Positions 1 to 36,451 of a stretch of DNA of 36,451 nt are shown one piece after another. The DNA is from Flavobacteriales bacterium. Lineage in GTDB: Bacteria > Bacteroidota > Bacteroidia > Flavobacteriales_D > Sanyastnellaceae. Position 1 is the stretch's first letter; the number at the start of each line of letters is the position of its first letter. The position numbers and the translations under genes are program-made. Below the pieces are notes generated by a model. The model made no database searches. It had not been told where the DNA came from and was given only the letters and a program-made list of their open reading frames with translations. The stretch covers positions 1 through 36,451 of the forward strand of contig JAQWQB010000029.1 of the NCBI GenBank assembly GCA_029245065.1, written 5' to 3'.

Positions 1-288
1 TGGAGTAACTGCGTCAAGCGACTTGCGTTCAACTAGTTCCTGAAGGGTATCAATATTAATTCCTTTGTATTCAACGCGGTTACGGTTTCTGAAACCGAAT
101 TTCGGTACACGACGTTGGAGTGGCATTTGCCCTCCTTCGAAACCAATTTTACGCTTGTAACCTGATCTCGACTTGGCTCCTTTGTGTCCACGTGTAGATG
201 TTCCACCGTGTCCGGATCCTTCGCCTCGACCAACTCGCTTTCGCTGCTTGGTTGAACCTGCCGCTGGTTTTAGGCTGCTCAAATTCAT
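1..288 (-). CDS. rplO: 50S ribosomal protein L15 (3' end cut by window edge)
   Basis: Large-subunit protein L15, a late-assembling protein that contacts 23S rRNA. The first 96 residues are visible. They begin MNLSSLKPA and contain the basic glycine-rich segment [18 protein letters not shown] typical of the L15 N-terminus, followed by the conserved [12 protein letters not shown]. The frame is open to the window edge, so about one third of the protein is missing. The ATG lies 18 bases after the rpmD stop and gives the family N-terminus. Next in this operon type would be secY, outside the window. Confidence 0.97.
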
Positions 289-306
289 ATGCTGGTTTTT
301 AAGGGG

Positions 307-486
307 TTATTTTTCTTCTACTTTCAATAGGTGGCTTACCTTATTGATCATTCCCATGATCTGAGGCGTAGCATCCTTTTCAATTGACACATTCAACTTC
401 TTAAGTCCAAGTGCCTGGATAGTGTCTTTTTGGCGCTGTGGGCGACCAATTGCACTACGTACCTGTGTAATAATTACTTTCGACAT
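307..486 (-). CDS. rpmD: 50S ribosomal protein L30
   Basis: Small large-subunit protein L30, 59 residues, the usual bacterial length. The conserved pattern is visible: an N-terminal strand ([12 protein letters not shown]), then [14 protein letters not shown] and a C-terminal helix with MINKVSHLL. The reading frame is open further upstream to 555, but that extension lies inside rpsE, and MSKVIITQ matches the family start. It lies 10 bases after rpsE and 18 before rplO in the spc segment. Confidence 0.97.
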
Positions 487-496
487 AATTCTAGTC

Positions 497-1012
497 TTAG
501 CCGTTAAATACTTTGCTAACAGAGATACCACGAAGGTCAGCGATTTCGCGAGCATCGCGAAGTAAGCTAAGTGCTTCGTACGTCGCCTTCACTACATTGT
601 GAGGGTTAGACGATCCCAATGATTTTGCAAGTACATCTGTGATACCAACACTCTCTAGTACGGCACGCATAGCACCACCTGCAATTACACCTGTTCCGTT
701 CGCCGCTGGCTTGATAAGAACGTGAGCACCACCGTAACGAGCTTCTTGCTTGTGAGGAATCGTACCATGCAAAAGAGGAACACGAATAAGGTTCTTCTTC
801 GCATCATCAATTCCCTTGGTGATTGCTGTTGTTACTTCCCTTGACTTACCGAGACCGTGTCCTACTACACCACTTTCATCTCCTACTACAACAATAGCAG
901 AAAAACTGAAAGTACGTCCACCCTTTGTTACTTTGGTAACACGGTTGATTCCAACCAAGCGGTCTTTAAGTTCGATATCTGTTGATCGTACTGATCGAAG
1001 TTGAGTTGCCAT
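497..1012 (-). CDS. rpsE: 30S ribosomal protein S5
   Basis: Small-subunit protein S5, 171 residues. It helps form the mRNA entry channel and contributes to decoding accuracy. The N-terminal double-stranded-RNA-binding-like domain is visible ([31 protein letters not shown]), followed by the C-terminal S5 fold ([18 protein letters not shown], then [15 protein letters not shown]). The ATG 6 bases after rplR gives MATQLRSV, a short N-terminal tail before the first domain. Part of the ribosomal operon between rplR and rpmD. Confidence 0.98.
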
Positions 1013-1018
1013 AATTCT

Positions 1019-1372
1019 TTAGAATTTCAGACCGCCCTCACGAGCTGCATCTGCCAATTGCTTAATTCTTCCGTGATACAAGTAGCCATTACGATCGAAA
1101 ATTACAGATTCAATACCTGCTGCTTTTGCACTTTCTGCAATTGCTTTTCCAACCTTGGCCGCTTGTTCTATTTTCGCAATGTTTTGCGCATCTTCCATCT
1201 TAAGTGAAGAGGCTGCCGCAAGTGTTTTACCACTAGCGTCATCAATCACCTGAGCATAGATTTGCTTGTTACTGCGATATACTGACAAACGCGGACGTTC
1301 TTCAGTTCCGTGAACTTTTCCACGAACTCGTCTTTTAATACGAAGTCTACTGTTACGTTTTGACAGAGCCAT
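1019..1372 (-). CDS. rplR: 50S ribosomal protein L18
   Basis: Large-subunit protein L18, which binds 5S rRNA with L5 in the central protuberance. The product has 117 residues, normal for bacteria. The basic N-terminus ([19 protein letters not shown]) is followed by [21 protein letters not shown] and the C-terminal [24 protein letters not shown], all L18 signatures. It sits 9 bases after rplF and 6 before rpsE, the standard spc order. Confidence 0.98.
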
Positions 1373-1381
1373 GATCTAAAA

Positions 1382-1936
1382 TTATTTACTAGCAGATTTA
1401 CCTGCTTTACGACGAATAAATTCTCCTTTAAAGCGTACGCCTTTTCCTTTGTAAGGTTCTGGTTTACGCAATGATCTAATTTTGGCAGCTACTTGACCAA
1501 TCAATTGCTTGTCATGGCTTTCCAAAACTACCTCAGGGTTTGACCCCTTCTTTGTTTCAGCTGTTACTTTGATCTCCTTAGGGAGTTCAATAACAATAGG
1601 GTGGCTATATCCCAAGGCAAGTTCTAACACTTGTCCTGCTGATTTAGCACGGTACCCTACTCCAACTAACTCAAGTTCTTTTTTGTATCCGATTGTTACA
1701 CCTTCAATCATATTGAAGATCAATGAACGGTACAAACCATGCTTCGCACGGTGATCTTTTAAGTCAGAAGGACGCGAAAGTACAACTTCTCCTTCTTCTA
1801 TCTTAACCTCAATAGCAGAATCTACTTCTTGAGTCAAAGTTCCCTTAGGTCCTTTAACAGTCACCACGTTGTTTGCGTCAATAGACACTTCAACTCCGTT
1901 GGTGATGGTTACTGGTGCTTTACCTATCCTAGACAT
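1382..1936 (-). CDS. rplF: 50S ribosomal protein L6
   Basis: Large-subunit protein L6, 184 residues, located near the factor-binding site and the sarcin-ricin loop. The two tandem L6 repeats are visible: residues about 1-80 (MSRIGKAPV, VKGPKGTLTQEV) and about 85-180 (VGVGYRAKSAGQ, LGYSHPI). The C-terminal signature is KIRSLRKPEPYKGKGVR. The start gives the family's invariant MSRIGK(x)P beginning. It lies 18 bases after rpsH and 9 before rplR. Confidence 0.98.
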   Translation of the reverse strand: MSRIGKAPVTITNGVEVSIDANNVVTVKGPKGTLTQEVDSAIEVKIEEGEVVLSRPSDLKDHRAKHGLYRSLIFNMIEGVTIGYKKELELVGVGYRAKSAGQVLELALGYSHPIVIELPKEIKVTAETKKGSNPEVVLESHDKQLIGQVAAKIRSLRKPEPYKGKGVRFKGEFIRRKAGKSASK

Positions 1937-1954
1937 CTTTATTCTGTTGTCAGA

Positions 1955-2353
1955 TTAATAAACGTAGCAGAGGACTTCACCCCCTACATTAAGGTTACGT
2001 GCTTCCTTTTCAGTCATCACTCCACGAGAAGTAGATAGAATAGAAACACCCAGGCCGTTAAGAATTCTTGGAAGACTGTCCTTGCCTGCATATTTACGAA
2101 GACCTGGCTTACTCACACGTTGAATGTCAGTAATAGCTGGACGCTTCGACTTTGGGTGGTACTTCAATGCAATTTTAATTGCACCCTGCTTATCATCATC
2201 CATGAACTTGTAGTTCAAGATGTATCCCTTGTCAAAAAGAATCTTAGTGATTTCTTTCTTCAAGTTAGAAGCGGGAATTTCCACTACTTTATGCTGTGCC
2301 ATCTGCGCATTTCTAATGCGTGTCAGGTAATCTGCGATTGGATCTGTATACAT
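1955..2353 (-). CDS. rpsH: 30S ribosomal protein S8
   Basis: Small-subunit protein S8, 132 residues. It binds 16S rRNA helix 21 early in assembly. In E. coli it also represses its own operon by binding the spc mRNA. I did not identify a matching mRNA site near rplE here. Visible signatures are [14 protein letters not shown] at the N-terminus and the C-terminal [20 protein letters not shown] with GGEVLCYVY. Five bases follow rpsN, and 18 bases separate it from rplF. Confidence 0.98.
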
Positions 2354-2358
2354 AACTC

Positions 2359-2628
2359 TTACCAGCTTGCTTTTTTAACTCCAGGAATCTTCCCTGACAA
2401 TGCCATTTCTCGGAATGTCACACGAGAGAGTCCAAATTGACGCATGTAACCACGCGGACGTCCAGTTAGACTGCAACGATTGTGTAGTCGTACATAAGAA
2501 GAGTTCTTAGGTAGCTTTTGTAGGGCATCCCAATCTCCTGCTTCTTTCAGCGCTGCTCTTTTCTCAGCATAACGAGCTACAAGTCTTTCACGCTTGCGCT
2601 CACGGGCTTTCATTGATTCCTTCGCCAT
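2359..2628 (-). CDS. rpsN: 30S ribosomal protein S14, zinc-independent long form
   Basis: Small-subunit protein S14, 89 residues, placed in the head near the decoding region. This is the long, zinc-free paralogue. It has a single Cys in [21 protein letters not shown] and lacks the paired CxxC motifs of the 61-residue zinc form. The frame is open up to 2658, overlapping rplE. The ATG at 2628 gives the family start [12 protein letters not shown] and sits 4 bases after the rplE stop, so I chose it. Confidence 0.97.
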
Positions 2629-2632
2629 GATT

Positions 2633-3184
2633 CTAGTTCTTAGTGAATGGAAATCCAAACGCTGTGAGCAATGCTTTCGCCTCTTCGTCAGTGCGAGCTG
2701 TTGTCACAATGGTGATATCCATCCCATTGATGTATTTAATTTTATCAATATTCAATTCAGGGAAAATGATTTGTTCCTTGATACCGAATGTAAAGTTTCC
2801 TCTTCCGTCAAATCCTTTTGCCTTCACACCTCTGAAGTCACGAGTACGTGGCAAAGAAGCAGCAATTAATCTGTCAAGGAATTCATACATGTGAACACGA
2901 CGAAGTGTTACACGGCATCCGATTGGCATTCCCTTACGCAATTTGAAGTTCGAAATATCCTTCGAAGAGTAAGTAGGAATAGCGCGTTGACCAGCGATTG
3001 CAGACATTTCTTCTACTGCTGTGTCAATCATTTTCTTATCTGCCACAGCTTTACCAATTCCTTGGTTAAGGCATATCTTAGTGATACGTGGCACTTCCAT
3101 AGAAGAGCTGTAGTCAAACTGCTCCTGGAGTTTCTTTTTGATATCTCCCTCGTAGGAAGTTTGTAATCTTGGAACGTAACTCAT
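2633..3184 (-). CDS. rplE: 50S ribosomal protein L5
   Basis: Large-subunit protein L5, 183 residues. It binds 5S rRNA and touches the P-site tRNA. Signatures visible: [17 protein letters not shown] near the N-terminus, [20 protein letters not shown], then [16 protein letters not shown] and the C-terminal [22 protein letters not shown]. Its ATG overlaps the rplX stop in a TAATG arrangement, so translation of the two is probably coupled. Four bases separate it from rpsN. Confidence 0.98.
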
Positions 3185-3504
3185 TACTTGATCTCCTCAT
3201 TAGATTTCTTAGAAAAGCGAACAAGCTTTCCGTCATCACCTCTACGGCGACCAACGCGTGTTGCATTTCCCTGGTTATCAATTACCATAACATTTGAGAT
3301 ATGGATTCCAGCTTCTTGCTCGATCACACCTCCTTGTGGGTTGGTTGCATTAGGTTTCACGTGACGCGTTACCATGTTTACACCTTCGATCGTAATACGA
3401 TCACTTGAACGATCTACAACAAGTACAGTACCTGTTTTACCTTTAGATGTTCCTGCGATCACTTTTACTTGATCTCCCTTTTTTACTTTCAAACGCTTTT
3501 CCAT
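3184..3504 (-). CDS. rplX: 50S ribosomal protein L24
   Basis: Large-subunit protein L24, 106 residues, an assembly initiator located near the peptide exit. The KOW motif is visible in VKKGDQVKVIAGTSKGKTG, followed by VEGVNMVTRHVKP-like residues and QGGVIEQEAGIHISNVM. The C-terminal tail is basic, as usual in this phylum. The stop codon TAA shares its last A with the ATG of rplE. It lies 12 bases after rplN. Confidence 0.98.
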   Translation of the reverse strand: MEKRLKVKKGDQVKVIAGTSKGKTGTVLVVDRSSDRITIEGVNMVTRHVKPNATNPQGGVIEQEAGIHISNVMVIDNQGNATRVGRRRGDDGKLVRFSKKSNEEIK

Positions 3505-3516
3505 CGTCCCGTTTAA

Positions 3517-3885
3517 TTAAAGCACCTCAGGTGCAAGTGATACGATTTTCATGAAATTCTTATCACGAAGCTCTCTCGCTACAGGGCCAAAGATACGTGT
3601 TCCACGAATCTCACCTGTAGTATTCAAAAGCACTACTGCGTTGTCATCAAAGCGAATGTAGCTACCATCGGCACGACGTACTTCTTTCTTAGTACGTACT
3701 ACTACTGCTTTAGAGACTTGACCTTTTTTTACGTTCCCGGAAGGAGTTGAATCTTTCACGGTAACAACGATCTTATCGCCAATGCTAGCATAGCGGCGGC
3801 GCGTTCCTCCGAGGACACGGATACATAGTACTTCTTTCGCACCACTGTTATCCGCCACTTTTAATCGGCTTTCTTGTTGTATCAT
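3517..3885 (-). CDS. rplN: 50S ribosomal protein L14
   Basis: Large-subunit protein L14, 122 residues, the length seen in almost all bacteria. It lies at the subunit interface. The start [17 protein letters not shown] is nearly invariant. Further signatures are [17 protein letters not shown], the basic [23 protein letters not shown] and the C-terminal [13 protein letters not shown] with [12 protein letters not shown]. It lies 27 bases after rpsQ, the widest gap inside the operon, and 12 before rplX. Confidence 0.99.
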
Positions 3886-3912
3886 CGTTAATCTTATTGA
3901 GGATTACCAGAA

Positions 3913-4173
3913 TTACTTTGCACGTTCAACAATTTGAACAAGTCTCCATCGCTTGTTCTTGCTTAACGGTCTGGTCTCCATGATCTTTACTGTATCTCCA
4001 ATATTGCACTCATCCTTTTCGTCGTGTGCAATGAATTTCTTAGTCTGCTTAATAAACTTACCGTACTTCGCATGCTTCATGCGACGCTCTACAGAAACCA
4101 CGATGGACTTATCCATCTTGTTTGAGGTCACTACGCCGATACGTTCTTTTCTAAGGTTACGAGTCGTTTCCAT
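3913..4173 (-). CDS. rpsQ: 30S ribosomal protein S17
   Basis: Small-subunit protein S17, 86 residues, an early 16S rRNA binder with an OB fold. Visible family motifs are [19 protein letters not shown] at the N-terminus, [22 protein letters not shown] in the middle, and [20 protein letters not shown] at the end. It sits between rpmC (11-base gap) and rplN (27-base gap), the usual S10-to-spc junction. No promoter-like sequence is evident in that gap. Confidence 0.98.
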
Positions 4174-4184
4174 TGTCTTTCTGT

Positions 4185-4379
4185 TTACGCCTTTTGTTTG
4201 CGAGCACTGAGCTCGGTCATCAAACGGGCAATGTCTTTTTTCATTTCGCGAATTACATTCGGATTCTCCAAACCAGCAATGGTGTGATTGAATCGTACTT
4301 TGCTCAATTCATCTTGAGCAGTTGCGATGCGCTCTTGCAGGTCGGTGTCCGACATCTGCGTGATTTCTTCCATTTTCAT
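4185..4379 (-). CDS. rpmC: 50S ribosomal protein L29
   Basis: Large-subunit protein L29, 64 residues, a two-helix protein at the polypeptide exit where trigger factor and the signal recognition particle dock. The pattern [18 protein letters not shown] followed by [21 protein letters not shown] is typical. The first two Met codons are two residues apart (MKM). I used the first, 11 bases after rplP. Eleven bases also separate it from rpsQ. Confidence 0.96.
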
Positions 4380-4390
4380 CGTACCTCGTA

Positions 4391-4810
4391 TTATTCGGTA
4401 TAGTCAGGTCTCATTACAAACTTGGTGCGTACTGGCAACTTTTGTGCTGCTAAACGCAATGCTTCCTTAGCTACTTCCAAAGGAACACCGTCTACCTCAA
4501 ACATAATTCTTCCAGGCTTGACAACTGCTACCCAATGGCTAGGAGCTCCCTTACCCTTACCCATACGTACTTCGGCAGGCTTAGAGGTGATAGGCTTGTC
4601 TGGAAAAATTCTGATCCACACTTTTCCTTCACGCTTCATATAACGGGTTACCGCAACACGAGCAGATTCAATCTGGCGAGAAGTGATAAAACCTTCGTCC
4701 ATGGTCTTTAGACCACACGATCCGAATGAGATCGTTGAACCGCGGTATGCGATTCCTTTGATCACACCCTTCTGATTTTTACGGTATTTGGTTCTTTTTG
4801 GCTGTAACAT
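4391..4810 (-). CDS. rplP: 50S ribosomal protein L16
   Basis: Large-subunit protein L16, 139 residues, close to the A site and the peptidyl transferase centre. Signatures are [15 protein letters not shown] at the start, [21 protein letters not shown], then [24 protein letters not shown] and the C-terminal [12 protein letters not shown]. The length is normal. It lies 22 bases after rpsC and 11 before rpmC. Confidence 0.99.
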
Positions 4811-4832
4811 CGTACTAACTCTTTAATGCAAA

Positions 4833-5558
4833 TTACTTTCTGCTACGACGACGACGTGCTCCGCCTCCGCCTGGTGCATTTCCTCCAGCACCGCGCTTTT
4901 CTTTCATTCCTGCCGTTGGGCTAAGGTCTCTCTTTCCGTAAACCTCTCCACGACAGATCCATACTTTCACTCCAATTCTACCATAGGTAGTGTGTGCTTC
5001 AGACAATGCATAATCAATGTCTGCACGGAATGTGTGCAATGGAATTCGACCGTCTTTGAAAGTCTCTGTACGTGCCATTTCAGCTCCGTTCAAACGACCT
5101 GCGATAGTCACCTTAATCCCTTCAGCTCCCATTCTCATGGTGCTTGCAATAGCCATTTTAATAGCTCTACGGAAAGAAATTCTCGCCTCAAGTTGACGTG
5201 AGATACTGTCAGCAACAAGTGTAGCGTCTAGTTCTGGTCTCTTGATTTCAAAGATGTTGATCTGAACTTCTTTACCAGTAAGTTTCTTCAACTCTTCTTT
5301 CAACTTATCTACTTCAGATCCGCCTTTCCCAATGATTACACCTGGACGCGCAGTTTGGATCGTTACCGTTACAAGCTTGAGCGTACGCTCAATGATGATA
5401 CGTGCAACACTCGCTTTACGTAGACGAGCTAGTAGATATTTACGGATTTTATCATCCTCTGCGATCTTATCCGCATAGTTGTTTCCTCCGTACCAGTTAG
5501 ACTCCCATCCGCGGATGAAGCCGAGTCGATTACCTATTGGATTGGTCTTCTGTCCCAT
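4833..5558 (-). CDS. rpsC: 30S ribosomal protein S3
   Basis: Small-subunit protein S3, 241 residues, lining the mRNA entry tunnel. The start [20 protein letters not shown] is family-typical. A KH domain carries the motif [20 protein letters not shown] at about residues 73-92. The C-terminal domain includes [27 protein letters not shown] and [10 protein letters not shown]. The tail is rich in Gly and Arg ([10 protein letters not shown]), a common variable extension. It lies 9 bases after rplV and 22 before rplP. Confidence 0.99.
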
Positions 5559-5567
5559 TCTATTGTC

Positions 5568-5963
5568 TTATTTGGCGCTATCAACGATGATTGTAACGTG
5601 GTTCGAACGCTTTCTGATTCGATGTGCACGACCCTGCGGAGCAGGACGCAATCTCTTCAACATACGAGCACTATCCACTTGAATTTCACTAACTACTAGG
5701 TTAGATTCTTCTGGACGATCACCTTCGTTTTTCGTCTCCCAGTTAGCAATTGCACTACGCAAAAGCTTTTCTAGTCTCAAAGAAGCTTCCTGCTTGCTGA
5801 ACTTCAAAATGTTCAACGCTTGAAAAACATCTTTCCCACGAATGGTATCTGCTACCTTGCGCATCTTGCGAGGTGACGTAGGACAATTGTTAAGCTTAGC
5901 GATTGCTAAACTCTTCATTGCTTCCTTACGTTCTTCTGCCTTTAGTCGTTTTCTGGCACCCAT
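5568..5963 (-). CDS. rplV: 50S ribosomal protein L22
   Basis: Large-subunit protein L22, 131 residues. Its long hairpin lines the exit tunnel near the macrolide site. Visible motifs are [22 protein letters not shown] and the C-terminal [26 protein letters not shown], which is the tunnel loop. The N-terminal extension of about 25 residues ([16 protein letters not shown]) is usual in Bacteroidota, so I kept this ATG. It follows rpsS by 22 bases and precedes rpsC by 9. Confidence 0.98.
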
Positions 5964-5985
5964 GACTTAAATCTTTATACGTTGA

Positions 5986-6267
5986 TTAACGTCTTCCTTT
6001 ATCTTTTTTATTCCCTCCGTGTCCACGGAAAGTACGAGTTGGAGAAAACTCTCCTAACTTGTGACCTACCATGTTCTCTGTACAGAATACAGGGATGAAT
6101 TGACGGCCGTTGTGTACAGCTATTGTCAACCCAACAAAGTCAGGTGTAATTGTCGAGGATCGTGACCAAGTTTTGATCACAGATTTTTTCCCGGATTCTT
6201 GTGCTTCCTCTACACGCTGGTTAAGCTTGTAATGCACAAATGGTGGTTTCTTCAGTGAACGAGCCAT
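5986..6267 (-). CDS. rpsS: 30S ribosomal protein S19
   Basis: Small-subunit protein S19, 93 residues, which forms intersubunit bridges at the head with S13. The start [15 protein letters not shown], the central [24 protein letters not shown] and the C-terminal [19 protein letters not shown] are clear family signatures. It lies 11 bases after rplB and 22 before rplV in normal S10 order. Confidence 0.99.
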
Positions 6268-6278
6268 AGTTAATCAAC

Positions 6279-7103
6279 TTATTTCTTACGACGTTCAATT
6301 ATATACTTATTACTTTGCTTCTTCGGGCTACGAGTCTTATACCCTTTAGCCGGCACGCCATTGCGGCTACGTGGATGTCCTCCAGACTGACGTCCTTCAC
6401 CTCCACCCATTGGGTGATCCACTGGGTTCATAACCACACCACGTACTCTAGGACGACGTCCTAACCAGCGGCTACGTCCAGCTTTACCTGAAACTTGTAG
6501 GTTATGCTCAGAGTTAGATACTGAACCGATTGTTGCCATACATGTAGTCAGAACCATGCGTGTTTCTCCACTAGGAAGCTTCACGATTGCATACTTCTTA
6601 TCACGTGCATTCAACTGAGCGTAACTACCAGCACTACGTGCCATAATTCCACCCTGTCCTGGGTACAACTCAATGTTGTGGATTACTGTTCCCAAAGGAA
6701 TGTCACTTAGATAAAGTGCATTTCCTACCTCTGGAGAAGCATCTGATCCGCTCATGATCTGCTGACCTACCTTGATGCCTTCTGGGGCAACAATGTAACG
6801 CTTCTCTCCATCAGCATATGCTACAAGAGCAATACGTGCTGTACGGTTTGGATCGTATTCAATGGTTTCAATCGTACCAGCAACGCCGTGCTTGTCACGT
6901 TTGAAATCCATAATTCTATAGCGACGCTTGTGACCACCTCCACGGTAGCGCATCGTCATCTTTCCATTGTTGTTACGACCACCACTCTTCTTGATAGCTA
7001 CCAAGAGAGGTTTGTACGGCTTATCAGTCGTAATATCGTCAAACTCACTAATTACTTTGTGACGTTGACCTGGAGTGATTGGGTTTAGCTTTCTTAATGC
7101 CAT
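6279..7103 (-). CDS. rplB: 50S ribosomal protein L2
   Basis: Large-subunit protein L2, 274 residues, needed for subunit association and peptidyl transfer. Visible are the OB-fold RNA-binding half ([23 protein letters not shown]), the KOW-like central part, and the conserved C-terminal loop [15 protein letters not shown] with the functionally important His. After it comes the basic tail [19 protein letters not shown]. Length and start ([16 protein letters not shown]) match the family. It is 15 bases after rplW. Confidence 0.99.
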
Positions 7104-7118
7104 GACTTACTCCTCCTA

Positions 7119-7412
7119 TTAAATGTTATCGTAAAAGTCGATCATATCTCCTTCAGCTAGCTGAACGATCGCCTTTTTGTACGAGTTAGTTCTTCCAGTT
7201 ACCATGCCGGTCTTCGTGTAGCGAGATCTAGCCTTGCCATCCACATTAATCGTGCGGATTTTTTCAACTTTCACGCTATACGCAGCTTCAACTGCCTTCT
7301 TTATCTCAACCTTGTTAGCTCCTTTAGCAACAACGAATCCGTAGCGATTGTACTTCTCCGCGTCAGCTGTAAGCTTCTCAGTAATGAGGGGTTTTATCAA
7401 TACGTTGCTCAT
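7119..7412 (-). CDS. rplW: 50S ribosomal protein L23
   Basis: Large-subunit protein L23, 97 residues, at the exit-tunnel rim where trigger factor binds. The start MSNVLIKPLITEKLT, the pattern YGFVVAKGANKVEIKKAVEAAY and the conserved IRTINVDGKARSRYTKTG are visible. The end (AEGDMIDFYDNI) is typical of Bacteroidota forms. Eight bases separate it from rplD, and 15 follow before rplB. Confidence 0.98.
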   Translation of the reverse strand: MSNVLIKPLITEKLTADAEKYNRYGFVVAKGANKVEIKKAVEAAYSVKVEKIRTINVDGKARSRYTKTGMVTGRTNSYKKAIVQLAEGDMIDFYDNI

Positions 7413-7420
7413 CGTCGTAA

Positions 7421-8047
7421 TTATTTCAGCATGTCCTGAACAATCTCGTGGGCATTGCCTACGAAGATTAGGTTCTTACAATTCAAGATATCGTATGTAT
7501 TCAAATCACCTGCAACACGAACTTGATGTCCCTTAAGGTTACGAGAAGACTTGTAAATACTATCACTTTGGCTTGGCAATACAACAAGTGTTTTCTTGTC
7601 GTCTACTTTCAAGTTTTTCAAAACTGTCAAGTATGCCTGTGTCTTAGCTTCATTCATTTCCAATGAATCCAAGAACATAATTCCTTCTTCCTGTGCTTTG
7701 TAAGTCAATGCTGACTTACGAGCTAGTCTCTTCACTTTTACGTTCACTTTAAGAACGTACTTGTGCGGACGTGGGCCAAAAACAGTACCTCCTCCACGGA
7801 AAAGTGGATTCTTGATACTACCAGCACGCGCGGTACCGGTTCCTTTCTGACGCTTGATCTTACGGGTTGACCCTTTGATCTCACCACGTTCCTTACTCTT
7901 GTGATTTCCCTGGCGTTGAGCAGCTAAATAACGCTTAACGTCTAGATAAATCGCGTGATCATTCGGTTCGATAGCGAACACTGAATCATCGAGTTTTATT
8001 TTCTTCGAGGTTTTGTTTCCCTCTTTGTTGAATACCGTCAATTCCAT
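7421..8047 (-). CDS. rplD: 50S ribosomal protein L4
   Basis: Large-subunit protein L4, 208 residues. It has a globular domain and a long loop reaching into the exit tunnel. The loop is visible as KSKERGEIKGSTRKIKRQKG and GTARAGSIKNPLFRGGGTVFGPRPH. In E. coli L4 represses the S10 operon through the rpsJ leader. Here rpsJ is preceded by only 12 bases after fusA, so that leader cannot exist at the same place. The start lies 1 base after the rplC stop. Confidence 0.98.
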   Translation of the reverse strand: MELTVFNKEGNKTSKKIKLDDSVFAIEPNDHAIYLDVKRYLAAQRQGNHKSKERGEIKGSTRKIKRQKGTGTARAGSIKNPLFRGGGTVFGPRPHKYVLKVNVKVKRLARKSALTYKAQEEGIMFLDSLEMNEAKTQAYLTVLKNLKVDDKKTLVVLPSQSDSIYKSSRNLKGHQVRVAGDLNTYDILNCKNLIFVGNAHEIVQDMLK

Positions 8048-8048
8048 C

Positions 8049-8669
8049 TTACTTACGAATTAATACGGTTGCACCTTTGTGTCCGGGAACTGCACCTTTT
8101 ACGATGATCAATCCTTCTTCCGGCATCACTTTAAGAACTTCCAAGTTTTCAATTGTAACGCGCTTGTTACCTGTCTGTCCTGCCATGCGCATTCCTTTGA
8201 ATACACGTGCTGGATAAGACGCCGCACCAATTGAACCTGGTGCGCGTAACCTGTTATGTTGACCGTGAGTAGCTTGTCCTACCCCAGCGAATCCATGGCG
8301 CTTTACTACCCCTTGGAATCCCTTTCCTTTACTACGGCCTACGATGAACACGTAATCTCCTTCGTTGAACACTTCGTCAACTTTCACTTCATCACCCGTA
8401 CTTAACTCTTGATCAAAACCCTTGAATTCAACAAGTTTTTTCATCGGAGCTAATCCGTTCTTTTTAAAGTGTCCCATCATTGGTTTGGATGTACGTCGCT
8501 CACTTTTGGCACCATAGCCAAGTTGAATCGCTTCGTAACCATCTTTCTCCAGGGTCTTGACTTGTGTTACTACACAAGGACCAGCTTCAATAATCGTGCA
8601 TGGGACATTCTTCCCAGAGGCATTGAAGATGCTGGTCATACCTATTTTTTTCCCTATGAGTCCAGGCAT
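8049..8669 (-). CDS. rplC: 50S ribosomal protein L3
   Basis: Large-subunit protein L3, 206 residues, an assembly initiator with a loop reaching the peptidyl transferase centre. Signatures are [32 protein letters not shown], and [20 protein letters not shown] at about residues 145-164. The Gln that PrmB methylates in E. coli L3 aligns with Ala149 here, so this site is absent. Eleven bases follow rpsJ, and 1 base precedes rplD. Confidence 0.98.
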
Positions 8670-8680
8670 TGCTTTATCTA

Positions 8681-8986
8681 TTAAACTTTGATTTCTACTT
8701 CTACTCCACTAGGCAATTCCAAACGCATCAAGGCATCTACTGTTTTAGCTGAAGAGCTATAGATGTCTAGAAGGCGCTTGTAGCTTGAAAGCTCAAACTG
8801 CTCACGTGACTTCTTATTTACGTGTGGTGAACGGAGTACCGTGTACACACGACGATGAGTTGGCAATGGAATTGGTCCACTGATCACAGCACCGGTTGTC
8901 TTTACTGTCTTTACGATCTTCTCTGCTGACTTGTCAACCAAGTTGTGATCGTATGACTTTAGTTTTATGCGAATCTTCTGAGCCAT
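8681..8986 (-). CDS. rpsJ: 30S ribosomal protein S10
   Basis: Small-subunit protein S10, 101 residues, in the head of the subunit. In E. coli it is also NusE, an antitermination partner of NusB. The start [20 protein letters not shown] and the motif [29 protein letters not shown] are diagnostic. A TTG codon two residues upstream would add MT, but the ATG gives the family's usual N-terminus. It lies 12 bases after fusA with no tuf between, the usual Bacteroidota arrangement. Confidence 0.98.
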
Positions 8987-8998
8987 TGTCAAAATCGA

Positions 8999-11107
8999 TT
9001 ATGCTGTTTGTTTTCCACGTACTTCAGCAATAACTGCTTCTTGTACACTTCTTGGAGCCTCACTGTAGTGTGAGAATTCCATTGTTGAACTTGCTCTACC
9101 AGAAGTGATTGTTCTAAGGTCAGTTACATAACCGAACATTTCACTCAATGGAACTTTAGCTTTTACCACAGTAGCTCCACTTCTTTCATCTGTACCTTCA
9201 ATAAGGGCACGACGCTTGTTCAAATCTCCAATCACATCTCCCATGTTCTCTTCAGGTGTCAACACCTCAAGTTTCATCATCGGCTCAAGAATTACTGGCT
9301 GACAGTTCTTAACCGCATTACGGTAAGCCATCTTAGCACAAATCTCGAATGATAGAGAATCTGAATCGACTGCGTGGAATGAACCATCAGTAAGCTCTAC
9401 TTGCATAGAATCCATTGGGAAACCAGCTAGCACTCCATTCACCATAGAATCCTTAAATCCTTTCTCTACAGAAGGGATGAATTCACGTGGAACGTTACCA
9501 CCCTTGATGCTGTTAACAAACTTCAATCCTGAAGCTTCTTCATCATCGTGAGCAGAAATCTTGATTACAATGTCAGCGAACTTACCACGTCCACCAGATT
9601 GCTTATTATATGTTTCACGGTGATCTGTAGCACCGGTGATTGCTTCTTTGTATGCCACCTGCGGACGTCCTTGGTTACATTCCACCTTAAACTCACGCTT
9701 AAGACGGTCAAGGATAATCTCCAAGTGAAGCTCTCCCATTCCTGAGATTACTGTTTGACCACTATTCTCGTCAGTCTTCACAGTAAACGTTGGATCTTCT
9801 TCAGCAAGCTTGTTCAATGCAACACCTAGACGGTCCAAATCTCCTTGAGTTTTAGGCTCAATTGCGATACCGATTACCGGTTCTGGGAAGCTCATTGACT
9901 CAAGTACAATTGGCTTGTCTTGCGCACAAAGTGTATCTCCAGTTCTAATATCCTTGAAACCAACAGCAGCACCAATATCCCCAGCTTCAAGCGCTTCGAT
10001 AGAGTTTTGCTTGTTCGAGTGCATCTGGAACAAACGTGAAATACGTTCCTTCTTGTCCGAACGTGTATTCAACACGTAACTACCTGCAGGAAGAACTCCT
10101 GAGTAAGCACGGATGAAACAAAGACGTCCTACAAAAGGATCTGTAGCGATTTTGAATGCAAGAGCTGAAAATGGCTCCTCTGTATTCGAAAGACGCGTCT
10201 CTTCTTCTTCAGTCTTAGGATTGATTCCTGTAATAGAACCAATATCTGCAGGAGATGGAAGAAATTCCATCACTGCGTCAAGCATTGTCTGAACACCTTT
10301 GTTCTTAAATGCAGAACCACACATCATTGGAGTCATAGACATCGAAACGGTCGCTTTACGAATCGCTTCCAACATCTCTGCTTCCGTAATGCTATCTGGA
10401 GCTTCGAAGTACTTCTCCATCAAAGAATCATCTTGCTCAGCAGCAGCTTCAACAAGCTTTTCACGCCACTCAGCAACTGTTTCTACCAAATCTTCTGGAA
10501 TTGGAATCTCCGTCCAGGTCATCCCCTGATCAGAATCATTCCATACCATGGCTTTGTTGTTAATCAAATCAACAACACCTTTAAAGTCATCTTCCGCACC
10601 AATTGGAACCTGAAGTGGAACTGGGTTAGCCCCAAGACGTTCACGCACCTGCTCAACAACGTTGAAGAAGTCTGCACCAGAACGGTCCATCTTATTCACG
10701 AAACCAATACGAGGCACATTGTACTTGTCAGCCTGACGCCAAACGGTCTCAGACTGAGGCTCAACACCTCCTACAGCACAAAACAAGGCTACAGCACCAT
10801 CAAGAACACGCAAAGAACGCTCTACCTCTACAGTAAAATCAACGTGTCCTGGAGTATCAATGATATTCATCTTGTACTCTGTGTCTCTGTAGTTCCAGAA
10901 ACAAGTAGTAGCTGCAGATGTAATCGTGATACCACGCTCCTGCTCCTGCTCCATCCAATCCATGGTTGCAGCTCCATCGTGTACCTCACCAATCTTGTGA
11001 GAAATTCCTGTATAATACAGGACACGCTCCGTAGTGGTGGTTTTACCGGCATCAATGTGAGCCATGATACCGATGTTCCTTGTTAATTTGAGATCCCTTT
11101 TAGCCAT
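8999..11107 (-). CDS. fusA: translation elongation factor G
   Basis: EF-G, a GTPase that moves tRNA and mRNA through the ribosome after peptide transfer. 702 residues, the standard length. GTP-binding motifs are visible near the N-terminus: G1 AHIDAGKTT (about 16-24), G2 in [12 protein letters not shown]3 DTPGHVDF, G4 NKMD and G5 in GSAFKNKG. Domain IV includes [15 protein letters not shown]. It is 18 bases after rpsG and 12 before rpsJ, so it is probably cotranscribed with the ribosomal genes. Confidence 0.99.
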
Positions 11108-11125
11108 CTTCTTAATGTAAATGCG

Positions 11126-11593
11126 TTAGAAACGGAAATGTGAGAATGCTTTGTTTGCCTCAGCCATGCGGTGTGTATCTTCTTTCTTCTTGAAAGTAGC
11201 ACCTTCTTCTTTGGCTGCTGCCATAATTTCGCCAGCGAGTCTTTCAGACATTGACTTTTCGTTACGCTTGCGAGCATAACTAATCAACCACTTCATTGCC
11301 ATTGACAGCTTTCTGCTATCACGAATTGGCTGTGGAATCTGAAACGTAGCACCACCTACTCGGCGGCTACGCACCTCTACAGCTGGTGTCACATTCGTCA
11401 ATGCTTTCTTGAACAACTCAAGACCATCTTCTTCAGTCTTTGCCTCAACACGATCCATCGCATCGTAGAAAATACCCAATGCAATGCTCTTCTTACCTTG
11501 AAGCATGAGGTTGTTCACAAACTTTGTCACCAACTCACTATTGAATCGTGGGTCTGGTAGGACAGGGTTCCGTTTCGCCGTTTTCCTTCTCAT
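11126..11593 (-). CDS. rpsG: 30S ribosomal protein S7
   Basis: Small-subunit protein S7, 155 residues. It nucleates assembly of the head and contacts the E-site tRNA. Signatures are [36 protein letters not shown], and [19 protein letters not shown] in the centre. In E. coli it represses the str operon by binding the rpsL-rpsG spacer. The spacer here is only 18 bases, too short for that structure. Confidence 0.99.
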
Positions 11594-11611
11594 AGCGCGC
11601 TTATAGAAATG

Positions 11612-11992
11612 TTATTTCTTCGTTTTTGGACGCTTCGTTCCATACTTGGAACGTCGCTGATTACGACCTTCCACACCAGCGGTATCAAGAGCGCCACGCA
11701 CAATGTGGTAACGCACCCCTGGAAGATCTTTAACACGACCACCTCTCACGAGCACAATACTGTGTTCTTGAAGGTTATGTCCTTCACCCCCGATGTAAGC
11801 ATTGACTTCGTTTCCGTTAGTCAATCGAACACGCGCTACTTTACGCATCGCGGAGTTCGGCTTCTTAGGAGTGGTTGTATATACACGTACACAAACCCCA
11901 CGGCGCTGTGGACACGAGTCCAAAGCCGCTGATTTTGAGGGTTTTACTTTACTTATTCGTCCTTTTCGGATCAGTTGCTGAATAGTCGGCAT
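11612..11992 (-). CDS. rpsL: 30S ribosomal protein S12
   Basis: Small-subunit protein S12, 126 residues, at the decoding centre. Signatures are [44 protein letters not shown] and [13 protein letters not shown]. The two Lys residues whose mutation gives streptomycin resistance in E. coli (in PKKPNSA and GRVKDLPG) are both present, so the target looks wild type. The Asp of KDLPG is the RimO methylthiolation site in E. coli. This is the first gene of the operon, about 58 bases downstream of the inferred transcription start. Confidence 0.99.
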
Positions 11993-12036
11993 AATGCGGG
12001 TCTTCGTTGCAAAAAGTTATTGACAATCTATTCGTT

Positions 12037-12051
12037 CCCAAATTTTTTGGG
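12037..12051 (-). other. 5'-terminal hairpin of the ribosomal operon leader
   Basis: Perfect inverted repeat CCCAAA-(3 bases)-TTTGGG just at the predicted transcript start, so the mRNA would begin with a short stem-loop. It could protect the 5' end or serve regulation. No known r-protein binding site is recognisable in it. The short stem may also be chance. Confidence 0.4.
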
Positions 12052-12055
12052 GCTG

Positions 12056-12085
12056 CAAATGTACGATGTTTAAACAGAAATCCAA
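12056..12085 (-). promoter_or_regulatory. promoter of the str-S10-spc ribosomal operon
   Basis: On the minus strand a -33 TTG (12085-12083) and a -7 TACATTTG (12063-12056) are separated by exactly 19 bases. This matches the Bacteroidota housekeeping consensus TTG-N19-TAnnTTTG fully. The transcript should begin near 12050, leaving a leader of about 58 bases before rpsL. This is the best promoter match in the window, in keeping with the high demand for these genes. Confidence 0.85.
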
Positions 12086-12229
12086 GTGCTTGAGGCACAT
12101 TAATTTCAGAGAAATGCGATTTTTTTGAAATTCAGCATGAAAACCCACGGTTTCTTTACGTTCCCCTCCAGAATTTGAACACACACAAAATCGTGCACCT
12201 GTTCGCCCAAAAGAGAACGCGCTATTTGA

Positions 12230-12237
12230 TACCTTTG
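12230..12237 (+). promoter_or_regulatory. -7 element TACCTTTG directly before the helicase GTG
   Basis: Perfect TAnnTTTG match ending 4 bases before the GTG start at 12242. No clear TTG lies 19-23 bases upstream, so the -33 part is weak. The predicted transcription start falls on or next to the start codon, which implies a leaderless or nearly leaderless transcript. Confidence 0.6.
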
Positions 12238-12241
12238 TTCC

Positions 12242-14524
12242 GTGGAATATCTCGATCAATTAAATACCGAACAACGAAAGGCAGCTGAACATATAAGCGG
12301 TCCGATGATGGTTATTGCCGGCGCCGGATCAGGAAAAACACGTGTTCTCACCTATAGAATTGCCCACCTCATTAATAGTGGTGTAGACCCTTTCGCCATC
12401 CTTTCCCTCACCTTTACCAACAAGGCAGCGAAGGAGATGAAAGAGCGTATATCCCATATCATTGGAGACAAAGAAGCAAGCAATATCTGGATGGGGACAT
12501 TTCACTCAGTCTTCGCCAGAATCCTGAGAATGGAATGCGATAAACTGAACTACCCGAGAAATTTCACCATTTACGACACACAAGATAGTAAGTCGCTCAT
12601 CAGAGAAATCATCAAATCCTTTGGGCTAGACGATAAAGTCTACAAACCGGGAACCATATTTGGACGCATCAGTGCAGCCAAAAACAACCTCATCGGCCCA
12701 GAAAGCTACAAGCAAAACACGGAAATCATGGGGGAAGACAGTCAGGCTGGAAGACCCATGACCGGCGATATTTACCAAGCATATGCAGACCGTTGTTACC
12801 GAGCCGGAGCAATGGATTTCGACGATTTATTATATAAGACCAACGTACTACTCAGGGACTACCCGGAGGTGCTTCACAGGTACCAGCACAAGTTTCAGTT
12901 CCTTCTTGTAGATGAGTATCAAGACACCAACTTTGCACAGTACCTCATCATTAAGCAACTTGGTGCTGTGAACCAAAACGTCTGCGTCGTTGGAGATGAT
13001 GCACAGTCAATTTATGGCTTCCGAGGCGCAGATATTGGGAATATCTTGAACTTCAAACAAGACTACCCTGACTTTAGTTTGTACAAACTCGAACAGAACT
13101 ACCGCTCAACCAAGGTGATCGTGAACGCAGCCAATTCTGTTATTGCGAAGAATAAAAACCAGATTCCAAAAAAGGTTTGGACCTCAAATCAAGAAGGGGA
13201 ACCGATTTACCTGAACCGTTCCATGTCTGACAACGACGAAGGGCGTTTCGTGAGCAATTCCATTTTCGAAATAAAAAGCCAGCAAGGCGCAAAGCACAGC
13301 GACTTCGCCATTTTGTACAGAACCAATTCGCAGTCTCGTTCATTCGAGGAAGCATTGCGAAAGATTAATATTCCCTATAAAATTTACGGTGGCCTCTCTT
13401 TTTACCAACGAAAAGAGATCAAAGATTTGCTTGCCTACTTCAGGCTTTCCGCAAATCAAAATGACGATGAGGCGCTCAAGCGAATCATCAACTACCCCGC
13501 AAGAGGCATTGGTAAAACTACCATGGACAAGCTCACCATCGCAGCAGCCAAGTTCCAAGTGCCGTTGTGGTCAGTAATGGAAAACCCATTCGAATATCCG
13601 GCAGAAATCCCGAACGCTACCCAAGGGAAGCTGAATGATTTCATTCTTAAAATAAAGAGCTTCACGTCTCAACTTGAACTAAAAAACGCCTTCGACCTGG
13701 GACAAGAAATTGCCCAGAACACGGGCCTTTTGCGCGAACTATACTCTGACAAAACTCCTGAAGGAGTAGCGAGGTATGAGAACATTCAAGAACTCTTGAA
13801 CGGGATGAAAGAATTTGCTGACGGTGTCGATGAAGACAACCCAGATGCGATCAATACGCTGCCTGACTTTATGGTAGACGTGGCCTTGTTAACAGACGCT
13901 GACAAAGACGATGACGACATTGACAAGGTAAGCATGATGACCATTCACGCGTCGAAAGGTCTTGAGTTCGACTACGTATACATCGTTGGTCTTGAAGAAA
14001 ACCTATTCCCTTCCCAAATGGCGTTGAGCTCAAGGGAAGAGTTAGAAGAAGAGCGTCGGTTGTTTTACGTTGCCATCACGCGGGCGAAAGAAAGAGCCAT
14101 TCTTTCTTATGCGGTTACACGCTACCGTTGGGGCACCCTTTCTCAATGTGAGCCTTCGCGTTTTATTGAAGAAGTTGACCCGCAATACATGTACGTTCCT
14201 CCGGTGGCAGTTAACAGACCTCCGGCGAAAGGAAGGGACTTTTCCGCAGCTCGAAATCGTTTTCACCAGCCCCAACAAGCTGGCTCCGTAGCCCCAACGA
14301 AAGGCGGCAAACCCATGACGAAAGTTGCGCATTCATCTGCACCTACTGATCCAGAAACGCTGAACGCAATTCGCGAAGGAAGTGAAGTGGAACACGCCCG
14401 ATTTGGCAAAGGAAAGGTGATTAAAATAGAAGGTAAATCTCCCAATACGAAAGCAACTGTTTTCTTCCCAACCGCAGGCCAGAAGCAACTCTTGCTCAAA
14501 TTCGCGAAACTCAAATTAGTGTAA
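12242..14524 (+). CDS. pcrA: UvrD/PcrA-type superfamily 1 DNA helicase
   Basis: ATP-dependent 3'-5' helicase of the UvrD/PcrA/Rep family, used in nucleotide-excision repair, removal of RecA filaments and conflict resolution. 760 residues. Motif I is GAGSGKT at 27-33. Motif Ia is TFTNKAAKEMKERI, motif II is VDEYQDTN, motif III is GDDAQSIYGFRGAD, and the Q motif LNTEQRKAAE is near the N-terminus. Motifs V and VI appear as TIHASKGLEFDYVYIVGLEE and FYVAITRAKE. The last 50 residues (VEHARFGKGKVIKIEG) form the Tudor-like C-terminal domain of PcrA. The frame is closed by TGA at 12227, and the only start giving the Q motif is GTG at 12242. It is divergent from rpsL. Confidence 0.95.
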   Translation: MEYLDQLNTEQRKAAEHISGPMMVIAGAGSGKTRVLTYRIAHLINSGVDPFAILSLTFTNKAAKEMKERISHIIGDKEASNIWMGTFHSVFARILRMECDKLNYPRNFTIYDTQDSKSLIREIIKSFGLDDKVYKPGTIFGRISAAKNNLIGPESYKQNTEIMGEDSQAGRPMTGDIYQAYADRCYRAGAMDFDDLLYKTNVLLRDYPEVLHRYQHKFQFLLVDEYQDTNFAQYLIIKQLGAVNQNVCVVGDDAQSIYGFRGADIGNILNFKQDYPDFSLYKLEQNYRSTKVIVNAANSVIAKNKNQIPKKVWTSNQEGEPIYLNRSMSDNDEGRFVSNSIFEIKSQQGAKHSDFAILYRTNSQSRSFEEALRKINIPYKIYGGLSFYQRKEIKDLLAYFRLSANQNDDEALKRIINYPARGIGKTTMDKLTIAAAKFQVPLWSVMENPFEYPAEIPNATQGKLNDFILKIKSFTSQLELKNAFDLGQEIAQNTGLLRELYSDKTPEGVARYENIQELLNGMKEFADGVDEDNPDAINTLPDFMVDVALLTDADKDDDDIDKVSMMTIHASKGLEFDYVYIVGLEENLFPSQMALSSREELEEERRLFYVAITRAKERAILSYAVTRYRWGTLSQCEPSRFIEEVDPQYMYVPPVAVNRPPAKGRDFSAARNRFHQPQQAGSVAPTKGGKPMTKVAHSSAPTDPETLNAIREGSEVEHARFGKGKVIKIEGKSPNTKATVFFPTAGQKQLLLKFAKLKLV

Positions 14525-14551
14525 CCTAAAGGTTGGTTTTAGTTTTTTTTT
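14523..14551 (+). terminator. weak terminator after the helicase
   Basis: A short AACC-TAAA-GGTT stem overlaps the stop codon. It is followed 8 bases later by a run of nine T. The stem is only 4 bp, so efficiency is doubtful. Confidence 0.35.
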
Positions 14552-14576
14552 CAGACTTGCCTCACGTCAGTCCAAC

Positions 14577-14612
14577 TTGTTGCGTCTTTAAGTTGAAACA
14601 TAAACGCAACAA
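14577..14612 (+). repeat. inverted repeat just before the lipoprotein start codon
   Basis: TTGTTGCGT (14577-14585) and ACGCAACAA (14604-14612) are perfect 9-base complements separated by 18 bases. The second arm ends 1 base before the ATG. In RNA this would fold into a stem next to the start codon; as DNA it could be an operator. A match this good is expected a few times by chance in 36 kb. Confidence 0.35.
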
Positions 14613-14613
14613 C

Positions 14614-15870
14614 ATGAAAATCTTAAAATTATCCCTCCTTACTCTCTTCGTAGGAAGTCTTGCTATTACTGGATGTAAAAAAGACGAATCTACTGCCAAC
14701 AATGGTTCACCCGTACCCGAATTGAATACCGTACTTGGTTCACTATTGGCCAATGCACCTCAAGCAGAGAGCTTCCAACTGAATGCTCAGTTCCCTACAC
14801 CCATTCGAACTGCAAATGGAGCGCGATACGTCTTCAACAACAATTCATTCCTCATGCCTGATGGTAGCATTGCTACTGGTATGATTGATGTTCAAATCAC
14901 GGAACACTTCTCAAACAGCGACCTTCTCCTTGCCGGCATGCCAACCATTTCGAACGGCGAGCAACTTGTAACAGGCGGACAGTTTTTGGTGGAAGCTTTC
15001 AAAAACGGACAGCAATTAAGTGCCTCACCTCAGTATAATTTGAACGCAGAAATCCCAACTGACGAACCAGATACCAACATGGATCTATTCATTGGCGAAC
15101 CCAACTTGGACGGAACAGTAAATTGGATGGAAGCAAATCAAGGCAACCTGAATGTGACCGAAGTCTTTGAAGAGGGAGATTCATCTTGGTACTGCTCCCA
15201 GTTGTGCGGTTCCATCCCTATGTCAGCAGGAAGCACACTTACTATTTCTTACACTGGTTCTATGTCTGAAAGTTCAACCATGCACTCCATGAGTTATGAA
15301 GGTCTTGGTGACTACGACTACATCGAAGACATGACTGGTTTTACTCCAATCACATTAACGGCTACTACTGACGATGTCATCTACATCTGCATTAACGATT
15401 TCAACGTTGACGGCTGGCAAGGTGCATTTCTAACGCTAGATGTTGACGGCGAAACAGCGATCATAACCATTGATAGCGATGAATGCGAGCCAATGCCATT
15501 TGGATATTACTACAACCTGAATACAAATCACTTGGGATGGATCAATTGTGACTACCAAGGATGGGCTGGGTTAACTCAAGACTCATTCATGATAGCTGAT
15601 CTTCCAGCAGATTACGAATGTGATGACTTGGTGGCGTACGTTGTTTACCCTGATTTTGACGGACTAGGTTACTCTTCTTGCGATGGTGTTTCCATTACAT
15701 CAATGAGCATGCCTTCAAACACCAATGCTGTACTCTGCAGTGTTGCACTTATAGACGACACCTATTACTCAGCTTTCGCAACTGCTACAGTGAACGGAGA
15801 AACCGCAGTAACACTGAATTATTCCGAAACAAGCATTGCGGAATTCGAAGCCTTCATTAACGGGTTGTAG
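14614..15870 (+). CDS. secreted lipoprotein of unknown function with Cys-containing insertion
   Basis: Predicted outer-membrane or periplasmic lipoprotein, 418 residues. The signal sequence has a lipobox ITGC with Cys21 as the lipidation site, followed by KKDE. Residues about 55-140 (PNGARYVF-like start, GMIDVQITEHFSNSDLLLAGMPTISNG, GGQFLVEAFKNGQ) and about 297-418 (YYYNLNTNHLGWINCDYQGW, SIAEFEAFINGL) resemble a fold I know from many Bacteroidota lipoproteins with no assigned role. Between them, residues about 188-292 are an insertion with C194, C198, C259 and C291, rich in Ser, Thr, Asp and Gly and probably a beta-sandwich. The ATG at 14614 is preferred over an upstream in-frame start because it begins the signal peptide. 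No catalytic motif is recognised. Confidence 0.85.
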   Translation: MKILKLSLLTLFVGSLAITGCKKDESTANNGSPVPELNTVLGSLLANAPQAESFQLNAQFPTPIRTANGARYVFNNNSFLMPDGSIATGMIDVQITEHFSNSDLLLAGMPTISNGEQLVTGGQFLVEAFKNGQQLSASPQYNLNAEIPTDEPDTNMDLFIGEPNLDGTVNWMEANQGNLNVTEVFEEGDSSWYCSQLCGSIPMSAGSTLTISYTGSMSESSTMHSMSYEGLGDYDYIEDMTGFTPITLTATTDDVIYICINDFNVDGWQGAFLTLDVDGETAIITIDSDECEPMPFGYYYNLNTNHLGWINCDYQGWAGLTQDSFMIADLPADYECDDLVAYVVYPDFDGLGYSSCDGVSITSMSMPSNTNAVLCSVALIDDTYYSAFATATVNGETAVTLNYSETSIAEFEAFINGL

Positions 15871-15905
15871 AAGCCTTCATTGCAATCTCTCTTATGACGG
15901 TCGAG

Positions 15906-15944
15906 AAAGTCGCGCTCTTATTGAGTGCGGCTTTTCTCATTTTA
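15906..15944 (+). terminator. intrinsic terminator after the lipoprotein gene
   Basis: A 12-bp stem (15906-15917 with 15923-15934, including two G-U pairs) closes a 5-base TTATT loop. A T-rich tail TCTCATTTT follows. It separates the lipoprotein and hydrolase transcripts. Confidence 0.8.
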
Positions 15945-15979
15945 AACGTCATTAATTCCATCACTCTTTGAAACAGGAA

Positions 15980-16010
15980 TTGAAATTGAAACGCTTCATT
16001 CGTACCTTCC
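15980..16010 (+). promoter_or_regulatory. candidate promoter of the secreted hydrolase
   Basis: TTG (15980-15982), a 20-base spacer and TACCTTCC (16003-16010), which is 6 of 8 to TAnnTTTG. It leaves a leader of about 14 bases before the ATG at 16029. Confidence 0.45.
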
Positions 16011-16028
16011 GCTCAAACTAATTCGAAT

Positions 16029-18200
16029 ATGTACCGTCTGTTATTTCTTTTCGCCTTAGCACCTTCTATTATTTGTTCGGCACAAATGACCCCTCTGCCT
16101 GACCCGGGTAAAAAAGCGAATGAGCTCGTTTGGATGCATCCAACGCAAACGCAAGCTTCAGTCCAAGCCAACGAATACGTTGAAATTGGCTTCAAGCTTC
16201 AGCAAGAGGCGAAGAAGCGAATTCACAATTATTTGAAAGAACGAAACGTTCCAGGATTAATCAACCCGTTCGATGCGAGAGACCTAGATGTGGTGTTCAC
16301 ATTTTCGCTTATGGTTGAAGGTGGAAAGGTGGGCGAACTAAGTAAACAAGTAAATGGCTTCTTCTACCGAGAATACATCCGAGACCGAAGCAATTCCGAC
16401 CCGAACATGTGGAAACATGTAGAAAAGCCAACCTTATTTCACATTCGTGGAAGGTTCACCCCTACCCAACCTGGCACTTACTGTGTTCAAGCTACTATCA
16501 AAGCCAAGGGAATGGCTGATACCAAAACCGACGTTACCTACTTCGAGGTGCAAGCAGCAGTAGAACCAGGATTCCTTGAAATAGGAGAGAACAAGCGTTT
16601 CTTCGAACAAGGTGAATCCTCCTTTTTTCCGGTTGGCCAGAACATTCCATGGCCCGATTGTAACCCTACCGTTGACCCACTTTGTAAGACCATTCAATGC
16701 GGTGGCATAGAACCTTGGTGCGGTGGCAAACTAACAAGCCTTCACTCTTACGACGTTTACCAAAAGCAAATGACCGACTTGGCAAATGCAGGTGGGAATT
16801 ACATGCGCCTTTTGATTGCTCCATGGAACCTTGATATTGAATTTGAGAAGCTTAATAATTACAACGATCGCCTGAATAGAGCATGGGAACTGGATCGAAT
16901 CATCCAAAAAGCAGATGATTTAGACCTGCTCCTTCACTTGAACCTGCACGTTCATTACCCCTTGGAAGAAACATCGGTGTACTCTATGTTTTGTTGGGAT
17001 TATGCAGACATTGATTGTTACGGAGATGACGACCCCTACTGTTATGTTGACGAGCTCGGCCTCAAAACACCGAAGGACTTCCTTGAAAGTAAGGAAGCCA
17101 TGATTCATTACAAGAATAGAATTCGCTACCTCATTGCACGGTATGGTTATTCAACCAGCATTGGGGTCATTGAACTCTTCAGCGAAGCAAACAACATTGG
17201 CCAAGCTACTGGGGTAAACGAAGAGTGTTTATTGGACGGGTCACTTCCTAACAAGCACCCTTACCACCGGCAAGAAGGCTATGCAGCCCTTGTAGGGGAT
17301 TGGCAGCAGCAAATTGCTGAGTTCATCAAAGTGGAATTGAATCACACAGAACACATTATCTCTGCGAATTACACGGGTACTCCAGAATTCACGAAAGGGG
17401 ATGACACATTCTATTCGCCCTATGTAGACCTTGCTACTTGGAACAATTACACGTTGAGCATCAATAAGTATTACAACATCACAAGAGATGTAAGCAACTT
17501 CCAGTCCAAGCGTCAAAAGGGTAACATCACTAAAGAAGACCCTCCCTTCCTTGATAAGCCAATTATGTTCTCAGAAATTGGACCGGGAGCTGCTGAAGTA
17601 GAAAATTGCGATAACAATTTAAGGTGGATCAAAGCCGCGTGGAAAAGCTCGTTCTCTGGATTGGCCGGAACGGGAATGAACTGGAGTGAACAGTGGAACC
17701 CTGAATTGTGGACGCATCTTGGAAGAATTCATGAACTAATGAAACAGGTCGACTTAGACAATGGTGAATTCACCTCTGTTGCCGGTATACGAGCAGACAA
17801 TAAAGTTGATTACAACGCATTGGTTAGTTCAAATGGGTCAAAAAAAGCAGTGGGCGTCTTGCACAACGGCACCGTCAATTTCTACACGAGAAGAGAAGAA
17901 AATGACTGCGTTTGTTCCGATCTAGATAAATGGGGAAGCATTGTGTTGTTTGAAGAGTACCGCGAAGCACGGTCTATGGAGCCAAGTAAAGGTAAAAATG
18001 CACTTTCGCTTCCAAAAATGGGGGTGCTCAATAGGTACCAAATTGAATGGTACGACGTTGATACTGGACAGAAAATAGCCGAAAGTATGGAACGAAGTTC
18101 ACCTGGTGGAAAATTAGAACTCGTCCACCCAACAATGTCAAAAGACAAGTCGCCGTTAATGTACTTTAAAGTATACCGGTTAAAGTCCGAAGGTTTCTAG
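16029..18200 (+). CDS. secreted clan GH-A-like glycoside hydrolase
   Basis: Probable extracytoplasmic polysaccharide or glycoside hydrolase, 723 residues. A type I signal peptide (MYRLLFLFALAPSIICSA, cleavage before Gln19) is followed by a beta-rich N-terminal domain (about 45-180; EIGFKLQQEA, INPFDARDLDVVF, FTPTQPGTYCVQ) resembling DUF5060-type modules that precede GH5-like barrels. The barrel spans about 230-560. The candidate acid/base is Glu386 in IELFSEANN and the candidate nucleophile is Glu516 in PIMFSEIG. Clan GH-A normally has Asn before the acid/base; here it is Ser385. A small beta domain ends the protein, with no T9SS sorting domain. The substrate cannot be read from sequence. It has its own promoter and lies between a terminator and DUF4290. 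Confidence 0.75.
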   Translation: MYRLLFLFALAPSIICSAQMTPLPDPGKKANELVWMHPTQTQASVQANEYVEIGFKLQQEAKKRIHNYLKERNVPGLINPFDARDLDVVFTFSLMVEGGKVGELSKQVNGFFYREYIRDRSNSDPNMWKHVEKPTLFHIRGRFTPTQPGTYCVQATIKAKGMADTKTDVTYFEVQAAVEPGFLEIGENKRFFEQGESSFFPVGQNIPWPDCNPTVDPLCKTIQCGGIEPWCGGKLTSLHSYDVYQKQMTDLANAGGNYMRLLIAPWNLDIEFEKLNNYNDRLNRAWELDRIIQKADDLDLLLHLNLHVHYPLEETSVYSMFCWDYADIDCYGDDDPYCYVDELGLKTPKDFLESKEAMIHYKNRIRYLIARYGYSTSIGVIELFSEANNIGQATGVNEECLLDGSLPNKHPYHRQEGYAALVGDWQQQIAEFIKVELNHTEHIISANYTGTPEFTKGDDTFYSPYVDLATWNNYTLSINKYYNITRDVSNFQSKRQKGNITKEDPPFLDKPIMFSEIGPGAAEVENCDNNLRWIKAAWKSSFSGLAGTGMNWSEQWNPELWTHLGRIHELMKQVDLDNGEFTSVAGIRADNKVDYNALVSSNGSKKAVGVLHNGTVNFYTRREENDCVCSDLDKWGSIVLFEEYREARSMEPSKGKNALSLPKMGVLNRYQIEWYDVDTGQKIAESMERSSPGGKLELVHPTMSKDKSPLMYFKVYRLKSEGF

Positions 18201-18221
18201 AAATCCTTAAAATGAATTAGC

Positions 18222-18229
18222 TACTTTTG
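18222..18229 (+). promoter_or_regulatory. -7 element TACTTTTG directly before the DUF4290 ATG
   Basis: Perfect TAnnTTTG match whose last base lies 4 bases before the ATG at 18234, the same spacing as at the helicase gene. No TTG lies at the -33 distance. The transcript would start at or beside the ATG. Confidence 0.6.
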
Positions 18230-18233
18230 CAAG

Positions 18234-18878
18234 ATGGAGAATCAAGAGCAAGTAATGACATATAACAGTGAGCGCACTGACCTTATCATTCCTGAATACG
18301 GGAGAAGTATTCACAACATGGTCAATTTTGCACTATCTGTTTCTGATAGAGAAGAGCGAAATAAAGTGGCCAAAGCTATCATCAGTGTTATGGGGCAACT
18401 GTTCCCTTACTTGCGTGACATTGAAGACTTCAACCACAAATTGTGGGATCACCTTCATATCATGGCTGACTTCAAACTTGATGTAGATAGTCCCTACCCA
18501 AAGCCTGAAGCCGAGACGTTCGCCTCCAAGCCTGATCAAATTGCTTATCCCGGTTCCCGAATTCGTTTTGGGCACTACGGAAAGATCGTTCAGGAAATGA
18601 TTGCGAAAGCTTCTGACATGGAAGACGGTGAGGAAAAGACCGCATTTACTGCTGCCATTGCCAACCTAATGAAGAAGCACTACGTGATGTATAACCGTAG
18701 TTCTGTCGAAGACAAGGTAATTGTTCAGCAAATTGGGGAACTCTCAAATGGCAAGCTGTCAATTGATGAAAACATTGAACTGATATCGGCTCAGGAAATC
18801 ATCAAAACATTCGGGAAAGTTCAGACTTCAAGCAACAAAAAGAAGTCGAACAAAAAGAAATCACACAAGAAGCGCTAA
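18234..18878 (+). CDS. DUF4290 family protein
   Basis: Uncharacterised cytoplasmic protein, 214 residues, of the Bacteroidota-specific DUF4290 family. Recognisable features are the N-terminal YNSERTDLIIPEYGRSIHNMV, a helical region with VMGQLFPYLRDIEDFNHKLWDHLHIM, and RIRFGHYGKIVQEMI. The last 15 residues are very basic (KKKSNKKKSHKKR), possibly binding nucleic acid or membrane. No signal peptide or membrane segment is seen. It stands just upstream of murA on the same strand, a linkage I know from other members of the phylum, so a role tied to envelope synthesis is possible but unproven. Confidence 0.88.
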   Translation: MENQEQVMTYNSERTDLIIPEYGRSIHNMVNFALSVSDREERNKVAKAIISVMGQLFPYLRDIEDFNHKLWDHLHIMADFKLDVDSPYPKPEAETFASKPDQIAYPGSRIRFGHYGKIVQEMIAKASDMEDGEEKTAFTAAIANLMKKHYVMYNRSSVEDKVIVQQIGELSNGKLSIDENIELISAQEIIKTFGKVQTSSNKKKSNKKKSHKKR

Positions 18879-18994
18879 TTCCAGAAATCCACCAGCGCAT
18901 CCCGTTTCCATTCTTAATTGTCAATAAGTTTTACGCTTCTTGCTAGAACGAGCGACACTTATTAAAATCTTCCGCTCTGAAAAGAAATGGAAAA

Positions 18995-20299
18995 ATGGGA
19001 ACTTTTGTAATTCAAGGCGGACATACGCTAAGCGGAGAAATTCAACCTCAAGGAGCTAAAAACGAGGCACTTCAAATTATTAGTGCTGTACTGTTAACTC
19101 CGGAAAAGGTCACCATCTCCAATTTACCAGACATCGTAGACATCAACAAACTCATTGACCTTCTTGGCTCAATGGGGGTTAAAATCGATCGGGTATCTAG
19201 AGACACATGCACTTTTCAAGCTGACGAAGTCAATATAGATTACCTCGTTTCAGACGAATTCAAATCAAAGGGAGCTAGTCTACGAGGTTCCATCATGGTC
19301 GTTGGACCTTTACTTTCTCGATTCGGAAAAGGCTACATCCCACGTCCGGGAGGAGATAAAATTGGGCGAAGAAGGTTGGATACACACTTCATTGGTTTCC
19401 AAGAGTTAGGGGCGAAATTCTCCTACGACCCGAAAGAAAGTTTTTACCGTGCTGAAGCAGACAGGCTCAAGGGAGCATACATGCTTTTGGATGAAGCTTC
19501 GGTAACCGGTACCGCCAATATTGTAATGGCCGCCTCTCTGGCTGAAGGCACAACAACCATTTACAATGCAGCATGCGAGCCTTACTTACAGCAACTCTGC
19601 AAGATGATCAATCGCATGGGAGGTAAAATCTCAGGCATTGGCTCTAATCTGCTCACCATTGAGGGTGTTGATTCACTTGGAGGAACAGAGCACCGCTGCC
19701 TACCAGACATGATTGAAATTGGATCTTTCATTGGTCTTGCAGCTATGACGAACAGTGAAATCACCATTAAGAACACAGCCTACGACGAACTGGGTGTGAT
19801 TCCAAAGACCTTTTCTAGATTAGGTATCAAAATGGAAAGAAGGGGCGATGATATTTATATTCCCCAGCAGGACGCTTATGAAATTGAAAGCTTCATAGAT
19901 GGATCCATTCTGACCATTGCAGATGCACCTTGGCCAGGACTAACACCTGATTTACTTTCAATTCTTCTTGTAACTGCTACTCAGGCGAAAGGATCTTGCC
20001 TCATTCATCAAAAGATGTTTGAAAGCAGACTGTTCTTTACCGATAAGCTCATTGACATGGGGGCTCAGATCATTTTGTGTGATCCTCACAGAGCAACTGT
20101 CATTGGTTTGGAACGAAAAACAGCATTGAGAGGCGTTACAATGACTTCTCCTGATATTAGAGCTGGAGTATCATTGCTAATTGCAGCACTTTCTGCTGAT
20201 GGTGAAAGTCGAATTCATAACATTGAGCAAATCGACAGAGGTTATCAGAACATCGAAGCTCGTCTAAAAGCATTGGGTGCGAAGCTTGAGCGAATCTAA
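18995..20299 (+). CDS. murA: UDP-N-acetylglucosamine 1-carboxyvinyltransferase MurA, Cys-to-Asp form
   Basis: First committed enzyme of peptidoglycan synthesis. It transfers enolpyruvate from PEP to UDP-N-acetylglucosamine in the cytoplasm. 434 residues. Signatures are QGAKNEALQIISAVLL with the UDP-sugar-binding Lys-Asn, RGSIMVVGPLLSRFG, PRPGGDKIGRRRLDTHF, and SVTGTANIVMAASLAEG. The catalytic-loop Cys (Cys115 in E. coli) is replaced by Asp121, encoded at 19355-19357. This exchange is known to leave activity and to make MurA insensitive to fosfomycin. The ATG gives the family start MGTFVIQGG. A 7-codon out-of-frame ORF overlaps the start (18987-19010). Confidence 0.97.
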   Translation: MGTFVIQGGHTLSGEIQPQGAKNEALQIISAVLLTPEKVTISNLPDIVDINKLIDLLGSMGVKIDRVSRDTCTFQADEVNIDYLVSDEFKSKGASLRGSIMVVGPLLSRFGKGYIPRPGGDKIGRRRLDTHFIGFQELGAKFSYDPKESFYRAEADRLKGAYMLLDEASVTGTANIVMAASLAEGTTTIYNAACEPYLQQLCKMINRMGGKISGIGSNLLTIEGVDSLGGTEHRCLPDMIEIGSFIGLAAMTNSEITIKNTAYDELGVIPKTFSRLGIKMERRGDDIYIPQQDAYEIESFIDGSILTIADAPWPGLTPDLLSILLVTATQAKGSCLIHQKMFESRLFFTDKLIDMGAQIILCDPHRATVIGLERKTALRGVTMTSPDIRAGVSLLIAALSADGESRIHNIEQIDRGYQNIEARLKALGAKLERI

Positions 20300-20395
20300 A
20301 TTCACATTAATTGGATGAATACGTGATGACTTACAAGCAACCCTTGTTCGATCTTTGCGTTAGATTTTAGAAATACCATCATCTTGGAATGATTA

Positions 20396-20426
20396 TTGGA
20401 ACTCGGTGGTCGTATTTATATCTTTA
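20396..20426 (+). promoter_or_regulatory. candidate promoter of the thioredoxin-like gene
   Basis: TTG (20396-20398), a 20-base spacer and TATCTTTA (20419-20426), which is 7 of 8 to TAnnTTTG. The predicted start is near 20431, giving a leader of about 15 bases. This supports ATG 20446 over earlier in-frame starts. Confidence 0.55.
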
Positions 20427-20445
20427 CAAGCAAACACAATCAGTG

Positions 20446-21015
20446 ATGAAAAAGAAATTAGTAATTCTAGGGGCAGCAGCTGCGATCGCATTCGGATTCG
20501 GATGGAACCATAACACTTCTGCTCCATCAATAGATAACAACACTACGGAAGCACTTGTCGTTGGAACCAATGTTGGAGAAAAAGCTCCTGAGATTTCAAT
20601 GAATACGCCAGACGGCAAAACCATGAACCTTTCAGATTTCAAAGGGCAGATGGTTCTTATTGACTTTTGGGCTTCTTGGTGCGGACCTTGCAGACGTGAA
20701 AATCCAAATGTAGTTCGCGCTTACAACAAGTACCAGGATGCAAAATTCAAAGATGCCAAAGGGTTTACAGTATTGAGTGTTTCTCTTGACAAGAACGCTG
20801 ATTCATGGAATAAGGCCATTAGTCAAGACAACCTCGTTTGGAAAAACCACGTTTCTGACCTACAAGGATGGAAAAACGCGGCGGCACAAAAGTACGGTGT
20901 ATCTTCTATCCCAATGAGTTTCTTGATAGACGAAAACGGGGTGATCGTAGCGAAAAACCTTCGAGGACAAGAACTTGACAGACACATCGATCAGTATGTG
21001 AAGTCATTCAAATAA
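20446..21015 (+). CDS. TlpA/ResA-like thiol-disulfide oxidoreductase
   Basis: Membrane-anchored or exported thioredoxin-fold protein, 189 residues, likely handling disulfides outside the cytoplasm, for example in cytochrome c maturation or oxidative defence. An N-terminal hydrophobic segment (KKKLVILGAAAAIAFGFGW, residues 2-20) acts as signal or anchor. The fold follows from about residue 44: APEISMNTPDGKTMNLSDFKG, then WASWCGPCRREN with the redox pair Cys79/Cys82, and the cis-Pro loop SIPMSFLIDENG (Pro156). ATG 20446 is chosen because it begins the signal segment. A strong terminator follows, so it is monocistronic. Confidence 0.92.
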   Translation: MKKKLVILGAAAAIAFGFGWNHNTSAPSIDNNTTEALVVGTNVGEKAPEISMNTPDGKTMNLSDFKGQMVLIDFWASWCGPCRRENPNVVRAYNKYQDAKFKDAKGFTVLSVSLDKNADSWNKAISQDNLVWKNHVSDLQGWKNAAAQKYGVSSIPMSFLIDENGVIVAKNLRGQELDRHIDQYVKSFK

Positions 21016-21037
21016 GCTTAGGAAATTCACTTTTCCC

Positions 21038-21066
21038 AAAAGGCGGCTCAATGAGTCGCCTTTTTT
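21038..21066 (+). terminator. intrinsic terminator after the thioredoxin-like gene
   Basis: A 12-bp stem AAAAGGCGGCTC / GAGTCGCCTTTT with one G-U pair and a 3-base AAT loop runs into a T tract ending at 21066. The flanking A and T runs may make it work on both strands. Confidence 0.9.
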
Positions 21067-21083
21067 CGTTTCTATACGTCACT

Positions 21084-21117
21084 TTGTCAATTCGTTCAAA
21101 GAACATCAGTATTTTTG
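21084..21117 (+). promoter_or_regulatory. candidate promoter of grpE-dnaJ
   Basis: TATTTTTG (21110-21117) matches TAnnTTTG fully. The nearest TTG (21084-21086) is 23 bases upstream, longer than the usual 19-20. The predicted start is near 21122, leaving a leader of about 100 bases that contains two inverted repeats. Confidence 0.5.
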
Positions 21118-21127
21118 CCACCATTCT

Positions 21128-21177
21128 GACAGATTGTCCTGTCTAAAACGCTTGGCAAACTTTTTGACCTGTGCCAA
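21128..21177 (+). repeat. two inverted repeats in the grpE leader
   Basis: First, GACAG (21128-21132) and CTGTC (21139-21143) flank 6 bases, with a nested GACA-GAT-TGTC. Second, TTGGCA (21152-21157) and TGCCAA (21172-21177) flank 14 bases. Both lie between the candidate -7 box and grpE. They could be operators or RNA structures controlling a heat-shock operon. I do not recognise CIRCE or another named element. Confidence 0.35.
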
Positions 21178-21223
21178 TTGCGATTAATTCGAACGAATAG
21201 AACCGAACGAAAAAGCACACGAA

Positions 21224-21766
21224 ATGAAAGACGAACAGACTACAGAACAGCAAAACGAGGAGAACAACGAAGGTCAAGCGACCAACGTTGAAGAAACAAC
21301 CGAGGATCAGAAGATGAGCCCAGAAGAGAAATTAGGCGCTGAAGTAGCAGAATTGAAAGACAAGTACGCTCGACTATATGCCGAGTTTGACAACTTCCGT
21401 AAACGTACTTCCCGCGAACGCGTGGAACTTATCAAAAGTGCGGGATCAGATGTTATCTCTGAAATGTTGCCTGTACTTGACGATTTCGATCGTGCCATCA
21501 AGGCAAACGAAACCAATGAGGACATCAACGCGGTGAAAGAAGGATTCACCTTAATTAGAACAAAGTTGAACCACACTTTAGAAGGAAAAGGGTTGAAGCC
21601 TATGAATAGCATGGAACAACCATTCGATACCGAATACCATGAAGCAATCACCAACATTCCTGCTCCAACAGAAGAGCTGAAAGGAAAAGTGGTTGATGTG
21701 GTAACAACGGGGTATTTCCTAAACGAAAACGTACTGCGCTACGCTCAAGTAGTTGTTGGCCAGTAA
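21224..21766 (+). CDS. grpE: nucleotide exchange factor GrpE
   Basis: GrpE releases ADP from DnaK in the cytoplasmic Hsp70 cycle. 180 residues. The N-terminus is acidic and unstructured (about 1-40, many Glu, Gln and Asn). A long coiled-coil helix follows (ELKDKYARLYAEFDNFRKRTSRER). The beta-domain has the family's EQPFDTEYHEAI and VVTTGYFLNENVLRYAQVVV. dnaJ begins 12 bases downstream, so the two are cotranscribed. dnaK and hrcA are not in this window. Confidence 0.97.
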   Translation: MKDEQTTEQQNEENNEGQATNVEETTEDQKMSPEEKLGAEVAELKDKYARLYAEFDNFRKRTSRERVELIKSAGSDVISEMLPVLDDFDRAIKANETNEDINAVKEGFTLIRTKLNHTLEGKGLKPMNSMEQPFDTEYHEAITNIPAPTEELKGKVVDVVTTGYFLNENVLRYAQVVVGQ

Positions 21767-21778
21767 CAAGAAAATAAG

Positions 21779-22912
21779 ATGGCAAAGAGGGATTATTACG
21801 ACGTACTTGGTGTAGCGAAAAATGCTTCTGAAAGCGAAATTAAAAAGGCTTACAGAAAACTTGCGCTTAAATTTCACCCAGACAAAAACCCTGACGATAA
21901 AGGTGCTGAAGAGAAATTCAAAGAAGCTGCAGAAGCTTATGAAGTGCTCAGCAATCAGCAAAAAAAGCAACGTTACGATCAGTTCGGACATGACGGTATG
22001 CGCGGCGGGCCTGGTGGGCCTGGTGGAGCTGGCGGCATGAACATGGATGACATCTTCTCTCAATTCGGCGATATTTTCGGCGGGTTCGGCGGTGGAGGTG
22101 GCTTCGGCGGATTTGGCGGCGGCGGTGGTCGTGGAGGAGCAAGACGTGTTCGTGGAACCAATCTACGTATCAAGGTCAAGCTCAATCTTGAAGACATCGT
22201 AAACGGCGTTCAAAAAAGAATCAAGGTGCTCAAACTTGTCCAAGCAGACGGCGTTAAGTACAGCGATTGTGCCACATGTGGTGGGTCCGGACAGGTGAGA
22301 CGAGTAACGAATACCTTCCTCGGACAAATGCAAACGGCTAGTACGTGCCCTACTTGCAACGGAACGGGAAAAACAGTTCATTCTAAGCCGAAAGACGCAG
22401 ATCAGAACGGACTCAAACGACAAGAAGAAGTAGTTACCATTGACATCCCTAAAGGAGTTGAAGATGGAATGACATTGAAAATGACTGGCAAAGGAAATGC
22501 CGGACCATTTGGTGGCATGCCTGGTGATTTACTTGTTGTGATAGAAGAGGAAGAACACGAAGTGCTCAAGCGCAATGGAAAAAATCTCCACTACGACTTG
22601 TACATTAACTTCATTGATGCAGCACTTGGCGCCTCAGCCGAAATCCCATTGGTGGAAGGAAAAGCGAAAATTAAAATCGAGCCGGGAACCCAAAGCGGTA
22701 AAATCGTTAGGTTACGTGGCAAAGGGCTTCCTTCTGTAGAGAGTTATGGCAATGGTGATTTGCTTGCAAACATCAATGTTTGGACTCCACAAACATTGAG
22801 CTCTGAAGAAAGAAAAACGCTTGAGAAACTGCGTGAATCTGAAAACTTCATCCCAAGCCCTTCTTCACGAGACAAAACATTCTTCCAAAAAATGAAAGAG
22901 ATGTTCTCTTAA
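21779..22912 (+). CDS. dnaJ: chaperone DnaJ with two-motif zinc region
   Basis: Hsp40 co-chaperone that delivers clients to DnaK and stimulates its ATPase. 377 residues. The J domain (1-70) has the HPD motif at 33-35. A Gly/Phe-rich linker spans about 75-122. The zinc region carries only two CxxCxGxG motifs, Cys164/Cys167 and Cys190/Cys193, instead of the four in E. coli DnaJ. The space where motif four would fall reads [12 protein letters not shown] with no Cys. The C-terminal substrate-binding domains include [19 protein letters not shown] and [17 protein letters not shown]. The reduced form occurs in flavobacteria to my knowledge. A strong terminator follows. Confidence 0.96.
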
Positions 22913-22934
22913 TTCATTTTGACCACTGAACACG

Positions 22935-22975
22935 AAAATGGTGCGTTGCTCTTATTTAAGTAGCGCACCATTTTT
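22935..22975 (+). terminator. strong intrinsic terminator after dnaJ
   Basis: A perfect 11-bp arm pair AAAATGGTGCG / CGCACCATTTT extends inward by five more pairs (two of them G-U). The loop is 8 bases and the T run reaches 22975. The next gene's -7 box starts 8 bases later. Confidence 0.92.
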
Positions 22976-22982
22976 CTTTGAC

Positions 22983-22990
22983 TACTTTTG
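22983..22990 (+). promoter_or_regulatory. -7 element of the ABC-ppx-regulator operon
   Basis: TACTTTTG matches TAnnTTTG fully and lies 16 bases before the ATG at 23007, giving a leader of about 12 bases. No TTG is at the -33 distance. Confidence 0.55.
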
Positions 22991-23006
22991 CCTTAGACTT
23001 GAACTT

Positions 23007-23933
23007 ATGAACGCAATAGAAGCAAAATCTATTTCCAAATCTTACGCTGATCACATAGCACTTTCAGATGTTAGCATTACGGTTCCTGAACAAAGCGTAT
23101 TCGGTTTGTTAGGCCCCAATGGCGCGGGAAAAACATCCCTGATTAGAATCATCAATCAAATCACTGGGCCCGACTCAGGTGAAATTAAACTCTTCGGAGA
23201 GCCCCTCAACAAGGAACACGTTGGAATGATAGGTTACTTGCCTGAGGAAAGAGGCCTCTACAAGAAGATGAAAGTGGGCGAGCAATCCATTTACCTCGCT
23301 CAGCTCAAAGGCATGTCAAAGCAAGAAGCCAAACGAAAACTAAAGGTTTGGTTTGAGCGGCTCGAAATTGGCGATTGGTGGAATAAAAAAGTCGAAGAGC
23401 TAAGTAAAGGAATGGCGCAAAAGGTTCAATTTGTAACAACTGTTCTTCATGAACCTAAATTGCTCATTTTAGATGAGCCGTTTAGTGGTTTCGACCCTAT
23501 TAACACGGCACTCATTCGACAAGAAATTATGCGCCTTAGAGATGAAGGATCAACCATAATACTCTCCACGCACAACATGGCCTCTGTAGAAGAGATCTGT
23601 GACAATATCGCACTCATAAATCAGTCTAAAGTGATCCTAGAAGGAAGTGTAAGCGAAGTGCAAAACCGCTATCATGCCAATGAGTACTTGCTCCGTTTCG
23701 AAGGAAATATGGTTGGTTTCACGAATGCGCTTTGGACCAACTTCGAGCTCATAACGAAGAAATCCGAAAAAGACCAACACGAAGCCATCATTAAGATCCG
23801 AGAAGGGAAAAATCTAAATGACCTGCTGCTGGCTGTTGCGCCAGAAGTTCAATTGATTGAAGCACGTCCGCACACACCCTCTATGAATGACATTTTCATC
23901 ACAGCGGTTAACCTTGAAAAAGAAAAGTCATGA
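23007..23933 (+). CDS. ABC transporter ATP-binding protein (NatA-like, DUF4162 C-terminus)
   Basis: ATPase subunit of an ABC-2 exporter, 308 residues. Walker A is GPNGAGKT (36-43), the signature is LSKGMAQ (132-138), Walker B is LLILDEP (152-158), and the switch His is His189 in STHNM. The Q-loop region reads YLPEERGLY, as in NatA-type proteins. After about residue 225 a DUF4162-like domain follows, with NDIFITAV near the end. The ATG at 23007 gives a proper NBD start; a longer in-frame start would lie upstream of the -7 box. It overlaps the permease gene by ATGA. The substrate is unknown; Na+ export is known for NatAB but not shown here. Confidence 0.93.
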   Translation: MNAIEAKSISKSYADHIALSDVSITVPEQSVFGLLGPNGAGKTSLIRIINQITGPDSGEIKLFGEPLNKEHVGMIGYLPEERGLYKKMKVGEQSIYLAQLKGMSKQEAKRKLKVWFERLEIGDWWNKKVEELSKGMAQKVQFVTTVLHEPKLLILDEPFSGFDPINTALIRQEIMRLRDEGSTIILSTHNMASVEEICDNIALINQSKVILEGSVSEVQNRYHANEYLLRFEGNMVGFTNALWTNFELITKKSEKDQHEAIIKIREGKNLNDLLLAVAPEVQLIEARPHTPSMNDIFITAVNLEKEKS

Positions 23934-25273
23934 ATAAAGTAATTCTTATCATCAAGCGCGAGTACTTGAGCAGAGTGAAGAAGCGCTCTTTCATTGTCAT
24001 GACCTTATTAGGACCGATCCTTTTTGCAGGACTCATGATTGCTGCTGTTTTTGTAACACAAGCAGATAGCGTTAAACACAAAATCATGGTCGTTGACGAT
24101 GACGGAGTGTTAACGCGTTACGACGAACAACGAGGCGTTTATGTCCCTACCTGTCTTGATTGCTTTCCCGACCGGGAAGATTTCAACTACTACTTCTCCC
24201 CTTATTACCCAGGAGACTCCATTGTAACAGAAGGAGACTACACCATGATTGTAGAGGTACTTAATGATGTCTTCAACATGCGAAAGGTACAATTGCTCTA
24301 TGAGAGTGTTCCAAGTATTACGGCCACATCCAGAATTGAAAGTGACCTTGAGAATGCCGTGGAACGTGCGAAAATCATGAGCGAAGAGTCCATTGATTAC
24401 CAAACCTACAAACGCATGAAAGTTGATCTTATGATCAACAAAGTGAACATAGAGAAAGGCGAAAACTCGTACGAACAAGAGCGCGCAGGAATTGGGAGCG
24501 CATTCTCGATCATCATTTTCTTCTTCATTTTTCTTTTCGGTGCCTACGTCATGAGAGGAATTATCGAAGAGAAGACGAGCAGAATTGTGGAAGTTATTAT
24601 CTCTTCTGTAAGGCCCTTTCAGCTAATGATGGGTAAGATCATCGGTATCGGATTTGTAGCCATCACTCAATTCTTGATTTGGGTGGCCTTTTCAGGTGTG
24701 ATTTGGCTGATCATTGGTGGGCTATTCGAAAGCGGCATGTTACAAGATAGCATGGCCATGGGGCAAGAGATGGATGCAGGCCAAGCAAATCTTGACTTCG
24801 AGACTTACATTCAGCAACAAGAAGGCTTCAACCTCTTGTTGGCTATCAACTGGGGCGTAATGCTTACCATGTTCGTTGTTTATTTCATTGGCGGCTACCT
24901 GCTTTATTCTGCGCTTTTTGCTGCCGTTGGTGCCGCAGTAGACAATGAGACAGACACCCAACAATTAATGACACCCATCATGCTACCATTGTTCTTCAGC
25001 TATGCGCTAGCTATTATGTCTGCAAGTAACCCAGAGGGTTTTGCCGCCACATTCTTCTCGTTCGTTCCTTTCTCATCTCCTATGGTTATGATGGTTCGAA
25101 TTGCTACTGATACAGTGGCTTGGTGGGAAGTAGCGCTATCGGTCGGAATTTTGGTTGCGACCTGTTGGCTAATGATTACCATCGCCGCAAGAATTTACCG
25201 CGTGGGAATCTTGATGTACGGAAAGAGACCAACCTACAAGGAATTGTGGAAATGGCTTTTCTACAAAGCTTAG
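23930..25273 (+). CDS. ABC-2 type permease (NatB-like)
   Basis: Membrane subunit of the exporter, 447 residues. A first membrane helix at about 22-43 is followed by a large extracytoplasmic domain (about 45-185). About five more helices follow, including AFSIIIFFFIFLFGAYV and GFVAITQFLIWVAFSGVIWL. The segment EEKTSRIVEVIISSVRPFQLMMGKI is a hallmark of this family. Its ATG lies inside the stop of the ATPase gene (ATGA), pointing to translational coupling. The Ppx-like gene begins 3 bases after its stop. Confidence 0.92.
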   Translation: MNKVILIIKREYLSRVKKRSFIVMTLLGPILFAGLMIAAVFVTQADSVKHKIMVVDDDGVLTRYDEQRGVYVPTCLDCFPDREDFNYYFSPYYPGDSIVTEGDYTMIVEVLNDVFNMRKVQLLYESVPSITATSRIESDLENAVERAKIMSEESIDYQTYKRMKVDLMINKVNIEKGENSYEQERAGIGSAFSIIIFFFIFLFGAYVMRGIIEEKTSRIVEVIISSVRPFQLMMGKIIGIGFVAITQFLIWVAFSGVIWLIIGGLFESGMLQDSMAMGQEMDAGQANLDFETYIQQQEGFNLLLAINWGVMLTMFVVYFIGGYLLYSALFAAVGAAVDNETDTQQLMTPIMLPLFFSYALAIMSASNPEGFAATFFSFVPFSSPMVMMVRIATDTVAWWEVALSVGILVATCWLMITIAARIYRVGILMYGKRPTYKELWKWLFYKA

Positions 25274-25276
25274 TGA

Positions 25277-26215
25277 ATGCGGATAGCAATTATAGACTGC
25301 GGGACCAACACATTCAATTTGCTCTTAAGTGAGCGACGAGATGCGGGGTGGCACACTTTGTTTAGTGCGAAAGTAGCGGTGAAGCTCGGGAAAGGAGGCA
25401 TGTCCAAGGGCATCATCACCGAAGAGCGAATTGCAAGGGCGGTAGATGCATTGAACACGCATTACAATACCATTCTCAATTTCAATGTCAAGCACGTTCG
25501 CATTTACGCAACCTCTGCCATTAGAGATGCTTCCAATGGTCATGAACTGGTAGCCATTGCGAAAAAGAAATTTGACTTCACTATTCAAGTCATCGATGGC
25601 GATCAAGAAGCAGAGCTCATTTTTAATGGTGTGAAGCAGACGGTTGATCTTACGGAAGAAAATGTCTTGGTAATGGACATAGGCGGAGGAAGTACCGAGT
25701 TTATCATCGGCAATAAGAATAGCATTCAATGGAAACTAAGCCTCCCACTAGGTGTTGCTCGTATTTTCGAATTCCTTTCTCCTTCAGACCCGATGACGAT
25801 GGACGAAAATGAAAAGCTAAATCAGTTCTTCGCCACGAACCTTTCCCAAGTAGCCGCCGCCTTGAAGAAACACCCTTGTAACACCTTAATAGGTTCATCG
25901 GGAAGCTTTGACACCCTGTTTGAGCTGAACAGTCAGCAACAAGAAGCGCCTATTCAGCGATTTACTTCGAACGACATTCCACTTGACGTATTCGCTCAGC
26001 TTCATGCTCAATTACTAGCCTCCACGAAAAGCGAACGGCTGCTAATGCCCGGTATGCTCCCCCTTCGCGTAGATTATATTGCACTTGCAACAGCACTGAT
26101 TGATTACATGATCAACACCTTCCAAATCAGCAAATTAATCCACTCAGATTACGCGCTCAAAGAAGGCGCACTCCAACTAGCGGCTTCTGAACTTCGTTCA
26201 TGGAATGAAAGTTGA
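25277..26215 (+). CDS. Ppx/GppA family exopolyphosphatase
   Basis: Cytoplasmic phosphatase of the Ppx/GppA group, which removes terminal phosphate from polyphosphate or from pppGpp. 312 residues, matching the short two-domain form; the C-terminal HD domain of E. coli Ppx is absent. Motifs are IDCGTNTFN (6-14), YATSAIRDASNG, the catalytic-Glu segment GDQEAELIFNG (108-118), and MDIGGGSTEF (133-142). It starts 3 bases after the permease stop, so the four genes probably form one transcript. Substrate choice cannot be decided from sequence. Confidence 0.92.
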   Translation: MRIAIIDCGTNTFNLLLSERRDAGWHTLFSAKVAVKLGKGGMSKGIITEERIARAVDALNTHYNTILNFNVKHVRIYATSAIRDASNGHELVAIAKKKFDFTIQVIDGDQEAELIFNGVKQTVDLTEENVLVMDIGGGSTEFIIGNKNSIQWKLSLPLGVARIFEFLSPSDPMTMDENEKLNQFFATNLSQVAAALKKHPCNTLIGSSGSFDTLFELNSQQQEAPIQRFTSNDIPLDVFAQLHAQLLASTKSERLLMPGMLPLRVDYIALATALIDYMINTFQISKLIHSDYALKEGALQLAASELRSWNES

Positions 26216-26223
26216 TACCTTCG
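26216..26223 (+). promoter_or_regulatory. possible internal promoter of the NtrC-type gene
   Basis: TACCTTCG is 7 of 8 to TAnnTTTG and lies 20 bases before the ATG at 26244. No TTG is at the right distance. It could give separate expression of the regulator within the operon. Confidence 0.3.
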
Positions 26224-26243
26224 TAGCATAAAGAAATTGAATT

Positions 26244-27410
26244 ATGGCAAGTATCCTCATTATAGACGACGAAGCGGCAATTAGAAGCACGCTCAAAGAA
26301 ATCCTTGAATACGAAAATTACAAGGTAGACGAAGCGGAGAATGGGAAAGAAGGTTTGGACAAAGCTTCTGAGAAACGCTATGATATCATTTTCTGTGATA
26401 TCAAGATGCCAGGTATGGACGGGATCGAAACCTTGGAGAAAATGCAACTCAAAGGAATTGACAGTCCCGTCATCATGATATCTGGACATGGAACTGTGGA
26501 AACAGCCGTAGAAGCGTTAAAGAAAGGAGCTTATGACTTCATTGAGAAGCCCCTGGACTTGAACCGTATACTTGTTACCCTTCGCAATGCTACAGACACG
26601 CAGGCGTTGGTGCAAGAGACCAAAACATTGAAGCGTAAGATTCAAAAGAAGCTTACCGTTGAAATCATTGGTGAATCAGCGCCTATTCTAGAAATTAAAT
26701 CGTTGATTGATACCGTTGCACCTACAGAAGCGCGTGTACTTATTACGGGAGGAAATGGTTCTGGGAAAGAATTGGTAGCTCGTCAACTTCACGAGAAAAG
26801 CGAACGCTCCTCTTCACCATTCATTGAAGTAAACTGCGCAGCGATTCCAGCTGAGTTGATTGAATCAGAATTGTTCGGTCATGAGAAAGGCGCATTTACC
26901 TCAGCCATCAAACAACGAAAAGGGAAATTTGAGCAAGCACATGGGGGCACGCTCTTCCTAGATGAAATTGGCGACATGAGTCTTTCAGCTCAGGCGAAAG
27001 TGCTTCGTGCGCTTCAAGAACACAAAATCACCCGTGTTGGAGGAGACAAAGACATCAAGGTAAATGTTCGAATTTTTGCAGCGACCAACAAGGACCTCCG
27101 CAAGGAAATTGAAGAGAACAACTTCCGTGAAGATTTATACCACCGCCTCAACGTAATTCCAATGCACGTTCCTCCGTTGAAGGAGCGCAAAGAAGACATT
27201 CCGTTGTTGGCAGATCACTTCATCAATCAGATCTGCGGAGAATATGGTACTCCTAATAAAGAAATCACCTCCAGCGCAATCAAGGAACTTCAGAAAGGAA
27301 ATTGGACTGGGAACATTCGAGAATTACGAAATGTCATCGAACGACTTATCATTCTTTGTCCGAACAAAATAGACGGGGCTGATGTTAAAAAGTATGCACA
27401 GATAGCATAG
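26244..27410 (+). CDS. NtrC-type sigma-54 response regulator lacking the DNA-binding domain
   Basis: Response regulator of the sigma-54 activator class, 388 residues. The receiver domain (1-120) has the acidic pair Asp8/Asp9, phospho-acceptor Asp52 in [10 protein letters not shown], Ser80 and Lys102. The AAA+ domain (about 140-375) has Walker A GGNGSGKE (169-176), the sigma-54 contact loop GAFTSA (216-221) in place of GAFTGA, and Walker B LFLDEIGD (237-244). It ends 14 residues after the [12 protein letters not shown] helix, and no Fis-type helix-turn-helix follows. The stop is followed by a strong terminator with no sign of a frameshifted tail. It could act from solution, as described for H. 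pylori FlgR. The partner kinase is not in the window. Confidence 0.93.
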
Positions 27411-27455
27411 GCATCAGCCTAACGGAGACATTCCCCTCTCCAACCATCACTTGAG

Positions 27456-27510
27456 CCTTCGAATTTTTCATCTGCCATACGGATGAAGAAATTCGAAGGT
27501 TTCATTTTTT
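27456..27510 (+). terminator. strong intrinsic terminator closing the ABC-ppx-regulator operon
   Basis: CCTTCGAATTT-TTCATC pairs with GATGAAG-AAATTCGAAGG: 17 bp with a single bulged base and a loop of about 9 bases, then TTTCATTTTTTT. It is among the longest stems in the window. Confidence 0.92.
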
Positions 27511-27562
27511 TAAAAGTTTTTTGAAAAAAGAGGCAACCTCGTGGAATCCTGACCGTCATAGA

Positions 27563-27584
27563 AGAGAAAGAGGGCATATTCTCT
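27563..27584 (+). repeat. inverted repeat upstream of the DUF5684-like gene
   Basis: AGAGAA (27563-27568) and TTCTCT (27579-27584) are perfect complements with a 10-base spacer, ending 19 bases before the ATG. A possible operator. No TAnnTTTG box is seen in this 193-base gap, so the promoter is not identified. Confidence 0.25.
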
Positions 27585-27603
27585 AACTAAAAAATTTATA
27601 GCC

Positions 27604-28029
27604 ATGGAAGACGTACAAATTTTAGGACAAGACGTTAGTGTGGGGGTTCTCATGCTAGTTGGCCTAGGTCTGCTCATCGGAGCGGTTGCAAAATGGCGCA
27701 TGTTCGTTAAGTGCAACCAACCGGGGCTTGCTGCATTTGTTCCAGTATGGGACTTAATTGTAACAATGCGCATTATTGGCCGTCCAGACAGCCACATTTT
27801 ATTCTTTTTGATTCCCGTATTCAATATTTACTTCGGTTTCCGAGTATTGATTGAAATCGCGCAATCTTTTGGAAAAAACACTGTTCTCGACTACTTCTTT
27901 GTAGTTGTGTTCAATATTCTCTATCTCCTGAACCTCGCACTTGCGTACAACGAGGTATATTATGGACCGATACACGGTCGTTCGAAGGAGGAAATTCAGG
28001 CGCGCAAGGCTCAGTACGCTACTACCTAG
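27604..28029 (+). CDS. small integral membrane protein, DUF5684-like
   Basis: Membrane protein of 141 residues with three or four hydrophobic helices: about 11-30 (VSVGVLMLVGLGLLIGAVAKW), 43-58 (AAFVPVWDLIVTMRII), 63-80 (HILFFLIPVFNIYFGF) and 96-115. The pattern of a Pro-Gly turn, a Trp/Asp-containing hydrophobic stretch, IGRP and a second helix with IPVFNIYFGFRVLIEIAQSFGK resembles DUF5684, which in Bacteroidota also occurs in front of signal peptidase I. No peptidase domain is present here. Function is unknown. The C-terminus is charged and cytoplasmic or periplasmic. It converges on alaS through a shared terminator. Confidence 0.75.
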   Translation: MEDVQILGQDVSVGVLMLVGLGLLIGAVAKWRMFVKCNQPGLAAFVPVWDLIVTMRIIGRPDSHILFFLIPVFNIYFGFRVLIEIAQSFGKNTVLDYFFVVVFNILYLLNLALAYNEVYYGPIHGRSKEEIQARKAQYATT

Positions 28030-28065
28030 CAGCGCCAGCCTGAAACTAACTATACTTATACTGTG

Positions 28066-28106
28066 AAAAAAATGCGGTTAGCTCAAGTAGTTAACCGCAT
28101 TTTTTA
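28066..28106. terminator. bidirectional terminator between the DUF5684-like gene and alaS
   Basis: Arms AAATGCGGTTA (28070-28080) and TAACCGCATTT (28092-28102) are perfect complements, with three further inner pairs including one G-U. They are flanked by A and T runs, so the hairpin has a T tract in both directions. The alaS stop codon (28078-28080) lies in the distal arm, and its last codons form the loop and proximal arm. Confidence 0.92.
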
Positions 28107-30687
28107 TGGCTTCATCTAAGCCCTCGACTTTCTTACCACCGGCAGTTGCGAAGAATGGCTGACCACCCCCGCCGCCTTGAATATGCTTGGCTAATTCACG
28201 AACAACCGTTCCCGCATTCAGTCCCTTTTCCTTCACGATCTCATCGCTAATGAAGCACGTTATGCTCGGCTTGTTGTCTTTGGCAGAACCCAACACCGCG
28301 AAAAGGCGTGGGAATTCAGCTCGAAGCTGAAAAGCGATGTCCTTGATTTCCCCAGGTCCTATGCTCACTTTCTGAGCTAGAAACTGAACCCCATTGACTT
28401 CTTCAATCAACTTCACAAGATCTTTCTTAACATCGCCTGCTTGTGCTTTCTCGAATTTCTCTAGTGACTTCGTCAGCTCGGCATTTTTCGACAACACGTC
28501 TGCGAGTGCTTTTTGAGGATCTGCAGGGTTCTTCAGCAAGCCTTTCAGTTCTTCAAGCGCAGTTAAACGCTCCTTCACATACGCTTGTGCCTTCGCCCCA
28601 GAAACGGCCTCAATTCTTCGAACACCAGCAGCTACAGCGCTTTCTCCAGCAATTTTGAAGAAACCAATGCTCCCTGTAGCTTGCACATGAGTACCACCAC
28701 ACAGCTCAATGGATGAACCAAACTTGATCACGCGCACGGCATCGCCATACTTCTCTCCGAAGAGCATCATCGCTCCTGTCTCTTTCGCCTCATCCAACGG
28801 AACATCTCTCATTTCATCCAATGGAATGTTCGCTAGAATTCTTTCATTCACTTGTGTCTCCACTCTTTCAATCTCTTCATCAGTCAATTTGGAAAAATGA
28901 GAGAAATCAAAACGAAGGTAATCTGGATGGACCATAGAGCCTTTCTGCTCTACGTGAGTTCCTAACACATCTCTTAATGCTTCATGCAATAGGTGTGTTG
29001 CACTGTGATTTCTTGTGGTTGATTCACGCCTAGCTCCTGCAACAACTGCATTGAACTTCGAACTTGTATCCGTTGGCAGTTTGGTAGTGAAATGAACAAT
29101 CAGGTTGTTCTCTTTCTTCGTGTCTTTGATAGACACCTTCTCTCCATTGGCTTCAATAAAACCTTGATCACCAACTTGACCTCCTGATTCCGCGTAGAAC
29201 GGAGTGATGTTGAACACCAATTGGAACTGATCTTTTCCTTTCTGAGTGACCTTGCGGTACTTCGTAATATAGACAGGCACTGTGGTACGGTCATACCCTA
29301 CGAATTCTTCAGTATCATCTTCTTTGAGAACAACCCAGTCTTCCGTGGTAATTTTACCATCAGCACGTCCACCTTCTCGTTGCTCATTCAGCGCCTTTTC
29401 GAATCCTTTTTCGTCAATCGTCATCCCATTTTCATCAGCAATCAATGCTGTGAGGTCAATTGGAAAACCGTAGGTGTCATACAATTCAAACACGGCTACT
29501 CCGTCCAAGACGTTTCCTTTTTCATTGGAAATCATCTTCTCCAGTCGGGTAATGCCTTTATCTAAGGTGCGGAGGAAACTTTCTTCCTCTTCCTTTATAA
29601 CCCGTTGAATGATGGTTTTTTGATTTTCAAGTTCAGGGAAGAAAGGCCCCATTTGCTTTATTAACTCCAGCGAAAGTTCATGAATGAACGACTCCTTGAT
29701 ATCTAAGAAACTGAAGGCATATCGAATCGCACGACGTAAAATTCTTCGAATCACATAGCCCGCGCCGTTGTTTGAAGGCAACTGACCATCAGCAATGCTA
29801 AAAGCGACCGCTCGAACGTGATCTGCTATCACACGCATGGCAACATCTTGCTTGGAATCAGATTGCTTGTACGTGATACCTGATTTGGTCTCAATAAACT
29901 TGATGTAATGCGAAAAGACATCGGTATCGTAATTCGATGTTTTTCCCTGCAACGCCATTGCTAGACGCTCCAATCCCATTCCCGTATCAATATGTTTTGC
30001 AGGAAGCGCCTTCAATTCGCCTGATGCCATTCTCATGTACTGCATGAAAACGAGATTCCAAATCTCAATAACCTGCGGATGGTCTTTGTTCACTAATTCT
30101 GCTCCCGGCAAGGCCTTTCTTTCTTCGTCTGATCTGAGGTCAACGTGAATTTCAGAACATGGGCCACAAGGACCTACTTCGCCCATCTCCCAGAAATTAT
30201 CCTTCTTATCACATTCAAGGATACGCTCTTCCGGAAGAATTCCTTTCCAGATATCCTTTGCTTCTTGATCAACTCCCAGTCCGTCTGCTTTGTCTCCTTC
30301 AAAAATGGTAATGTACAATCGGTCCTTGTCAAGCTTGTAATGCTCAGTAAGAATTTCCCAAGCCCATTCGATGGCTTCTCTCTTGAAATAATCTCCAAAT
30401 GACCAGTTTCCTAGCATTTCGAACATGGTGTGGTGATAGGTATCCACCCCCACTTCTTCCAAGTCGTTGTGCTTCCCAGACACGCGCAAGCATTTTTGGG
30501 TATCGGCCACACGCGAAAACTTGATTTCAGAGTTACCTAAGAACAAATCTTTGAACTGATTCATTCCAGCATTGGTAAACATCAACGTTGGGTCATCTTT
30601 AATAACCATAGGTGCTGACGGTACGATTTCATGCCCTTTGGACTTGAAGAAATCGAAGAATACTTGACGGATCTTAGCTGATTCCAT
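28078..30687 (-). CDS. alaS: alanyl-tRNA synthetase
   Basis: Class II synthetase that charges tRNA-Ala and edits mischarged Ser or Gly. 869 residues, the normal length. The catalytic core begins [22 protein letters not shown] and includes [15 protein letters not shown] and [19 protein letters not shown]. The editing domain has the zinc-site HxxxH in [11 protein letters not shown] and the later CGGTHV. The C-terminal DHHA1 part ends [17 protein letters not shown]. The stop lies inside the shared terminator hairpin. It is divergent from the M23 peptidase gene. Confidence 0.99.
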
Positions 30688-30754
30688 AGTGTTTTCGCGG
30701 TAATTGGAAGACTTCTAATTGTTGTTAAACCCACGTCAGACGGGGAGTTACAGA

Positions 30755-30785
30755 TTGCAAAAGTAGATTATTTTAGATACTTTCG
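30755..30785 (+). promoter_or_regulatory. promoter of the M23 peptidase gene
   Basis: TTG (30755-30757), a 20-base spacer and TACTTTCG (30778-30785), 7 of 8 to TAnnTTTG. The transcript would start near 30790 with a leader of about 27 bases rich in A and T. Confidence 0.6.
30758..30765 (-). promoter_or_regulatory. -7 element of alaS
   Basis: On the minus strand TACTTTTG matches TAnnTTTG fully. The predicted start is near 30753, giving a leader of about 65 bases. No clear -33 TTG is seen. The box directly abuts the -33 TTG of the divergent M23 promoter. Confidence 0.6.
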
Positions 30786-30816
30786 TGCGGCTTTTAGTTA
30801 AGCAAATTAGAAAACT

Positions 30817-31788
30817 ATGGCACGGTATCGTTACAAGTACAATCCTGAGCAGTTAAAATACGAGAAGGTTCCCTTTACATGGAAGGACTATCTTTTGGTG
30901 TCTGGTAAATGGATTGCAGTAGTTGCAGCCGTCTCTTTTTGCTCCATCTACCTCTTCAATCGGTTTTTCGAAAGCCCCAAGCAATTGGAACAAAAACGAG
31001 AAATTGCTTTTCTAGAAGAACAACTTGGTTCCATGACTTCTGATTTGGAAAAGATGGACAACATTGTTGCTGAAATTGCGCAGCGCGATGACGAAGTTTA
31101 CCGAAACATCTTTGGTGCAGAACCCTTCCCTAAGCACCTGCGTCAACCTGGCATAGGAGGAACTGATAGAGAGCTTTCATTGCGTGGATTTGATCATTCA
31201 GAAGACGTTATTCAGACGAAGCGAATGATATCGCAGATTCAGCGCAAGCTTGTCTCACAAAGCAAGTCTTTTGAAGAATTGTTTGAATTGGCGCGAACGA
31301 AAGAAGAAATGCTTTCCTCTATTCCAGCCATTCAACCTGTTCGTAACGAAGACCTCAAGCGAATGGCGAGTGGATATGGGTACCGAATTCACCCGATTTA
31401 CAAGGTTCCTAAGTTTCATGCAGGAATGGACTTCACCGCGCCCACCGGAACAGACATCTTCGCCACAGGCGATGGAGTCGTTGAGCGGGTTGAAAGAAAA
31501 CGCACTGGATACGGCTTAAACGTCATCATTCGTCACGGCTATGGATACAAAACACTGTACGGCCACATGAGCAAAATCAGTGTTCGCCAAGGACAGAAAG
31601 TGAAACGAGGAGACGTTATTGGACTTGTAGGAAACACCGGAACTTCGGTGGGGCCTCACTTGCATTACGAAGTAATTAAAGACGGCGAAAAAGTTAATCC
31701 GGCACACTATTATTTCAATGATTTGACGCCAGAACAGTTTGAAATAATGCTGGAGCAATCTTCCAGTGCGAATCAGTCGTTCGATTAA
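30817..31788 (+). CDS. M23 family (LytM-type) membrane-anchored peptidoglycan endopeptidase
   Basis: Zinc endopeptidase acting on peptidoglycan cross-bridges or peptides in the periplasm, 323 residues. A single membrane helix at about 33-48 (IAVVAAVSFCSIYLF) follows a short cytoplasmic N-terminus with aromatic and basic residues. A coiled coil (about 55-95, EQKREIAFLEEQLGSMTSDLEKM) and a linker come next. The LytM domain spans about 180-295 with zinc ligands His201 and Asp205 (HAGMD) and the HxH pair His281/His283 (GPHLHYE), plus His250 in YGHM. All ligands are present, so it should be active rather than an EnvC-like activator. The MerR-like gene starts 27 bases downstream. Confidence 0.95.
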   Translation: MARYRYKYNPEQLKYEKVPFTWKDYLLVSGKWIAVVAAVSFCSIYLFNRFFESPKQLEQKREIAFLEEQLGSMTSDLEKMDNIVAEIAQRDDEVYRNIFGAEPFPKHLRQPGIGGTDRELSLRGFDHSEDVIQTKRMISQIQRKLVSQSKSFEELFELARTKEEMLSSIPAIQPVRNEDLKRMASGYGYRIHPIYKVPKFHAGMDFTAPTGTDIFATGDGVVERVERKRTGYGLNVIIRHGYGYKTLYGHMSKISVRQGQKVKRGDVIGLVGNTGTSVGPHLHYEVIKDGEKVNPAHYYFNDLTPEQFEIMLEQSSSANQSFD

Positions 31789-31801
31789 TCATTTTCCTTC
31801 G

Positions 31802-31809
31802 TACCTTTA
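31802..31809 (+). promoter_or_regulatory. possible -7 element of the MerR-like gene
   Basis: TACCTTTA is 7 of 8 to TAnnTTTG and ends 6 bases before the ATG at 31816. If used, the transcript would be leaderless or carry a 1-3 base leader. No -33 TTG is seen. Confidence 0.35.
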
Positions 31810-31815
31810 GAAAAG

Positions 31816-32151
31816 ATGCCTTACAAGGAAAAGGAAATAGAAAAACAGTACTTCTCCATTTCGGAAGTAGCGAAAATGTTCGACGTAAACACGTCCCTCA
31901 TTCGTTTTTGGGAGAAAGAATTTGACGCCATTCAGCCGAAGAAGAACAAAAAAGGTAATCGTCTTTTCACCCGAAAAGATCTCCAAACGATTCGCACCAT
32001 ACATCATCTTGTTAAAAAGAGAGGCTTCACCTTAGACGGCGCCAAACAGCAGCTCAAAGACAATCCTGATCAAGTAAACCAGGAAGCTGAGGTTATTCAC
32101 AAGCTGGAAGATATCAAACAGTTCTTAATTGACTTGAAAGAGAACCTATGA
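31816..32151 (+). CDS. MerR family transcriptional regulator
   Basis: Small DNA-binding protein, 111 residues. The winged helix-turn-helix of the MerR type spans about 12-80: YFSISEVAKMFDVNTSLIRFWEKEF, then NRLFTRKDLQTIRTIHHLV and GFTLDGAKQQL. After it only a short helix remains (VIHKLEDIKQFLIDLKENL), with no effector-binding domain and no Cys, so it probably does not sense metals in the MerR way. Its stop overlaps the next gene's ATG by ATGA. In relatives I know, a MerR gene follows an M23 gene and precedes lemA; here no lemA follows. Confidence 0.9.
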   Translation: MPYKEKEIEKQYFSISEVAKMFDVNTSLIRFWEKEFDAIQPKKNKKGNRLFTRKDLQTIRTIHHLVKKRGFTLDGAKQQLKDNPDQVNQEAEVIHKLEDIKQFLIDLKENL

Positions 32152-32417
32152 GAACAAGTCGCATTCTGCGTTTCTTGCTCTTCTCTAATTTTGTCGTACT
32201 ACTTGTTTTCGCCTACACCTTGTACATTGAGTTCGACAAGAGTATCAACAATGCCAATCCGTTCAATACCCGGACAACGAAAATGATCGTAGGTGCAGTA
32301 CCATTCGCTGTATCAATGATTTACTTGCTTATTACTTACTTTCGAAAGTCTGATGAACAAGATGAATCTGACGTATTGGACGACTATTCAGAAAAGAAAC
32401 AAGACGATTTTCAGTAA
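32148..32417 (+). CDS. small two-helix membrane protein, unknown
   Basis: 89 residues with two hydrophobic helices at about 8-27 (RFLLFSNFVVLLVFAYTLYI) and 46-65 (MIVGAVPFAVSMIYLLITYF). A very acidic tail follows (DEQDESDVLDDYSEKKQDDF). I do not recognise the family. Its ATG overlaps the MerR stop (ATGA), so the two are translationally coupled. Its 3' end overlaps the convergent hldD by 7 bases with no terminator between. The coupling and codon use support a real gene. Confidence 0.75.
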   Translation: MRTSRILRFLLFSNFVVLLVFAYTLYIEFDKSINNANPFNTRTTKMIVGAVPFAVSMIYLLITYFRKSDEQDESDVLDDYSEKKQDDFQ

Positions 32418-33379
32418 TAGGTAGGCCCCTTCTGTAGGTAGTTCTGTACGTAATCGTTCACCCCATCTTCTAATTCCGTGAAAGGGGTGTTGTACCCAGC
32501 GTCGATAAGCTTTTGCATATTCGCTTCCGTAAAATACTGGTACTTATCGCGAATGTCTGCAGGAGTGTCAACAAATGAAATATCTTCTGGTTTGTTCAAC
32601 GCCTTGAAAGTAGCTTTTACCAGATCCAAGAAAGTGCGTGCCTTGCCCGTACCGAGGTTGTAAAGTCCACTGTGCTTTCTACTTTCCATATGGAACATGC
32701 ACACATTCACCACATCCTTGACGTAAACGAAATCACGCTGTTGGTGTCCGTTTTCATAATCTTCACGGTGCGACCGAAAAAGTTTCATGGCTTCAGTCTT
32801 CTCTATTTGATTGAACGCATGAAACACAACACTGGCCATTCTTCCTTTATGGTATTCATTTGGTCCATAAACGTTGAAAAACTTTAATCCTGCCCAGAAA
32901 AACGGTTGCTTCTCTTGCTTGAGTGCCCATTTGTCAAATTCATTCTTCGACTCACCGTACGGATTTAGCGGCTTCAATTCGTCCACAATATCATGGCGAT
33001 CATCATACCCTAACTCTCCTTCTCCATAAGTAGCAGCTGAAGATGCATACACCAATGGCAGCCCAAATTCGATGCAGGCATTCCAGATATCTTTGGTGTA
33101 ATTCAGGTTGAGTTTATCAAAAATGGCTTGATCGAACTCTGTTGTATCTGTTCTTGCGCCCAGGTGAAAAATGAACTGCACCTGATTTTCATTCGCACGA
33201 AGCCATGTAATAAAGTTTTCACGATCAACAAGTTGTGTATACTTCTTGCCTTCGTAATTTACTTTTCGATCCTCTCTTGAGAAATCATCAACGAGAACGA
33301 GGTCATTATACCCTTCTTCGTTTAACTTTGCGACGAGACAGCTAGCGATGAAGCCAGCAGCTCCTGTAACAACGATCAT
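32411..33379 (-). CDS. hldD: ADP-L-glycero-D-manno-heptose 6-epimerase
   Basis: Extended SDR enzyme that epimerises ADP-D,D-heptose to ADP-L,D-heptose for lipopolysaccharide inner core. 322 residues. The dinucleotide motif is TGAAGFIA (5-12), Ser-Ser-Ala appears in YASSAATYGEG, and the catalytic YxxxK is Tyr141/Lys145 in NPYGESK. FFNVYGPNEYHKGRMASVVFHAFNQI is characteristic of HldD rather than of GalE-type enzymes. HldE and other heptose genes are not nearby. The 3' end overlaps the convergent small membrane-protein gene. Confidence 0.93.
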   Translation of the reverse strand: MIVVTGAAGFIASCLVAKLNEEGYNDLVLVDDFSREDRKVNYEGKKYTQLVDRENFITWLRANENQVQFIFHLGARTDTTEFDQAIFDKLNLNYTKDIWNACIEFGLPLVYASSAATYGEGELGYDDRHDIVDELKPLNPYGESKNEFDKWALKQEKQPFFWAGLKFFNVYGPNEYHKGRMASVVFHAFNQIEKTEAMKLFRSHREDYENGHQQRDFVYVKDVVNVCMFHMESRKHSGLYNLGTGKARTFLDLVKATFKALNKPEDISFVDTPADIRDKYQYFTEANMQKLIDAGYNTPFTELEDGVNDYVQNYLQKGPTYY

Positions 33380-33410
33380 AATGGTTCTTTTTGGCGAACA
33401 AATTTGACTA

Positions 33411-33418
33411 CAAATGTA
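33411..33418 (-). promoter_or_regulatory. -7 element of hldD
   Basis: On the minus strand TACATTTG matches TAnnTTTG fully, the same sequence as at the ribosomal operon. A TTG at 33437-33435 is only 16 bases away. The leader to hldD would be about 27 bases. Confidence 0.55.
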
Positions 33419-33468
33419 TTGTAATTGAGCGAGCCAAACAGCGTGAATAGAACTGCAAAAGCCAATTT

Positions 33469-33891
33469 ATGAAAACCGTATACGTAACACGACGTGAAAG
33501 ATTCAATGCTGCACATAAGCTTTGGAACGACGAATGGAGTGCCGAAAAGAATAAAGAAACCTTCGGAAAGTGCGCCAATCCTAACTGGCATGGACACAAC
33601 TATGACCTCCATGTTACCATTAAGGGAGTGCCCGCAGCAGACACGGGCTACTGCATGGACTTGAAAGACCTGAAAGACATTATCATTGAGCACGTGATTG
33701 ATAAGCTAGATCATAAAAACCTCAACCTTGATGTGGATTTCATGAAAGGCAAAATGGCCTCAACTGAAGTGTTGATCATTGCGATTTGGGAACAACTCGA
33801 ATCTCATGTGAACGCAACAGGATGTAAATTGCATCAAATTCGACTTTACGAAACAGAAAATAATTACGCTGATTACTACGGCGGAGAATAG
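33469..33891 (+). CDS. 6-pyruvoyl-tetrahydropterin synthase-like protein
   Basis: T-fold zinc enzyme acting on dihydroneopterin triphosphate, 140 residues. Zinc ligands are His16 (FNAAH) and His41/His43 (HGHNY). The catalytic triad is Cys35, Asp81 and His82 (LDHKNLN), with substrate-binding Glu128 in YETENN. The Cys-to-His spacing is [13 protein letters not shown] (C-x5-HGH), as in animal PTPS, not the C-x3-H-x-H of QueD. This suggests 6-pyruvoyltetrahydropterin as product, though database labels often say QueD. folE starts 2 bases after its stop, supplying the substrate. The promoter is not evident. Confidence 0.88.
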
Positions 33892-33893
33892 TT

Positions 33894-34496
33894 ATGGCAG
33901 GATACGAAAGAATAGAGAAGTACGATGAAGAGACGGTCGAGAAGAACGCCGCATTGTACAAGCAACTCCTGAGCGCTCTGGGTGAAGACCCTTCAAGACA
34001 GGGGTTGGTAAAAACACCCGAAAGAGCAGCCAAGGCCATGTCTTTCCTCACAAGTGGATACGACAAAGACCCGGCTGACATTTTGAAAGGTGCCATGTTT
34101 GACGAAGAGTACAACCAAATGGTTCTTGTAAAGGACATCGAACTTTTCAGTTTGTGTGAGCACCACATGCTTCCTTTCTTTGGAAAAGCACACATTGCTT
34201 ACATCCCAAACGGAAGAATTGTTGGTCTCAGCAAAATTCCACGGGTGGTAGACACCTTTGCTCGTCGACTTCAAGTGCAGGAAAGATTGACCGATCAGAT
34301 TCGTGATTGCATTCAAGAAACGCTTGATGCCGCTGGTGTTGCAGTAGTTATAGAAGCCCGACACTTGTGCATGCAAATGCGCGGTGTTGAGAAGCAAAAT
34401 TCGGTTACCACAACTTCAGCCTTCACCGGAGAGTTCCTAAACAATGATAAAACGCGAAAGGAATTCATGCAATTGATTCAAGCAAAACTCAGTTAA
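33894..34496 (+). CDS. folE: GTP cyclohydrolase I
   Basis: Converts GTP to 7,8-dihydroneopterin triphosphate, the entry step to folate and biopterin. 200 residues. Zinc ligands are Cys88 and His91 in [12 protein letters not shown] and Cys159 in HLCMQMRG. Further signatures are [27 protein letters not shown] and [10 protein letters not shown]. This is the zinc type IA enzyme. It begins 2 bases after the PTPS-like gene, so both are cotranscribed and catalyse successive steps. Confidence 0.98.
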
Positions 34497-34539
34497 ATCA
34501 AGGTCTTTTGTAAATTGGTGCTTGTAAGAATTTATAGAA

Positions 34540-35259
34540 ATGGAAGAAAAAACAATACTTGACTCGAAGGATTTACAGCAGTCGGCAGAAATGGCACGAA
34601 CATTCACTGCTCATGTATTTTCTTGGATGGTTGCTGCTTTAGCAGTTTCAGCTGTAACGGCTTATTACGTTGCCAACTCATCTTTTCTTGGTTACCTCTA
34701 CAATTTTGAAACTGGAGGAAGGTCAATGTTGGGATGGGCAGTTATGCTTTCCCCTTTTGCCTTCATCTTAGTCATGAATTTTGGGCTGGAAAAGTTAAGT
34801 TCTACGGTCATTTCAGGATTGTTCCTGCTTTTTGCCATTTGCATGGGAGCCAGCTTGAGTTACATATTCATCGTTTATTCAAGTACAGCCTTGATTACGA
34901 CTTTTGGCATAACCTCGGGCACCTTTGCGGTGATGGCCTTGGTAGGGTATACCACGAAGACTGATTTGACCAAATTTGGCTCCATTATGATGATGGGACT
35001 CGTAGGTATTATTATAGCTATGATTGCGAACTGGTTTATGAATTCTGCCATGCTTGATTACATCATCAGCATCATAGGCGTTCTAATCTTCACCGGATTA
35101 ATCGCCTACGATACGCAGAAAATTAAGCGCATTGGAATGCAGGTAGGACTGGGTAGTCAAATGGGGCGCAAGCTAGCCATTATGGGAGCCATGAGCCTGT
35201 ACCTAGACTTCATCAACTTATTCTTATTCTTACTTCGCCTGCTAGGAAGTAGAGACTAA
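34540..35259 (+). CDS. Bax inhibitor-1 family membrane protein (YccA/YbhL-like)
   Basis: Polytopic inner-membrane protein, 239 residues, with about seven hydrophobic helices. The family signature is visible near the end: FTGLIAYDTQKIKRIG followed by AIMGAMSLYLDFINLFLFLLRLLG. The N-terminal MARTFTAHVFSWMVAALAVSAVTAYYV and GLFLLFAICMGASLSYIF also fit. Bacterial members are linked to proteolysis control by FtsH (YccA) or to calcium leak. The exact role here is unknown. It lies 43 bases after folE and is followed by a terminator. Confidence 0.95.
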   Translation: MEEKTILDSKDLQQSAEMARTFTAHVFSWMVAALAVSAVTAYYVANSSFLGYLYNFETGGRSMLGWAVMLSPFAFILVMNFGLEKLSSTVISGLFLLFAICMGASLSYIFIVYSSTALITTFGITSGTFAVMALVGYTTKTDLTKFGSIMMMGLVGIIIAMIANWFMNSAMLDYIISIIGVLIFTGLIAYDTQKIKRIGMQVGLGSQMGRKLAIMGAMSLYLDFINLFLFLLRLLGSRD

Positions 35260-35278
35260 GAGCAATGGAATTAACATG

Positions 35279-35306
35279 AAAAAAGGCGCCAATAGGCGTC
35301 TTTTTT
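35279..35306 (+). terminator. intrinsic terminator after the Bax-inhibitor gene
   Basis: Twelve pairs (AAAAAAGGCGCC with GGCGTCTTTTTT, one G-U) around an AATA loop, ending in six T. Confidence 0.9.
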
Positions 35307-35324
35307 ATTTTTCAGGAATGCCTT

Positions 35325-35447
35325 TTATTGGCAACTCATGAAATTAGGGCGTTTTGGTCCTGCAATGAATTCTGTTACCTCCATAAGTTCAACGCCATCC
35401 CGAATCACTTTGATCACAAAACAAAAGGGGCAATGCTTGTTCAGCAT
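35325..35447 (-). CDS. possible 40-residue ORF downstream of the deiminase
   Basis: An ATG-started frame of 40 codons (MLNKHCPFCFV... ending NFMSCQ) on the same strand as the deiminase-family gene. The ATG lies inside the deiminase terminator hairpin, with GAAGGGG just before it. The product has a CPFC pair and an alternating hydrophobic pattern. I recognise no family. It may be chance or the remnant of a decayed gene. Confidence 0.15.
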   Translation of the reverse strand: MLNKHCPFCFVIKVIRDGVELMEVTEFIAGPKRPNFMSCQ

Positions 35448-35455
35448 TACCCCTT
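35417..35455 (-). terminator. intrinsic terminator of the deiminase-family gene
   Basis: On the minus strand AAGGGGTAATGC pairs with GCATTGCCCCTT (12 bp with one U-G pair) around a 7-base loop, followed by TTTTGTTTT-type sequence. On the plus strand the same position would be a C/A mismatch, so the stem fits the minus transcript better. Confidence 0.85.
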
Positions 35456-35478
35456 CAAATTTTATAAATCGCTCCTTA

Positions 35479-36451
35479 TTACTTGATCACAAGGTGTTGC
35501 GTTAAACGCTCTCCGTTTGCTTCAAAAGAAAGAAGGTACATGCCCGCTTCGTAAACAGCAGCATCGAAGAAATACTTTGATTCTCCTTGAGGGAACACTC
35601 CTTGCTGAATTACTTCTACTTCTCTTCCTGTTACATCAATTAACCTCAGCGTTCCTTGAGATGCTTGATTCAAGTCCAAAGGAACACATGTAATTGCTCC
35701 GGCTGGGTTTGGGAACGCAGGCTGAAATTCACCCAAAGCTGTTTCACCCACCGACACAAAGGCCCCTACTCTGAAAGACCAATATCCTTCTGGAGCTGGC
35801 ATAGGACGGTTCTGAACTTTTCCATCTGCAGCTACACCTTCTACGTAGTAGTATACACGCGTGTCAGCTGCTTGAGCAGGAATGTCTGCAGTCCAGATGC
35901 CTTCTCCTGAATCAGACATGGATACGGAAACGTAATCAGCTCCGAGATCCGTTTTCCAGAACATAGTAGCTTCTACAACACCCAATCGGTGGCTCATGTA
36001 AGCGTCTACTGTGTAAGGGTTTTCAGTGTCTTCTGTATCTGGTAATGCTTGGTGTGAGATCAACAGCGGATCATCTGCTCCTACTTCATGGGTAATGCAG
36101 TGAAGTGCACCTGACAGCGAAATAATGTTGTTTGGAGACGAATCACAATCGATTCCCACGATGGTATATCCTGGTAATGCTTCTTCATAAATACGAAGTG
36201 CAGTTGTATCATACTCGGTGTAGTACGTTGGTACCAAAAGGGTGTTGTTCACAAACAACGAATTCGTGTACGTCAAGTACCAGCCGTTTTGATCAGGATA
36301 GTTCCCGTTCGTTTGTGGAGGCGAAGGAATACGAATCACCTTAAATGGAGTTCCCCATTTTGAAGTGTAATTGCTCAACACGTACTCCAAGTTTGCTTCA
36401 ATTTGAGGTCCGTCGGCAACGCCTTCAGGGTACTCAGCCATTAAAATCGTT
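35479..36451 (-). CDS. secreted arginine/agmatine deiminase-family protein with T9SS sorting domain (5' end outside window)
   Basis: C-terminal part of a PAD_porph-family (guanidino-group hydrolase) protein, the family of agmatine deiminase and P. gingivalis peptidylarginine deiminase. The frame is open to the window edge; at least 323 residues are visible. Counting from the Met at 36441, the catalytic domain continues to about residue 135 with YTNSLFVNNTLLVPTYY, YEEALPGYTIVGIDCD and the nucleophile Cys115 in SGALHCITHE. An Ig-like module follows (about 150-227). The end (about 243-320), PNPAGAITCVPLDL to LTQHLVIK, is a type A T9SS sorting domain, so export across the outer membrane is expected. 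Whether it acts on agmatine, free arginine or protein arginine is undecided. The missing N-terminus should hold the signal peptide and the other catalytic residues. Confidence 0.88.
   Translation of the reverse strand, partial: TILMAEYPEGVADGPQIEANLEYVLSNYTSKWGTPFKVIRIPSPPQTNGNYPDQNGWYLTYTNSLFVNNTLLVPTYYTEYDTTALRIYEEALPGYTIVGIDCDSSPNNIISLSGALHCITHEVGADDPLLISHQALPDTEDTENPYTVDAYMSHRLGVVEATMFWKTDLGADYVSVSMSDSGEGIWTADIPAQAADTRVYYYVEGVAADGKVQNRPMPAPEGYWSFRVGAFVSVGETALGEFQPAFPNPAGAITCVPLDLNQASQGTLRLIDVTGREVEVIQQGVFPQGESKYFFDAAVYEAGMYLLSFEANGERLTQHLVIK

What the first reader, a model, noticed from the sequence alone, without database searches (positions are those of the whole stretch)
35479..36451. 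Guanidino-hydrolase (PPAD/agmatine deiminase family) fused to an Ig-like module and a T9SS sorting domain
The sequence shows a PAD_porph-type active-site segment (SGALHCITHE), a beta-sandwich module and a type A T9SS tail in one chain. P. gingivalis PPAD is the well-known T9SS-exported protein-arginine deiminase. A similar architecture in an apparently free-living flavobacterial genome suggests an extracellular citrullinating or arginine-scavenging enzyme outside the oral niche. The role is inferred.
Basis: partly seen in the sequence, partly recalled or inferred. Interest (0 to 1): 0.6.

Follow-up and report, generated by a model that had tools for sequence, protein, structure and literature searches.

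The report
Secreted PPAD-like arginine deiminase, gene fragment
The window ends in the second half of a gene for an exported enzyme that probably turns arginine into citrulline, similar in design to the gum-disease enzyme PPAD, and such genes turn out to be common in environmental relatives of this bacterium.

Summary
In detail: 35479-36450 (minus strand) is an open 323-aa C-terminal fragment, cut by the contig end, with the last third of a PAD_porph domain (catalytic Cys and Asn), an Ig-like domain and a type A T9SS tail. The missing half was judged from relatives. In 90 aligned window-family proteins all five PPAD catalytic residues and both carboxylate-binding arginines (R152, R154) are invariant; 0 of 21 agmatine-deiminase-type sequences have either arginine. 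The family profile scores PPAD at 211 bits, agmatine-deiminase types at most 94. An Ig-only profile finds PPAD and no other PDB chain significantly. Tyr233, Cys239 and Asp347 of PPAD are replaced in 90 of 90. Best reading: a T9SS-exported arginine deiminase for substrates with a free carboxylate, meaning C-terminal or possibly free arginine. Activity is untested. It is not rare: 47 of 60 relatives carry PF04371. Deep tree order is favoured, not proven. The contig that continues the locus overlaps with a different sequence: tandem copies or a strain mixture.

The parts
35479..36450 (-). open reading frame fragment, 323 codons plus stop; 5' end cut by the contig end
36085..36393 (-). C-terminal third of the PAD_porph catalytic domain (profile positions 223-319 of 321)
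36262..36264 (-). codon of the Asn equivalent to PPAD Asn297 (YTNS)
   Evidence: position counted by hand; equivalence from the alignment
36097..36099 (-). codon of the catalytic Cys equivalent to PPAD Cys351 (SGALHCITHE)
   Evidence: position counted by hand; equivalence from the alignment
35758..36072 (-). Ig-like domain, homologous to the PPAD IgSF domain
   Evidence: for the orthologue L039
35482..35715 (-). type A T9SS sorting domain (TIGR04183)

Best explanation
The gene encodes a PPAD-like guanidino hydrolase. Inferred route: a Sec signal peptide takes it to the periplasm, the T9SS carries it across the outer membrane and the C-terminal tail is removed by PorU. Inferred chemistry, by PPAD's published mechanism: two aspartates grip the guanidinium of arginine, the cysteine attacks the guanidino carbon, ammonia leaves and citrulline forms, while two arginines hold the substrate's alpha-carboxylate. 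The substrate is therefore an arginine with a free carboxylate: the C-terminal arginine of peptides, or possibly free arginine, because the tyrosine that helps PPAD bind the peptide main chain is missing. Shown by sequence: family, domains, conserved residues in relatives, T9SS genes in the genome. Not shown: activity, substrate, cell location.
For: Residues: W127, D130, R152, R154, G182, I234, H236, D238, N297 and C351 of PPAD are invariant in 90 of 90 aligned window-family sequences; 0 of 21 agmatine-deiminase-type sequences have Arg at 152 or 154. Roles of these residues: PMC4487231 sections 5 and 6 and PMC4893104 part 2 of 4. Profile of 35 orthologues: PPAD 211 bits over both domains, best other PDB chain 94 bits. 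Structure model of L039 (pLDDT 84.8): PPAD first by Foldseek; by VIA-align Z 40.1-41.0 over 411-416 residues including the Ig domain, agmatine-deiminase-type chains Z 33.4-37.2 over 300-327 residues, essentially the catalytic domain. Ig-only profile: PPAD E 9e-7, next PDB chain 0.077. Same genome: the C82 gene has all five catalytic residues and both arginines; the C104 fragment has D130, R152, R154, H236 and D238; both have a signal-peptide-like start. T9SS genes: SprA, PorU and PorU2, tails.
Against: The window holds two of the five catalytic residues, so the active site of this copy is unseen. PPAD Tyr233 is Tyr in 0 of 90 (Gly in 66), Cys239 is Met in 90 of 90 (PPAD Cys239 mutants to Ala or Ser kept about 8% activity) and Asp347 is Gly in 90 of 90, so specificity or rate may differ; a Tyr (65) or Phe (24) lies two residues before position 233 in 89 of 90 and might stand in. 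No gingipain was found: the two C25 peptidases are PorU and PorU2. AU tests do not reject trees that group PPAD's side, or the window family, with agmatine-deiminase types (p 0.39 and 0.31). Only 24 of 35 orthologues match the T9SS tail model at E <= 0.001.
Confidence: 0.7

Rival explanations
1. An exported free L-arginine deiminase: the two arginines bind the carboxylate of free arginine, and peptides are poor substrates.
For: The PPAD structure paper describes main-chain contacts by Tyr233 and Arg154 and links peptide selectivity to them (PMC4487231 section 5); Tyr233 is absent in 90 of 90 family members. No Arg-specific C25 protease was found to make C-terminal arginines.
Against: Arg154, which binds the preceding peptide carbonyl in PPAD, is invariant. 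The nearest protein of known activity is the peptidyl enzyme PPAD. Arg-cleaving proteases of other families were not searched for.
Confidence: 0.2
2. An exported agmatine deiminase, the activity that NCBIfam names suggest.
For: 35 of 35 orthologues match agmatine deiminase models at E <= 0.001; same catalytic fold.
Against: The printed scores are 25 bits (window), 44-45 (L039), 46-48 (C82) and at most 67 (L084), against cut-offs of 382 and 483. R152 and R154 are in 90 of 90 family members and 0 of 21 agmatine-type sequences, where T180 is Glu in 21 of 21. Agmatine has no carboxylate for the arginines to bind.
Confidence: 0.06
3. The window piece is a broken or artefactual half gene, for instance from a strain mixture at the contig end.
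For: It ends at the contig edge; the contig that continues the synteny (C104) ends in a non-identical version of the same 45-aa stretch (about three quarters identical).
Against: The frame is open to the contig end; the two contigs have, between them, the two flanks of an intact single gene in relatives, L040 being the fullest case; contamination is given as 0.69%. Tandem copies explain it as well.
Confidence: 0.04

Closest known systems
Porphyromonas gingivalis peptidylarginine deiminase (PPAD; PDB 4yt9, 4ytg, 5ak7, 6i0x)
   Same: catalytic domain, homologous Ig domain, T9SS tail; five catalytic residues plus W127, R152, R154, I234 and G182 in relatives
   Different: L039 and the C82 protein are 28% and 30% identical to it in the catalytic domain; no Tyr233, Cys239 to Met, Asp347 to Gly; no gingipain partner seen
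Agmatine deiminase AguA (TIGR03380; solved agmatine-deiminase-type chains 1xkn, 6b10, 2jer, 3h7c)
   Same: PAD_porph fold and catalytic Cys, His, Asp and Asn
   Different: no Ig domain aligned, no R152/R154, Glu in place of T180; the family scores far below the NCBIfam cut-offs
pPAD-type genes reported as 'more widespread than previously thought' (PMC8826395) and centipede venom PADs derived from bacterial ones, one from Bacteroidetes (PMC7864903); passages only
   Same: homologues of PPAD outside Porphyromonas, already in print
   Different: the passages that I saw do not describe a T9SS-tailed Flavobacteriales family with R152/R154; their supplements could not be read here

Membership tests
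PPAD (secreted Porphyromonas peptidylarginine deiminase) | catalytic Asp130, His236, Asp238, Asn297, Cys351 | tested here: met
   90 of 90 aligned family sequences; in the window itself only Asn297 and Cys351 can be seen
PPAD (secreted Porphyromonas peptidylarginine deiminase) | Arg152 and Arg154 binding the C-terminal carboxylate | tested here: met
   90 of 90 in relatives, and in C82 and C104 of the same genome; not in the window's half
PPAD (secreted Porphyromonas peptidylarginine deiminase) | Tyr233 contact to carboxylate and amide | tested here: not met
   Tyr in 0 of 90; Gly in 66 of 90
PPAD (secreted Porphyromonas peptidylarginine deiminase) | Cys239 channel gatekeeper | tested here: not met
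   Met in 90 of 90
PPAD (secreted Porphyromonas peptidylarginine deiminase) | homologous Ig domain after the catalytic domain | tested here: met
   Ig-only profile finds PPAD, E 9e-7 in the PDB; fold alignment of model residues 47-506
PPAD (secreted Porphyromonas peptidylarginine deiminase) | C-terminal T9SS sorting domain | tested here: met
   window 32 bits, cut-off 23; 24 of 35 orthologues at E <= 0.001
PPAD (secreted Porphyromonas peptidylarginine deiminase) | citrullinates C-terminal arginine | not testable with these tools
   needs an enzyme assay
PPAD (secreted Porphyromonas peptidylarginine deiminase) | one clade with PPAD apart from agmatine deiminases | tested here: inconclusive
   SH-aLRT 100 in the quick tree, but AU tests, p 0.39 and 0.31, do not reject alternatives
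agmatine deiminase (TIGR03380, NF010070) | score above the curated cut-off | tested here: not met
   25 bits in the window fragment and 44-45 bits in L039 against 382 and 483
T9SS type A cargo | type A sorting domain, and T9SS machinery in the genome | tested here: met
T9SS type A cargo | Sec signal peptide | tested here: inconclusive
   the window lacks the 5' end; a simple home-made rule is met by C104, C82 and 57 of 68 relatives from the genome searches, and by 0 of 5 cytosolic controls and 4 of 20 agmatine-type sequences

The most novel reading that the evidence does not exclude
PPAD is not a Porphyromonas invention but one branch of an old, widespread class of T9SS-exported two-domain deiminases for C-terminal arginine. 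Extracellular citrullination would then be a common trait of environmental Bacteroidota, and PPAD's catalytic-plus-Ig architecture would predate its pathogenic use instead of arising by late fusion of an agmatine deiminase with gingipain-like domains.
Probability: 0.45. Interest if true: 0.7.

Novelty: new variant of a known kind. Interest (0 to 1): 0.45.

Why it matters
PPAD is called the only known prokaryotic peptidylarginine deiminase in two 2015 papers (PMC4585897, PMC4487231; passages) and is discussed as a link between gum disease and rheumatoid arthritis. An environmental family that shares its carboxylate-binding arginines and its Ig domain gives non-pathogenic enzymes on which the origin and specificity of PPAD can be tested, and puts in question how unique bacterial citrullination is. 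A 2021 paper already says that pPAD genes are more widespread than thought (PMC8826395, passage), so the wide spread as such is not new.

Tried and rejected
Agmatine deiminase as identity: rejected on scores and on R152/R154. Arginine recovery through citrulline: disfavoured, no argininosuccinate synthase match in the genome and 0 of 60 relatives over the cut-off (15 of 60 had weak hits of 20-25 bits below it). Ornithine carbamoyltransferase: the one PF00185 hit is PyrB. Gingipain partner: both C25 hits are PorU and PorU2; proteases of other families were not searched for. Arginase-family matches exist (3) and were not followed. A lax signal-peptide rule gave 77 of 78 in the family, with 12 of 90 left out, but also 8 of 21 agmatine-type and 9 of 22 window ORFs, so it was set aside; the stricter rule is quoted. 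Under that rule only 22 of the 35 members of A1 passed, partly because some starts in A1 were set inside the gene. RgpB is not among the PDB matches of the Ig-only profile up to E 10; that does not exclude a shared fold, which the PPAD paper describes. Literature searches: in their listings I saw no paper on this T9SS-tailed family in Flavobacteriales; the library lacks most subscription papers, lists are cut, and supplements could not be read. Papers: PMC4893104 part 2 of 4; PMC4487231 sections 5 and 6 and passages; PMC8826395, PMC7864903, PMC4585897, PMC7847538, PMC10202324 and PMC10394638 passages only; all others listing and abstract starts only.

Full report
What is in the window. The window is the whole contig G000:C132 of a 3.19 Mb, 143-contig genome (98.35% complete, 0.69% contamination). 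Its last 972 bases on the minus strand are an open frame of 323 codons with a stop at 35479-35481 and no end before the contig edge. It holds the last third of PAD_porph (E 5e-18), with the Asn (YTNS) and Cys (SGALHC) that align with Asn297 and Cys351 of PPAD, an Ig-like stretch, and a type A T9SS tail (32 bits, cut-off 23).

The missing half. The same genome has two more PAD_porph genes: C82 (918-codon frame, complete catalytic domain) and C104 (N-terminal half, cut at the contig start). In the relative L040 the intact gene lies between genes like those beside the C104 fragment and genes like those beside the window fragment; L039 shows the same with fewer of the right-hand genes. Of the 40 named loci, 16 to 22 hold relatives of each of seven window-side genes. 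I call these Bax-inhibitor-like, FolE, QueD, epimerase, MerR, M23 peptidase and AlaS by recognition; no family search was run on them. So the two contigs meet in this locus. But the 45 aa that both fragments cover differ (about three quarters identical), so they are not two ends of one sequence. Tandem copies with a lost middle, or two strains in one bin, remain open. The fragments are about equally close to L039 (70% and 72%).

Relatives. A scan of genome contigs with the fragment gave 40 loci encoding a relative, most titled Flavobacteriales and most covering the whole fragment. PF04371 is found in 47 of 60 relatives. The best place of six of these 47 (L004-L008, L011) is agmatine-type, and each of the six has a further place of 595-652 codons; not all places were read. 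In an even sample of the phylum, 124 of 395 genomes match L040's protein at E <= 1e-15; 21, the own genome included, do so at E <= 1e-90 (my count from the table), and most of the rest are about 30% identical and short, like agmatine deiminases, though few were read.

Residues. From the fetched loci I took 149 frames, 136 after removing identical or contained ones, dropped 12 fragments or stray hits and added PPAD. I sorted the 125 by lists of loci set by hand, guided by a tree of 59 representatives: 90 window family, 6 on PPAD's side, 7 in a deeper T9SS-tailed group, 21 agmatine-deiminase type, and PPAD. Trp127, Asp130, Arg152, Arg154, Gly182, Ile234, His236, Asp238, Asn297 and Cys351 are the same in 90 of 90 window-family sequences. 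All ten have published roles in PPAD: guanidinium grip, nucleophile, acid/base, cavity wall and floor, and salt bridges from Arg152 and Arg154 to the C-terminal carboxylate (PMC4487231; PMC4893104). None of the 21 agmatine types has Arg at 152 or 154. Against a plain equation with PPAD: position 233 is Tyr in 0 of 90 and Gly in 66, 239 is Met in 90 of 90 and 347 is Gly in 90 of 90. A Tyr (65) or Phe (24) two residues before 233 in 89 of 90 might take part of Tyr233's place. Some members have one extra residue between the two arginines (for instance NRPTRP), so the register there is the aligner's choice. The family was gathered by similarity, so these are related samples, not independent ones.

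Architecture. A profile of 35 orthologues scores PPAD at 211 bits over both domains and the best agmatine-deiminase-type chain at 94. A profile of the Ig stretch alone finds only PPAD chains significantly in the PDB (E 9e-7, next 0.077). Among the fetched frames it finds the same domain in all 7 of the deeper T9SS group and in 5 of 6 on PPAD's side, L102 weakly (E 0.0002) and the short L103 not at all. A model of L039 (pLDDT 84.8, pTM 0.76) has PPAD first by Foldseek (E 1.6e-36) and by VIA-align (Z 41.0, rmsd 3.2, 414 residues); agmatine-deiminase-type chains follow at Z 33.4-37.2 over 300-327 residues. The shared Ig domain speaks against the proposal in PMC4487231 (passage) that PPAD arose by fusing a single-domain agmatine enzyme to gingipain-like domains, unless that fusion is far older than Porphyromonas.

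Tree. In a quick tree of 59 representatives the 15 agmatine types are split from the 44 others with SH-aLRT 100. PPAD joins L100 (99), these join L107 and L122 (96), and that group joins the window family (94; the window family itself has 86). AU tests do not reject PPAD's side with agmatine types (p 0.39) nor the window family with agmatine types (p 0.31). The common origin of PPAD and this family therefore rests on the Ig domain and the arginines more than on the tree.

Export and physiology. The genome has SprA in two pieces, PorU and PorU2 and 135 T9SS tail matches at E <= 0.01, 128 of them over the cut-off, with 150 of 160 candidates scored. No argininosuccinate synthase was found in the genome, nor one over the cut-off in any of 60 relatives, while 14 of 14 control genomes have it; the single carbamoyltransferase match is PyrB. 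The product citrulline thus has no evident way back to arginine, so the gain may be ammonia, altered peptides, or something outside the cell. This is inference. All three PF04371 matches of the genome are window-family sequences, so no cytoplasmic agmatine deiminase was found; the C82 one has no tail that the models recognise.

Verdict. A T9SS-exported PPAD-like deiminase, common in this order, with PPAD's carboxylate-binding pair and Ig domain but without its Tyr233 and Cys239. It is a variant of a known kind. Its interest lies in what it says about PPAD's origin and about citrullination outside the mouth; both need an enzyme assay.

Noticed in passing
G000:C82 (L033:7671-10424 +): A longer paralogue (918-codon frame) has, after the Ig region, Cys-rich repeats of the form CNYDxxAxxDDGSC and a C-terminus that looks dockerin-like by eye; only PAD/agmatine deiminase models matched it at E <= 0.05 (NCBIfam) or 0.1 (Pfam). 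Long forms of about 920 codons that align with it over 865 residues are in L024 and L027.
   Followed up: partly
G000 and 60 relatives: Argininosuccinate synthase is absent from the genome and over the cut-off in 0 of 60 relatives, including the 13 without PAD_porph, which suggests arginine auxotrophy in the whole group.
   Followed up: partly
window 35479-36451 and G000:C104:1-1051: Two contig ends meet in the same locus with non-identical copies of one gene stretch: a tandem duplication or a strain mixture.
   Followed up: partly
L041 and L068: Records titled Chryseobacterium gleum and Candidatus Competibacteraceae hold members of this family; L041 also has flanks like those of the C104 contig. 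The titles may be wrong or the bins mixed.
   Followed up: no
G000:C62 and G000:C138: SprA is split over two contig ends (profile 458-2318 and 3-478).
   Followed up: no
L100-L103 (G161, G180, G169, G081): Sequences 41-44% identical to PPAD in the catalytic domain, with Asp347 but Ala at 233 and Thr at 239; closer to PPAD than the window family is.
   Followed up: partly
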